A stretch of 64,000 nucleotides of DNA. Origin: Nitrosomonadales bacterium (GTDB taxonomy: Bacteria; Pseudomonadota; Gammaproteobacteria; Burkholderiales; Gallionellaceae). The translations under genes and the position numbers were made by a program. The stretch is from NCBI GenBank assembly GCA_016214695.1, contig JACRNY010000006.1, positions 62,001 through 126,000 of the forward strand. The letters are read 5' to 3'. Position 1 is the first letter of the stretch, and the number at the start of each line of letters is the position of its first letter. The notes beneath the pieces are model-generated. The model was not told where the DNA came from, made no database searches, and saw nothing but the letters and a program-made list of their open reading frames with translations. Below are positions 1-64,000 of the stretch, piece by piece.

Positions 1-564
1 CGCAGCGAGCGGCACAAAGGCGGCAGCTGCAGCGGCATCGTGCGCCACGAACGCCGTGCGCACATCCTCGCCGACCTCGAAGGCATGCGGCCCGATGGTC
101 GGACCGAGCCAGGCCAGCAGTTTCTGCGGCGCCACGCCCATCTCTTGCACGGTCGCTTCGATCACGCCGGCGGCCAGGCCTTTCCAGCCCGCATGCGCAG
201 CCGCGACCACGCTGCCGTCCTCGTCGCACAGCAGCACCGGCAGGCAGTCGGCCGTCATCACCACGCACACCGAGCCGCGCTGGCGCGCGACGCTGGCATC
301 GGCCACGACGCGGCAGGCGGCGGCATCGGCGTTCGCCACTTCGATGCCGTGCACCTGTTCCATCCACACCGGTTCGCTGGGCATGAACGGCGCCAGCGAC
401 TGGCGGTTGCGGTTCACGCGCAGCGGGTCGTCGCCGACATGCAGGCCGAGGTTGAGCGTGTCATACGGGGCGGCGCTGACACCGCCGAGGCGCGTGGTCT
501 GCAATGCCTTCACATTGGCAGGCGCGGGCCATTCGGGATGGATGAAGGTCTCACTCAATGACAT
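1..564 (-). CDS. pgeF: Purine nucleoside phosphorylase/laccase-domain protein (YfiH/PgeF family), C-terminus cut by window edge
   Basis: Reverse-strand reading from ATG at 564: MSLSETFIHPEWPAPANVKALQTTRLGGVS...VVMTADCLPVLLCDEDGSVVAAAHAGWKGL; family motifs TADCLP and AAHAGWKGL. Absent from the ORF track because it is open at the edge. Confidence 0.9.
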   Translation of the reverse strand, partial: MSLSETFIHPEWPAPANVKALQTTRLGGVSAAPYDTLNLGLHVGDDPLRVNRNRQSLAPFMPSEPVWMEQVHGIEVANADAAACRVVADASVARQRGSVCVVMTADCLPVLLCDEDGSVVAAAHAGWKGLAAGVIEATVQEMGVAPQKLLAWLGPTIGPHAFEVGEDVRTAFVAHDAAAAAAFVPLAA

Positions 565-1561
565 CGCCCGCCTCCTCTATCCCTTCCAGCAGCTCTTCCA
601 TATCGTCCGGCAAGGGGGAATGGAACTCCATGCGCTCGCCGCTGACGGGATGGTCCAGCGCCAGTTGCGTGGCGTGCAGCGCCTGGCGCGGAAAACCGTT
701 CAGCAGTTCGCGCAGCGACGGCGAGCATTTCTGCGTGCCGCGCTGGTACACGCTGTCGCCGATCAGCGGGTGGCCGATGTGGGTCATGTGCACGCGGATC
801 TGGTGGGTGCGGCCGGTCTCCAGACGGCAACGCACCAGGGTGCAATAGGGGAAACGCTCCTCGACGCTGACATGCGTGATGGCTTCCTTGCCGCTCTCGG
901 TCGTGGCCATCTTCACCCTTTGCGAGGGATGGCGACCGATGGGCACGTTGATGGTGTAGTCGCGGTCCAGCTCGCCCCACACCAGCGCGAGATATTCGCG
1001 CTTCACGCTGCGTGCCTGCATCTGCCGCACCAACGCGGTCTGCGCGACCAGCGTCCTGGCCACCACCATCAGTCCGCTGGTGTCCTTGTCGAGGCGGTGC
1101 ACGATGCCGGCACGCGGTACGTTCGCCAGTTCCGGCGCGTGGTGCAGCAGGGCATTGAGCAGGGTACCTTCCCAATTTCCGCTGCCGGGATGCACCACCA
1201 GCCCGACCGGTTTGTCGATGATGATGATGGCGTCGTCCTCGTAGACGATGTCGAGCGGAATATCCTCGGGCAGGAAAGGTTGTTCGGAGGGGTGTATCTG
1301 CGGCGATACACGCACGGTCTCGCCGCCCCACACCTTCTGCTTGACGCTGGCCGGTTGGCCGTTGAGCGTGACCAGGCCCTGCTCCACCCAGTCCTGCAGG
1401 CGGCTGCGCGAGTACTCGGGCAGCAGTTTGACCAGCACCTGATCGAGACGCAGTCCGCCGTGCTCCATCGGCACCTTCATCTCAAGCAGGTCGGATGACT
1501 CGTCGTCTTTGCTATAATCGGACAAATCCTCTTCGGGTTCCATCATTTCGGGTTCTATCAT
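551..1561 (-). CDS. rluD: 23S rRNA pseudouridine synthase, RluD family (true start may be ~1480)
   Basis: S4-like N-terminus (RLDQVLVKLLPEYSRSRLQDWVEQGLVTLNG) and catalytic RLDKDTSGLMVVA; overlaps pgeF start. Confidence 0.93.
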   Translation of the reverse strand: MIEPEMMEPEEDLSDYSKDDESSDLLEMKVPMEHGGLRLDQVLVKLLPEYSRSRLQDWVEQGLVTLNGQPASVKQKVWGGETVRVSPQIHPSEQPFLPEDIPLDIVYEDDAIIIIDKPVGLVVHPGSGNWEGTLLNALLHHAPELANVPRAGIVHRLDKDTSGLMVVARTLVAQTALVRQMQARSVKREYLALVWGELDRDYTINVPIGRHPSQRVKMATTESGKEAITHVSVEERFPYCTLVRCRLETGRTHQIRVHMTHIGHPLIGDSVYQRGTQKCSPSLRELLNGFPRQALHATQLALDHPVSGERMEFHSPLPDDMEELLEGIEEAGDVIE

Positions 1562-2351
1562 GCGCCATAGTTTAGCTGTTTTCCTCCTGCTCTCGTTAGT
1601 TGCTTGCAGTTCCGACCCCGCCAAGGACGATAACCTCACCGCCGACCAGCTCTACAGCGCGGCGAAGGAATCGATGGCGGACAACAATTACGAGAAGGCG
1701 GTGAAGCAGTTCGAGAAGCTGCAGTCGCGTTACCCCTACGGCCGTTATGCACAACAGGCGCAGATGGAGATCGCCTACGCCTACTACAAGCACAGCGAGC
1801 CGGCGCCCGCGCTGGTGGCGCTGGACAACTTCGTGAAGATGTACCCCAACAGCCAGCACCTGGACTATGTCTACTACCTCAAGGGGCTGATCAACTTCAA
1901 CGAGAACATCAACAGCCTGTTCGGCACCATGTTCAAGCAGGACCCGTCCGAACGCGACCCCACCGCCCTGCGCGATTCCTTCGCTTCCTTCAAGGAGCTG
2001 GTCACGCGCTTCCCGGACAGCAAATACACACCGGATGCCAGACTGCGCATGCAATACCTGCTCACCACGCTGGCCAGCGGCGAAGTTCATGTCGCCAGCT
2101 ATTACCTGCGCCGCGGCGCCTATGTTGCTGCCGCCAACCGCGCCAAGGGCGTGCTGATCGATTACCCGAACACGCCGCAGACGCGCGAGGCCCTGCAGAT
2201 CATGGTACAGGCCTACGATGCGCTGAAGATGAACGACCTGCGCGACGATGCCAAGCGCGTGCTGGCGCTGAACGTCGCCAAGGACGGCATCAACCCCGAG
2301 GCGAAGGAATCGCCGGAGAACGCCGCCGCCTGGTGGCAGTTCTGGAAGTAG
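1560..2351 (+). CDS. bamD: Outer membrane assembly lipoprotein BamD (ComL/YfiO)
   Basis: Lipobox LVAC; TPR-like YEKAVKQFEKLQSRYPYGRYAQQAQ; divergent from rluD as in many proteobacteria. Confidence 0.93.
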   Translation: MRHSLAVFLLLSLVACSSDPAKDDNLTADQLYSAAKESMADNNYEKAVKQFEKLQSRYPYGRYAQQAQMEIAYAYYKHSEPAPALVALDNFVKMYPNSQHLDYVYYLKGLINFNENINSLFGTMFKQDPSERDPTALRDSFASFKELVTRFPDSKYTPDARLRMQYLLTTLASGEVHVASYYLRRGAYVAAANRAKGVLIDYPNTPQTREALQIMVQAYDALKMNDLRDDAKRVLALNVAKDGINPEAKESPENAAAWWQFWK

Positions 2352-2361
2352 GGATGCGCGC

Positions 2362-2904
2362 GTGAAATTCTGCCCGACATGCGGCGCTCCCGTTGAACTG
2401 CGCACCCCGCAGGACGACCACCGCGAACGGCATGTCTGCACCGTCTGCCACACCATCCATTACCAGAATCCCAAGCTGATCGTCGGCGCCATCCCGGAAT
2501 GGGAGGACGGACGCATCCTGCTTTGCCGCCGCGCCATCGAGCCGCGCCACGGCCTGTGGACATTGCCCGCCGGCTTCATGGAGAACGGCGAGACCACCAC
2601 GCAGGCCGCCGCACGCGAGACGCTGGAGGAAGCCAATGCGCGTATCGATGTGCAGGAACTGTATGCGCTGTACAACCTGCCCTATATCGACCAGGTGCAA
2701 CTGCTGTTCCGCGCCAAGTTGCTCGACCTGAATTTCTCTCCCGGCGTGGAGAGTCTGGAAGTGGAACTGTTCAGCGAAGAGCAGATACCCTGGGACACGC
2801 TGGCTTTCCGTCCCATCAGTTACACGCTCAGACATTTCTTCGACGACCGCAGACGCGGCGAATTCACCTTCCGCAGCGCCGACCTGGCCCCGCCCAGGCG
2901 GTGA
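2362..2904 (+). CDS. NUDIX hydrolase with N-terminal zinc ribbon
   Basis: CPTCG...CTVC zinc ribbon; Nudix-box-like GFMENGETTTQAAARETLEEANARI. Confidence 0.85.
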   Translation: MKFCPTCGAPVELRTPQDDHRERHVCTVCHTIHYQNPKLIVGAIPEWEDGRILLCRRAIEPRHGLWTLPAGFMENGETTTQAAARETLEEANARIDVQELYALYNLPYIDQVQLLFRAKLLDLNFSPGVESLEVELFSEEQIPWDTLAFRPISYTLRHFFDDRRRGEFTFRSADLAPPRR

Positions 2905-2969
2905 GATTCCACCTGCATGCCGCTGCGATCATCGGCGTGCCTCTTGAACGTGCCTGAAAGTCGATCTGC

Positions 2970-3290
2970 TCAGCCGGTGCTCCATGCCCGCGGCCGTTTC
3001 ATGCCCGCGATGCGGCATGCCTGCTTCACATAGCCATAGGGAAACAGTTCGAAGACCAAGTTGCGGTCCCCGCCGCCCGGCCGCTCGGTAAGGTGTTTGG
3101 TCACATGCCGCACATCAGGCGCGACCTGGTGCTCGGCGTAATACTCGCGCATGAAGCGGATCGCATCCCAATGGTCCGCCGTGAGCGCGATGCCTTCCTG
3201 CTCGGCAAAGATTTGCGCCACACCCTCGTTCCATTCCAGCGGTTCGATCAGATATCCCTCTGCGTCGATCTGCGGCATCTGCATGGTCAC
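2970..3290 (-). CDS. DsrC/TusE-family sulfur-relay-like protein, atypical C-terminus
   Basis: DsrC-like fold sequence (DAEGYLIEPLEWNEGVAQIFAEQEGIALTADHWDAIRFMREYYAEH...) ending YGYVKQACRIAGMKRPRAWSTG; starts 6 nt after the TonB receptor stop codon. Confidence 0.85.
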   Translation of the reverse strand: MTMQMPQIDAEGYLIEPLEWNEGVAQIFAEQEGIALTADHWDAIRFMREYYAEHQVAPDVRHVTKHLTERPGGGDRNLVFELFPYGYVKQACRIAGMKRPRAWSTG

Positions 3291-3296
3291 GCCTCC

Positions 3297-5525
3297 TTAA
3301 AATTCAAACACCAGCTCGGCCAGCAGACTGCGTCCCGGCATCAGGAAGTATGAATACGCCTTCCTGTCGAACAGATTGTTGATGGCAAGGTTGCCCCGCA
3401 CCTCTCCGGAGAAAGCGTAGCCCACTCTCGCATCGACCATGGTGCAGGAGTCGTAGCTGGTGGGCACCCCCTCGACCACATCGGTATTGCGCGCCGTCGC
3501 GAAGATATGGCTGACATAGCGCGCGCCCAGCCTGCCGGACCACGCTCCCTGCTGCGCCGTCATGCCGAGTCCGCCGATGTTCTTTGGCGAATCGGTCAGC
3601 CGCTTGCCCACGCTCAGGGGATCGGCGCTGTTCTCCAGCATGCGCGATTCGATATACGAGTAATTCGCCTCCAGTGCCAACCAGTCGGTCAGCCCGGTCG
3701 TCGCGGACAACTCGATGCCGCGCACCTTCGCGCTGCCGGCATTGATGCGCTGCGACAGGACCAGCGGGACGACCTGTTTCAGGTAGATTAGGTTGCTCAA
3801 GCGGTTCTCGAACCAGGTCACTGTCATCCTGGTATCAGCAGCAGCCCGCAGCTCGCCGCCGAGCTCCCATGTCGTCCCACGCTCCGGCTGCAGGTTGGGA
3901 TCGCCCTGGGTCGTCAGGCCGTTGATGGTCGAGGTCGTATACATGTCCTCGTTGGTCGGTGCACGGAAGGATCTGCCGAACGAAGCTCGCAGCGTAGTGG
4001 CAGCGTTGGCCTGATAGACAGCGGACAGTTTCGGGCTGAATGCTGAAGCGCCGCGAGAGGCAAAGACCGTGGTGCCGGCGGGTGCGGTGTTCTTGAAGTT
4101 GTCGCCACGCGTCTCCCAGCGGTCCACCCGGCCGCCCAGATACACGCGGAGGGCATCACCCATCTGGATCTCGTCCTGCACGAAGACCGCTCTCGTCATC
4201 GAATCGCCGTTGTAGCCGCTATTTACGCTGGTGCGCGAGTCCGGGTTGCGCCAATCGCTCAACGCATAGGCTCTCTGGTTCGCATAGTCGCGATGTAGCG
4301 CCACCCCGGTCACCAGAAAATGTCTGAGACCCACCGGGAAACTCAGTTGAGCCGTGGCATCGACTGCGCCGTTCGGCGTATCCATCAGCGTCCCCGCTCC
4401 GCCGGACCAGGTGGACGTTGCCCCGGCCTGGGTGAAACTGTACGCACGTTCGATGCGGGCGAGATCGATCTTCAGCAAATGATGCTCGCCTGCGGTTCCG
4501 TCGTAGCCGGCGAAATATCGCGTCGCCGCCTCATGCAACGGCGAGTTGTTGACGAAGTTGATCTCGCTCAGCGTGACGAGCTGACCATTGATATCCAACG
4601 GCCCGCTCGACACCGGCACGCCTGAGGCATCGCGGAGATAGGTATTGAAATGCGTATAGCCCTGGTCGATATTCTGGTGGGTGATGCCGGTGTACAACTT
4701 GTCGCGCTCGTTCAGGAAATAGAACAGTTTGGCCGTCGCATTGGTCGAGTCCCACGGCGTGGTTCCCTTGTCGCCCACCAGCCAGGCGGGTGCGCCGTCG
4801 CGGGTGGTGATCGGTTGCGCCCCGCTGACCGGTGTGCCGGGCGTTCCGGCGACCGCACTCCTGACAACAAAGTCGTTCACATAGCTGTCGCGGTTCTGCC
4901 GGCCGTAACCGACGACGACACCGAAACCGTTGTCCAATCGCTCGCGCCAATAGATGCTGCCGTCCTCGCCGCTCGCGTCCTGCCAGCCTTTCTTCACCCT
5001 GGCCGTGAGCTCATGCTTGTCCGGCTGCTTGGTGATGACGCTGATCACGCCGCCGATGGCATTGCTGCCGTACAGCGAGGAGAACGCGCCGGGCACCACC
5101 TCGACGCGTTCGATGTCCTCGACGAAGGGTATGCGCCAGTTCACCTTGCCCGAACGGCCGTCCTGCAGCGGCTGTCCATCCAGCAGGATGAGGGTCTTGT
5201 TCTGGTCGATGCCGCGCAGCGACATGCCGCTGGTACCCGAGGTTCCCTGCGACGAGCCGAGTGCGCCGTCGCGCAGATAGAGGCTCGGCACCTGGTCGAG
5301 CACATCGCCGAGGCGGGAGACGTTCTTCGTTTCGATGTCCCTGGCCGTGACCGCCGTCACTGCGGCTGGCGCATCGGCGAGTGTCGCTTTCACCCTGGTC
5401 GCCGTGACCACAACCTCATCCAACCCGGTTGCACCGATGCTTTCCGTCACTTCTGCGGCATTGGCCAGATTACAGATCAGGCCGAGTGCGAGTGACGCCG
5501 TTCCCCTGCATAACCGAGTTCTCAT
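3297..5525 (-). CDS. TonB-dependent outer membrane receptor
   Basis: Signal peptide, TonB box DEVVVTATR, plug motifs (LILLDGQPLQDG, VEVVPGAFSSLYGSNAIGGVISVITK), C-terminal barrel ending in aromatic F. Confidence 0.92.
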   Translation of the reverse strand: MRTRLCRGTASLALGLICNLANAAEVTESIGATGLDEVVVTATRVKATLADAPAAVTAVTARDIETKNVSRLGDVLDQVPSLYLRDGALGSSQGTSGTSGMSLRGIDQNKTLILLDGQPLQDGRSGKVNWRIPFVEDIERVEVVPGAFSSLYGSNAIGGVISVITKQPDKHELTARVKKGWQDASGEDGSIYWRERLDNGFGVVVGYGRQNRDSYVNDFVVRSAVAGTPGTPVSGAQPITTRDGAPAWLVGDKGTTPWDSTNATAKLFYFLNERDKLYTGITHQNIDQGYTHFNTYLRDASGVPVSSGPLDINGQLVTLSEINFVNNSPLHEAATRYFAGYDGTAGEHHLLKIDLARIERAYSFTQAGATSTWSGGAGTLMDTPNGAVDATAQLSFPVGLRHFLVTGVALHRDYANQRAYALSDWRNPDSRTSVNSGYNGDSMTRAVFVQDEIQMGDALRVYLGGRVDRWETRGDNFKNTAPAGTTVFASRGASAFSPKLSAVYQANAATTLRASFGRSFRAPTNEDMYTTSTINGLTTQGDPNLQPERGTTWELGGELRAAADTRMTVTWFENRLSNLIYLKQVVPLVLSQRINAGSAKVRGIELSATTGLTDWLALEANYSYIESRMLENSADPLSVGKRLTDSPKNIGGLGMTAQQGAWSGRLGARYVSHIFATARNTDVVEGVPTSYDSCTMVDARVGYAFSGEVRGNLAINNLFDRKAYSYFLMPGRSLLAELVFEF

Positions 5526-5648
5526 CCGGACACTCCATTGTTTTCAAAAATGGGCTGGCTCCCGCCCGGGCCCTTGCGATACTTCTCCAGCCCGTGGCGC
5601 AGCTTATACCTGTGGATCGCATGTTCAAATACCGCACACTAAAACTCA

Positions 5649-5662
5649 TTGACCGGGGTCAA
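5649..5662. promoter_or_regulatory. FNR/DNR-like box TTGACCGGGGTCAA
   Basis: Perfect 5-4-5 dyad TTGAC-CGGG-GTCAA between the divergent TonB receptor and small membrane protein genes. Confidence 0.7.
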
Positions 5663-5768
5663 GGTATTCACATGCCGTATGTCTTCCAATTGCACTGACA
5701 GTCACAGGCCGGATGAAGCGGATCCGCCGAGCCGCTCGTCCCGGGTCTGCGATCGACAAGGAGAACTC

Positions 5769-6080
5769 ATGGATCAGCACAACAAGGAAAACGCGATCTT
5801 CAAATACCTGCCCTCGGGCCGGCAGCTGGCGATCCATGTCACCGCCATGTTCACGCTCTCCGGCCTGTCGGGGCCGCTGATCGGTCCGTTGCTGATCCAG
5901 TGGGTCAACCCGCCGCAGGCTTGGGGGATCGCGACCGGGATGGGTGACTACTCGCCGATGAGCATCGTGCTCTGGGGATTGGCTTTCACGATGATAGCGG
6001 CTTTCTTCTATACCGGATGGCTGATCGCCTTGGCGCGCAAGGGCTGGGAGGAAGCGCAGCCGAAGTCCTGGTACAACTGA
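5769..6080 (+). CDS. Small two-TM membrane protein of unknown function
   Basis: MDQHNKENAIFKYLPSGRQLAIHVTAMFTLSGLSG...WLIALARKGWEEAQPKSWYN; RBS-like aaggag upstream; ORF-track start (5649) lies in the regulatory box, so 5769 is preferred. Confidence 0.65.
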   Translation: MDQHNKENAIFKYLPSGRQLAIHVTAMFTLSGLSGPLIGPLLIQWVNPPQAWGIATGMGDYSPMSIVLWGLAFTMIAAFFYTGWLIALARKGWEEAQPKSWYN

Positions 6081-6081
6081 A

Positions 6082-6224
6082 GGACGCCTCTAGAAATTCA
6101 AAGTTCAAAGCAAGACAAGGCGCGAGCAAAAAATTGCGCCGCAGCATATTCCTTGATATGTAAGAAGTAATTTTTTGTGAGCAACGCCGTATTGCGACGA
6201 AATTTGGATTTTTAGAGGTGTCCC
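6082..6224. repeat. MITE-like/palindromic intergenic repeat element
   Basis: Terminal inverted repeats GGACGCCTCTAGAAATTCAAA (left) and GGACACCTCTAAAAATCCAAA (right end, reverse complement; preceded by an extra G). Confidence 0.65.
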
Positions 6225-6229
6225 GAACA

Positions 6230-8056
6230 TCAATGCGTCAGTTGAGCATACAGCAACGGCAGTTCGCGCGGCAGTTCCGACGGTTTGCGTATCACCACAT
6301 AGCCGTTGACGCCGAACAGGTGCGGCAGATAGCTGCTGCCTTTCTCGTCGATGGTGACGCAGAACGGCCTCAATCCCATCTGGCGCGCTTCGTGGATGGC
6401 GACACGCGTGTCTTCCACGCCGTAGCGTCCTTCGTACTGGTCCAGATCGTTCGGTTTGCCGTCGGTGAGGATGAGCAGCAGCCTTTGCGTCGCCGCCTGT
6501 CTGGCGAGCAGCCGGCTGGAATGGCGTATCGCTGCGCCCATGCGGGTGTAGAAACCGGGCTTGATCGCGGCGATGCGTCCGCGCACTTTGTCGTCATACT
6601 TCCCCTCGAATTCCTTGAGGATATGGAAACGGATGTTCTCCCGCTTGAGCGAGGAGAAGCCGTACAGCGCGAAGCGGTCGCCGGTGGCAGAGAGCGCTTC
6701 GGAGAACAGGAACAAGGTGTCGCGAATGACATCGATGACACGCGCCTCGTCGCTGATGTGGGCATCGGTAGACAGCGACAGATCTGCCAGCAGCAGGCAC
6801 GCCAGATCGCGGTCGCGGTATTGATGCGCCTTGTACAGCCCCTGTTCGCGCGCCTGCAGACCGCCGATGCGGTCGGCGCTGAATTGCACGCAGGCATCCA
6901 GATCGAGTTCGCTGCCGTCGAACTGTCCCTTGAACCACACCTTGGTTGGCGTCAATGCCGCGAACTGGCTGCGCAGGCGGCGCGCCGTGGCGGACAGATG
7001 TGCAGGCAGCGGCAGTGCTTCCGCGTCCCGCGCCAGCATGGGTTGCAAACGGCAGTGTGACGGTTGCAGGAGCTGCTTCTTGTAATGCCATTCCGGCAAC
7101 AGTATCCCCTCCCCCAGCGGACTATCATCGGATGCCGCGGAAGGCAGGTCGAGATCGAACTTCAAACGCGAGGCGGTGGTCTTGCCGTCCTGGGCCACGC
7201 TCAGGCGATCCAGATCTTCCGCGGGCTTGTCATCGGGCGGCTCGTCCTCCTCGGTGGGACGATTGACCTTGATGTATTCGGCCCAGCTCAGGATGCTCTC
7301 CGCGCGGAAGGACATCATGAAGCCGTCCTTGCCGTCGGGCATGTCGACACGCTCGGCCTGGTAACGGCGGTCTTTTTCATTCTTCCTGCTGTCGCCGCCT
7401 TCGTGACTTTGCGGTTCCCTGCTGTCGCTGCCGCCGCGCTCGCTGGCAGGCGGATCGGGATGCAGCCACAGGTACACCGGCTGCGGCGGACGTCTGGCCG
7501 GGGGCAGGCGCTCCACACTGCCGGGATGCAGCAGCGCGGCACGGATGGCTTCTTCCTGCTCGCGCTCGCCGCGCGGCAATCGTTCGGGGGCGGGACGCAT
7601 GGCAAGTACGGCATCGGCGAGTCGCTGATAGCGGCGTGCCAGTCCGGGAAAACGCTCCAGCACCTCCAGCGTGGCGCGCTGGTTGCGCACTATCCACGGC
7701 TGTGCGGATCCGCCGCCGGTGGCCGCCAACGCGATCAGCCAGAGATACAGGTCGCGGTTGAGCTCGCGGCGCGGGAACAGGTCGATCATGGCCGGCAGGT
7801 TCAAGGTCTCGCCATCCAGCCAGGTCAACTCGGTCTTGGTATTGCTGCCGGCGATGCGCTGCAGCAGGCTGCGTCTTGCACCATGCTGGGTGGCAGCAGC
7901 CGATTTCACGGCCAGCCCGCTGTCGCCGCCCCACGAACGGAACAGGATACCGGCGGTCTTGCCGATCTGTTCCAGCGTGACCGCCTCGGCCGGGTAGCGC
8001 CTGTCGGCCGCACCGGTGATGAGCTTGTGCCACAGCGCACCGACTTGCTCTTCCAT
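6230..8056 (-). CDS. norD: Nitric oxide reductase activation protein NorD (VWA domain)
   Basis: C-terminal VWA: LLLADLSLSTDAHISDEARVIDVIRDTLFLFSEAL...LLILTDGKPNDLDQYEGRYGVEDTRVAIHEAR; located with norQ/norEBC. Confidence 0.92.
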   Translation of the reverse strand: MEEQVGALWHKLITGAADRRYPAEAVTLEQIGKTAGILFRSWGGDSGLAVKSAAATQHGARRSLLQRIAGSNTKTELTWLDGETLNLPAMIDLFPRRELNRDLYLWLIALAATGGGSAQPWIVRNQRATLEVLERFPGLARRYQRLADAVLAMRPAPERLPRGEREQEEAIRAALLHPGSVERLPPARRPPQPVYLWLHPDPPASERGGSDSREPQSHEGGDSRKNEKDRRYQAERVDMPDGKDGFMMSFRAESILSWAEYIKVNRPTEEDEPPDDKPAEDLDRLSVAQDGKTTASRLKFDLDLPSAASDDSPLGEGILLPEWHYKKQLLQPSHCRLQPMLARDAEALPLPAHLSATARRLRSQFAALTPTKVWFKGQFDGSELDLDACVQFSADRIGGLQAREQGLYKAHQYRDRDLACLLLADLSLSTDAHISDEARVIDVIRDTLFLFSEALSATGDRFALYGFSSLKRENIRFHILKEFEGKYDDKVRGRIAAIKPGFYTRMGAAIRHSSRLLARQAATQRLLLILTDGKPNDLDQYEGRYGVEDTRVAIHEARQMGLRPFCVTIDEKGSSYLPHLFGVNGYVVIRKPSELPRELPLLYAQLTH

Positions 8057-8067
8057 TTACGGACACC

Positions 8068-9033
8068 TCATTTCTTTTTCCCCGGTTCATAGCAATGTAG
8101 GGGAATCTCGTCGTGATGGCCGAAATCGCGCACCGATTTGTCGAGAGCGCATTCGTCCCTCACCCATTTCAGCAGCGCACCGTCGGGATTGCCGCTCTGC
8201 ACCTGGGAACAGGCGTTGGCGCACTGGCCGCACTGGGTGCAGGTGAACATGAGACGCTTGATCTGGCGCGGCTTGATGCGCATCGGACAGACGTTGTCGC
8301 AGGCCGAGTTGCAATCGACGCACTCCTCCACACGCCGCCGGTTGAAGCCGATCACCATGGCTTTGCGGTTGCCCATCCAGGCGATGCTCTGGAACAAGCC
8401 GACGGCACAGGCATAGCGGCAGAACAGATGGCGGGCGAACATGAACTCGACGAAGAAAGCGAGCGTGCCGACACCGAGGAACACGCTCTGGTTGCGCGTC
8501 AGCGTGCCATGCCACAGGTTGCCGTAGATCTCCGCCGGAGAGATCAGATAGGTCAGCAGTGCGACAGCCCACACGAAGGCGAAGGCGACCACCAGCGGCA
8601 ACAACACCAGCCAGTAGCGCGGATCGGCGCGGGTGATGGAACCGTCGGCATTCTGTTCCGGCAGCGGGTGGCGATCCCACAGGCTTTGCCGGCCGATGGT
8701 GCGGCGCATGAGCTGGTTGACGGTTTCCACCACCGAGAAATGCGGACACAGCCAGCCGCAATACAGACGCCCGTATTTCCACGAGACCCACACGCCGAGG
8801 GCGATGGTGCCGAGGATGGGCAGGCCGCCGCGCAGCGCGATGTTGAAAGCCGCCTCCAGTGCGCCGATCTTGCCGGCGACGAAATCGTCCAGCCCCAGCG
8901 TCCAGTGCATACCGAGAAAGAAGAAATGCTTGAGATCGAGGTCGAGCCGGAACAGGTCGAACACCGGCGCCAGCAGGAACAGCATGAAGAATCCGGCCTG
9001 GGCCAACAGTCGCTTGCGCTGGAGCTTATCCAT
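8068..9033 (-). CDS. NapH/CcoG-like membrane polyferredoxin
   Basis: CGWLCPHF, CRYACAVGLFQ, CVDCNSACDNVCPM, CTQCGQCANAC; multiple TM segments; start MDKLQRKRL at 9033. Confidence 0.85.
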   Translation of the reverse strand: MDKLQRKRLLAQAGFFMLFLLAPVFDLFRLDLDLKHFFFLGMHWTLGLDDFVAGKIGALEAAFNIALRGGLPILGTIALGVWVSWKYGRLYCGWLCPHFSVVETVNQLMRRTIGRQSLWDRHPLPEQNADGSITRADPRYWLVLLPLVVAFAFVWAVALLTYLISPAEIYGNLWHGTLTRNQSVFLGVGTLAFFVEFMFARHLFCRYACAVGLFQSIAWMGNRKAMVIGFNRRRVEECVDCNSACDNVCPMRIKPRQIKRLMFTCTQCGQCANACSQVQSGNPDGALLKWVRDECALDKSVRDFGHHDEIPLHCYEPGKKK

Positions 9034-9424
9034 CGCACTTCTTTCCGAGCAGCGGAAAAGTGAACGGCTGCCCGGCCATCGCCTTGGACAAGCCAAGCAC
9101 GCCCAGCAGCACCAGGGTGGAATGACAGGTGGTGAAATAGAGTATGACCACGATCCAGGTGTTGGCCGAGGTGTAACCGCCGAGCAGGAGAATGGCGAGG
9201 TTGGCGACCACCAGCAATATCCCCGCCCAGATGCTGGCAACAACAGTTTGCTGCAGATGGCATACGGCCAGTTGCGGCGCAGTCGCGCGGTGCCTGAAAT
9301 ACAGCCGCAACAGGATGGCGAAGCCCAGGCCGGGTGCCAGCAGCAGGTTGACGAGGTAAAGCACCTCCGCCGTCACCGCGAGGGTCTGTCCGGGCTGCCC
9401 GCTGTCATCTGCCGAAGCTGGCAT
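9026..9424 (-). CDS. Small integral membrane protein (DUF4870/Tic20-like, tentative)
   Basis: About three hydrophobic segments and C-terminal GQPFTFPLL; overlaps norQ 3' end and the polyferredoxin start. Confidence 0.6.
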   Translation of the reverse strand: MPASADDSGQPGQTLAVTAEVLYLVNLLLAPGLGFAILLRLYFRHRATAPQLAVCHLQQTVVASIWAGILLVVANLAILLLGGYTSANTWIVVILYFTTCHSTLVLLGVLGLSKAMAGQPFTFPLLGKKCDG

Positions 9425-10187
9425 AGACGATCTCCATCAGTGCCTCGGCGGTCTCCTCGTCGTCGGTGAGCGGCTCGACGAGTGCGGCGCGGCAGGCATC
9501 CACCGGATCGAAGCCGCTGCCGATCAGGGTCGCGGTATAGACCAGCAGGCGTGTGCTGGCGGCTTCTTCCAGATCGTGTTCCTTGAGCGCGCGCAGGCTG
9601 TTGGCCAGATTGACCAGTCGTTTCGACAGCATGGCATCCGCGCCGGTCTCGCCGACGACGATCTGCTGCTCCAGTTCCGGCTCCGGAAAGTCGAAGCGCA
9701 GGCTGACGAAGCGCTGGCGTGTGCTGGGCTTCATGCCCTTGAGGAAATTCTGGTAACCGGGGTTGTAGGACACGATCAGCATGAACTCCGGCGGCGCCGC
9801 AAGTATCTCTCCGGTGCGTTCGATCGGCAGGATGCGGCGGTCGTCGGACAAGGGATGCAGCACCACGGTGGTGTCCTTGCGCGCTTCCACCACTTCGTCG
9901 AGGTAGCAGATGCCGCCTTCGCGCACTGCACGGGTGAGCGGGCCGTCGTTCCAGTAGGTCACGCCGTCGCCGATGAGATGCCGGCCGACCAGATCCGCGG
10001 CAGTAAGGTCGTCATGGCAGGCGACGGTATACAGCGGCAAACCGAGCCTGGCCGCCATATGCGCCACGAAGCGCGTCTTGCCGCAGCCGGTCGGTCCCTT
10101 GATCAGCAGGGGCAGGCGGTTGCGATAGGCGTGCTCGAACAGCTCGATCTCGTTGCCGTGCGGTTTGTAGAAAGGCAGCTCGCTCAT
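9405..10187 (-). CDS. norQ: NorQ, MoxR-type AAA+ ATPase
   Basis: Walker A GPTGCGKTRFVAHMA, Walker B GGICYLDEVVEAR; start MSELPFYKPHG at 10187. Confidence 0.93.
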   Translation of the reverse strand: MSELPFYKPHGNEIELFEHAYRNRLPLLIKGPTGCGKTRFVAHMAARLGLPLYTVACHDDLTAADLVGRHLIGDGVTYWNDGPLTRAVREGGICYLDEVVEARKDTTVVLHPLSDDRRILPIERTGEILAAPPEFMLIVSYNPGYQNFLKGMKPSTRQRFVSLRFDFPEPELEQQIVVGETGADAMLSKRLVNLANSLRALKEHDLEEAASTRLLVYTATLIGSGFDPVDACRAALVEPLTDDEETAEALMEIVYASFGR

Positions 10188-10240
10188 GAGGGAAACCTGT
10201 GTGTTGGATTTGTTGCAGTCTAAATCAAACGGCCGTGTTT

Positions 10241-10522
10241 TTACTTGATCGCGGTTAAGTAGGCGATGGTGATGAGTCCGGTCACCAGCAACAGCCAGCC
10301 CAGCACGATGCCGCGCCACAACCAGCGCGTACGGCGCAAACCCATGAAGTAGCCGGCCACCAGCTGCACCTTGACCGCGGCAGTGCCGAGCACGGCCAGC
10401 ATGACGGCGATGCCGCCCAGACCGGCTTCGCCGATGAGATAAGTAGTCACGGTCAGCAGCATCAGCAGCAACCAGACGTATGTGCAGGGGCGGATGAAAC
10501 GGGTTCGTTGCGTGGCGTCCAT
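10241..10522 (-). CDS. norF: NorF-like / cytochrome oxidase subunit IV-like membrane protein
   Basis: Three hydrophobic segments, VQLVAGYFMGLRRTRWLWRGIV; adjacent to norE. Confidence 0.75.
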   Translation of the reverse strand: MDATQRTRFIRPCTYVWLLLMLLTVTTYLIGEAGLGGIAVMLAVLGTAAVKVQLVAGYFMGLRRTRWLWRGIVLGWLLLVTGLITIAYLTAIK

Positions 10523-10530
10523 GAGTGTCC

Positions 10531-11118
10531 CTAATGGATCACGTAAACCAGCGGAAACAGGATGATCCACAGCAGATCGACCATATGCCAATAGGAAGCA
10601 CCGGTCTCCACGTCGGTATGGTTTTGCGCGCTATAGCCGCCCCGCCTCGCTTTAAGCATCACCGCCGCAAGGATCACCATGCCGAGGATCACATGCATGA
10701 AATGAAAGATCGTCAGCGACAGGTAGAACATGTAGAAGGTATTGGTGCTGAGGGAGATGCCGGCGGAGAACTTGTCGTGGAACTCAACCAGCTTGATGGC
10801 CAGGAAAATGCCGCCCAGAGCGATGGCAGCGGCGATCCAGCGCGCGCATACGCGCGATAACCCCTGTTTGATGGCCGCGACCGCGCGCACCATGAAATAG
10901 CTGCTGGTGATCAGCACCAGGGTGTTGATGGCGCCGGAAGAGATGTCGAGCTGCCGTTGCGATTCGTCGAACAGTTCCACGTTGTGCGCCCGCGCAAACG
11001 CGTAGGCGACGAAAAAGACGCCGAACGCCAGCAGTTCGGCGAAGATGAAGAACCAGATCGCCAGATCGCCGGGCGGCGTGGCGAGGATCTCATCCGGTGT
11101 GATCGTATCGATGGTCAA
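10531..11118 (-). CDS. norE: NorE, cytochrome c oxidase subunit III-like protein
   Basis: GDLAIWFFIFAELLAFGVFFVAYAFAR; SLTIFHFMHVILGMV; YWHMVDLLWIILFPLVYV. Confidence 0.92.
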   Translation of the reverse strand: MTIDTITPDEILATPPGDLAIWFFIFAELLAFGVFFVAYAFARAHNVELFDESQRQLDISSGAINTLVLITSSYFMVRAVAAIKQGLSRVCARWIAAAIALGGIFLAIKLVEFHDKFSAGISLSTNTFYMFYLSLTIFHFMHVILGMVILAAVMLKARRGGYSAQNHTDVETGASYWHMVDLLWIILFPLVYVIH

Positions 11119-11142
11119 AACAGGATATCCAGACGAAAAAAA

Positions 11143-11160
11143 GGGGGCGCGAACGCCCCC
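11143..11160 (-). terminator. Intrinsic terminator between norB and norE
   Basis: Minus strand GGGGGCGTTCGCGCCCCC followed by TTTTTTTCGT. Confidence 0.8.
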
Positions 11161-11175
11161 TCCCGAGGAACAGCG

Positions 11176-12564
<1,389 letters not shown>

Positions 12565-12596
12565 CTAAACCGTTGTGTGTCAGGGTATCTGCCGGA

Positions 12597-13022
12597 TCAG
12601 CCTTCGATGTTCGGCGGCCACTTGTTGGTGTCGATCTCCGATGTCCATTTCAGGAACTCGACGATGTCGTCCAGTTCCTGATCGGTCAGGTTGAATTGGG
12701 GCATCTGACGGCGGCCCGGTGCACCCGTGGGCTGCGACTTGATCCACGCCTTGATGAACTCACCGCCGCGACGTTTGTACACGTTGCCAAGTTCCGGTGC
12801 GAAATACGCGCCTTCACCCAGAATGGTGTGGCATCCGATGCAGTTGCGTGTTTCCCAGATGTGCTTGCCGCGAACGACGGAATCCGTGATGTTCTCGCGG
12901 TGATCCCGCTTGGGCAGGCCCCGTACTGTGTCGAAGGTCAAGGCGAGAAACAACAGGAAGAAAAACACCGCTCCCCCGTAGAATATGTTTCGCGCCATCG
13001 CCTTGGTAAACGTTTCGCTCAT
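12597..13022 (-). CDS. norC: Nitric oxide reductase cytochrome c subunit NorC
   Basis: N-terminal TM anchor; single heme CIGCHTILGEGAYFAPELGNVY. Confidence 0.97.
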   Translation of the reverse strand: MSETFTKAMARNIFYGGAVFFFLLFLALTFDTVRGLPKRDHRENITDSVVRGKHIWETRNCIGCHTILGEGAYFAPELGNVYKRRGGEFIKAWIKSQPTGAPGRRQMPQFNLTDQELDDIVEFLKWTSEIDTNKWPPNIEG

Positions 13023-13171
13023 AACTTACCTCCTGAATGAATGGCTCTGTATCGGTTGTCGCCCCGAACCTGATCGTTTGCCTTCCCGTCTGTGGTCCGG
13101 TGCAAAAAAACGGGCAATCATGTTCAAAATCACGGCGCACTCACATTAACCCAGGGGTGCTTCGCATATCC

Positions 13172-13185
13172 TTGACTTCAATCAA
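13172..13185. promoter_or_regulatory. FNR/DNR-like box TTGACTTCAATCAA
   Basis: TTGAC-TTCA-ATCAA between divergent norC and the 13.3-14.4 kb membrane protein gene. Confidence 0.7.
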
Positions 13186-13256
13186 GAGAATCCATGCGTA
13201 TCGATTTGCGCCCCCGGCGACACTGGCTGCGCTACCATCGCGGCGACTCCTGACAG

Positions 13257-14393
13257 GTGTGTCATCTCATGATTCTGGTATCACTGGTATTGGCGGCCAT
13301 CCTCGGCATGGTGGCTGCGTGGTTGCTGCCGTTCGGCTCCGACTCCCATCGCGCCGCCCATGTCCATTTGGCTTTTGCGCTGGGCGTGATGCCGCTGATC
13401 CTGGGCGCGATGACGCATTTCGTTCCGGTGCTCACCCGCACGCGCGCGGCGCCAAAGAATGTAGCAGGCTATGCTGCCCTGGCCTGGGTCGGCGGTGCGC
13501 TGATCGTGGTCTTCTTCCTCTTTTCGCTGCCGGAGATCTTCCGCAGCGCTGCCGCCCTGTCCGGCCTTGTCGCCGGCATCGGCCTGCTTGCGTGGCAGCT
13601 CCTGCGCGGCAAGGAGGCGCTGGGCGGTGCGCATCCCGGCGTGCGCTGGTATCTCGCGGCGCTGCTCTGCCTCGCCGCAAGCCTGCTGGCCGTACTTGCC
13701 ATGTCGGTGTGGCCGCAGCAGATGCTGGCGCTCAAGCGTTTGCATCTGCACCTCAATCTTCTCGGCTTTGTCGGCCTGACTGCCGTCGGCACCCTGCAGG
13801 TCCTGCTTCCCACCGCGGCCGGTCATCCCGACCCGCAGGTCGCCCACCGGCTGCGTGCCGACCTGCCCGCCGCACTGGGCGGCACGCTGCTGATCGCGGC
13901 GGGTGCCGCCTGGCTGCCGCTGCTGTGCTGGCCCGGATTGTTGCTGTGGCTGATCCCGTTGAGCCGTTTGCTGCGGGTCTGGCTCGCGCGCTACCGCAAC
14001 GAGATCTTTTGCCGGCATGGTGCGGTGCCGTTGCTGGCGGTGGCGCTCGCGGGGTTCTCCATCGCACTAATGGCCGGAAGCGCACACGGCGCAGAGCGGC
14101 TGGACTCCACCGGCGTGGCGCATGCATTCGTGTTCGCATTTCTGTTCCCGCTAGTCAGCGGCGCGGCGGGACAGCTGCTTCCGCTCTGGTTCAGGCCGGG
14201 ACAACAGACGGAATGGCATGCACGGGTGCGCCGACGTCTGACTTATGCCGGCGGTTTGCGCGCGCTACTGTTCCTTGTCGCCGGAATAATGGCGCTGGCG
14301 GGATCCGGATCGGCAAGCTGGTTCGCGCTCGCCGCCCTGCTTCCCTTCGCCTTGGCGGCATTCAGCCTGTTGCGGGATGCGCGGCGTCCTTGA
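13257..14393 (+). CDS. Polytopic membrane protein, NnrS/heme-copper-like (start may be 13269)
   Basis: ~12 hydrophobic segments with recurring His...G...P motifs (HLAFALGVMPLILGAMTHFVPV; HLHLNLLGFVGLTAVGTLQVLLP; HAFVFAFLFPLVSGAAGQLLP). Confidence 0.65.
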   Translation: MCHLMILVSLVLAAILGMVAAWLLPFGSDSHRAAHVHLAFALGVMPLILGAMTHFVPVLTRTRAAPKNVAGYAALAWVGGALIVVFFLFSLPEIFRSAAALSGLVAGIGLLAWQLLRGKEALGGAHPGVRWYLAALLCLAASLLAVLAMSVWPQQMLALKRLHLHLNLLGFVGLTAVGTLQVLLPTAAGHPDPQVAHRLRADLPAALGGTLLIAAGAAWLPLLCWPGLLLWLIPLSRLLRVWLARYRNEIFCRHGAVPLLAVALAGFSIALMAGSAHGAERLDSTGVAHAFVFAFLFPLVSGAAGQLLPLWFRPGQQTEWHARVRRRLTYAGGLRALLFLVAGIMALAGSGSASWFALAALLPFALAAFSLLRDARRP

Positions 14394-14410
14394 ACTGCAC
14401 CCTCCCCGTT

Positions 14411-15718
14411 CTATCCGGCACTGGTGCTGGCCTTCCCGAGTAGCGCATCCACACGGGAATAGGTGCGGCTCGCCGCGACGATGTTAAGCCACAGCCACAG
14501 ATTGGACGCACCGAAAAGCAGTGCAGACGGGTAGACGAAGGGGGACGGGAAAACGATCGCGGCAAGGAGCGCCGCCAGTGCGGCGAAGTGCAGCCACATC
14601 TGCCGCCGGGTGCGCGACTCCGGCATGATCTCCCTGACATTGGGCACGGCCGGTCCGGTCGCCCCGCGCCTGCTTTGCAGGTGGAACCACACCAGGAACG
14701 GCACGATCTTGTAGAGCATGCCGTTCATGATCGACATGGCGAACCCGACGATCATCAGTACTCCCAGCAGCATGCCATATCCCCGCATGCCCCCTATCGC
14801 CGGTGCGATCTGCGCGGCAAGCCAGAGCGTGATCGCCGATAACAGGCTCAGCATGCTGCAACGCCAGAAATACATGAACACGTCCGGCTGCTTGCGGCGT
14901 CGTTTCGTCTGCAACCACAAGGTGGTCAGCGCAAAAACGGCAAAGCCCGCTGCCAGCAGTATCTTCAGCGTGCTCCACAGCACCGGCAAATGTCTGGCCG
15001 GGGCGAGTGCAAGCAGCAGGATGAAGAGTACCGGCGCCAGCCAGCGCGTGAGCCGGGCCGGATAGGCCGGCGTGAGCTGGAACATCGGCACGACCTGATA
15101 GGCGACACCCGCTATCAACAGGCCGACCCAGCCCAGCAAACCCCAGGTCAGGTGGAGATCGGCCAGCCTCTCGCGTGCCTGCAGCCACCAGCCGAACGCA
15201 TGGTTGCTCAGCAGGGTAAGCCCCAGCAGCACTGTCGCCGCAAGCATCAGTGCGGCCAGGCGCATCGCCCGCGCAGTCATGTTCTGCGGCAAAGAGCGGC
15301 GCAGGGTGACAACGACCAGGGTGGCGAACAGGAGCAGCGCTGTTCCCAGTGTTGGCAAGGCGATCTGCAACGCGAGTGGCGCGGTGAGGATGAGCCCGCT
15401 GCCGAGCAGGATGATGCCGCTTGTTGCCAGCACGTGAACGATGGCGGCAACCAGTGCCGGCCGTCGCACCGGCGTACCAGCGACCACCGGCAGCATCTGC
15501 AGGATCGCTCCCAGCATGACCAGCCCCATGAAGCCGAGTGTCAGCAGATGGGTGATGCCCAGCATGGCAGGATCCCAGCGGCTGCTGAATAGCTCCGGAC
15601 CTGCCCACAACAACAGCAATGCGGCTGTCAGCGCGAACAAGGGCGCGGTGATGAAGAACCGCAGCGGCACCCAGATGGGCGGAGCCTGGTCGAGGGAGAT
15701 GCCCGACGGCACGTTCAT
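14411..15718 (-). CDS. Polytopic membrane protein, NnrS/heme-copper-like
   Basis: ~12 hydrophobic segments; THLLTLGFMGLVMLGAILQMLPV; LHLTWGLLGWVGLLIAGVAYQVVPMF; MNGMLYKIVPFLVWFHL. Confidence 0.65.
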   Translation of the reverse strand: MNVPSGISLDQAPPIWVPLRFFITAPLFALTAALLLLWAGPELFSSRWDPAMLGITHLLTLGFMGLVMLGAILQMLPVVAGTPVRRPALVAAIVHVLATSGIILLGSGLILTAPLALQIALPTLGTALLLFATLVVVTLRRSLPQNMTARAMRLAALMLAATVLLGLTLLSNHAFGWWLQARERLADLHLTWGLLGWVGLLIAGVAYQVVPMFQLTPAYPARLTRWLAPVLFILLLALAPARHLPVLWSTLKILLAAGFAVFALTTLWLQTKRRRKQPDVFMYFWRCSMLSLLSAITLWLAAQIAPAIGGMRGYGMLLGVLMIVGFAMSIMNGMLYKIVPFLVWFHLQSRRGATGPAVPNVREIMPESRTRRQMWLHFAALAALLAAIVFPSPFVYPSALLFGASNLWLWLNIVAASRTYSRVDALLGKASTSAG

Positions 15719-15969
15719 GAAGACTCCGGGCCGCCGACGGGTATGACTTGTTCCTTGTACCAGATCAGTATTTCGTAGCTGCCGTCATCGCAGGCGTGGG
15801 TCGTGTAGTCGTATCCCCAGTCCTTCAATAGCGGGAAAAGCATGTGCGGCATGCGGTGGATCAGCAGGCGCAAACGCTCGCCCGATTCCAGGACATTGAG
15901 GGCCGCGAGCGTGAGTTCCATCGGCTCGGGAGGCTCCAGCCAGCGTGCATCGACGATGCGCTCCGTCAT
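15715..15969 (-). CDS. DUF2249-type small protein
   Basis: 84 aa, DARWLEPPEPMELTLAALNVLESGERLRLLIHRMPHMLFPLLKDWGYDY; 4-bp overlap with the downstream membrane protein gene. Confidence 0.75.
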   Translation of the reverse strand: MTERIVDARWLEPPEPMELTLAALNVLESGERLRLLIHRMPHMLFPLLKDWGYDYTTHACDDGSYEILIWYKEQVIPVGGPESS

Positions 15970-15973
15970 CGGT

Positions 15974-16411
15974 TCAGGTCATGGCGCGCATGCGCCCGAC
16001 CACCTCTTCCAGTTCGTTCGCCAGCGCCCGGTCTGCCATGCGGTACAGCATCTGTTCCTCTTTCACGTTGTGCTGCTGCATGATGATGAGCAGCGTGTCG
16101 GCATCGCCGAGATAAGCGTCGCCGTCTTTCCGTGCGAGTGCGCCGGACATCTGGTTGAGCAGGTCGCTCATCTGGCGGTGTTCGGAACGCATCACCGCGG
16201 TCGGCCCCTGCGTCATGCCGGTGCGCGCCTCGAAGGCGGGGAACATGACCTCCACTTCCATGGCGAAATGGTGCTGCAGCGCCTCCTGGAAACGGCTGAA
16301 CCCCTCTGCTGCGCCATCCCAGTCGCCGCTTGCCACCAACGCCTCCGTCGCCGCAAACAGATCGTCGCAGCGCTTGTGATCGGGCGCGAGAAATTCGCTG
16401 ATCGTCGTCAT
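15974..16411 (-). CDS. Hemerythrin-like (HHE) domain protein
   Basis: MTTISEFLAPDHKRCDDLF...LQHHFAMEVEVMFPAFE...HRQMSDLL...QQHNVKEEQMLYRMAD; His/Glu metal-ligand pattern. Confidence 0.9.
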   Translation of the reverse strand: MTTISEFLAPDHKRCDDLFAATEALVASGDWDGAAEGFSRFQEALQHHFAMEVEVMFPAFEARTGMTQGPTAVMRSEHRQMSDLLNQMSGALARKDGDAYLGDADTLLIIMQQHNVKEEQMLYRMADRALANELEEVVGRMRAMT

Positions 16412-16485
16412 CTGGCCTGACTCCTGAATAATTTGCCGCCGGAACGGCAGGCAGCGTATTCTCGGTGCAGGCTGCGCCCCCTGCA

Positions 16486-16499
16486 TTGAGCGGGATCAA
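16486..16499. promoter_or_regulatory. FNR/DNR-like box TTGAGCGGGATCAA
   Basis: TTGAG-CGGG-ATCAA between divergent hemerythrin and Crp/Fnr regulator genes. Confidence 0.6.
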
Positions 16500-16579
16500 G
16501 GAAGCGAAAGTCGCGTTCATTTCGCTGCTTGCGGCGCTTTGCCCCTATAATCCGCCGTCCGGATTTGTAAGGAGTCGCC

Positions 16580-17266
16580 TTGAACAATCCATTGAAGATC
16601 CCCGCTTTCCTCTCGCATATCCCCTTGTTCAGCGAACTGTCGCCCAAGGAGATCGAGCGCATCGCCCAGGGCACGCGCGAACTCCACCTCGCGCGCGGCG
16701 ATGTGCTGTTCCAGCGCGGCGACCCGGTCACCGGTTTCCATGTGATGATCCACGGCCAGGTCAAACTGGCTTTGACTTCACCGCATGGGGTCGAGAAGGT
16801 CGTGGAGTTGTTCGGCCCGGGCCAGAGTTTCGGCGAGGCGGTGATGTTCCTGGGAAGACCCTACCCGGTCTATGCCCAGGCACTGACGGATTCCCTGGCA
16901 CTGCATATCGGCAAGAACGTGATCGTGGGTGGCATCGACGGCGATCCGGCTTTCTGCCGCAAGATGCTGGCGGGACTTTCCATACGCCTGCACAGCCTGA
17001 TCCAGAACGTCGAATCCATCTCGCTGCGTTCCTCGGCACAACGGGTGATCGATTACCTGCTGCATGACCTGGTCGAGGTCAAGGAAGGCCTCGATGTCCA
17101 TATCAGCCTGTCGGCCAACAAGAACGTGATCGCCTCCAATCTCAACATCACGCCGGAGACATTCTCGCGCATCCTGCACAACCTGTCCGATGCCGGCCTG
17201 ATCAGGGTCGAGGGCAAGGATGTGTGCATCAGGGACATCGCCAGATTGCGCGCTTACGAGGAGTGA
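16580..17266 (+). CDS. Crp/Fnr-family transcriptional regulator (Dnr/NnrR-like)
   Basis: cNMP-type beta barrel plus HTH ANKNVIASNLNITPETFSRILHNLSDAGLIRVEGKDVCIRD; no N-terminal Fnr Fe-S cysteine cluster. Confidence 0.9.
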   Translation: MNNPLKIPAFLSHIPLFSELSPKEIERIAQGTRELHLARGDVLFQRGDPVTGFHVMIHGQVKLALTSPHGVEKVVELFGPGQSFGEAVMFLGRPYPVYAQALTDSLALHIGKNVIVGGIDGDPAFCRKMLAGLSIRLHSLIQNVESISLRSSAQRVIDYLLHDLVEVKEGLDVHISLSANKNVIASNLNITPETFSRILHNLSDAGLIRVEGKDVCIRDIARLRAYEE

Positions 17267-17272
17267 ACGGCC

Positions 17273-18262
17273 TCACCCGCCGGTGCGCGACATGAAACGC
17301 GCGACCGTGCCCTGCGCCTGCGACAGATCGAAGCGATGTTCCCGCGGCTTGGCCGCCAGGGCTTGCCGTATCAAGTCAGACAGTCCCGTCTCGTCGCCGG
17401 CACGCAGCGCCGGCATCAGGTCCACCATGCCCTCCTTACCCAGACAGGTGAACAGTTCGCCGCGTGCCGACACGCGCACGCGGTTGCAACTGCTGCAGAA
17501 ATTATGCGTATGCGGCGAGATGAAGCCGACCCGCGACTCGTGCCCCGGGATGCGCCAGTAGCGCGCCGGACCGCCGCTGCTCTCCAGACTCGGGATCAGC
17601 TGATGACTGCGCATGAGTTGCGCCTGGGCGTCCGCGCTTGAATGGAACGACGACGCGTGCGAATGACCGGTCTCGCCCATGGGCATCTGTTCGATGAAAC
17701 TGATGTCCACTCCGCGCCCCAGTGCGAAGCGCAGCAGCGCGGGCAATTCTTCATGGTTACCGCCGTGCAGCATGACGGTGTTCAACTTGATGCGGCGGCA
17801 GCCGAATGCCGCTATCGCGGCGTCTATCCCCGCCAGCACCTGGTCCAGCTCGCCGCCGCGCGTGATGCGCCGGTAGGCTGCAGGATCGAGTGAGTCCAGA
17901 CTGATATTGATGCGGTGCAGGCCGGCCTGTGCCAGTGCCTGCGCAAACTGCGGCAGCTGCGAGCCGTTGCTGGTCAGTGCCAGTTCACGCAGGCCTTCCA
18001 GTCCCCGCAGCCGTGCGACCAGATCGGGGAGTCCTTTCCTGACCAGCGGCTCGCCGCCTGTCAGGCGTATCTTGTCCACGCCCAGCCCGACGAATGTGCG
18101 CGCGACGAGCAGGCACTCTTCCAGCGAGAGTATCTGTTCGCGCGGCAGGAACTGCATCTTCTCGCTCATGCAATAGGTGCAGCGCAAGTCGCAACGGTCG
18201 GTCACCGACAGTCGCAGATAGCTGACCCTCCTGCCGAAACCGTCATGCAATGGATCGTTCAT
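17273..18262 (-). CDS. moaA: GTP 3',8-cyclase MoaA
   Basis: Radical-SAM CDLRCTYC; FIEQMPMG; GFISPHTHNFCSSCNRVRVSARGELFTCLG; C-terminal GG. Confidence 0.95.
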   Translation of the reverse strand: MNDPLHDGFGRRVSYLRLSVTDRCDLRCTYCMSEKMQFLPREQILSLEECLLVARTFVGLGVDKIRLTGGEPLVRKGLPDLVARLRGLEGLRELALTSNGSQLPQFAQALAQAGLHRINISLDSLDPAAYRRITRGGELDQVLAGIDAAIAAFGCRRIKLNTVMLHGGNHEELPALLRFALGRGVDISFIEQMPMGETGHSHASSFHSSADAQAQLMRSHQLIPSLESSGGPARYWRIPGHESRVGFISPHTHNFCSSCNRVRVSARGELFTCLGKEGMVDLMPALRAGDETGLSDLIRQALAAKPREHRFDLSQAQGTVARFMSRTGG

Positions 18263-18298
18263 TCAGGCAGCTCCCATCCCTCTCTCGCATATACGACA

Positions 18299-18322
18299 AG
18301 GGGGGCACAGACCGCCCCCTGC
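18299..18322 (-). terminator. Terminator-like hairpin downstream of the EB_dh cytochrome gene
   Basis: Minus strand CAGGGGGCGGTCTGTGCCCCCCTTGTCG. Confidence 0.5.
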
Positions 18323-18330
18323 CGTAACCG

Positions 18331-19245
18331 CTATTTCGCCGCGGTGATGTCTGCCTTGGCGTCTATCCCCAGCGTGTAACCCAGGGAGACATGGTGGAAG
18401 CGCCCCGCCGCGTGATTGGCATGGATGGCGAAGCCCATGTTGTAGGTCTTGCCCGAGGCCATGGCGATGTCACCCTCGCCCCCGCCCGCCAGTTTGCGCG
18501 TGAATGTCACGGTCCAACTGTCGCCGTCCTTCTTGCCTTCGGCACTCACCAGCGCCTTGCCGCCTTCCATCACGCGCTTGTCGGCCACATATCCGTCAAC
18601 CTTGGCACCCTTGCCGCTCTTCCACTGGATGAGGTCGAAATAAGTGCCGTTGGCGAGCGAGCCGCCGGGGACGTACTTGGTCTTCTTGTCGTCGGCACCG
18701 GGCATGGTGCGCGCATCGGTATGGCATGTGGCCCAGCACCCGGCCGCCAGACCGATCTCGACTTCCTTGCCCTTGTCGTCCTTGTAGATGACCTTGTTGT
18801 CCTCGAACATCACTGCCAGCTTGACGGGATTGTCCTTGTCCATCACCGTTGCCTTGCCGGAAGGTTCTTTCCAGTTGAAGCGCAGATAGAGGTTGCTGCC
18901 GTCGTTGGCGGCCTGCACGTTCACCATGATGATGGGCACCCTGCCACTGACCGGTTTGGGTTCGAGCTTCTCGCCGGCCAGTATCCTGTCCGCCGCGATG
19001 TCGATGTTCAGCGTCTTCTCGTTCTCGTGACAACCGATGCAGCGCTCGCCTTTCTTGGTGCCCTTGGCGCCGCCGTGCTCGGTTCCCTTCATCACCCATT
19101 CCATACCCGATGCACCGGGGTGGAACACCGCCACCTTGCGCACCGGCACCTTGCTCCAATCCGGGGCGGCCCAGGCCGTTCCCGCCATACCGGCCAGCAC
19201 CAGGCCCAATGCCGAAGCAGTCGTCAATACTTTATTCATGTTCAT
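18331..19245 (-). CDS. Periplasmic cytochrome with EB_dh (ethylbenzene dehydrogenase gamma-like) heme domain
   Basis: Signal peptide; CIGCH heme site; CWATCH (CX3CH) site; beta-rich C-terminal domain ending GFAIHANHAAGRFHHVSLGYTLGI. Confidence 0.75.
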   Translation of the reverse strand: MNMNKVLTTASALGLVLAGMAGTAWAAPDWSKVPVRKVAVFHPGASGMEWVMKGTEHGGAKGTKKGERCIGCHENEKTLNIDIAADRILAGEKLEPKPVSGRVPIIMVNVQAANDGSNLYLRFNWKEPSGKATVMDKDNPVKLAVMFEDNKVIYKDDKGKEVEIGLAAGCWATCHTDARTMPGADDKKTKYVPGGSLANGTYFDLIQWKSGKGAKVDGYVADKRVMEGGKALVSAEGKKDGDSWTVTFTRKLAGGGEGDIAMASGKTYNMGFAIHANHAAGRFHHVSLGYTLGIDAKADITAAK

Positions 19246-19297
19246 CCTCCGATAGGATTAGGTTGTCGAATCGATCATTCGATGATGTGCCGCTTGC

Positions 19298-19885
19298 TTA
19301 ACCACCTGCTTCTTCTTCCGTCATGCCTTCCGGCTTGTTGTGTGCGATGCCCTTGTGGCAGTCGATGCAGGTCATATTGTCGCGCTGTGCATTGGCATGC
19401 TGTTTCGCTGCGCGGTTGAGCTGCTTCTCCACATCCATACCATCGAAAGAGTGACAGTTGCGGCACTCGCGCGAATCCGAAGCCTTCATCCGCGCCCATT
19501 CGCTGCGCGCCAGCTTCAGGCGTTTGGCTTCGAACTTCTCTCTGGTATCGATACTGCCCGTGATCTTGCCCCACACTTCGCCGGAAGCCTGGATCTTGCG
19601 GATCATCTTGTGCGTCCAGTCCTTGGGCACGTGGCAGTCGGAGCACACCGCGCGCACGCCGGTGCGGTTGGAGTAGTGGATGGTCTTGGTGTATTCCTGA
19701 TACACGTTGTCCTTCATCTCGTGACAGCTGATGCAGAACTCCAGCTGGTTCGTCGCCTCCATGCCGGTATTGAAACCGCCCCAGAACAGGATGCCGCTAA
19801 TGAAGCCGACACCGGACAGCGTCAGCAGAGAGTATTTGACACTCGGGCTGCGCAGCTTTGCCCACCAGTTTGAAACGACCATCAT
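19298..19885 (-). CDS. nirT: NapC/NirT-family tetraheme membrane cytochrome c
   Basis: N-terminal TM; four CXXCH motifs (CISCH, CSDCH, CRNCH, CIDCH). Confidence 0.9.
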   Translation of the reverse strand: MMVVSNWWAKLRSPSVKYSLLTLSGVGFISGILFWGGFNTGMEATNQLEFCISCHEMKDNVYQEYTKTIHYSNRTGVRAVCSDCHVPKDWTHKMIRKIQASGEVWGKITGSIDTREKFEAKRLKLARSEWARMKASDSRECRNCHSFDGMDVEKQLNRAAKQHANAQRDNMTCIDCHKGIAHNKPEGMTEEEAGG

Positions 19886-19952
19886 GCCTCCTTATCGTTT
19901 GGGTCCGCCAGCGCACCGGAGGGTCGCCCCTCCGGTCGCATGCTGCGGGATA

Positions 19953-21702
<1,750 letters not shown>

Positions 21703-21757
21703 TTTTTTCACTCAACTATTTCTTGTAACGATCCCGCAACAGGGGCTTTTCCGATGA

Positions 21758-21771
21758 TTGATATACATCAA
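21758..21771. promoter_or_regulatory. FNR-like box TTGATATACATCAA (nap side)
   Basis: TTGAT-ATAC-ATCAA, perfect half-sites, ~65 nt upstream of napD ATG. Confidence 0.8.
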
Positions 21772-21836
21772 GGAAACAGGATCGGATTCGCCACACTCTG
21801 GTGTCTGGAAAATCTCAGACAGGATGGATCGATATC

Positions 21837-22079
21837 ATGCACATTTCCGGAATCGTCGTTCACGCCCGGCCAGGGCACGCCGCCCAGGCCCATGCGCAAC
21901 TTGCCGCGATCGAGGGCGTGGAAGTCCACATCAGTGACGTCGAATGCAAACTGGTCGTCACCATCGAAAAAGAGGATGAGCAGTCGACCGTGGACACATT
22001 TGAACGGCTTAACGCGCTCCCCGGTGTGCTCTCGGCCACCATGGTATACCACCATTTCGAAAACGACACCGATCAATAG
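21837..22079 (+). CDS. napD: NapD, periplasmic nitrate reductase chaperone
   Basis: [44 protein letters not shown]...[15 protein letters not shown]; directly upstream of napA. Confidence 0.9.
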
Positions 22080-22099
22080 ACAAGCAGAGGAGACCCATC

Positions 22100-24658
22100 A
22101 TGGAATTGACTCGCCGTGAATTCATCAAGATCAGCGCAGTTTCCGCCGCCGCCACCGCGGCCTGCGTAGTCGTACCCGGCGCCCAGGCGGCGCTGGCAGC
22201 AGCGGGCGAAAGCGGGATTCGCTGGGACAAGGGAGTATGCCGCTTCTGCGGCACCGGCTGCGGCGTGCTGATCGGCACCAAAGGCGGCCGCGTGGTGGCC
22301 ACCCAGGGCGACCCCGACGCGCCGGTGAACAAGGGACTCAATTGCATCAAGGGCTATTTCCTGTCCAAGATCATGTACGGCAAGGACCGGCTCACCCAGC
22401 CCATGCTGCGGATGAAGGACGGCAAGTACGACAAGAACGGCGAGTTCGCCACCATCAGCTGGGACCAGGCGTTCGACATCATGGCAGAGAAATGCAAGGC
22501 CACACTCAAGGCCAAGGGCCCCAAGGGCATCGGCATGTTCGGTTCGGGCCAGTGGACGGTGTGGGAAGGCTATGCTGCCACCAAGCTGATGAAAGCCGGT
22601 TTCCGTTCCAACAACCTCGACCCCAATGCGCGCCACTGCATGGCCTCCGCGGTCGCGGGCTTCATGCGCACCTTCGGCATCGACGAGCCGATGGGCTGCT
22701 ACGATGATGCCGAACACGCCGACGGCTTCGTGCTGTGGGGTTCGAACATGGCGGAGATGCATCCCATCCTGTGGTCGCGCATCACCGACCGCCGCCTCAC
22801 CGGCAAGGATGTCAGCATCCATGTGCTCTCGACCTTCGACCACCGCTCCACCGAGCTGGCCGACAACACGCTGATCTTCAAACCGCAGAGCGATCTGGCG
22901 ATACTCAATTACATCTGCAACTACATCATCCAGAACAACGCGGTGAACGAGGCGTTCGTGCAGAAGAACGTCAACTTCAAGAAGGGTGTGACCGACATCG
23001 GCTACGGCCTGCGTCCCAATCATCCGCTCGAACAGGCGGCCAACAACAACGGCTATCCCGGCCCGGCCGGCCCCGACGGCAAGCCCACCACCAAGGGCAA
23101 CCCGAACAATGCCAGCCCGATCACCTTCGACGAGTTCAAGGCTTTCGTTGCCGAATACACGGTGGAGAAGACTTCCGAGATCTCCGGCGTGCCCGCGGAG
23201 AACCTGATCGCGCTGGCCAGGCTGTATGCCGACCCGAACAAGAAGGTGGTGTCGTACTGGACCATGGGTTTCAACCAGCACACGCGCGGCACCTGGGTCA
23301 ACAACATGATCTACAACGTGCACCTGCTGGTGGGCAAGATCTCCGAACCCGGCAACGGTCCCTTCTCGCTCACCGGCCAGCCCTCGGCTTGCGGCACGGC
23401 GCGCGAAGTGGGCACCTTCGCCCACCGCCTGCCAGCCGACATGGTGGTGATGAACCCGAAACACCGCGAGGCCACGGAAAAGATCTGGAACCTGCCCGCC
23501 GGCACCATCCCGGACTGGATCGGTTCGCATGCGGTGAAGCAGAGCCGCGACCTCAAGGACGGCAACATCAATTTCTACTGGACCTCCACCACCAACAACA
23601 TGCAGGCCGGGCCGAACATCAACGGCGAGATCTATCCCGGCTGGCGCAACCCGGCCAACTTCGTGGTGGTCTCCGACGTCTACCCCACCGTGTCCGCCGT
23701 CTCTGCCGACCTGATGCTGCCCTGCGCGATGTGGATGGAGAAGGAAGGCGCCTTCGGCAACGCCGAACGCCGCACCCAGTTCTGGCGCCAGCAGGTGAAA
23801 GCGCCGGGCGAGGCACGCTCCGACCTGTGGCAGTACATGGAGTTCTCCAAGCGCTTCAAGGTCGAGGAAGTGTGGCCCGCCGAGCTGCTGGAGAAAGCGC
23901 CGCAATTCAAGGGCAAGACCCTGTACGACGTGCTCTACGCCAACGGCGAAGTCAACAAGTTCCCGCTGGACGAGGTGAAGAAAGTCAACGCGCACGGCAT
24001 CAGGAACTACAGCAACGACGAGTCCACCGCCTTCGGCTACTACGTGCAGAAAGGCCTGTTCGAGGAATATGCCCAGTTCGGTCGCGGCCATGCGCACGAC
24101 CTGGCCAGTTTCGACACCTATCACAAGGCGCGCGGCCTGCGCTGGCCGGTGGTGAACAACAAGGAGACGCTGTGGCGTTTCCGCGAAGGCTTCGACCCCT
24201 ATGTGAAGAAAGGCGAGGGAGTGAAATTCTACGGCCATGCGGACGGCAAGGCGGTGATCTTCGCGCTGCCCTACCAGCCCGCCGCCGAACAGCCCGACAA
24301 CGAGTACGACCTGTGGCTGTGCACCGGCCGCGTGCTGGAACACTGGCACACCGGCTCGATGACGCGGCGCGTGCCGGAGTTGTACAAGGCGGTGCCGGAC
24401 GCATGGGTCTTCATGAATCCGGAAGACGCCAAGAAGCGCGACCTGAAACGCGGCGACAAGGTGAAGGTCATCAGCCGCCGCGGCGAGATCACCACCCTGG
24501 TGGAGACGCGCGGCCGCAACAAGCCGCCGGCAGGATTGATCTTCGTCCCTTTCTTCGACGAGTCGCGTCTGGTCAACAAACTGACGCTGGACGCCACTTG
24601 TCCGATCTCGAAAGAGACCGACTTCAAGAAATGCGCGGCCAAGATCGTTAAGGTCTGA
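22100..24658 (+). CDS. napA: NapA, periplasmic nitrate reductase catalytic subunit
   Basis: Tat signal [22 protein letters not shown] Fe-S motif; [42 protein letters not shown]. Confidence 0.98.
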
Positions 24659-24710
24659 AAGGCGGAGGGTCGGGGGCGGGCGGAAAACATCCCTGTCCCC
24701 GGCTGACATC

Positions 24711-25550
24711 ATGGAAGCCACCAGCAACAATCAGAGCCGTCGCCAGTTCTTCCTCGACGTGGCGAAAGCCGCCTGCGGCATCGGCATGTTCGGACTCGGA
24801 CTGGGTCTGTACGCCAGGCAGGCGCGCGCACTGCCGCCCACAGCCATCCGTCCGCCGGGCGCGCTGGCGGAAGCGGATTTCCAGGGCGCGTGCATCCGCT
24901 GCGGGATGTGCGTGCGCGACTGCCCCTACAACATCCTGGAGCTGGCCAGGCCGGAAGACGATCTCGCCACCGGCACACCCTATTTCGTGGCGCGCAAGAT
25001 CCCGTGCGAGATGTGCGAGGACATCCCCTGCGTCAAGGCCTGCCCCACCGGCGCGCTGGACCACAAGCTCACCGACATCAACAAGGCGAAGATGGGGCTG
25101 GCAGCACTGGTCGACCAGGAGACCTGCCTCAACTTCCTCGGCCTGCGCTGCGACGTGTGTTACCGCGTGTGCCCGGTAATCGACAAGGCCATCACGCTGG
25201 AGCGCACGCACAATGTGCGCACCACCAAGCACACCATGTTCCTGCCCACGGTGCACTCGGAACACTGCACCGGCTGCGGCAAATGCGAGAAGTCCTGCGT
25301 GCTGGAAGTGGCGGCCATCAAGGTGTTCCCGATCAACCTGGCCAAAGGCGCACTGGGCGAACACTACCGGCTCGGCTGGGAGGAGAAGCAGAAGGCCGGT
25401 GCAAGCCTGGTGGCACCGGAGATCGAGCACCAGTACAACCTGCCGGAAGGCTACAAGTATGAACAGGGACCGGGCCTGAGCGGCGAGGCTGTTCCGCCGG
25501 CTGCGGCACAACCCGCTGTTCCCAAGGCGCTGCATGGAGACCAGCTGTGA
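24711..25550 (+). CDS. napG: NapG ferredoxin-type protein
   Basis: Tat-like [11 protein letters not shown]; four Cys clusters ([46 protein letters not shown]). Confidence 0.95.
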
Positions 25551-26455
25551 GCGAGAACAAAAAGATCGGTGCCGACGCGCTCATGACCAAGGGCTGGCTG
25601 GGCGCGCACAGATGGCTGCTGCTGCGCCGCGCCTCCCAGCTCGGCATCCTCGCCCTGTTCCTGCTCGGTCCATGGGCGGGCCTCTGGCTCATCAAGGGCA
25701 ATCTGGCCTACAGCCTGACGCTGGAAACACTGCCGCTGGCGGATCCCTATGTGCTGCTGCAGTCCCTGCTGACCGGGCATGTGCCGGAGAGACTCGCGCT
25801 GATCGGGGCAGCCCTGGTGATCGGCCTGTATGTCGTGATCGGGGGACGCTCCTATTGCTCCTGGGTCTGTCCGCTCAACATGCTGACCGATCTTGCCGCC
25901 TGGCTGCGGCGCCGCCTCGGCATCAAGGGCGGTGCGCATTTCTCGCGCAACACGCGCTACTGGCTGCTCGCCATGACGCTGCTGCTGGCCGCAGCCACCG
26001 GCACCATCGTCTGGGAGATGCTCAATCCGGTCGCCATGCTGCACCGCGGGATCATCTTCGGTCTGGGGATGGCCTGGAGCATCGTCCTCGCGGTTTTCCT
26101 GTTCGACCTGTTCGTCAGCCCGGACGGCTGGTGCGGCCATCTCTGCCCGGTGGGTGCCTTCTACAGCCTGATCGGCAAGGCCAGTCTGCTGCGCGTCAGT
26201 GCGACACAGCGCGCCGCATGCAACGACTGCATGGACTGTTTCGCGGTGTGTCCCGAACCGCAAGTCATCAAGCCGGCACTGAAGGGACAGGCGAAAGGCA
26301 TCGGCCCGCTGATCACTTCGCACAACTGCACCAACTGCGGTCGCTGCATCGATGTATGTTCCAAGGATGTGTTCGGATTCGCTTCGCGTTTCAACAACAA
26401 GGCGGAAGTCAGCGCCCCGCAGGGGGGAGCAACCGCTCTCGGCAACAGATCATGA
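25547..26455 (+). CDS. napH: NapH membrane quinol-dehydrogenase polyferredoxin
   Basis: [46 protein letters not shown]; 4-bp overlap with napG. Confidence 0.95.
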
Positions 26456-26472
26456 TAAAGAGGAGATCAACC

Positions 26473-26952
26473 ATGAAAAACACGCTGCAGTTCGCCCTTG
26501 TCGCACTCGCCACTTCTGCTCTGTCTTTCCTCGCCGCAACGCCGGCGCTGTCAGCCGAGGGGGCCGTCCAGTCGCTGCGCGGCGTGGATGCGCAGGCCGC
26601 CGATCAGGCCCCGGAGGAAAAAACCCAGCTCGGCAGGCGTCCCGGCTCGCAGAAGGTCGTGCCGCGTACTTTTGACAAGCAACCGCCTGTCATCCCGCAC
26701 GCCACCGAGAACTTCGACGAGATCACGCTGGAGGAGAACCAGTGCCTGAGCTGCCACGGGCCGGCGAAATACAAGGAAAAGAAAGCACCCAAGATCGGCG
26801 TCAGCCACTTCCGCAACCAGCAGACCGGCAAGCTCATGAAGCAGGTATCCAGTGCGCGCCACAACTGCGTTCAGTGCCATGTGCCGCAGGTAGATGCCCA
26901 GCCGCTGGTGGAGAACACCTTCCAGAGCGTGCCGCAGGGAAAGGGCAAGTAA
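26473..26952 (+). CDS. napB: NapB diheme cytochrome c
   Basis: Signal peptide; CLSCHG and CVQCHV hemes; VIPHATENFDEITLEENQCLSCH. Lies at the C-terminal end of the over-extended ORF 25534..26952. Confidence 0.95.
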   Translation: MKNTLQFALVALATSALSFLAATPALSAEGAVQSLRGVDAQAADQAPEEKTQLGRRPGSQKVVPRTFDKQPPVIPHATENFDEITLEENQCLSCHGPAKYKEKKAPKIGVSHFRNQQTGKLMKQVSSARHNCVQCHVPQVDAQPLVENTFQSVPQGKGK

Positions 26953-26962
26953 AACTCCCGAG

Positions 26963-27886
26963 TCAGGGCGCGATCTGCAACTGCTCTGGATCGAGCAGCA
27001 GGTAGCGCGCATGGCGCCCCTCTTCCCTGCTACCGTCGTCGCTGACGATCATGATGCGCTGGCGGCCGTCGATCACGGCGGGCGTCACCCCCTCGGCATG
27101 TTCGAAGCCTTGCAAACCCGGAACGCTGACGCGGCGCGGATGCTCGCCTGACTTGCCGCTCCAGAACCAGAGCTGGAAGTGGACCTGCTCGCGTGCGACC
27201 GGTCCGCTGATCAGCAGATAGCCGCCGAGTGCCGGCACCCAGCTCATCCCCCTGATGCCGTTCCCGCCCAGATCCAGTGTTTCCAGTTCGGGCGCTATGC
27301 GCGGCGTCGCGCCCGCGTCGAACATCGCGGCCGGATTCTCGACACTGGCGACGATCGCGCGGCCGTCGAGCAGGGGACTGCGGAAACCGACCAGCAGGCG
27401 CTGCTGGTCGGGGCTGATCTCCAGCGCCTCGATGTTGAGGCCGCCGTCGTTCTTCACGTCGCGGATCTCCGCCGCCTGCGCCAGCAACGGGTGTGCCGCG
27501 GCCAGTGCGGGCTTCAGCTCCATGACCACCGACGGCGCGACCACGCGTTCGCCCTCGATGCGGAAACGGACCAGCTTGTCGCGCGATCTCTTCTGCTCGC
27601 CTTTGCCGTTGCGCGAATGCGATGTCAGCGCGTAGATATTCCCGGAGCGGTCGAGCGCGATGCCTTCGAGGTCGTCCAGTTTCCAGAAATCGTCATCGGC
27701 CTGCCGCATGTCCGGCGTCAACGGCGTGCTGCCGGCACTGCCGTCGCGGCGGATCGTGACCAGGCTGAACGGGTGTTCCTTTTCGTCCTCGACGACGAGG
27801 AAGCGACCGTCCGCAAGCTGCTGGATGGCGGATGGTTCATAGACGCCGGTCAGGGTCAGGAACATGAGCATGTCGTTCATCGTCAT
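26963..27886 (-). CDS. DUF3616-like/esterase-phytase-like beta-propeller protein
   Basis: LTGVYEPSAIQQLADGRFLVVEDE...LDDLEGIALDRSGNIYALTSHSRNGKGEQ. Confidence 0.65.
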   Translation of the reverse strand: MTMNDMLMFLTLTGVYEPSAIQQLADGRFLVVEDEKEHPFSLVTIRRDGSAGSTPLTPDMRQADDDFWKLDDLEGIALDRSGNIYALTSHSRNGKGEQKRSRDKLVRFRIEGERVVAPSVVMELKPALAAAHPLLAQAAEIRDVKNDGGLNIEALEISPDQQRLLVGFRSPLLDGRAIVASVENPAAMFDAGATPRIAPELETLDLGGNGIRGMSWVPALGGYLLISGPVAREQVHFQLWFWSGKSGEHPRRVSVPGLQGFEHAEGVTPAVIDGRQRIMIVSDDGSREEGRHARYLLLDPEQLQIAP

Positions 27887-27932
27887 GCCGATCTGAGCCT
27901 CCTGCGGGAAAGCATTCCGTCCGGATCCGGGA

Positions 27933-30434
27933 TCATTTTTCCGCCAGTGCCGCTTCGAACGTCTCGATGGGTACCGGCCTGCCGAACAGATAACCCTGGT
28001 ACGCCATGCAGCCGTTCTGCCTGAGGAAATCGAGCTGCTCCTGCGTCTCGACGCCTTCCGCGATCACGTTGATGCGGAAGTGCTGCGCCAGGCTGATGAT
28101 GGTTTGCACCATGATCGCATCGTCGACATCGTTGGTGATGTTGCGCACGAAACTCTGGTCGATCTTGATCTGGTCCAGCGGCAGCTGCTTCAGGTAGGAC
28201 AGCGAGGAATAGCCCGTGCCGAAATCGTCCAGCGCCAGTCCGACCCCCAGCGCCTTCAATGCGTGCATCCTTGCGACCACTTCCGCCACATCGTTCAGCA
28301 CCACGCTCTCGGTCAACTCCAGCTTCAGACGGGCCGGATCGACCCGATGGATGCGCAGCAATGCCGCAACGGTGTCCACGAACTCGTGCTTCTTGAATTG
28401 CTGCGCACTGACGTTGATCGCCAATGTCAGCGCGCGGGTCTGTTCGCGCTCGCTCCAGAGCGCCAGTTGTCTGCATGCCGACTCCAGCACCCAGTGTCCT
28501 ATCTCCTGGATCAGGGAGCTGTCCTCGGCAATGGGGATGAACTGTGCCGGGGAGACCATGCCCCGGACCGGATGCATCCAGCGTATCAGGCCTTCTGCAC
28601 CGAATGGACGCTGTTCGCTGTCCAGCTGGACCTGGTAATGCAGACGCAATTGTCCGTCGGGCACCGCATGGCGTAACTCGGCTTCCAGCGCCGCGCGCGT
28701 CTCCACCGCGTACTGCATGGCCGGATCGAAGAAACGCACCGCATTGCGCCCCGATTCCTTGGCCTGATACATGGCCATGTCGGCATGCTTGAGCAGGGTG
28801 TCCACAGTCTGTTCGTTACCCCGGTACAGGCATACCCCGATGCTGGGCGAGCTGAGGTGTTCCTTGTCGTTGAGCTGATAGGGTTCGGTCAGTGCGGCCC
28901 TGATCTTCTCGGCGATCAGCGCGACCTTCTGCGAGACCTCGTTCGCGTTCGTCCCTATCTCCTCGATCAGGATCACGAACTCGTCGCCGCCGATGCGCGC
29001 CACGGTGTCCATGTCGCGCACACAGCCGCGCATGCGCTTGGCCACGTCGATCAGGAATATATCGCCGTGGTCATGCCCCAGCGTGTCGTTGAGCGTCTTG
29101 AAGCGGTCCATATCGAGGAAGAGCAGCGCGCCGTACTGATTGCTGCGCGCCGATGCCGACTGCGCCTGCTGGATACGGTCCAGCACGAAACGCCGGTTGG
29201 GCAGGCGGGTCAGGGTATCGTAGAACGCCAGGCTGTAGATCTCCTCTTCGGCCTGCTTGCGCGTGGTGATGTCGCTGAAGATCGAGACATATTCGGTGGT
29301 TTCGCCCTTGTCGTTCCTCACCGCGGTGATGGTCAGCCATTTCGGGTAGACCTGCCCGTTTTTGCGCTTGTCCCAGATCTCCCCGGTCCAGGAGCCGTTC
29401 TCCAGCAAGCGCTTCCACATCGCCGCGTAGAATTCGGTGCTCTGGCGCCCGGAGCGCAGGATGCGCGGATTCCTGCCGACGACATCTTCCTGGCTGTAAC
29501 CGGTGATGACCTCGAAAGCATGGTTGACGCGGATGATGTTGGCGTTCGCATCCGTGATCATGATGGCCTCATGGGTCTCGAACGTGGTGGCCGCGATGCG
29601 CAGCTGGCTTTCGACCCGGCGCCGCTCCTCGATCTGCTGCGTCAGCAGCTGGTTGCTGAGCAGGGTCTTGGCCTCGACCGATTTGGCCGTCTTGACCACC
29701 AGCCACAGCGACAGGCCGTATCCCGCCAGCCGCTGCACATGCCAGCCCCACCAGGGCAGATCCCAGACGTGCGACTGCGCGAACATCAGTGCGGCGGAGG
29801 CAATGATGAGACACTGGAATGAAAAGAGCAGGTCCTCGGGCCTGCCGGATTGCCGGTAGGTGAGGAACAGTTTCAGCGAGGCCAGCAGCAGGAGCGCACC
29901 GCCGCTGTTGTTCAACAGCACGGCAGTCGGCGTGAACCTCCCGCCTTCCAGCATCTGCGGTATCAGTTGCGGCCAGAGCAGTGAACCGGCACCCGACAGG
30001 ATCGCCACCAGCAGGGCGGCGAAGAAGCGGTATCTCAGCGTCGACTTTTGCGCAGTGGCAGGCAACCAGACCATCGCGAACAACAGCCCGCCAAAGACAG
30101 TGGCCAGCGCATGCAGCCAGACGAAGGTCTCGCCTGCTGGCATCAGGGCATGCAAACCGTCCAGGCAGCTCATGGCGGACAGGGCCGCGGCGATCTGGTA
30201 GTTGAAGCTGCTGCCCTCGCCGATCGCATTCAGCCGCAGCAGCAGATAGGCGACCATCGCCGCGATGACCGAGCCTGCCATCTCGATGGCGCCATGCAGT
30301 GCCGGGTTCTGCACGAGCATCGGGCTGCCCGTGCTTTCCAGCAGCAGGCTCAGCGCCTGGATCAGCAACCCCAGCGTGAAGACCGCAACCATCATGATGC
30401 GCAAACGCAATGTCTCAGATCCGGTGCCTGTCAT
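27933..30434 (-). CDS. MASE-like sensor with PAS, GGDEF and EAL domains (c-di-GMP turnover)
   Basis: Multi-TM N-terminus; PAS (VITGYSQEDVVGRNPRILRSGRQ); RIGGDEFVIL; EGLIRWMHP...DDFGTGYSSLSYLKQLPLDQIKIDQSFV. Confidence 0.93.
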   Translation of the reverse strand: MTGTGSETLRLRIMMVAVFTLGLLIQALSLLLESTGSPMLVQNPALHGAIEMAGSVIAAMVAYLLLRLNAIGEGSSFNYQIAAALSAMSCLDGLHALMPAGETFVWLHALATVFGGLLFAMVWLPATAQKSTLRYRFFAALLVAILSGAGSLLWPQLIPQMLEGGRFTPTAVLLNNSGGALLLLASLKLFLTYRQSGRPEDLLFSFQCLIIASAALMFAQSHVWDLPWWGWHVQRLAGYGLSLWLVVKTAKSVEAKTLLSNQLLTQQIEERRRVESQLRIAATTFETHEAIMITDANANIIRVNHAFEVITGYSQEDVVGRNPRILRSGRQSTEFYAAMWKRLLENGSWTGEIWDKRKNGQVYPKWLTITAVRNDKGETTEYVSIFSDITTRKQAEEEIYSLAFYDTLTRLPNRRFVLDRIQQAQSASARSNQYGALLFLDMDRFKTLNDTLGHDHGDIFLIDVAKRMRGCVRDMDTVARIGGDEFVILIEEIGTNANEVSQKVALIAEKIRAALTEPYQLNDKEHLSSPSIGVCLYRGNEQTVDTLLKHADMAMYQAKESGRNAVRFFDPAMQYAVETRAALEAELRHAVPDGQLRLHYQVQLDSEQRPFGAEGLIRWMHPVRGMVSPAQFIPIAEDSSLIQEIGHWVLESACRQLALWSEREQTRALTLAINVSAQQFKKHEFVDTVAALLRIHRVDPARLKLELTESVVLNDVAEVVARMHALKALGVGLALDDFGTGYSSLSYLKQLPLDQIKIDQSFVRNITNDVDDAIMVQTIISLAQHFRINVIAEGVETQEQLDFLRQNGCMAYQGYLFGRPVPIETFEAALAEK

Positions 30435-30527
30435 GTCGCATCTATCGCCTTCATCTGTTGTCGACCCGCACGGGGTATGTGTGATGACGCGGACTGCCGC
30501 TGTGTCCGCGGAACCGGCATATCTCTT

Positions 30528-31382
30528 CTATTTCCTGCCCGCCGCCAGCTCCCTGGCAAAACGCGCTTCCAGCGCGGGCTGCCCCTCCAGACCTTCGAAG
30601 CCCGATGCCAGCAGATCGTCGAGCCGGCCCAGCCTGTCATCCAGCGCCGGGTGCGTCTTGAACATCAGGGCCACGTTGGAGTCGGCCGGGTTGAGCGCTT
30701 GCAGGGTCTGCAACACCGCAGGCAGGCCGTATGGGTCATAGCCGCCGCGTGCGGCGATCACCACGCCCATGCGGTCCGCCTCGTACTCGTCGTTCTTGTC
30801 CAGACCGCGCGCATACACTTCGGTACCGGCACTGACCAGTTTGGTCAGGCGCGGATCGCCGCCCTTTTCCCTGATCGCATCGTTGGCCAGATCGGTCAGC
30901 AACTCCGCCTGTGCGCCTTTCCTGATCGCCTGCAGGTGGTGCTTGCGCAGCACATGCGACATCTCGTGCGCCAGCACGCCCGCCAGTTCCGCTTCGCTGT
31001 TCATGCGCACCAGCAGGCCTTTGGTGACGAACACCTTGCCGCCGGGCGTGGCGAAGGCGTTCACATCGTTGTCGTCGAGCACGCCGAACAGCCAGGGCAG
31101 ATCCGGGCGCTCGGTCTGCGAGGCGAGCCAGCGTCCGACCCGGTTCACATAGCGCTGCACCGGCGGATTGTCCAGCAGGGGCGCGGCGCCCAGCAGGTTG
31201 CTGGCGATGCCGTCGCCGAGCATGATCTCCTGTGGTTCGTCGATCTCGGTATTGGCCTTCTGTACCTTCTGCACGGTCTTCACCGCCTTGTCCAAATCGA
31301 TCTTGCCCAGATCGAAGGAAGCCGCGGGGAGCGCCGCTCCCAGCAGGCAAACCATCAGCAGCGTCTGCTTCGTTCTCATCAT
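30528..31382 (-). CDS. M48-family metalloprotease
   Basis: HEMSHVLRKHH zinc motif; NAFATPGGKVFVTKGLL; YEADRMGV. Confidence 0.9.
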   Translation of the reverse strand: MMRTKQTLLMVCLLGAALPAASFDLGKIDLDKAVKTVQKVQKANTEIDEPQEIMLGDGIASNLLGAAPLLDNPPVQRYVNRVGRWLASQTERPDLPWLFGVLDDNDVNAFATPGGKVFVTKGLLVRMNSEAELAGVLAHEMSHVLRKHHLQAIRKGAQAELLTDLANDAIREKGGDPRLTKLVSAGTEVYARGLDKNDEYEADRMGVVIAARGGYDPYGLPAVLQTLQALNPADSNVALMFKTHPALDDRLGRLDDLLASGFEGLEGQPALEARFARELAAGRK

Positions 31383-31873
31383 CGGCCTCCGCTCACGTAG
31401 TCGATACTCTGCGCTTCCAGTTTCCCTTCAGCCGCGTAGCGCTGCGCATCCTGCTTGCTCACGGCATTGCGCCTCGCCGCCTGCAGCGCCTTGGCATCCG
31501 GCTTGGCGTTCTTCAACTGCTCCTCCGACAGACCCCGCACCCCGGTGGTGACCGTGCTGCCGCTCTTGCCGGTGGAAGCGACATTGAACAGGCTTCTCAG
31601 ACCTGTATCGCCGCGTTTGCTCTGCGCATTCGACTCCAGTTGCAGAGCCAGCATCTTCACCCAGCCGCTGAAGGAGGCCGACTTGACCTGCGTCCAGCCA
31701 GATCTCCGTTCCAACACCTCCACCTTGCTGCGCGGCGGCAGCGTGGTCAGCGTCTGCGCATCGCCGTACGGTTTGGCCTTCAATTCGGTGGCGCGTATGG
31801 TGTATGCGTATCCCTCCGCCCAGACTGCCGGTGCGAAACCGAACAGCAGGCATAACGCGATGATGTTCCTCAT
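31379..31873 (-). CDS. Secreted SH3-domain protein
   Basis: Signal peptide; RATELKAKPYGDAQTLTTLPPRSKVEVLERRSGWTQVKSASFSGWV. Confidence 0.75.
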   Translation of the reverse strand: MRNIIALCLLFGFAPAVWAEGYAYTIRATELKAKPYGDAQTLTTLPPRSKVEVLERRSGWTQVKSASFSGWVKMLALQLESNAQSKRGDTGLRSLFNVASTGKSGSTVTTGVRGLSEEQLKNAKPDAKALQAARRNAVSKQDAQRYAAEGKLEAQSIDYVSGGR

Positions 31874-33732
31874 TCCTGCATCCCTCCTTTTTTCAGCGGC
31901 GCGAACAACTCGACCTCCTGCTCGCGCCCTTTCACCTTGAACGACCCGTGAGACTTGAATTCGAACGCGTCGCCGCAGGCTTCCATGGTCTCGCGCGAGA
32001 CCAGGATGCGCGACACGCCCTTGGTCAGGCCCTCGATGCGGCTGCCGAGATTGACCGTGTCGCCGATGGCGGTGTATTCGCGCCGCTGCTCGGAGCCGAT
32101 CAGGCCGACCACCGCCGGACCGGTATGGATGCCGATGCCGACATCGAAGTCCGCATCTTCCTCACCCAGTTCCTTCTTGAAGCGCTGCAGCACCTCGCCC
32201 ATCTCCAGCGCCGCCTCGACCGCGTGGCGCGCATGCTCGGGATCGTCCAGCGGCGCGCCCCAGAACGCCATGATGCAGTCGCCGATGAACTTGTCCAGCG
32301 AGCCGCCGTGGCGGAACACCACCTCCACTTGCAGAGTGAAATAACGGTTCAGCAGCTCCACCACCTGCTGCGGGGTGCGCTTCTCCGACAGCGTGGTGAA
32401 ACCGCGGATGTCGGAGAACAGGATGGTGATCTGGCGGCTCTCGCCCGCGCGGCTCAAGCCGCCGTGCGCCACCAGTTCCTTCACCACATGCGGATTGACG
32501 AAACGGCTGAACAGCTGCACCGCCTGTTCGCGCGACCTGCGTTCGCGCAGATACTCGTGCAGGGCGAAGGCGAAATAGCCGGCCCATGCCAGCAGCAGCG
32601 GCGACAGCACCGGCAGCAGATACAGCTGCGCCACGGCGAGATAGCTGGCCAGCAATGCGGCGACGGTGACCAGCGCCAGTGCGAAACCGACCTTGAGCGC
32701 GTTGATGCCGCGCAGGAAAGCGAGGCTCAGCAGGGCCAGCAGCAGCACGGCGATGCCCAGTGCAAAATCGTCCCCGAGCTTGTGCATGGCGCGGCCGTTC
32801 TTCAGGCCGTCCAGCGCGGTGGCCAATATCTCCACGCCGGGTTGCAGGCTGGACATCGGCGTGGCACGCAGGTCATGCAGCCCGGTCGCGGCCGTGCCGA
32901 TGATGACGATCTTGCCTTGCAGCTCATCGGCGGGACGTTGCGGCTGGCGGCGGTCGAAATCCTCGTACAGGTCGGCATAGGAGATATGCCGGAACGTGCC
33001 CGGGGCACCGCGCCAGGCGAGGATCAGGTCCGGCTGCCGCGGCACGCTGTAACCCAGATCCTGCGCCACGCGCGCCGGCAACGAGGGGATGAGCCATCCG
33101 TAAGCGTCTGCAGCGAGCTGGTAGCGGCGCCCTATGCCATCGCTGTCTTCCAGATAGTTGATGGTGCCGACACGCCAATGTAGCGGGTCGATGGCCAGCG
33201 GCGGCAGCACGGCAAGGCGCGCCGTCTCATCGGCCTGCTCCCCGCGCTGCAGCCCCAGCATCTGCGCAACCTGCGCGATGGGCGCACCCTGCGCATCCAG
33301 CGCCGAATCGCGCCGCACCATGGGGAAATACACCTTGTCGAGTCCGCGCAGGGCACTGTTGAATGCCTCATCGCTGTCGGGACGGAATTCGTCGCGCTCG
33401 CTGAACAGGATGTCGAACACGATGGCTTCGGGCTTCTGTCTGGCGATGCCGCGCACCAGTTCGCCGTGCACCGCCCGCGGCCACGGCCAGCTTCCGGCCG
33501 TCTCCTGCATGCGCGCCAGGCTGGCATCGTCGATATCGACGATGACGATGTCGGCATCGGGCGAAAGTCCAAGCGCCTGCTGCCTGACAAAGAGATCGGA
33601 TAGCCGGTTCTCCAGCGGGGCCAGTGCATGCAACCAGGCCAGCTCCAGCGCCGCCAGCAACAGGAAAGCGATGCCGATGCGCGACAATGACTTGCGTGAG
33701 GACGTGACGGGAGGACTGTTCATGCCGCACAT
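31870..33732 (-). CDS. CHASE2 domain adenylate/guanylate cyclase (class III)
   Basis: CHASE2-like periplasmic region, TM segments, cyclase domain ITILFSDIRGFTTLSEKRTPQQVVELLNRYFTLQVEVVFRHGGSLDKFIGDCIMAFWG. Confidence 0.92.
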   Translation of the reverse strand: MCGMNSPPVTSSRKSLSRIGIAFLLLAALELAWLHALAPLENRLSDLFVRQQALGLSPDADIVIVDIDDASLARMQETAGSWPWPRAVHGELVRGIARQKPEAIVFDILFSERDEFRPDSDEAFNSALRGLDKVYFPMVRRDSALDAQGAPIAQVAQMLGLQRGEQADETARLAVLPPLAIDPLHWRVGTINYLEDSDGIGRRYQLAADAYGWLIPSLPARVAQDLGYSVPRQPDLILAWRGAPGTFRHISYADLYEDFDRRQPQRPADELQGKIVIIGTAATGLHDLRATPMSSLQPGVEILATALDGLKNGRAMHKLGDDFALGIAVLLLALLSLAFLRGINALKVGFALALVTVAALLASYLAVAQLYLLPVLSPLLLAWAGYFAFALHEYLRERRSREQAVQLFSRFVNPHVVKELVAHGGLSRAGESRQITILFSDIRGFTTLSEKRTPQQVVELLNRYFTLQVEVVFRHGGSLDKFIGDCIMAFWGAPLDDPEHARHAVEAALEMGEVLQRFKKELGEEDADFDVGIGIHTGPAVVGLIGSEQRREYTAIGDTVNLGSRIEGLTKGVSRILVSRETMEACGDAFEFKSHGSFKVKGREQEVELFAPLKKGGMQE

Positions 33733-33832
33733 ACTAATCGCAACGTCTCATTTCCAACAGTCCCTTGCTTTTAGATGCGTGCGATTCCCCCTATAATCGC
33801 GCCCACTCCCTATCAATCCCCAGCAACAACCC

Positions 33833-34555
33833 ATGCTTCCAATGCGTACTGCCCTGCTGCTTTGCTGCCTGTCCCTGACGGGTTGCAGCTCCATTCCCAA
33901 CCTGAGCAACTACACCAAACAGAAGGATCCCTTCGAGTCGTTCAACCGCGGCATGTACAACTTCAACGACAGCGTTGACCGCAATGTGGTCAAGCCGGTC
34001 GCGCAAGGGTACGACAAGGTGATGCCGTCCCCGGCCAGGACCATGGTGAGCAACTTCTTCTCCAACCTGGACGACGTCGTGGTCACGGTGAACGACCTGT
34101 TGCAGTTCAAATTCAAGCAGGCGGCCAGCGACGGCAGCCGCGTGTTGTTCAACAGCACGTTCGGCATTTTCGGCCTGTTCAACATCACCGAGAAACTGCC
34201 CAAGCACAACGAGGACTTCGGCCAGACGCTGGGCTACTGGGGTTTGCCGAGCGGGCCGTATCTGGTGCTGCCCGTGCTGGGACCGAGCTCGATACGCGAC
34301 GGCAGCGGCCTGTATGCGGACAGTTTCAGCAGCGTGATCAGCAACACCGACCATGTGGCGACGCGCAACAGCGCCTGGGCGCTGAAGGGATTGGATACGC
34401 GTGCCGGTTTCCTCGAACAGGAGAAGGTGCTGGATGATGCGATCATCGACCGCTACAGCTTCATCCGCGATGCCTATCTGATGCGCAGGCAGAATCTGGT
34501 ATACGACGGCAGTCCGCCGCGCGTCAGGTACGACGACGACGACGAAGAGGAATAA
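33833..34555 (+). CDS. mlaA: MlaA/VacJ phospholipid-asymmetry lipoprotein
   Basis: Lipobox LTGC; DPFESFNRGMYNFNDSVDRNVVKPVAQGY; ETLGYWG-like FGQTLGYWGLPSGPYLVLPVLGPSSIRD. Confidence 0.93.
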   Translation: MLPMRTALLLCCLSLTGCSSIPNLSNYTKQKDPFESFNRGMYNFNDSVDRNVVKPVAQGYDKVMPSPARTMVSNFFSNLDDVVVTVNDLLQFKFKQAASDGSRVLFNSTFGIFGLFNITEKLPKHNEDFGQTLGYWGLPSGPYLVLPVLGPSSIRDGSGLYADSFSSVISNTDHVATRNSAWALKGLDTRAGFLEQEKVLDDAIIDRYSFIRDAYLMRRQNLVYDGSPPRVRYDDDDEEE

Positions 34556-34556
34556 A

Positions 34557-34587
34557 AAACGGCGGGATCATCCCGCCGTTTTCATTT
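34557..34587 (+). terminator. Intrinsic terminator after mlaA
   Basis: AAACGGCGGGATCATCCCGCCGTTTTCATTT hairpin with T tract. Confidence 0.85.
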
Positions 34588-34602
34588 GCCGCCATGTGAA
34601 TC

Positions 34603-35487
34603 TCAACGTCCCGCACGCAACGCTTCGATACGCTCGTCCAGCGGCGGGTGCGTCATGAACAGGCGCGAGAAACCGCCACCGCTCGAGATCGCCATCGCCG
34701 ACATGTTCTGCGGCAAGGCAGCGGCCTGCTCGTGGTTGGCTTTCAGGCGCTCCAGCGCGGCGATCATCTTCTGGCGTCCGGCCAGGCTGGCACCGCCCGC
34801 ATCGGCGCGGAACTCGCGCTGGCGCGAGAACCACATGACGATGATGCTGGCGAGGATGCCCAGGATGATCTGCGCAGCGATCTCGGCGACGAAAGCGCCG
34901 ATGCCGGGGCCGTTGCGGCCGTCGTTCTTGAGCAGCACGCGATCGACCAGGATGCCGAACAGTTTGGCGAAGAACACCACAAAGGTGTTCACCACGCCCT
35001 GGATCAGCGCCAGCGTGACCATGTCGCCGTTCGCCACATGGCTCACTTCATGCGCCAGCACGGCTTCTGCCTCGTCGCGGCTCATGCTGTGCAGCAGGCC
35101 GGTGCTCACGGCGACCAGCGCATTGTTGCGGTTCCAGCCGGTGGCAAAGGCGTTCACGTCGGGGGCGTCGTAGATCGCCACCTCCGGCATGCCGATACCG
35201 GCTGCCTGTGCCTGGCGGCGCACGGTCTCGACCAGCCAGCGTTCGGTCGGATCCTGCGGGTTCTCGATGACTTGGGCGCCGACCGACATCTTGGCCATCC
35301 ACTTCGACATCAGCAAGGAGACGATGGAACCGGAGAAGCCGATCACTGCCGACAACACCATCAGTGCAGTGAAGTTGATCGCACCGCTCTCGTCCAGCAC
35401 ACGATCCACCCCCAGCAGCCGCAGGGTGATGTTGATGACCGCCAGTACCGCGATATTGGTCAGGATGAACAGGAAGATACGTTTCAT
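34603..35487 (-). CDS. htpX: HtpX membrane zinc metalloprotease
   Basis: [58 protein letters not shown]. Confidence 0.95.
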
Positions 35488-35725
35488 TGCATTTATTCTC
35501 CAAAGATACGATGTTGTGCGGCGCGCAGTGTACCACCGGGGCCGTGCTTGCCAGATGCGGGCAGATCGCCGTATTTCAAGCCCCCGGCACCCAGCCGCAG
35601 GATTCGAATGATGCCGGGACGAAAAGTTTCATGCCGCTGTCCGGCGCGGGAATCAGCGCATAAAAACCCTATTGACCATAACCTACTATTTAACTAGGAT
35701 ATGATCACCTATCGAGGCGATCATC

Positions 35726-36265
35726 ATGACAGACCGTTACACCGGAACCGCCATCACTCTGCACTGGCTGATCGCCTTGCTGATCTTCATCGCATTCCCA
35801 TTGGGCGTGTACATGCACGAATTGCCGCTGTCGCCGGACAAGCTGCGCCTCTACAGCTACCACAAGTGGATAGGCGTCACGGTGTTCATGCTGGCGGTGA
35901 TACGCGTCTACTGGCGCGCCACCCACCGCCCACCGGCCATGCCGGACAGCATGGCGAATTGGGAAAAGTTCGCCGCCCACGCCACCCATTACGCCCTCTA
36001 TGTGCTGATCTTCATCATCCCGCTGAGCGGCTGGCTGATGAGTTCGGCCAAAGGTTTCCAGACCGTGTGGTTCGGCGTACTGCCGCTGCCCGACCTGCTG
36101 AACAAGGACAAGGAACTGGGCGACATGCTGCTGGAGGTGCACAAGATGCTCAATTTCCTGTTGTTCGGCCTGGTGCTGGGCCATGTCGGTGCAGCGCTCA
36201 AGCACCATTTCATCGAGCGCGACGACATCCTTGCGCGCATGGTCACCTTCCTGCGCAGGAAATGA
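35726..36265 (+). CDS. Cytochrome b561-family protein
   Basis: YTGTAITLHWLIALLIFIAFPLGVYMHELP...SYHKWIGVTVFMLAVIRVYWRATHRPP; four TM with His ligands. Confidence 0.92.
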   Translation: MTDRYTGTAITLHWLIALLIFIAFPLGVYMHELPLSPDKLRLYSYHKWIGVTVFMLAVIRVYWRATHRPPAMPDSMANWEKFAAHATHYALYVLIFIIPLSGWLMSSAKGFQTVWFGVLPLPDLLNKDKELGDMLLEVHKMLNFLLFGLVLGHVGAALKHHFIERDDILARMVTFLRRK

Positions 36266-36308
36266 CGGAACGTACAGCGCAGCAGCCTTTAAAACCGGGA
36301 GTACTGCC

Positions 36309-36872
36309 ATGAATAAACTCTTTCCTGCCCTGCTCGCCAGTCTGTTCGCCTTTCCCGTCCATGCGGCCGACACATACACGATAGACCCCACCCATACCTG
36401 GCCGATGTTCGAGGTGAGCCACCTTGGCTTCTCGACGCAGCGCGGTCGCTTCGACAAATCCAGCGGCAAGGTGGTGCTCGACACCGCCGCCGGCACCGGA
36501 CACATCGAACTGGTCATCGACACGGCCTCCATCAACATGGGCTTCGAGGAATGGAACAAGCACATGAAGGGGCCGGACTTTTTCAGCGTGGTGTATTTCC
36601 CTACCATGACCTTCACCTCGGACAAGATCGTGTTCGACGGCGACAAACCGGTGACAGCATCGGGTGAACTGACCCTGCTGGGCGAGACCCGCCCTGTCAC
36701 GCTGACCATCAGCGACTTCAAGTGCGGCACCCACCCGATGTTGCGCAAAACCATGTGCGGAGCGAACGTCGCCACCACCATCAAGCGCTCCGACTTCGGC
36801 ATGAAGCGTTTCATCCCCATGGTCGGCGATGAAGTGAGGATCTATTCGCCGGTGGAAGCCTACAAGGATTGA
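36309..36872 (+). CDS. YceI-family periplasmic protein
   Basis: Signal peptide; YTIDPTHTWPMFEVSHLGFSTQRGRFDKSSGKVVLD; FGMKRFIPMVGDEVRI. Confidence 0.93.
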   Translation: MNKLFPALLASLFAFPVHAADTYTIDPTHTWPMFEVSHLGFSTQRGRFDKSSGKVVLDTAAGTGHIELVIDTASINMGFEEWNKHMKGPDFFSVVYFPTMTFTSDKIVFDGDKPVTASGELTLLGETRPVTLTISDFKCGTHPMLRKTMCGANVATTIKRSDFGMKRFIPMVGDEVRIYSPVEAYKD

Positions 36873-36951
36873 ATTGGCAACACGCCCGGCACGGTCGGAT
36901 ATCCCGGCCGTGCTACCCTAGTCACGAGATCAACCACACCACCCGGAATGC

Positions 36952-37665
36952 TTGCCCATGGATAGCCGATCGTTCTTCGCTTCGTTCAGACCCCACCCCT
37001 TACCGACCTCATTCGCCGAAAAACTCCGCAGCGCGCTGGCGGGCGGCAGCGCCATCCTGCTGCTGACGCTGGCGCTGCAACACCTGCCGCAGAACCTGCT
37101 CCCCATGCTCATCGTCGTCTCGATGGCCGCTTCGGCGACGCTGCTGTACGCCACGCCGCACAGTCCGCTGTCGCAACCGTGGAACCTGGTCGGCGGGCAT
37201 GTCGTCTCGGCCATCGCGGGATTGCTGTGCAGCGCACTCATCCCCGAGCCGACCATCGCTGCGGGTGCCGCAGTCGGCCTGGCCATCCTGGCGATGCAGC
37301 TCCTCTCCTGCCTGCATCCGCCCAGCGCAGCCACCGCGCTGATGATGGTGCTCGGCAGTTCGCAGTTCCATGTGATGCAATGGCAATGGGCGCTCGCCAT
37401 CGTCGCAATCAACGCGGGCATCTCGCTGTTGCTGGCATTGACCATCAACAACCTGCTGCCCGGCAGACGCTACCCGATGCCGGCACTCCCCGCGCAGACA
37501 CCGCCCAAACCAGCCCCCTTCATCGAGCTTGAAGAGAGCGATCTCACCCGGGCGCTGGAACAGATGGACAGCGCGATCGATGTGAGCGAGGAGGACCTTG
37601 CGCAGATCTACAAATTGGCACTGCAGAGCGCGCAGAAGCGCATCGAGGCAGCGATGCCGTCATGA
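36952..37665 (+). CDS. HPP-family membrane protein
   Basis: Contains HPPSAATALMMVLG; multiple TM segments. Confidence 0.85.
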   Translation: MPMDSRSFFASFRPHPLPTSFAEKLRSALAGGSAILLLTLALQHLPQNLLPMLIVVSMAASATLLYATPHSPLSQPWNLVGGHVVSAIAGLLCSALIPEPTIAAGAAVGLAILAMQLLSCLHPPSAATALMMVLGSSQFHVMQWQWALAIVAINAGISLLLALTINNLLPGRRYPMPALPAQTPPKPAPFIELEESDLTRALEQMDSAIDVSEEDLAQIYKLALQSAQKRIEAAMPS

Positions 37666-38648
37666 GGATCTTTCTGGCCACCGTCCTGATCTTTACCCTG
37701 AGTGCTTGCGGCACCCGCGCCCCGCGCGAGGCCGCTTACTATGAGATGGATCGCGGAAACCTGCCAGCCGCGAATGTCACGCTGAACATACCCGGCCTGG
37801 GCCCCTGCACCGACAATCCGGATCGCACTTTGCGCCTCGACGCCGCCCAACCCATCAACGTGCTGGTACACGGCTGCTTCGGCTCTTCCGGCGAATTTCG
37901 CGGACTTGCCCAAGTGCTGGCTTTCCACGGCCAGCAGACCGCCTGTTTCACTTACGATGACCGCGACAGCCTGACCCACAGCGCCACCGACCTGCGCAGC
38001 GCAGTCGATCAGCTCGCTGCACAGACCCACGCGACACCGATCACCGTGATCGGACACAGTCAGGGTGCGTTGATCTCGCGCAAATCGCTCACCGAACTGC
38101 CGCTCGCGCCGCCGCAACACCAGTCGGAACTGCGCCTGGTGACCATCTCCGGTCCTTTCGACGGCATCGCCTCGGCAGAGACATGTGGAAAAAAATGGCT
38201 GTACCCGCTCACACTGGGCCTGCTACCGGCAAGCTGTTATGTGGTGACCGGAGCGAAGTGGTCCGACATCACCTACTCCTCGCGCTTCATCCGCGAGCCG
38301 GGAATGCTGATCCCGCAAGTAAGCAGTTATCTGAAGATAGACACAGACGAGCGCGACAGCTGCCGCCGCGAGGAGAATGGACGCTGCCTGGAGAATGACG
38401 ATGTCTTCTCGCTGGCGGAGCAGCACAACCCGCTGGTGGAGAACGATGCCCGCGCAAAGCGGGTGGAAGTGAAGGCGGGACATGTGGAGATCGTCGGCAA
38501 CAAACGCGTCGCCCCGACCAAGTTGATCGCCACACTGCAGCAGCAAGGCGTGATCCGCGCGACCGCCCCTGATCGGCTATCCGCCTTCAATCTGCTGCTG
38601 GCACGGATCTATCAGGATGAGGGACTCAAAGACCGCACGCCGCGTTGA
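37662..38648 (+). CDS. Lipoprotein with alpha/beta-hydrolase fold
   Basis: Lipobox LSAC; VLVHGCFGSSGEF; nucleophile elbow GHSQGALIS. Confidence 0.75.
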   Translation: MRIFLATVLIFTLSACGTRAPREAAYYEMDRGNLPAANVTLNIPGLGPCTDNPDRTLRLDAAQPINVLVHGCFGSSGEFRGLAQVLAFHGQQTACFTYDDRDSLTHSATDLRSAVDQLAAQTHATPITVIGHSQGALISRKSLTELPLAPPQHQSELRLVTISGPFDGIASAETCGKKWLYPLTLGLLPASCYVVTGAKWSDITYSSRFIREPGMLIPQVSSYLKIDTDERDSCRREENGRCLENDDVFSLAEQHNPLVENDARAKRVEVKAGHVEIVGNKRVAPTKLIATLQQQGVIRATAPDRLSAFNLLLARIYQDEGLKDRTPR

Positions 38649-38794
38649 TGGCGAGGGATAACGCCTGTCAGACTTGCTGTTCAATCCCTTTATTTTCCTG
38701 ACAGGCTTTAATCCTAACAATTAAAAGACTTCCTCGCCCGGTTTGCGCCCCGATGTGGGGGTATGCCCGGATGGACGCCGCCGAGCCAAAGTCA

Positions 38795-39166
38795 CTATTC
38801 AACGATCACGCGCCCCACCATGTGCGGATGGGGGCCGCAAATATAAGGGTACTCGCCCTTCGTATCGAACTTGCGCTGCCAGCTTTCGCCCGGGAACATC
38901 AACTCAGACTCTGCCACGCCTTCATTCTGGAACCAGACAGTGTGATAACCGCGTTTCTCGTAGCTCTTCCACACGACCGTATCCCCCGCTTTTACCCTGA
39001 CAACCTCGGGAACGAATCTCATCTTCTCTATCCGGACTTCAACCGTGTCTGCACAGGCGGGTTCGAGCGGCAGGGCAGCCAGCATGATTGAGAAACAGCA
39101 TATTGCGAATCCGTTCACAAAGTGATGTATATCCAGGCGACTGTGGTCGATCTCTTTTGCTTTCAT
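38795..39166 (-). CDS. Cupredoxin (plastocyanin/pseudoazurin-like) protein
   Basis: Blue-copper ligand pattern H...C...H...M: GYHTVWFQ...YPYICGPHPHMVGRVIVE. Confidence 0.88.
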   Translation of the reverse strand: MKAKEIDHSRLDIHHFVNGFAICCFSIMLAALPLEPACADTVEVRIEKMRFVPEVVRVKAGDTVVWKSYEKRGYHTVWFQNEGVAESELMFPGESWQRKFDTKGEYPYICGPHPHMVGRVIVE

Positions 39167-39300
39167 GTCATCCTCCTTGATAACAGTTCGGCTTCGGCAT
39201 TGTGCTTCATGGCCGCAAACTACGCCGCCCCCGAGAAAGGGTCAATATGCCGGGCGCACTGTTTGCTCTACGAACTTCAAGGATTCGCAATGGGAATACA

Positions 39301-39332
39301 AAAGCCGATGCGTGCCGCATCGGCTTTGTTTT
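39301..39332. terminator. Bidirectional-looking intrinsic terminator
   Basis: AAAGCCGATGCG-TGC-CGCATCGGCTTTGTTTT. Confidence 0.75.
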
Positions 39333-39385
39333 AACGGAATGTTTCGTGACAAAAAACCAATTACATTTGCTGTCACGGAAACGGA

Positions 39386-40588
39386 TCACCAGCCCGATTC
39401 GCGTTCCGGCGTTGCGGTGATCTTGTGGATGCTCAGGTCGGCGCCGTTGAACTCCTCCTCATGGGTGAGACGGATGCCGACCAGTTTCTTCAGCAAGCCG
39501 TAGACGACGAAGCCGCCGATCAGCGCGACAGCTACACCCAGCAGCGTGCCTATCAGTTGCGACATGAAACTGACACCGCCGATGCCGCCCAGTTCTTTCA
39601 TACCGAAGATGCCGGCGGCGATGCCACCCCACGCGCCACAGAGGCCGTGCAGCGGCCACACGCCGAGCACGTCGTCGATCTTCCAGCGGTTCTGCGTGAG
39701 CGTGAACATGACCACGAACAATGCACCGGCGACGCCGCCCACCATGAGCGCACCGATGGGATGCATGAGGTCAGAACCGGCGCACACCGCGACCAGTCCA
39801 GCCAGCGGACCGTTATGCACGAAGCCGGGGTCGTTCTTGCCCAGCCACAGCGCGGTGAGCGTGCCGCCGACCATGGCCATCAGCGAGTTGACCGCAACCA
39901 GTCCGCTGATGCCGGTGACGGTCTGCGCCGACATGACGTTGAAGCCGAACCAGCCGACGGTCAGTATCCATGCGCCGAGGGCGAGGAACGGGATGCTGGA
40001 AGGCGGGTGCGCGGAGATGCGCCCTTCCTTGTTGTAACGACCGCGGCGCGCGCCGAGCAGCAACACGGCAGCGAGGCCTATCCAGCCACCCACTGCATGC
40101 ACCACCACCGAGCCGGCGAAGTCGTGGAAGCCGGCACCGAAGCTGGTCTTCAGCCACTCCTGGACACCGTATGATCCATTCCAGGCGATCCCCTCGAAGA
40201 AAGGATAGACGAAACCGACCAGCAGAAAAGTGGCGGCGAGTTGCGGATTGAATTTCGCGCGTTCGGCGATGCCGCCGGAGACGATGGCCGGGATGGCCGC
40301 GGCGAAAGTCATCAGGAAGAAGAACTTCACCAGACCGTAGCCGTTGCCGACTGCCAGCTGATCGGCGCCGACGAAGAAACTCACGCCGTAGGCGATGCCA
40401 TAACCGATGAAGAAATAGGCGATGGTCGAGACGGCCAGGTCGCTGAGTATCTTCACCAGCGCGTTGACCTGGTTCTTCTTGCGCACGGTACCCAGCTCAA
40501 GGAATGCAAAACCCGCATGCATCGCAAGCACCATGATGGCGCCCAACAGCACGAAAAGTGCATCGCTACTGACTTTCAATTCTTCCAT
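39386..40588 (-). CDS. amtB: Ammonium transporter AmtB
   Basis: VLAMHAGFAFLELGTVRKKNQVNALVKI; AGSVVVHAVGGWIGLAAVLLLGAR; 11-12 TM; start MEELKVSS at 40588. Confidence 0.95.
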   Translation of the reverse strand: MEELKVSSDALFVLLGAIMVLAMHAGFAFLELGTVRKKNQVNALVKILSDLAVSTIAYFFIGYGIAYGVSFFVGADQLAVGNGYGLVKFFFLMTFAAAIPAIVSGGIAERAKFNPQLAATFLLVGFVYPFFEGIAWNGSYGVQEWLKTSFGAGFHDFAGSVVVHAVGGWIGLAAVLLLGARRGRYNKEGRISAHPPSSIPFLALGAWILTVGWFGFNVMSAQTVTGISGLVAVNSLMAMVGGTLTALWLGKNDPGFVHNGPLAGLVAVCAGSDLMHPIGALMVGGVAGALFVVMFTLTQNRWKIDDVLGVWPLHGLCGAWGGIAAGIFGMKELGGIGGVSFMSQLIGTLLGVAVALIGGFVVYGLLKKLVGIRLTHEEEFNGADLSIHKITATPERESGW

Positions 40589-40623
40589 GTCATCTCCAGA
40601 AAAGTGCAAACTGCGAGGACGTA

Positions 40624-40639
40624 TGCAAAGCCTGTGCCA
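40624..40639 (-). promoter_or_regulatory. Sigma-54 (-24/-12) promoter of amtB
   Basis: Minus-strand TGGCACAGGCTTTGCA; GG and GC elements 12 nt apart. Confidence 0.8.
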
Positions 40640-40703
40640 GCAACAACAGGCATTGATTTATTTGGACAAATTTATGATCCGCTGAGTTTTTTGCAATCAC
40701 AAA

Positions 40704-40718
40704 TCACCAACTTGGTGC
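40704..40718 (-). promoter_or_regulatory. NtrC-like binding site upstream of amtB
   Basis: Minus-strand GCACCAAGTTGGTGA, near match to GCAC-N7-GTGC dyad, roughly 100 nt upstream of the predicted start site. Confidence 0.55.
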
Positions 40719-40749
40719 TTTCGATGATTTCGCGCACCATGATGAGGCC

Positions 40750-41304
40750 TTACTTCGGTGCGAGCCAGCCCCCGTTCAGCACCTTGTCCAGCCAGAACAG
40801 ACCGATGATGGTCTTGCTGTCGTCGATCTTGCCCTGCCTCACCCACTCCAGCGCATCCGCCAGCGAAAGCTCGAACACTTCGAGGAACTCGCCTTCATCC
40901 AGCTTGCGCCCCTCGTGGCTCAGACCGCGCGCAAGGAAGTATTCCATGCGTTCGTCGGCATAGCCGATGCACGGCCAGGATGTGGTGAGATGTATCCATT
41001 CCTTCGCCACATAGCCTGTCTCCTCCAGCAGCTCGCGTTGCGCGCAATCGAGGATGTGTTCCTGATCGTCGATCTTGCCGGCGGGCAACTCGATAAATTC
41101 GCGATGCAGGGGATAGCGGAACTGCCGCTCCATCACCAGATTGCCGTTGTCGAGCAAGGCCAGCACGGCAACCGCTCCGGGATGGGTGATGTATTCGCGC
41201 GTGCTGGTGCTGCCGTCAGGCAGCAATACATTGTCTTTGCGCACCGTGATGAAATTGCCGTCGTACATCAGGCGGCTGTCGAGTTGTTTCTCAGTCAGGT
41301 CCAT
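40750..41304 (-). CDS. nudF: NUDIX hydrolase, ADP-ribose pyrophosphatase-like
   Basis: ELPAGKIDDQEHILDCAQRELLEETGYVAKEW Nudix box. Confidence 0.85.
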   Translation of the reverse strand: MDLTEKQLDSRLMYDGNFITVRKDNVLLPDGSTSTREYITHPGAVAVLALLDNGNLVMERQFRYPLHREFIELPAGKIDDQEHILDCAQRELLEETGYVAKEWIHLTTSWPCIGYADERMEYFLARGLSHEGRKLDEGEFLEVFELSLADALEWVRQGKIDDSKTIIGLFWLDKVLNGGWLAPK

Positions 41305-41323
41305 GTTCATCCTCCACAAACGA

Positions 41324-41347
41324 ACACTCCCGCCGCAGCGGGAGTGT
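41324..41347 (-). terminator. Hairpin between nuoN and nudF
   Basis: ACACTCCCGC-CGCA-GCGGGAGTGT inverted repeat; poor T tract. Confidence 0.45.
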
Positions 41348-41368
41348 CTGGTCAAAATCTCGTCACAT

Positions 41369-42817
41369 TCAATGCAGCAGGGACTGCTGCACCGAAACGT
41401 AGCATACCGACATCAGCGTATTCGGGAATATGCCGAGCAACAGGATCGCCATGCCGTTGATGGAAACCAGCAGGCTGCTGTCGGGCTGGATATATATCTT
41501 CTCGTGGCTCTCGGGCGCATCGAAGTACATCAGCTTGACGATGCGCAGGTAGTAGAACGCGCCGATCAGCGAGAACAGCACCGCCATCACCACCAGGGGG
41601 ATATGCCCCGCCTGCACCGCGGCGCTCAGCACCGAGAACTTGGCATAGAAGCCCACGGTGGGCGGCACGCCGGCCATGGAAAACATCAGCAGCAGCATCA
41701 TGAAGGCGAGCCAGGGGCTGCGCTGGTTGAGCCCCTTGAAGTCGTTCAGCGTGTCGGCCTCGAAGCCCTCGCGCGAGAGCAGCATGATCATGCCGAAGCC
41801 GCCCAGACTCATCAGCACATAGACCAGTGCGTAGAACATGGCCGCGCCGTAGCCTTCGATGGTGCCGGAGAGCACGCCGATGAGCAGGAAGCCCATGTGC
41901 GCGATGGTCGAATAGGCGAACATGCGCTTGAGGTTGGTCTGCGCGATCGCGGTGATGTTACCCACGGCCATGGACAGCACGGCCAGGATCATCAGCATGC
42001 CGGCCCAGTGGATCATCATCGGCTGCAGCGCTTCAACCAGGATACGCATCACGAAGGCAAACGCGGCGAGCTTGGGCGCGGTACCGATGAACATGGTCAT
42101 CGCTGTGGGTGCGCCGTGATACACGTCCGGCACCCACATATGGAAAGGCACAGCCCCCAGTTTGAATGCCAGCCCGGCGACGATGAAGGCCAAGCCGAAC
42201 ACCAGCAACGATTTGTTCGCCGTTCCGTTCTGGATGACGTCGGAGATACGGGCGATGTCCAGACTGCCGGTCGCGCCATACAACATGGACATGCCGTAGA
42301 GCAGGAAGCCGGAGGCCATCGCGCCAAGGATGAAATATTTCATCGCCGACTCGGTGGCGATCGCGGAATCGCGCTGCAACGCGACCATGGCATACAGGCT
42401 CAGGGCGAGCAGTTCAAGACCAAGATACAGCGTGAGGAAGTTGCTGGCAGAGGTCATCACCATCATGCCCAGCGTGGCGAACAGCACCAGCGCGAGGAAC
42501 TCGCCGGTGAACAGGCCGCGCACCAGCAGGTAGCTGCGCGAATACAGCAGCATCGCCATCACCGCCAGGCAGATGAACACCTTGAGCACATAGGACATCA
42601 CATCGCCCACGAACATGTTGTTGAACAGGTGGGAGATGCCGGGCTGGTGGGTGAACAGCAGGATGAGCACGGTACAGAACAGCGCGACTTGCGTCAGCAG
42701 GTAGGTGACGGTCTTGGTGTAGTTGACGATGAACAGATCCACGATGAGGATCACGCTCACCATCACGAGCAGGAACATCTCTGCATAGATCGGGGACAGG
42801 GAAGCGAGATAATTCAT
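41369..42817 (-). CDS. nuoN: NADH-quinone oxidoreductase subunit N
   Basis: Antiporter-like TM protein, last of nuo operon; [35 protein letters not shown]. Confidence 0.96.
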
Positions 42818-42824
42818 GTTTTCC

Positions 42825-44318
42825 TCAATTCGGGATTTTGGAGATGTTCAGGTGCACCACCAGATCGTTGACCGATGCGTGCATGATGTCGGCGAACGGC
42901 AAGGGATACAGTCCCATGCCGAGAACACCCAGTGCCAGGATGACGAACACCAGTTTCTCGCGCCCGCCGATGTCGTGCAGGTGTTTGACGTGGTCATTGG
43001 CGACTGCACCGAAGATCACGCGCTTGTACATCCACAGCGTATAGGCGGCGCCGAAGATCAGCGTGCTCGCCGCCGCGAAGGCATACCAGAAGTTGGCCTT
43101 CACCGCCCCCATGATCACCATGAACTCGCCGACGAAACCGCTGGTACCCGGCAGGCCGCTGTTGGCCATGGCGAACAGCATGAAAAAGGCCGCGAAAACC
43201 GGCATCTTGTTGGCGACACCGCCGTAATCCACGATCTGGCGCGAGTGCACGCGGTCGTACAGCACGCCGATGCACAGGAACAAGGCGCCGGAGACGAAAC
43301 CATGCGAAATCATCTGCAGCAGCGCACCCTCGATGCCGTAGGCGTTGAAGATGAAGAATCCGAGCGTGACGAAACCCATGTGCGAGATGGACGAATAGGC
43401 CACCAGTTTTTTCATGTCGGACTGGGTCAGCGCGACCAGGCCGATGTAGACCACCGCGATCAGCGACAGCGCGATCATCACCGGCGCCAGATAGTGGCTG
43501 GCATCGGGCAGGATGGGCATGGAGAAGCGGATGAAACCGTAGGCGCCGACCTTCAACATGATGGCTGCCAGCACCACCGAGCCGCCGGTCGGGGCCTCGA
43601 CGTGCGCATCCGGCAACCAGGTGTGCACCGGGAACATCGGTACCTTTACCGAGAACGCCATGAAGAAAGCGAAGAACAGCATCACCTGCACCGCCATCGA
43701 GGGCAACGGAGTGCGGTGGAATTCGAGGATGCTGAAGCTGCCGCCGGACTGGTTATACAGGTACAGCAAAGCCACCAGCATCAGCAGCGAGCCGAGCAAG
43801 GTGTAGAGGAAGAACTTGACCGCCGCATACACGCGGTTGGGGCCGCCCCATACGCCGATGATGATGAACATCGGGATCAGCATCGCTTCCCAGAACACGT
43901 AGAACAGCATGGCATCCAGCGCGGCGAACACGCCGTTGACCAGGCCGGACATGATGAGGAACGCGGCCATGTATTGCGCCACACGCTTCTCGATCACCTT
44001 CCAGCCGGCGATGACCACCAGCGGGGTGAAGAAGCTGTTGAGCAGGATGAACAGCACCGAGATACCGTCCACACCGAGGTAGTAATAGATGTTAAAGCGC
44101 GAGATCCACTCGTCATGCACCACGAACTGCATGGCGCTGGTCAGGCGATCGAAACCGGTATACAGCGGGATGGTCACCAGGAAGCCGAGTACCGCGCCGA
44201 CCAGCGCGATGACGCGCGCCAGCGGTGCATTGCGATCATTCCCGGTCGCCAGCACCAGCAGACCGAAGAAGATGGGCAGCCAGATGGCGACGCTTAACAG
44301 TGGATATCCGAAAATCAT
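42825..44318 (-). CDS. nuoM: NADH-quinone oxidoreductase subunit M
   Basis: [40 protein letters not shown]. Confidence 0.97.
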
Positions 44319-44350
44319 GCTTGTTCCTTCAGCTCTTCTCTAGTACTGCC

Positions 44351-46396
44351 TTATTCGAACCATGTGCGCACTGTCAGCAGTGCAGACACGCCGATGATCA
44401 TCCAAAACGCGTAGTGGTAGACGTAGCCGGTCTGCAAGCCGCGCAGCACGCCGGAGAACATGCCGACCAGCTTCGCCGATCCGTTGACGAAGAAACCGTC
44501 GATCAGCTTCACGTCGCCGAACTTCCACAACAGGCCGCTGGCGCCGCGTGCACCGCCGGCGAAGAACCAGTCGTTGAAGCGGTCGAAGTAGTATTTCTGG
44601 TCCAGCACGGTGTAGATGAAGGAAATCTTCTGCTTGATCGCCGCCGGGATATCGGGACGCTTCATGTACAGGAACCACGCACTGACCGCCCCCGCCAGCG
44701 CGAACCAGAACGGCAACGTCGTCAAGGCATGCAATGCCATGGCCCATGGCCCGTGGAACTCTTCGCGCATCTCCGCCATCGCGTGGTGGTCGTGACCGAT
44801 GAAGATCGATTCGAGGAAGTAGTCGCCGAACAGCATCGGCTCGATGGTGACGAGACCGATGATCACCGACGGGATCGCCAGCAGGATCAGCGGCAAGGTC
44901 ACCACCCACGAGGTCTCGTGCGGCTTCTGTCCAGGCGCCAGGCCATGATGGTGGTCGTGCGACTTATCATTATCCGAATGCCCTGAGCTTGTCGAATGGG
45001 CATCATGATCGGCATGATGGTCGTGATGCTGCTTGCCGAAACGCTCCTCGCCGTGGAACACCAGGAAGTACATGCGGAAAGAGTAGAAGGCGGTCACGAA
45101 GACCCCCGCCACCACCGCGAAATAGGCGAAGCCGGAACCCGGCAGATGCGACAGCGCGACCGCCTCGATGATGCTGTCCTTGGAATAGAAGCCGGAGAAC
45201 AGCGGCGTACCGATCAGCGCCAGCGTGCCCACCAGGGATGTTATCCAGGTGATCGGCATGTATTTGCGCAGGCCGCCCATGTTGCGGATGTCCTGGTCGT
45301 GGTGCATGGCGATGATGACGGAACCGGCGGCAAGGAACAGCAAGGCCTTGAAGAAGGCATGCGTCATCAGGTGGAACACCGCCACCGAGTAGGCCGAGGC
45401 ACCCAACGCCACGGTCATATAGCCGAGCTGCGACAGGGTGGAGTACGCCACCACGCGCTTGATATCGTTCTGGATGATGCCGAGGAAGCCCATGAACAGT
45501 GCGGTGATCGCGCCGATGACCATCACAAAGGACAGCGCGGTCTCGGACAGTTCGAACAGCGGCGACATGCGCGCCACCATGAAGATACCGGCGGTCACCA
45601 TGGTCGCGGCGTGGATCAGCGCGGAGATCGGGGTCGGGCCTTCCATCGAGTCGGGCAGCCACACGTGCAGGGGGAACTGCGCGCTCTTGCCCATCGCGCC
45701 GATGAACAGCAGGATGCAGATCGCGGTCAGCAGCCCCACCGACATGCCGGGGATGGGAGCCATGTCGTTGACATAGTTGTGCGCATTGGCGAACACGGAC
45801 TGGTAGTCCAGCGTGCCGAACACCATCAGGATCAGGCCGATGCCGAGCAGGAAACCGAAGTCGCCGACGCGATTGACCAGGAAGGCCTTGAGGTTGGCGT
45901 AGATCGCCGTGGGACGCGTATACCAGAAACCGATCAGCAGATAGGACACCAGGCCCACCGCTTCCCAGCCGAAGAACAGCTGCATGAAGTTGTTGGCCAT
46001 CACCAGCATCAGCATGGAGAAGGTGAACAGCGAGATGTAGCTGAAGAAGCGCTGGTAGCCGGGATCCTCTTCCATATAGCCGATGGTGTAGATGTGCACC
46101 ATCAGCGAGACGAAGGTGACCACCAGCATCATCATCACGGTCAGGCGGTCGATCAGGAAACCGACCTCGAAGCTGGTATTACCGGAGGACATCCACTTGT
46201 ACACGGCGCCATTGAAGATATGGCCTTCCATCACGTCCTGGAAGATCGCCAGCGAGGCGAAGAAAGACACCGCCACCAGAGCAATGGTGATGCGGTGCGA
46301 CCAGGTGCGTCCCAGCCATTTGCCAAACAGGCCGGCAGCGATGGCGCCGACCAGCGGCGCCAGGGGAACGATCAGATAGAGAGTCTGCATATCCAT
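44351..46396 (-). CDS. nuoL: NADH-quinone oxidoreductase subunit L
   Basis: AQFPLHVWLPDSMEGPTPISALIHAATMVTAGIFMVARMSPLFE; His-rich loop. Confidence 0.97.
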   Translation of the reverse strand: MDMQTLYLIVPLAPLVGAIAAGLFGKWLGRTWSHRITIALVAVSFFASLAIFQDVMEGHIFNGAVYKWMSSGNTSFEVGFLIDRLTVMMMLVVTFVSLMVHIYTIGYMEEDPGYQRFFSYISLFTFSMLMLVMANNFMQLFFGWEAVGLVSYLLIGFWYTRPTAIYANLKAFLVNRVGDFGFLLGIGLILMVFGTLDYQSVFANAHNYVNDMAPIPGMSVGLLTAICILLFIGAMGKSAQFPLHVWLPDSMEGPTPISALIHAATMVTAGIFMVARMSPLFELSETALSFVMVIGAITALFMGFLGIIQNDIKRVVAYSTLSQLGYMTVALGASAYSVAVFHLMTHAFFKALLFLAAGSVIIAMHHDQDIRNMGGLRKYMPITWITSLVGTLALIGTPLFSGFYSKDSIIEAVALSHLPGSGFAYFAVVAGVFVTAFYSFRMYFLVFHGEERFGKQHHDHHADHDAHSTSSGHSDNDKSHDHHHGLAPGQKPHETSWVVTLPLILLAIPSVIIGLVTIEPMLFGDYFLESIFIGHDHHAMAEMREEFHGPWAMALHALTTLPFWFALAGAVSAWFLYMKRPDIPAAIKQKISFIYTVLDQKYYFDRFNDWFFAGGARGASGLLWKFGDVKLIDGFFVNGSAKLVGMFSGVLRGLQTGYVYHYAFWMIIGVSALLTVRTWFE
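44972..44999 (-). repeat. REP-like dispersed-repeat core inside nuoL
   Basis: Minus strand CCATTCGACAAGCTCAGGGCATTCGGAT; contains TTCGACAAGCTCAGGGC. Confidence 0.5.
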
Positions 46397-46401
46397 GTGT
46401 T

Positions 46402-46713
46402 TCAGCCTTTCAGGGATCCGAGGTCATCCACGTTGATGGTGCGCAGGTTGCGGAACAGCACCACCAGGATCGCCAGGCCGATCGCCGCTTCGGCGGCCGC
46501 CACGGTGAGGATGAAGAACACGAAGATCTGGCCGGCCGTATCGTTCAGATAATGCGAGAACGCGACGAAGTTGGTATTCACGGCCAGCAGCATCAACTCG
46601 ATCGCCATCAGCAGCACGATGAGGTTCTTGCGGTTGAGGAAGATGCCGACCACGCTGATGGCGAACAGCACCGCGCTCAGTATCAGGTAATGCGATAGAC
46701 CCAGATTCAACAT
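46402..46713 (-). CDS. nuoK: NADH-quinone oxidoreductase subunit K
   Basis: [31 protein letters not shown]. Confidence 0.97.
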
Positions 46714-46728
46714 GCTCTCCCCTTTGCC

Positions 46729-47376
46729 TTAATCCGCGGTATGACCGTTCGTCGATGCTTCCACATCCTGCGCCGCATTCGCCTGGCGCGACGATGGAAC
46801 GGAAACGATGCGCACGCGATCTTCCCGTTTGACCTTGAGCTGTTTGTCGATGTCCTGGCGCTTGGTGTCGCGGCGCTGGCGCAGCGTCAATGCGATCGCC
46901 GCGACCATGGCCAGCAACAGCAGCACCGCCGCGAGTTCGAACGGGTAGACGTAATCGGTATAGATCAGGCGCCCCAGTTCCTTGGTGTTGTCGTAGTCGG
47001 CAGCATGCTTGACCGCTGCGGTACCGGCAGAGATATCTTCGGCGCCCAGCACCCACACCATCTGCACCCCGATCAGTCCGGCCAGCAGCGCGCCCAGCGG
47101 CAGCCATTGCCAGAATCCCTTGCGCAACTGCTCGATGTTGATATCCAGCATCATCACCACGAACAGGAACAGCACCATCACCGCCCCGACATACACCAGC
47201 ACCAGCGCGATGGCGAGGAACTCGGCTTCCAGCAGCAGCCAGATGCCGGCGCTGCTGACGAAGGCCAGCACCAGAAACAGCACGGCATGCAGCGGGTTGC
47301 GTGCGGTGATCACGCGCAGCGCCGCAAACACGGTCACGGCGGCGAACAGGTAGAACAGGACGGTCTCAAAGTTCAT
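46729..47376 (-). CDS. nuoJ: NADH-quinone oxidoreductase subunit J
   Basis: NPLHAVLFLVLAFVSSAGIWLLLEAEFLAIALVLVYVGAVMVLFLFVVMMLD. Confidence 0.97.
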   Translation of the reverse strand: MNFETVLFYLFAAVTVFAALRVITARNPLHAVLFLVLAFVSSAGIWLLLEAEFLAIALVLVYVGAVMVLFLFVVMMLDINIEQLRKGFWQWLPLGALLAGLIGVQMVWVLGAEDISAGTAAVKHAADYDNTKELGRLIYTDYVYPFELAAVLLLLAMVAAIALTLRQRRDTKRQDIDKQLKVKREDRVRIVSVPSSRQANAAQDVEASTNGHTAD

Positions 47377-47390
47377 GGTGCTTCCTCAAT

Positions 47391-47885
47391 TTACCGGTAC
47401 TTGGCATCGGCAGCGCGGTCTTTGGCGATCTGCGCTTCATGCTTGTCGCCGTTGGCCAGCAGCATGGCCTTGGTGTAATACAGGTCGCCGCGGTTCTCGC
47501 CGTGGTATTCGTACACCCGCGTCTCGACGATGGCATCGACCGGGCAGGATTCCTCGCAGAAGCCGCAGAAGATGCATTTGACCAGGTCGATGTCGTATTG
47601 CGTGGTGCGGCGGCTGCCGTCGGCGCGCTCCGCCACTTCGATCTTGATCGCCAGCGCCGGACACACCGCCTCGCACAGTTTGCAGCCGATGCAGCGCTCT
47701 TCACCGTTTGGATAACGGCGTTGCGCATGCAGGCCGCGGAAGCGGAAGCTCTGCGGCGTCTTTTCTTCCGGATATTCGACGGTGATGTGGCGCGCGAAGA
47801 AATACTTGCCGGTCACCGACATGCCCTTGAGCAGTTCGAGCAGCAGGAAACTCTTGAAGAAATCGATAATGTTTTTCATGTTCAT
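47391..47885 (-). CDS. nuoI: NADH-quinone oxidoreductase subunit I
   Basis: Two 4Fe-4S motifs [12 protein letters not shown] and [12 protein letters not shown]; start MNMKNIIDF at 47885. Confidence 0.97.
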
Positions 47886-47896
47886 CCCTCGACCGC

Positions 47897-48964
47897 TCAC
47901 CACAGCCAATAAGGCGTCTGCATCCACGCAGCGACCACGACCACCCACACCAGCGTCAGCGGGATGAATATCTTCCAGCCCAGACGCATCAGCTGGTCGT
48001 AACGGTAACGCGGGAAGGTCGCACGGAACCACAGGAACAGGAACAGGAAGATGGACATCTTGCCCAGCATCCAGAACAGGCCGGGAACCATATCGGTCAG
48101 TTCGCCGATCACCGGCCAGCCATGGAAAGGATTCAGCCAGCCGCCGAGGAACATCACCGAGCTCAGTGCCGCGATCAGGATCATGTTGGCGTATTCGGCG
48201 AGGAAGAACAGCGCGAAACCCATGCCGGAATACTCGACGTGGAAGCCCGCCACGATCTCCGATTCGCCTTCGGCGAGGTCGAAGGGCGCACGGTTGGTCT
48301 CGGCCACGCCGGCGATGAAATACACCACGAGCATCGGGAACAGCGGCAGCCAGTACCAGCCGAACAGGCCGTAATCGCTCTGCTGACCGCGCACGATGTC
48401 GCCCATGTTCATGCTCTGTGCCGCCAGCAGCACACATACCAGTGCGAAGCCCATCGCCAGTTCATAGGAGACGATCTGTGCGGCGGAGCGCAAGGCGCCG
48501 AGGAATGCGTACTTGGAGTTGGAAGCCCAGCCCGCGATGATGATGCCGTACACACCGAGCGAGGTCATGGCCAGCAGGTAGAGCAGGCCCGCGTTCACGT
48601 CGGCCAGGATCATGCCGTCGTCGAAGGGGATCACCGCCCAGGCTGCCAGTGCCGGCGTCAGCGCCAGTACCGGTGCGGCGAGGAACAGGAACTTGTTGGA
48701 ATTGGTCGGGATGATGACCTCTTTGCAGAGCAGCTTGAGACCGTCGGCAACGGGTTGCAGCAAGCCCCAGTAACCCACGCGGTTGGGCCCCGGACGCACC
48801 TGCATGAAGCCCAGCACCTTGCGCTCGGCCAGTGTGTAATAGGCCACGCCGCCCATGATCGGCAGGATGATGACCATGATCTTCACGGCGGTCCAGACCG
48901 GAAGCCAGGCCGCGCCGAGCAGATCCTGCCCGGCCAGTTGCAAAGTTTGCAGCAGCTCCATCAT
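47897..48964 (-). CDS. nuoH: NADH-quinone oxidoreductase subunit H
   Basis: [36 protein letters not shown]. Confidence 0.97.
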
Positions 48965-51267
48965 GCGCGCTCCACTGAGATCGTTCCAAACATGGCCCCC
49001 AGGCTGGCTGTCGCCGCATGGCCTGCCGCCACACGCACCACACCCTTGGGCAACTTGTCGTCTGCCGCGGCGAACAACTGCACGCTACCCTGCCCCTGGG
49101 AGACCTTGACCACTGCACCGGACTGCACGCCCAGCTTCTTCAGTTCATCGCCGTGCATCCAGGCTTGCGGGATCGCGGCGTCTGCCGTCGCCTGCAGCGG
49201 CGCTGAGCGGCGCACCACCGCATCCGTGGCATAGATCGGCACGTCGGCTACGCGCTGCAGGCCGCTCGCGGCGGATGCAGCCCTGGCCTCCACGCCGCCG
49301 ATGGCGTTGTTCAGTCTGGCGGGGACATCCACGCCCTTCATCGCCTCGTCGCGCACGGCCTCGGAAGTATCCTGGTCGAAACCGTCGACCTTGAGCAGAT
49401 TGCCCAGTACGCGCAGCACCTTCCAGGCCGGGCGCACTTCGCCCAGCGGCTTGACCGCCCCCTTGAAACTCTGCACACGCCCTTCGGCGCTGACGAAGGT
49501 ACCGGAGGTCTCGCTGAACGGCGCGACTGGCAACAGCACGTCGGCATACTCGGTTGCATGATGTTTGTATGCAGACATCGCAATCACCATATCCGCGGCC
49601 TGCATCGCGGCCATGGCCTGCTGCGGATCCGCACAATCCAGTTCCGCCTCGACATTCAGCAGCACGTAGGCCTTGCGCGGCGTCGCCAGCATGGCGGCGG
49701 CATTCAACCCTTTCGCTCCCGGCGTGGCTTGCACGAGATGGCCACCGACGCTGTTCGCGGCTTCGACCAGGAAGCCGAACTTGCCGTTGCTCAGGGCGGA
49801 TATCTGTTGCGCCAATGCCTGCAGTTGTGCGGCCTGCGGATGCTGTTGCGCGAAGTTGCCGAGCAGCACTGCCACGCGCTCGCCGCCGGCCAGGCTCCTG
49901 GCGATCGCACCGGCATCGCCGCCCGTGCTTTGCCCCTGCTTCTCTGCCGCCAGCGCTTTCGAAACTTGCGTCAATGTCTCCACCAGCGCATCCGGTGCCA
50001 CGATCGCCTTGTGCGCCACGTTCATCAGCAGGTCGTCATCGGCCGAATGGACGATATTGACCTGCGCACCCGACTTCGCCGCGCGACGGATACGCGCCGC
50101 CAGCAGCGGATGGTCCTTGCGCAGGAAGCTGCCGACGATGAGCAGGCGGTCGGCACGGCCGATATCGCTCACCGACATACCCAGCCAGGGCGCTCCTTGC
50201 TGCTTGCCGTCGCTGCTGAAATCGGACTGGCGCAGTCGGAAGTCGACATTGTCGCTGCCGATACCGCGCATGAGTTTCTGCAGCAGATAGAGTTCTTCCA
50301 GTGTCGAATTGGCCGTCGCCAGCGCACCGACCTGCTCGGCGCCCGCGCCGTTGGCGATGTGACGCAGACCGTTCGCCGCGTATTCCAGCGCAACCTGCCA
50401 TTCGACTTCCTGCCACTTGCCGTCCTGCTTGATCATCGGTTTGGTCAGGCGGTCTGCCGTGTTCAGGCCTTCATAGGCAAAACGGTCCTTGTCGGACAGC
50501 CAGCATTCGTTGATATCCTCGTTTTCGATGGGCAACACGCGCAACACGCGGTTGTTTTTGGTCTGCACGGCGAGATTGGAACCGAGACTGTCGTGCGCGC
50601 TCACCGAGCGGCGGCGCGACAGCTCCCAGCTGCGCGCCTTGTAGCGGAACGGCTTGCTGGTCAATGCTCCGACCGGGCAGAGGTCGATCATGTTGCCGGA
50701 AAGCTCGGAGTTCACCGAGCCGGAGACGAAGGACATGATCTCGGCATGTTCGCTGCGGAAGGCCTGACCCAGCTCCATCTGGCCGGCGATCTCCTGGCCG
50801 AAACGCACGCAGCGCGTGCAGTTGATGCAACGGCTCATCTCCTCCGCCGACACCAGCGGGCCGAGGTCCTTGGCCAGCACCACGCGCTTTTCTTCGTGAT
50901 AGCGCGAATGGCCGCCGCCGTAGCCGACCGAGATATCCTGCAGCATGCACTCGCCGCCCTGATCGCAGATCGGGCAGTCCAGCGGATGGTTGATCAGCAG
51001 GAACTCCATCACCCCCTTCTGTGCCTTCACGGCCTGTTCGGAATGGGTGAATACCTTCATGCCTTCGGTCACCGGCGTGGCACAGGCAGGCAGCGGCTTG
51101 GGCGCCTTCTCCACCTGCACCAGGCACATGCGGCAATTGGCGGCGATGGAGAGTTTCTTGTGATAGCAGAAATGCGGGATCTCGATGCCGGCCTGATGCG
51201 CGGCTTCGATCACGGTCGAACCGTTTTCCGTCTGGATCTGCTTACCGTCGATTTCGATGTTGATCAT
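48961..51267 (-). CDS. nuoG: NADH-quinone oxidoreductase subunit G
   Basis: 2Fe-2S/4Fe-4S N-terminus; [37 protein letters not shown]. Confidence 0.97.
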
Positions 51268-51289
51268 TGCTCACCTGTTCCGTTCAGCC

Positions 51290-52555
51290 TCACACCAGAC
51301 AACGCTTGTGCTCGATGTGATATTCGAATTCATTGCGGTAATGCTTGAGCATGCCCTGCACCGGCCAGGCCGCCGCATCGCCCAACGCACAGATGGTGCG
51401 ACCGGCGATGTTGTTGCACAGGTCGAGCAGCAGGTCGAGGTCTTCCGGCCGGCCTTCGCCATGCTCGATGCGGTGGACGATGCGATACAGCCAGCCGGTA
51501 CCCTCGCGGCATGGCGTGCACTGGCCGCAGGACTCCTCATGATAGAAATAGGACAGGCGCTCCAGCGCCTTGACCATGCAGGTTGTCTCGTCCATCACGA
51601 TGATGGCGCCGGACCCCAGATAGGAGCCGGCACGCTGGATGGAGTCGTAATCCATGTTGAGATCCATCATGATCTCGCCCGGCAGCACCGGCATGGATGA
51701 ACCGCCGGGGATCACTGCCTTGAGCTTGTGACCGCTGCGCACTCCGCCCGCCATCTCCAGCAGCTTGCGGAACGGCGTCCCCATCGGCACTTCGAAGTTG
51801 CCGGGCTTGTTGACATGACCGGAGATGGAGAACAGTTTCACACCGCCGCTGTTGGGCACGCCGATGTCGGCGAACTTCTTGCCGCCTTCGCGGATGATGT
51901 AGGGGATGCTGGCGAAGGTCTCGGTGTTGTTGATGGTGGTGGGCTTGCCGTACAGCCCGAAACTGGCCGGGAACGGCGGCTTGAAGCGCGGTTGGCCCTT
52001 CTTGCCCTCGATGGATTCGAGCAGCGCGGTCTCTTCGCCGCAGACATAGGCGCCGTAGCCCATGTGATTATGCAGATCGAACTCGAAATCGGAACCGAGG
52101 ATGTTCTTGCCCAGATAACCCGCCTTGCGCGCCTCTTCGCAGGCGGCCTCCATGCGCTCGTAGGCTTCGAAGATCTCGCCGTGCACATAGTTGTAGCCGG
52201 TCTTCACGCCCATGGTGTAAGCGGCGATAGCCATGCCTTCGATCAGCATGTGCGGGTTGTAGCGCAGGATGTCCCGGTCCTTGCAGGTGCCCGGCTCGCC
52301 CTCGTCCGAGTTGCACACCAGATATTTCTCGCCCTGGTAGTTGCGCGGCATGAAGCTCCACTTCAAGCCGGTTGGGAAACCCGCGCCGCCGCGGCCGCGC
52401 AGGCCGGAAGCCTTCACTTCGGCAATGATGGCATCGGACGACATCTTCTCGGCCAGCACTTTGCGCAGGGCCTGGTAGCCGCCGACCTTGAGGTAGTTCT
52501 CCAGCGTCCACGGCTGGTCGAAATGCAGGGTATTGAGGAGGATGGGCGCGTTCAT
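51290..52555 (-). CDS. nuoF: NADH-quinone oxidoreductase subunit F
   Basis: [39 protein letters not shown]; start [10 protein letters not shown] at 52555. Confidence 0.97.
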
Positions 52556-53031
52556 TGTTTGTCCAGTTCTGCCAGGATCTGGTCGATCTTTTCGCTGGTC
52601 AGGCGACCGCACATTTTCTTGTTGTTGATGGTGAGCAGCGGCGCGTCGACACAGGCGCCCATGCACTCGCCCTCGCGCAGGCCATACTTGCCGTCCGGCG
52701 TGACCTCGCCAAGACCGATGCCAAGGCGCTTGTGGATGTGCGCCAGCGTGTCGCCGGAACCGCACAACTGGCACGACAGGTTGGTGCACACGGTCAGCGT
52801 GTGTCTGCCCATCGGCTTGAGGTTGTACATGTGATAGAAGGTCGCCACTTCGTATACCGCCATCTGCTGCATGCCCAGATAATCGGCGATATCGGTCATG
52901 TCTGCCGGTGCGATCCAGCCCTTCTCGTCCTGCACGAAACGCAATGCCGCCATCACGGCAGACTGGCGCTGGTCGGCGGGGTATTTCTTCAGCTCTTTGT
53001 CGATGAGCGTCGTGATCTGTTGGGATAGCAT
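52552..53031 (-). CDS. nuoE: NADH-quinone oxidoreductase subunit E
   Basis: Thioredoxin-like 2Fe-2[12 protein letters not shown]...CMGACVDAP. Confidence 0.97.
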
Positions 53032-54284
53032 CAGCGGTCAATCTCCCCGAAAACGATGTCCTGCGTTCCGATGATCGCCACCACGTCGGCGATCATATGC
53101 CCGCGCGTCATCTCGTCCAGGCTGGACAGATGCGAGAAGCCGGGGGCGCGAATCTTCATGCGGTAAGGCTTGTTCGCACCATCCGAGACGAGGTAGATGC
53201 CGAACTCGCCCTTGGCATGCTCCACAGCGGAATACACCTCGCCTACCGGCACGTGGAAACCTTCGGTGAACAGCTTGAAGTGGTGGATCAGCTCTTCCAT
53301 GTCCTGCTTCATGGCCTCGCGCCTGGGCGGGGCGAACTTGAGATTGTCGGACATGACCGGCCCCGGGTTCTTGCGCAGCCAATCGATACATTGCCTGATG
53401 ATGCGGTTGCTTTGCCTCATCTCTTCCACGCGCACCAGATAACGGTCGTAGCAGTCGCCTTCGACGCCGACCGGGATGTCGAAATCGATGCGGTCGTAGA
53501 CCTCGTACGGCTGCTTCTTGCGCAGGTCCCACACCACGCCGGAGCCGCGCAGCATCGGGCCGGTGAAGCCCAGTGCCAAAGCACGTTCCGGAGAGACCAC
53601 ACCGATGCCGACGGTGCGCTGTTTCCAGATGCGGTTGTCGGTCAGCAGTGTCTCGTATTCGTCGACATAGCCGGGGAAACGGTTGGTGAAGTCTTCGAGG
53701 AAATCGAGCAGGGAGCCCTGGCGATTCTCGTTCATCTTCTTCACCGCGGCCGCATTGTGCACCTTGCTCGCCTCGTATTGCGGCATGGAGTCCGGCAGAT
53801 CGCGATAGACGCCGCCGGGGCGGTAGTAGGCCGCGTGCAGACGCGCACCCGACACTGCTTCATAGGCATCCAGCAGATCTTCGCGCTCGCGGAAGGTATA
53901 GAAGAACATGGTCATCGCGCCGAGGTCGATGCCGGAAGCGCCCAGCCACAGCAGGTGATTCAGGATGCGCGTGATCTCGTCGTACATGACGCGGATATAT
54001 TGCGCGCGGATCGGCACCTCGATACCCGCCAGCTTCTCGACCGCCATCACATAGGCATGCTCATTGAGCATCATGGACACATAGTCCAGACGGTCCATGT
54101 AGGGGACGGTCTGCAGGAAGGTCTTGTGTTCCGCCAGCTTCTCCGTGGCACGGTGCAGCAGGCCGATGTGCGGATCGGCACGCTCGATCACTTCCCCGTC
54201 CAGCTCCAGCACCAGACGCAACACGCCGTGCGCCGCCGGGTGCTGCGGGCCAAAATTCATGGTGTAATTTTTTATCTCAGCCAT
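53031..54284 (-). CDS. nuoD: NADH-quinone oxidoreductase subunit D
   Basis: [46 protein letters not shown]. Confidence 0.98.
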
Positions 54285-54305
54285 TGCAGTCTCTCTATCG
54301 GATCT

Positions 54306-54935
54306 TCAGTTGCGACCGTAATTTTCTTCGCGCATGGTGCGCGGCGTGATCTGGCGCGGCTCCACCGTCACCGGCTCATAGACCACGCGCTGCTGCGCTG
54401 CGTCATAGCGCATCTCGACATGACCGGAAAGCGGGAAGTCCTTGCGGAAGGGATTGCCGACGAAACCGTAATCGGTGAGGATGCGGCGCAGATCGGGGTG
54501 ACCGACGAAGATGATGCCGTACAGGTCGAACGCCTCGCGCTCGTACCAGTTGGCGGAAGGCCATATCGCGGTGACCGAATCAAGGATAGGCATCTCGTCA
54601 TCCTCCGCGAACACGCGCACGCGCAAACGCATGTTGTGCGTGACTGAAAGCAGGTGGTAGACCGCGGCGAACCGGAGACCCTCGCGCGCAAAATCGGGCA
54701 GGTATTTGCCATCTTCGCAAAGCTCGCTGCCGTAAGTGAAGTAGTCGATACCGCAAACGTCGACAAGCTGTTCGAAACGCAGATCGGCATCGTCGCGCAG
54801 ACGGGTGAACACGGGAATCATGTCTTTCGCCTTCACCACCAGCGTCAACTCGTTCAAGCGTTCTTCCAGACTTACTACTTTGCCCGCGAAAGCCTCGTTC
54901 AGGTTGGCAGACAGTATGTTCAGGTCGGTAGCCAT
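54306..54935 (-). CDS. nuoC: NADH-quinone oxidoreductase subunit C
   Basis: [52 protein letters not shown]; start MATDLNIL at 54935. Confidence 0.97.
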
Positions 54936-54942
54936 ATTCAGC

Positions 54943-55422
54943 CTATCGTGCGATGGTGTTGGTTCGTTTGATCTTGTTCTGCAACTGGATAATGCCGTAG
55001 AGCAGCGCCTCGGCGGTCGGAGGACAGCCGGGAACGTAGATATCCACCGGCACGATGCGGTCACAGCCGCGCACCACCGAATAGGAGTAGTGGTAGTAGC
55101 CGCCGCCGTTGGCACAGGATCCCATGGAGATCACCCAGCGCGGCTCGGCCATCTGGTCGTATACCTTGCGCAAGGCAGGCGCCATCTTGTTGCACAGTGT
55201 GCCTGCCACGATCATCACATCCGATTGGCGCGGGCTGGGGCGGAAAGCACCGGCACCGAAACGGTCGAGGTCATAGCGCGGCAACGCGGCATGCATCATC
55301 TCCACCGCACAGCATGCCAGACCGAAGGTCATCGGCCACAACGAACCGGTACGGGCATAGTTGATCACCGTATCCGCAGTCGTGGTGACAAAACCCTTCT
55401 CGAGAACGCCTTCTATTCCCAT
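54943..55422 (-). CDS. nuoB: NADH-quinone oxidoreductase subunit B
   Basis: [70 protein letters not shown]; start [10 protein letters not shown] at 55422. Confidence 0.98.
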
Positions 55423-55769
55423 TCCAGGGCTCCTTTCATCCACTCGTAGACAAAACCGACCACCAGGATGGCCAGGAAGATCATCATGGAAACGAAGCCG
55501 AAGGTACCGATCTCCTTGAGCACGATCGCCCAGGGAAAGAGAAATGCGATCTCGAGATCGAACAGGATGAAGAGGATGGCTACAAGGTAGAAGCGCACGT
55601 CGAACTTCATGCGCGCGTCTTCGAACGCCTCGAAGCCGCATTCATAAGGAGAGAGTTTCTTCTCGTCTGGACGGTGCGGGCCGACCAGCATGCCCAGCAC
55701 CAATGGCACCACGCCCATCACGAGTGCGATGCCGATGAATAGCAGAACTGGAAAATAATTTTCCAACAT
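55413..55769 (-). CDS. nuoA: NADH-quinone oxidoreductase subunit A
   Basis: [41 protein letters not shown]; start [10 protein letters not shown] at 55769. Confidence 0.97.
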
Positions 55770-55874
55770 CTTGAGTCCCCCTCCTCTGTAGGCTCCCAAT
55801 ATAGCGGAGCGCAGAATGCTACTCTAGTTTTTTTTCGACCTTTGGTCCGCAGACTTTCGGTTCTCATTAAAATT

Positions 55875-55959
55875 TGGTGCGGAGCAAGGGACTCGAACCC
55901 TCACGTCTTTCGACACAGCCACCTCAAGGCTGCGCGTCTACCAATTCCGCCAACTCCGC
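55875..55959 (-). tRNA. tRNA-Leu (anticodon GAG)
   Basis: GCGGAGTTGGCGGAATTGGTAGACGCGCAGCCTTGAGGTGGCTGTG...GGTTCGAGTCCCTTGCTCCGCACCA; anticodon loop TTGAGGT; long variable arm; encoded CCA. Confidence 0.95.
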
Positions 55960-55984
55960 CTGCTTACTACAACCCAGTCTGTTG

Positions 55985-56332
55985 TTATTTTGGTATCTGT
56001 TGCGACTTCGAGTCGCCCGTATCAACAACGGTCGGAGCTGGCACAGCCTGTGGCTGCAATGTTTGCACGTCGACCTTATCCATCACACCCTGCTCCTTGG
56101 CCGGAGAGGCATACAGATAAGTCAAAGCCAGGCTGGTTGCGAAGAATACGGCTGCCGCATATTTCGTACTGCGGCTCAGGAAGTTCGCCGATCCGCTGGA
56201 ACCGAATAGACTACCGGCAGAGCCAGAACCGAACGCCGCGCCCATATCGGCGCCTTTGCCATGCTGGATCAGCACCAAGCCGATCAACACCACCGCCGTC
56301 GTCACATGCACTACCCAAACTATAGTTTCCAC
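55985..56332 (-). CDS. secG: Preprotein translocase subunit SecG
   Basis: VLIGLVLIQHGKGADMGAAFGSGSAGSLFGSSGSANFLSRSTKYAAAVFFATSLALTYLY. Confidence 0.95.
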   Translation of the reverse strand: METIVWVVHVTTAVVLIGLVLIQHGKGADMGAAFGSGSAGSLFGSSGSANFLSRSTKYAAAVFFATSLALTYLYASPAKEQGVMDKVDVQTLQPQAVPAPTVVDTGDSKSQQIPK

Positions 56333-56368
56333 ACACTGCTCCGAAACAAGATCAAATCAATAAACCCG

Positions 56369-57121
56369 TTACTGCCCGGCACGGCAGATCGCCAGAAACT
56401 CTTCCGCGATCAAGGCTGCGCCTCCGATCAAGCCACCATCGATATCGGCATTGGCGAACAATTCCGCGGCATTTGCCGCTTTTACACTACCGCCGTACAG
56501 GATAACCAGACCCTGCGCGACTTGCGCATCATGACCTGCTACGCGCTGACGGATGAAAGCGTGTACCGCCTGGGCCTGGGCCGGTGTCGCCGTCTTGCCG
56601 GTACCGATCGCCCAGACCGGCTCATATGCCACGACCGCCTTGCGCAATGCCTGCACGCCCGCCAGGGCGATCACGGCATCCAGCTGCTCGGCAACCACCG
56701 TTTCCGTCGCCCCGCTCTCGCGTTGTTCCAGCGTTTCGCCGAGACACAGGATCGGGACCAGACCTGCCTGCTGCGCGGCAGCGAACTTCTCCGCCACCAG
56801 CCGGCTGCTTTCGCCATAGATGCTGCGACGCTCGGAATGCCCGACAATTACATACGTACAGCCAAAGTCAGTCAGCATCGAAGCCGACACTTCACCGGTG
56901 AAAGCACCCTTTTCGAGCTGGTGGACATCCTGCGCCCCCCATTTCACCGTCGAAGCTGACAATTCCTGTTTGAGTTGCGCCAGATAAGGAAAAGGCGCAC
57001 AGACCGCGACATCCACATTGGACATTTGCGCCACGCCACTCTTCACCGCCCCCAGCAGGGAACTGTTCTGAGCCAGCGAGCCATGCATTTTCCAATTTCC
57101 GACCACTAACTTGCGACGCAT
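56369..57121 (-). CDS. tpiA: Triosephosphate isomerase
   Basis: RRKLVVGNWKMHGS; YVIVGHSERRSIYGES; VAYEPVWAIGTGKTATPAQAQAVH; ILYGGSVKAANAAELF. Confidence 0.97.
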   Translation of the reverse strand: MRRKLVVGNWKMHGSLAQNSSLLGAVKSGVAQMSNVDVAVCAPFPYLAQLKQELSASTVKWGAQDVHQLEKGAFTGEVSASMLTDFGCTYVIVGHSERRSIYGESSRLVAEKFAAAQQAGLVPILCLGETLEQRESGATETVVAEQLDAVIALAGVQALRKAVVAYEPVWAIGTGKTATPAQAQAVHAFIRQRVAGHDAQVAQGLVILYGGSVKAANAAELFANADIDGGLIGGAALIAEEFLAICRAGQ

Positions 57122-57263
57122 CAGGATCAATCTACAGACGTTTCAGAAGGCGGCGATAGTACCGATGAAAACCAAAATGGTCAATCCGGCCGCCGCCACG
57201 GGCCGCCGATGGCTTTATGACAGCCGGCGCAGGCCCCTATCCGCCGTCACAAGGATTGTTACA

Positions 57264-57281
57264 CTGTGTAATAATTGTGTA
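57264..57281 (+). promoter_or_regulatory. PhoB-box-like direct repeat upstream of pstS
   Basis: CTGTGTA-ATAA-TTGTGTA, 7-4-7 direct repeat; consensus CTGTCAT-AWAW-CTGTCAY. Confidence 0.55.
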
Positions 57282-57361
57282 ACACGAAGCTCTTAAGATG
57301 CGCTTCGCTGGCATCCGGCAAGCAAGCTAACGAAACTTATCCTTATTGGGAGAACTTTGAA

Positions 57362-58411
57362 ATGATCAAATTGAACCGTCTTCTGAGCAGCATCGGCCTG
57401 TCGGCTGCACTGCTGTCTGCTGGCGCAGCATACGCCGGCGACATCACTGGCGCTGGCGCTACCTTCCCCTACCCCATCTACGCCAAGTGGGCTGAGACCT
57501 ACAAGACTCAGACCAGCGTGGGCATGAACTACCAGTCCATCGGTTCCGGCGGCGGCATCAAGCAGATCAAGGCCAAGACCGTGGACTTCGGCGCATCCGA
57601 TGCTCCGTTGAAGATCGAAGAACTGGATTTCGAAGGTCTGACCCAGTTCCCCACCGTGATCGGCGGCGTGGTTCCGGTCGTTAACATCGAGGGCGTGGCC
57701 GCTGGTCAGCTGAAACTGACTGCCGACACCCTGTCTGGCATCTTCATGGGCAACATCAAGAAATGGAACGACCCCAAGATCACCGCTGACAATGCCGGCG
57801 TTTCCCTGCCGGACGCCGAGATCACCGTCGTGCACCGTTCCGATGGTTCCGGCACCACCGCCATCTTCACCACCTACCTGTCCCAAGTCAGCCTGGACTG
57901 GAAGCGTAGCGTTGGCTCCGGCTCCGCCGTTTCCTGGCCTGTCGGTACCGGCGGCAAGGGTAACGAAGGTGTCGCATCCTATGTTCAACGCATCAAGAAC
58001 TCCATCGGCTATGTGGAATATGCCTACGCGCTGCAGAACAAGATGCCCTACGCGCAACTCAAGAACCGCGATGGTCAGTACGTGAAACCGGACGCGGACA
58101 ACTTCAAGGCTGCCGCAGCCAACGCCAAGTGGGACGCCGACAAGGGTTTCTACATGATGCTGACCAACCAGCCGGGTGCGGCAAGCTGGCCCATCACCGG
58201 CGCCACTTTCATCCTGATGCACAAGAACCAGGACAAGCCCGAGAACGCCAAGGAAGCCCTGAAGTTCTTCGACTGGGCCTTCTCCGCCAATGGCGACAAG
58301 ATGGCGATGGACCTGCACTATGTGCCGTTGCCCGAGAACGTCACCAAGATGATCCGCGAATCCTGGAAAGCCAAAATCAAGGACAGCAAAGGTCAGGCGG
58401 TCTGGAAATAA
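57362..58411 (+). CDS. pstS: Phosphate ABC transporter substrate-binding protein PstS
   Basis: Signal peptide; ITGAGATFPYPIYAKWAETYKTQTSVGMNYQSIGSGGGIKQI; VHRSDGSGTTAIFTTYLS. Confidence 0.97.
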   Translation: MIKLNRLLSSIGLSAALLSAGAAYAGDITGAGATFPYPIYAKWAETYKTQTSVGMNYQSIGSGGGIKQIKAKTVDFGASDAPLKIEELDFEGLTQFPTVIGGVVPVVNIEGVAAGQLKLTADTLSGIFMGNIKKWNDPKITADNAGVSLPDAEITVVHRSDGSGTTAIFTTYLSQVSLDWKRSVGSGSAVSWPVGTGGKGNEGVASYVQRIKNSIGYVEYAYALQNKMPYAQLKNRDGQYVKPDADNFKAAAANAKWDADKGFYMMLTNQPGAASWPITGATFILMHKNQDKPENAKEALKFFDWAFSANGDKMAMDLHYVPLPENVTKMIRESWKAKIKDSKGQAVWK

Positions 58412-58457
58412 GCCGCATATCCTGACCGGGTGCACCTTGTCGGTCAGGATATAATGC

Positions 58458-58488
58458 AAGGGGGCGCGAGATACGCCCCCTTGTTTTT
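58458..58488 (+). terminator. Intrinsic terminator/attenuator between pstS and pstC
   Basis: AAGGGGGCGCGAGATACGCCCCCTTGTTTTT. Confidence 0.8.
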
Positions 58489-58520
58489 ATAAGTTCAAGA
58501 TACAGACAGAGACCTTCAGG

Positions 58521-59483
58521 ATGCCTAACTTGTTACGCGAAGCGAGCCTTAAACGACAGACCGTGTTCGACTTGCTGTTCCGCAACCTGACACGACTCGC
58601 CGCCTTTGCCGTGCTGGCGCTGCTTGCGGCCATCATCGGCTCGCTGATCGTGGGCAGCATGCCCGCTATCAATGCCTTCGGTTTCGGCTTTCTGACCAGT
58701 TCCGCCTGGAACCCGGTCACCGACGAATACGGGGCACTGATCCCAATCGTCGGCACTCTGGTAACCTCCGGCATCGCGTTGTTGATCGCGATCCCGGTCA
58801 GCTTCGGCATCGCCATCTTTCTGACTGAATTATCGCCGCGCTGGCTGCGTCGTCCGCTCGGTATCGCGGTCGAACTGCTGGCAGGCATCCCCAGCATCAT
58901 CTACGGCATGTGGGGACTGTTCATATTCGCCCCGCTGTTCGCCGATCATGTAGAGCCCTGGCTCAATGACAATATCGGCACCTGGCCCCTGCTGGGGCCC
59001 TTCTTCTCCGGCCCGCCCATGGGTATCGGCATGCTCACCGCCGGGATCATCCTGGCGATCATGGTCATCCCCTTCATCGCCTCGGTGATGCGCGACGTGT
59101 TCGACGTCGTACCCACCATGCTGAAGGAGTCGGCCTACGGCCTCGGCGCCACCACTTGGGAAGTGATGTGGCAAGTTGTGCTGCCCTACACCAAGATCGG
59201 CGTGGTCGGCGGCATCATGCTCGGCCTGGGGCGCGCTCTGGGCGAGACCATGGCGGTCACTTTCGTCATCGGCAATGCGCATGAACTGCACAAATCCCTG
59301 CTCATGCCCGGTAACAGCATCTCCTCGGCACTGGCCAACGAATTCACCGAGGCGGTGGGCGATCTGTACACCTCTTCATTGATCGAACTGGGCCTGATCC
59401 TGTTCTTCATCACCTTTGTCGTCCTTTCGCTCGCCCGCCTGATGCTCTACCGGCTGTCGAAACGCGAGGGTCATGGAGCCTGA
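58521..59483 (+). CDS. pstC: Phosphate ABC transporter permease PstC
   Basis: [54 protein letters not shown]. Confidence 0.97.
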
Positions 59484-59484
59484 T

Positions 59485-60330
59485 ATGCTGAACCTTTACA
59501 CTCGCCGCCGCATCACCAATGCACTCAGTCTCGGCATCTCGGTACTGGCCATGCTGTTCGGCCTGTTCTGGCTGGGCTGGATCTTGTGGACCCTGCTGGA
59601 ACACGGCCTGCCCGGCTTGGGCGCGCATGTGTTCACCCAGACCACGCCCGCGCCCGGCAGCAGCGGCGGCCTGATCAACGCCATCTTCGGCAGCGTGATA
59701 ATGACTTCCGTGGCTGTACTCATCGGCACGCCGATCGGCATTCTGGCAGGCACCTACCTGGCCGAGTTCGGCCAGCGCGGCTGGCTCGCCCCGCTCACCC
59801 GTTTCATCAACGACATCCTGCTCTCGGCCCCGTCCATCGTCATCGGCCTGTTCGTATATGAAGTCTACGTGGTCAAGGTCGGGCACTTCGCGGGCTGGGG
59901 CGGAGCGCTCGCGCTTTCCATCATCGTCATCCCGGTGGTCATCCGCACCACCGAAAACATGCTGCGTCTCGTCCCGAACAGCCTGCGCGAAGCCGCGGCC
60001 GCGATCGGAGCGCCGCAATGGAAGATCATCTCCTTCGTCACTCTGCGTGCAGCGCGCGCCGGCATCCTGACCGGAATATTGCTGGCCATCGCGCGCATCA
60101 GCGGCGAGACAGCCCCGTTGCTGTTCACCTCTCTGAACAACCAGTTCTGGAGCAGCGACATGAACCAGCCGATGGCCAACCTGCCTGTGGTCATCTTCCA
60201 GTTCGCCATGAGCCCCTATGAAGACTGGCACAGCCTCGCCTGGGCGGGCGCATTGCTCATCACCCTGAGCGTACTCACCCTGAACATCGTGGCGCGCGTC
60301 ATGTTCCGCCAGAAATCGAATTCACAATGA
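59485..60330 (+). CDS. pstA: Phosphate ABC transporter permease PstA
   Basis: [57 protein letters not shown]. Confidence 0.97.
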
Positions 60331-61118
60331 GGATCCAAGAAATGACTGCCGAACAAATCATCTCCGCACCAAAATTGATCGTGCGCGGCCTGAACTTCTA
60401 TTACGGTGCGGACCGTGCGCTGAAAGACATCAACCTGGTCATTCCGGAAAAGATGGTCACCGCCTTCATCGGCCCGTCCGGCTGCGGCAAATCCACCCTG
60501 CTGCGCACCTTCAACCGCATGTATGAGCTCTATCCGAAGCAGCGCGCCGAAGGCGAGATCCTGCTGGACGGACAGAACCTGCTCGACAAGAAACAGGACC
60601 TCAACAACCTGCGCGCCAAGATCGGCATGGTGTTCCAGAAACCCACGCCGTTCCCGATGTCCATCTACGACAACATCGCTTTCGGCGTGAAGCTCTATGA
60701 GAATCTGAGCAAGCACGACATGGACGAGCGCGTCGAATGGGCGCTGAAGAAGGCTGCGCTGTGGACTGAAGTCAAAGACAAGCTGAAACAGAGCGGGACC
60801 GGCCTCTCCGGCGGTCAGCAACAGCGCCTGTGCATCGCCCGCGCCATCGCCGTCAAACCGCAGGTGCTGCTGCTGGACGAGCCCACCTCGGCACTCGACC
60901 CGATCTCCACCGCACACATCGAAAAGCTGATCGACGAGCTGAAGAAGGATTTCACCATCGTCATCGTGACCCACAACATGCAGCAGGCAGCCCGCGTCTC
61001 CGACTTCACGGCTTACATGTATCTGGGTGATCTGATCGAGTTCGGCGACACCAGCACCGTATTCACGAATCCGAAGCGGAAAGAGACTGAAGACTACATT
61101 ACTGGTCGCTTCGGTTAA
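60327..61118 (+). CDS. pstB: Phosphate ABC transporter ATPase PstB
   Basis: [57 protein letters not shown] overlap with pstA. Confidence 0.97.
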
Positions 61119-61230
61119 GCGCGCAGTAATGTAACGGCGAAGGCTAACATGTGCATCGCGAATGTTAAGCCGCGAAGCGGCGGCCGAAACCACTACATCG
61201 CCGGTCGCTTCGGCTAGACGCCCATCAAAT

Positions 61231-61261
61231 GAAGAACGCCGAGCATTGCTCGGCGTTCTTC
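61231..61261. terminator. Hairpin terminator between convergent pstB and glmM
   Basis: GAAGAACGCCGAGCATTGCTCGGCGTTCTTC perfect inverted repeat. Confidence 0.75.
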
Positions 61262-61279
61262 ATTCCGGCACGGGATAAA

Positions 61280-62632
61280 TCAGGCTGCGGCGTTCTTCAC
61301 CGCCTCGGCGATCTTCTCCGCACACAGTTTCACCTTCGCGCCATCCTCGCCTTCCACCATCACCCGCAACAGAGGTTCGGTGCCGGAAGGCCGCAACAGC
61401 ACCCGTCCCTTGCCGTCGAGCATGACCTCGGCGGTGTCCACCGCATGCTTCACTTTGGGATGGCTGGCGAAATCGTCCTTCTTCGCGACCTTCACGTTGA
61501 TGAGTATCTGCGGGTACATGTGCAGGTCGCCTGCCGCCTGTGCCAGCGTCTGCTGTTTCATGCGCAGGGCGTGCAGCACCTGCAGTGACGAGACGATGCC
61601 ATCACCGGTGCTGTGCTTGTCCAGACAGATGATATGACCGGAGTTCTCGCCGCCGAGCTGCCAGCCTTTCTGTTGCAGCAGTTCCATCACATAGCGGTCG
61701 CCGACCTTGGCGCGCGCAAAGGGTATGCCCAGATGCTGCATGGCATGCTCGAACGCCAGATTGGTCATCAGCGTACCCACCACGCCGCCCTTCATCGAGC
61801 CTTCGGCATGACGGTGCTTGGCGACCACGTAGAGCAACTGGTCGCCGTCGTAGAGCCTGCCAGCTGCGTCGACCATGATCAGGCGATCACCATCGCCGTC
61901 CAGCGCGACGCCAATATCGGCCTTGTGCTCGACCACAGCCTTCTGCAGGTTCTGCGGCTTGGTCGCACCGTAGCCTTCGTTGATGTTCTTGCCGTTCGGC
62001 TCCGCTCCGATGGCGACCACATCCGCGCCGAGTTCATGGAATACATTGCGTGCAATGTGGTAAGTCGCACCGTGCGCGCTGTCCACCACGATCTTCATGC
62101 CGCGCAGGTTCATGTCTGCGGGGAAGGTGCTCTTGCAGAATTCGATATAACGGCCGACTGCATCATCGAGGCGTTTGGCCTTGCCGAGCGCCTCGGAGGG
62201 GTTGGTCAGCATCGGCTCGTCCAGCGCGGCCTCGATGGCAGCTTCGACCGCATCCGGCAGTTTCTCCCCGTTGCCGGAGAAGAATTTGATGCCGTTGTCC
62301 TCGAACGGGTTGTGGGAAGCCGAGATGACCACCCCCGCCTGCAGGCGCAAGGCTCGCGTGAGGTAGGCCACGGCCGGCGTCGGGATCGGGCCGGCCAGAT
62401 AGACATCGATACCCGCCGCGATCAGCCCTGCCTCCAGCGCAGATTCCAGCATGTAACCGGAGATACGCGTGTCCTTGCCGATCAGTACTGCCGGACGCTC
62501 CCCCTGTGAATGCTCGGCTTTTGCCAGCACCTTGCCCGCCGCATAGCCCAGATGCATCACGAACTGCGGGGTGATGGGATGTTCACCCACACGTCCGCGC
62601 ACTCCGTCGGTTCCGAAATATTTTCTACTCAT
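61280..62632 (-). CDS. glmM: Phosphoglucosamine mutase GlmM
   Basis: [67 protein letters not shown]. Confidence 0.97.
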
Positions 62633-63456
62633 CGCTCACTCTCGTTGATCGCTTCCAATATCTTCAGTGCATCCACTGTCTCACGCACATCGTGCACGCG
62701 CACGATGGCCGCACCGCGCTGCACCGCCAGCAAGGCGGCAGCCACGCTCGCGGCCAGACGTTCGTTCACATCGCGCCCGGCGATCGCGCCCAGCATGGAT
62801 TTGCGCGACAGTCCGGCCAGCAACGGCACACCCAAAGCGCGAAATGACTCCAGCCCTCGCAACAGTTCGAGATTATGCGCCACTGTCTTGCCAAAGCCAA
62901 AACCCGGGTCGATCACGATACGCTCGCGTGCGATGCCTGCGGCTTCAACCGCCGCGACGCGCCCGCCCAGAAAATCGCTCACCTCCTCGACCACATCACG
63001 GTATTGCGGGCGCTGCTGCATGGTCTGCGGATCGCCCTGCTTGTGCATCAGACACACCGCTGCGTCTGTGCGGGTAACGACCTCCAGGGCACCTGCCGCC
63101 TGCAGTGCATTCACGTCGTTGACCATGCTCGCCCCCGCCGCCAGCGCCGCGCGCATCACTGCCGGTTTGTACGTGTCGATGGAAAGGGGAATGGATATGC
63201 CGCACAGCCCTTCGATGACCGGCAGCACGCGCTCCAGCTCCTGCTGTTCGCCCACCTCCGCAGCCCCGGGACGCGTCGACTCGCCACCGATATCGAGTAT
63301 GTCGGCGCCATCTGCAATCAGTTGCCGCGCATGGGCGATGGCGGCGGCAGTCGAGGCATGCTGCCCGCCGTCGGAGAAGGAATCCGGCGTGACGTTGACG
63401 ATGCCCATCACAATGGGGCGCGCCAGGTCGAGTTGGAATTTACCGCAATGGAGCAT
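62629..63456 (-). CDS. folP: Dihydropteroate synthase FolP
   Basis: [56 protein letters not shown]. Confidence 0.97.
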
Positions 63457-63464
63457 GGAAAGAA

Positions 63465-63485
63465 GACGGGGGCCGAAGCCCCCGT
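63465..63485 (-). terminator. Hairpin between ftsH and folP
   Basis: ACGGGGGCCGAAGCCCCCGT inverted repeat; poor T tract. Confidence 0.45.
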
Positions 63486-63495
63486 AGTAGTTTGG

Positions 63496-64000
63496 TTAAA
63501 CGCCTTCAGCAGGCTTGTTGGTCGCTGCTGCTGTGGGCGTCTCATCCTTGGGCGGCTCGGCCGACTTGCTGCTCTGGCTCGGTTTGGGCGGACGCGGCGG
63601 TTTGCCTGCCATGATGTCCTGGATCTGCTCGGCATCGATGGTTTCCCATTCCATCAGCGCGTTGGTCATGGCTTCGACTTTGTCGCTGTTCTCTTTAAGC
63701 AGTTTGGTGGCGAGGGCATATTGTTCGTCGAGGATGCGGCGGATCTCGGAATCGACCTTCTGCATGGTCGCCTCGGAGATGTTCTTGTGCGTGGTCACCG
63801 AGCGGCCGAGGAACACTTCGCCCTCGTTCTCTGCATACACCATCGGGCCCATCAGGTCGGACATGCCGTAGCGCGTGACCATGTCGCGCGCCATCTGGGT
63901 CGCGCGCTCGAAATCGTTGGAAGCGCCGGTCGAGATGTCGCCGGTAAACAGTTCTTCCGCCACGCGCCCGCCGAAAAGCATGCTGATCTTGTCCAGCATC
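63496..64000 (-). CDS. ftsH: FtsH ATP-dependent zinc metalloprotease, C-terminal part (truncated by window)
   Basis: MLFGGRVAEELFTGDISTGASNDFERATQMARDMVTRYGMSDLMGPMVYAENEGEVFLGRSV. Confidence 0.96.
   Translation of the reverse strand, partial: MLDKISMLFGGRVAEELFTGDISTGASNDFERATQMARDMVTRYGMSDLMGPMVYAENEGEVFLGRSVTTHKNISEATMQKVDSEIRRILDEQYALATKLLKENSDKVEAMTNALMEWETIDAEQIQDIMAGKPPRPPKPSQSSKSAEPPKDETPTAAATNKPAEGV

Follow-up and report, generated by a model that had tools for sequence, protein, structure and literature searches.

A nirS-linked TonB-dependent receptor in Gallionellaceae as a candidate for heme d1 uptake

Introduction

Why would an outer-membrane receptor be placed among denitrification genes, and what could it import there? 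This question is raised by the 64,000-nucleotide stretch of a Nitrosomonadales genome analyzed here (the window), whose minus strand carries a TonB-dependent receptor paired with a DsrC-like gene (2970–5525), the nor genes (6230–13022), and nirS together with a nirT-like and an EB_dh gene (18331–21677). The genome (2.66 Mb, 99.97% complete) has Sideroxydans and other Gallionellaceae, which are iron-oxidizing bacteria, as its closest named relatives. A first-pass annotation had taken the receptor and the DsrC-like gene for one operon in an anaerobic N-oxide regulon, possibly importing a metal or cofactor needed for denitrification or serving a sulfur-linked control step.

Results

Organization of the locus and its regulatory boxes

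The receptor gene (3297–5525, minus strand; 742 aa) is an orthologue of a nirS-linked receptor of the Gallionellaceae. The perfect TTGAC-CGGG-GTCAA dyad described earlier upstream of the pair was recovered as an exact match to TTGAC-N4-GTCAA at 5649–5662 (TTGACCGGGGTCAA; FNR/DNR-type, strand-neutral). This intergenic region is shared by the receptor (minus) and a divergent open reading frame (5769–6080, plus) for a predicted membrane protein of 103 aa without family, which also adjoins norD in G001, G024 and G050, and the box may serve either gene or both. The window holds four copies of the relaxed motif TTGAYN4RTCAA compared with 0.15 expected, a count reached by none of 100 shuffles. One copy lies upstream of the receptor, one upstream of norC (13172–13185; TTGACTTCAATCAA) and two upstream of nirS (21689–21702 and 21758–21771), all strand-neutral. 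The strict form TTGACN4GTCAA has just two copies across the 2.66 Mb genome; the second (L036) lies within a coding TauE-like frame and was taken as chance. Upstream of the receptor in the sister genome G001, the exact box is conserved together with ~300 nt of its surroundings.

A Crp/Fnr-type regulator is encoded 11 kb from the pair and the dyad (16580–17266, plus strand). Its best solved match is DNR (3dkw, E 1.5e-35 over residues 14–227), which places it in the Crp/Fnr fold, and its recognition helix reads ETFSR, the FNR-type E-xx-SR. As in known DNR/FNR-type N-oxide regulons, boxes precede norC and nirS and a DNR-like regulator lies in the same cluster; unlike in those regulons, a TonB receptor is among the predicted targets. 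The box statistics and the DNR homologue thus support the earlier placement of the receptor operon within a DNR-type N-oxide regulon.

The nor cluster (minus strand) comprises norC (12597–13022), norB (11176–12552), a subunit-III-like gene (10531–11118), norQ (9405–10319), a polyferredoxin gene (8068–9243) and a norD-like gene (6230–8056). Further along on the same strand are nirS, encoding cytochrome cd1 nitrite reductase (19953–21677), a NapC/NirT tetraheme cytochrome gene (19298–19885) and a gene for an EB_dh-domain protein (18331–19245). Directly after the latter lies moaA (17273–18262, scoring above the MoaA cut-off), at a position that holds nirF in d1-making relatives. An additional frame at 14411–15718 has no Pfam match; its homologues adjoin hemerythrin genes in L147 and L159.

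Linkage of the receptor to nirS

One family was surveyed in depth, using 150 Gallionellaceae genomes, mostly metagenome-assembled. Matches to PF02239 identified 49 nirS genomes, and receptor orthologues, taken at about 57% identity or more, were counted in 41 genomes at first and in 42 with a fragment. The receptor was present in 41 of the 49 nirS genomes and in a single other holder, whose contig ends 281 nt upstream of it (Fisher p = 1.5e-27 over the 150 genomes). In 37 of the 41 it lies 60–840 nt 3' of nirS on the same strand; these 37 include the d1-making genome G130, in which a 90-aa remnant of the receptor follows nirS (L223:12682–12942) and the complete copy stands further downstream. 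A cytochrome cd1 gene is found directly 5' of the receptor orthologues almost everywhere; among the exceptions are the window and G001, where nirS is 14–15 kb from the receptor. Two other apparent departures were rejected: G099, seemingly a nirS genome without receptor or d1 genes, has a receptor fragment 167 nt behind nirS at a contig end, and the receptor of G031, seemingly unlinked to nirS, is split over contigs L061 and L246. Hemerythrin and NnrS genes are near the receptor in several genomes, and the G090 receptor gene is preceded by nirN and a gene for siroheme synthase.

Heme d1 synthesis and the residues of NirS

Heme d1 synthesis was scored by NirJ and NirF, the two d1 proteins covered by the genome-wide search. 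NirF and NirN fall under PF02239 as well, and per-genome match counts had hinted that receptor-bearing genomes were without NirF. NirJ (TIGR04051), searched for independently, turned up in precisely the 12 genomes having NirF-sized PF02239 matches. Of the 49 nirS genomes, 37 carry the receptor only, eight d1 synthesis only, four both (G022, G090, G130 and G145) and none neither (Fisher p = 1.1e-6, a test made after the pattern had been noticed, NirJ having played no part in the noticing). On the NirS tree, the receptor and d1 traits changed several times, never in the same direction in independent pairs; a phylogenetic sign test had five such pairs, too few to reach significance (p 0.25). The trade-off recurs within several NirS subclades (G078/G113 versus G050/G072/G091; G059/G126 versus G024; G038/G124 versus G000/G001; G014 versus G148).

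Like the heme d1 operons of the nirS-nirF-nirJ type (Pseudomonas nirSMCFDLGHJEN), the window nirS has a DNR/FNR-type box and is accompanied by nirT-like and EB_dh-domain genes. Unlike in those operons, NirF and NirJ are absent from the window genome and from 36 other nirS genomes of the family, which have the receptor instead. The relatives G038 and G124, which make d1, read nirS-nirT-EBdh-nirF and the window and G001 read nirS-nirT-EBdh-moaA, a difference in which the predicted loss of d1 synthesis is visible locally in the window.

In most of the d1-less, receptor-bearing genomes NirS has kept CXXCH, the d1 axial His and both active-site His (H182/H327/H369 equivalents) and looks functional as judged by these residues. 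The NirS of the window retains the axial His and has Leu at the equivalent of His327 (P. aeruginosa numbering), where G063 and G016 have Pro and the d1-making G124 has Glu. Since G124 is altered at this position as well, a change there does not by itself mean d1 loss.

The earlier suggestion that the receptor imports a cofactor for denitrification thereby receives strong comparative evidence from its linkage to nirS and its complementarity with heme d1 synthesis. We give an even chance to the reading that the receptor serves NirS as its partner in the outer membrane and would import heme d1 or a late precursor, a reading that fits the linkage, the trade-off and the residues. Counting against it are the four nirS genomes that combine receptor and d1 synthesis and, with the reservation given by G124, the missing His327 equivalent of the window NirS.

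Identity of the receptor

Profile matches above cut-off to both the plug (PF07715, 92.5 bits) and the barrel (PF00593, 187.2 bits) identify the protein as a TonB-dependent receptor. Among NCBIfam subfamilies it comes closest to the TonB hemin receptor (TIGR01785), matched at 218.4 bits and so under the curated cut-off of 316.85 bits; BtuB/TonB-B12 (TIGR01779) gave 150.4 bits, under the curated 599.7 bits. That no curated heme or B12 cut-off is passed weighs against heme d1 uptake too, and these sub-cut-off matches point towards tetrapyrrole receptors. FRAP and DPNL motifs are visible in the receptor alignment, which has no conserved His between them. A predicted structure (pLDDT 50) was too poor for ligand inference and was left unused. 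Compared with receptors for cobalamin (BtuB) and heme (HasR/PhuR/ShuA), the protein shares plug and barrel, the TonB box and the best subfamily similarities, and the logic proposed for it would be the same, namely that a costly tetrapyrrole is obtained from neighbors. It differs from them in passing no curated cut-off, in the lack of the conserved His, in its linkage to nirS and in an operon without an ABC transporter, for which there would be no need if the user of the ligand is periplasmic. Taken together, heme d1 or a late precursor is a ligand assignment that we consider about equally likely to be right or wrong.

Import of ordinary heme or chelated iron, meeting the heme demand of NirS, NorBC and the cytochromes, is the best surviving alternative, although we consider it unlikely; it would involve an unrecognized d1 pathway or a NirS that uses another heme. 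It draws on the hemin receptor as nearest subfamily, on the FRAP and DPNL motifs and on the hemerythrin and NnrS genes close by in several genomes. However, it leaves unexplained the distribution of the receptor, which 8 of the 12 d1-making nirS genomes lack and all 37 of the others carry, and both the lack of a conserved His from FRAP to DPNL and the mostly intact active-site residues of NirS for d1 speak against it.

The separation of receptor and nirS in the window also has a plausible history. Over 55 nt starting at the box, the receptor promoter of the window aligns with the nirS promoter of L056, where the gene order is nor, membrane frame, box, nirS, cytochrome, receptor and DsrC. This match between a receptor upstream region and a nirS upstream region is most simply read as the trace of a loss: in the window lineage nirS seems to have disappeared from its place between the box and the receptor, and the receptor was kept behind the old nirS promoter. 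At the same locus in G001, the receptor (L149:7334–9583) is 69% identical to that of the window (3297–5525), with nor flanks ~91–98% identical, which could reflect a receptor swap or fast divergence.

A further explanation, which we find improbable, is that an iron or siderophore receptor was carried along on a transferred nirS fragment, and that the trade-off with d1 synthesis reflects the small number of nirS lineages rather than function. Consistent with such a passenger, no receptor orthologue was found outside the Gallionellaceae in 369 genomes of the class at E <= 1e-180, and independent trait changes are few. Yet receptor and box were kept where nirS moved or was replaced (the window and G001, at 14–15 kb), and the trade-off recurs in several NirS subclades. 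The reading that we prefer remains the uptake of heme d1, or of a late precursor.

The DsrC-like gene

The 6-nt junction between receptor and DsrC-like gene reported in the first-pass annotation is correct when counted from the receptor stop codon to the annotated GTG start (3290). In TAAGGAGG-CGTGACC-ATG, a Shine-Dalgarno sequence read as AAGGAGG (3292–3298, minus strand) overlaps the receptor stop codon 7 nt before ATG 3284, and for this reason ATG 3284 is the likelier start, giving a gap of 12 nt and a protein of 104 aa (2970–3284, minus strand). This tight layout supports the predicted co-transcription and suggests translational coupling. In the family survey, the DsrC-like gene is present in 48 of the 150 genomes (E <= 1e-30) and adjoins the receptor in five of the 14 genomes that have both (G000, G024, G050, G031 and G091), all in one genus; NnrS follows the pair in three of these five. 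In the sister genome G001, the nor genes, box and receptor are arranged as in the window, with no DsrC-like gene behind the receptor. As judged from this restricted adjacency, the pair is a genuine but recent or local arrangement, and the synteny goes against a conserved functional unit.

The DsrC-like protein (3' end of the gene at 2970, minus strand) matches PF04358 at 104.9 bits (cut-off 24.9) and TIGR03342 at 96.6 bits. The best fold match of its model (pLDDT 86) is A. vinosum DsrC, and Foldseek returned 1yx3 (E 1.3e-7) and 1sau (TM 0.82/0.76), so that domain and fold both assign it to the DsrC superfamily. Its C-terminus (KQACRIAGMKRPRAWSTG) retains CysB and has Trp at the position of CysA. 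All 80 named DsrC-like loci, partly found via patterns in this C-terminal region and in agreement with orthologues found without patterns, end in Q(A/T)C(K/R)I(A/S)GM(K/R)RPRxWSTG, with CysB invariant and CysA replaced by Trp in 80 of 80. The protein therefore lacks the C-terminal CysA that canonical DsrC has in addition to CysB and that also defines TusE, for which it scored 81.9 bits (NF008562, cut-off 191 bits). Matches in the 369 class genomes fall into two score groups with little overlap, those reaching the WSTG end (~122 bits upward) and those stopping before it. By these sequence features the gene belongs to a discrete CysB-only clade that is neither canonical DsrC nor TusE. It shares PF04358, the DsrC fold and the CysB context (F)PYGYVKQAC(K/R)IAG with the DsrC/TusE/RspA superfamily, and its Trp and WSTG tail reverse the situation in TusE, where CysA is the only one of the two cysteines kept. 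The label "sulfur-relay-type" given to it earlier is doubtful, as the sulfur-carrying Cys of TusE and DsrC is Trp throughout the clade. The name RspA was reportedly given to a DsrC-superfamily group by Venceslau et al. in 2014, and the CysB-only clade may be, or overlap with, that group; a literature search found no use of RspA in this sense.

The 80 loci have a MarR regulator (34), NnrS (20), nar (10) or any nitrate/N-oxide gene (36) in their contexts, and LysR is near several gammaproteobacterial ones. These contexts suggest that the protein has an accessory or regulatory role and responds to redox state or N-oxides. At 4 of the 80 loci a perfect box lies no more than 200 nt upstream, compared with 0.18 expected from shuffles and ~0.5 from control genes; a role as general DNR target was rejected, the boxes being real but rare. 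A partnership with nirS was likewise rejected, presence of the gene showing no association with nirS (Fisher p = 0.46). Among individual loci, a CysB-only gene directly follows two sulfite-reductase genes resembling dsrAB in L208:2302–5342, and Thiobacillus-type loci (L084, L092, L094, L097, L099, L103 and L110) read nar, FAD oxidoreductase (sulfide:quinone reductase-like), DsrC-like gene and NnrS. Elsewhere, the genome that contains the window (G000:C2, L002–L005) has four further DsrC-family genes, one of them a true two-cysteine DsrC paralogue (CKIAGLPKPTGCI).

That receptor and DsrC-like protein form one unit, coupling metal or cofactor import to a sulfur relay or to a control step linked to sulfur, is least probable of all, since the tight junction with its ribosome site over the stop codon and the retention of the pair in five genomes, three with NnrS behind it, are set against adjacency in one genus only, the G001 locus without DsrC, independence from nirS, and the MarR/LysR, nar or NnrS genes that adjoin most DsrC-like genes where no receptor is present.

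Discussion

The preferred reading of heme d1 uptake can be set out as a mechanism. Other denitrifiers would release heme d1 or a late precursor of it, which the receptor would bring into the periplasm for loading into apo-NirS. Because NirS is active in the periplasm, a receptor in the outer membrane could supply it by itself; an inner-membrane transporter would be unnecessary, which would explain why none accompanies the receptor. Gallionellaceae could thereby retain nirS without the genes for d1 synthesis, and a DNR-type regulator would switch the receptor on together with nirS and nor. In the window lineage, nirS would have disappeared from its position between the box and the receptor, and a different nirS copy would work 14 kb away. 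The DsrC-like gene would have joined the receptor operon in some Sideroxydans only; as a member of a separate CysB-only clade found near regulators and N-oxide genes, its product is probably a redox-responsive regulatory or docking protein.

A literature search returned no link of a TonB receptor with nirS in Gallionellaceae, and natural export of heme d1 is undocumented in the literature searched. The papers found on heme d1, TonB and nirS together are, by their titles, Pseudomonas expression or infection studies and not studies of d1 uptake (PMC8768829 among them). The wider form of the proposal, in which a dedicated TonB receptor for heme d1 lets denitrifying iron oxidizers without d1 synthesis be supplied by d1-making neighbors, making d1 a shared good as cobalamin is elsewhere, we place slightly below an even chance. 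To our knowledge no heme d1 receptor has been described before, and this one would be the first.

If true, the proposal would account for the solitary TonB receptor found next to an enzyme of the periplasm. nirS is a marker gene used for denitrification. Should most nirS-bearing Gallionellaceae be unable to make heme d1, they would depend on neighbors for nitrite reduction, and nirS alone would be no proof of an autonomous denitrifier.
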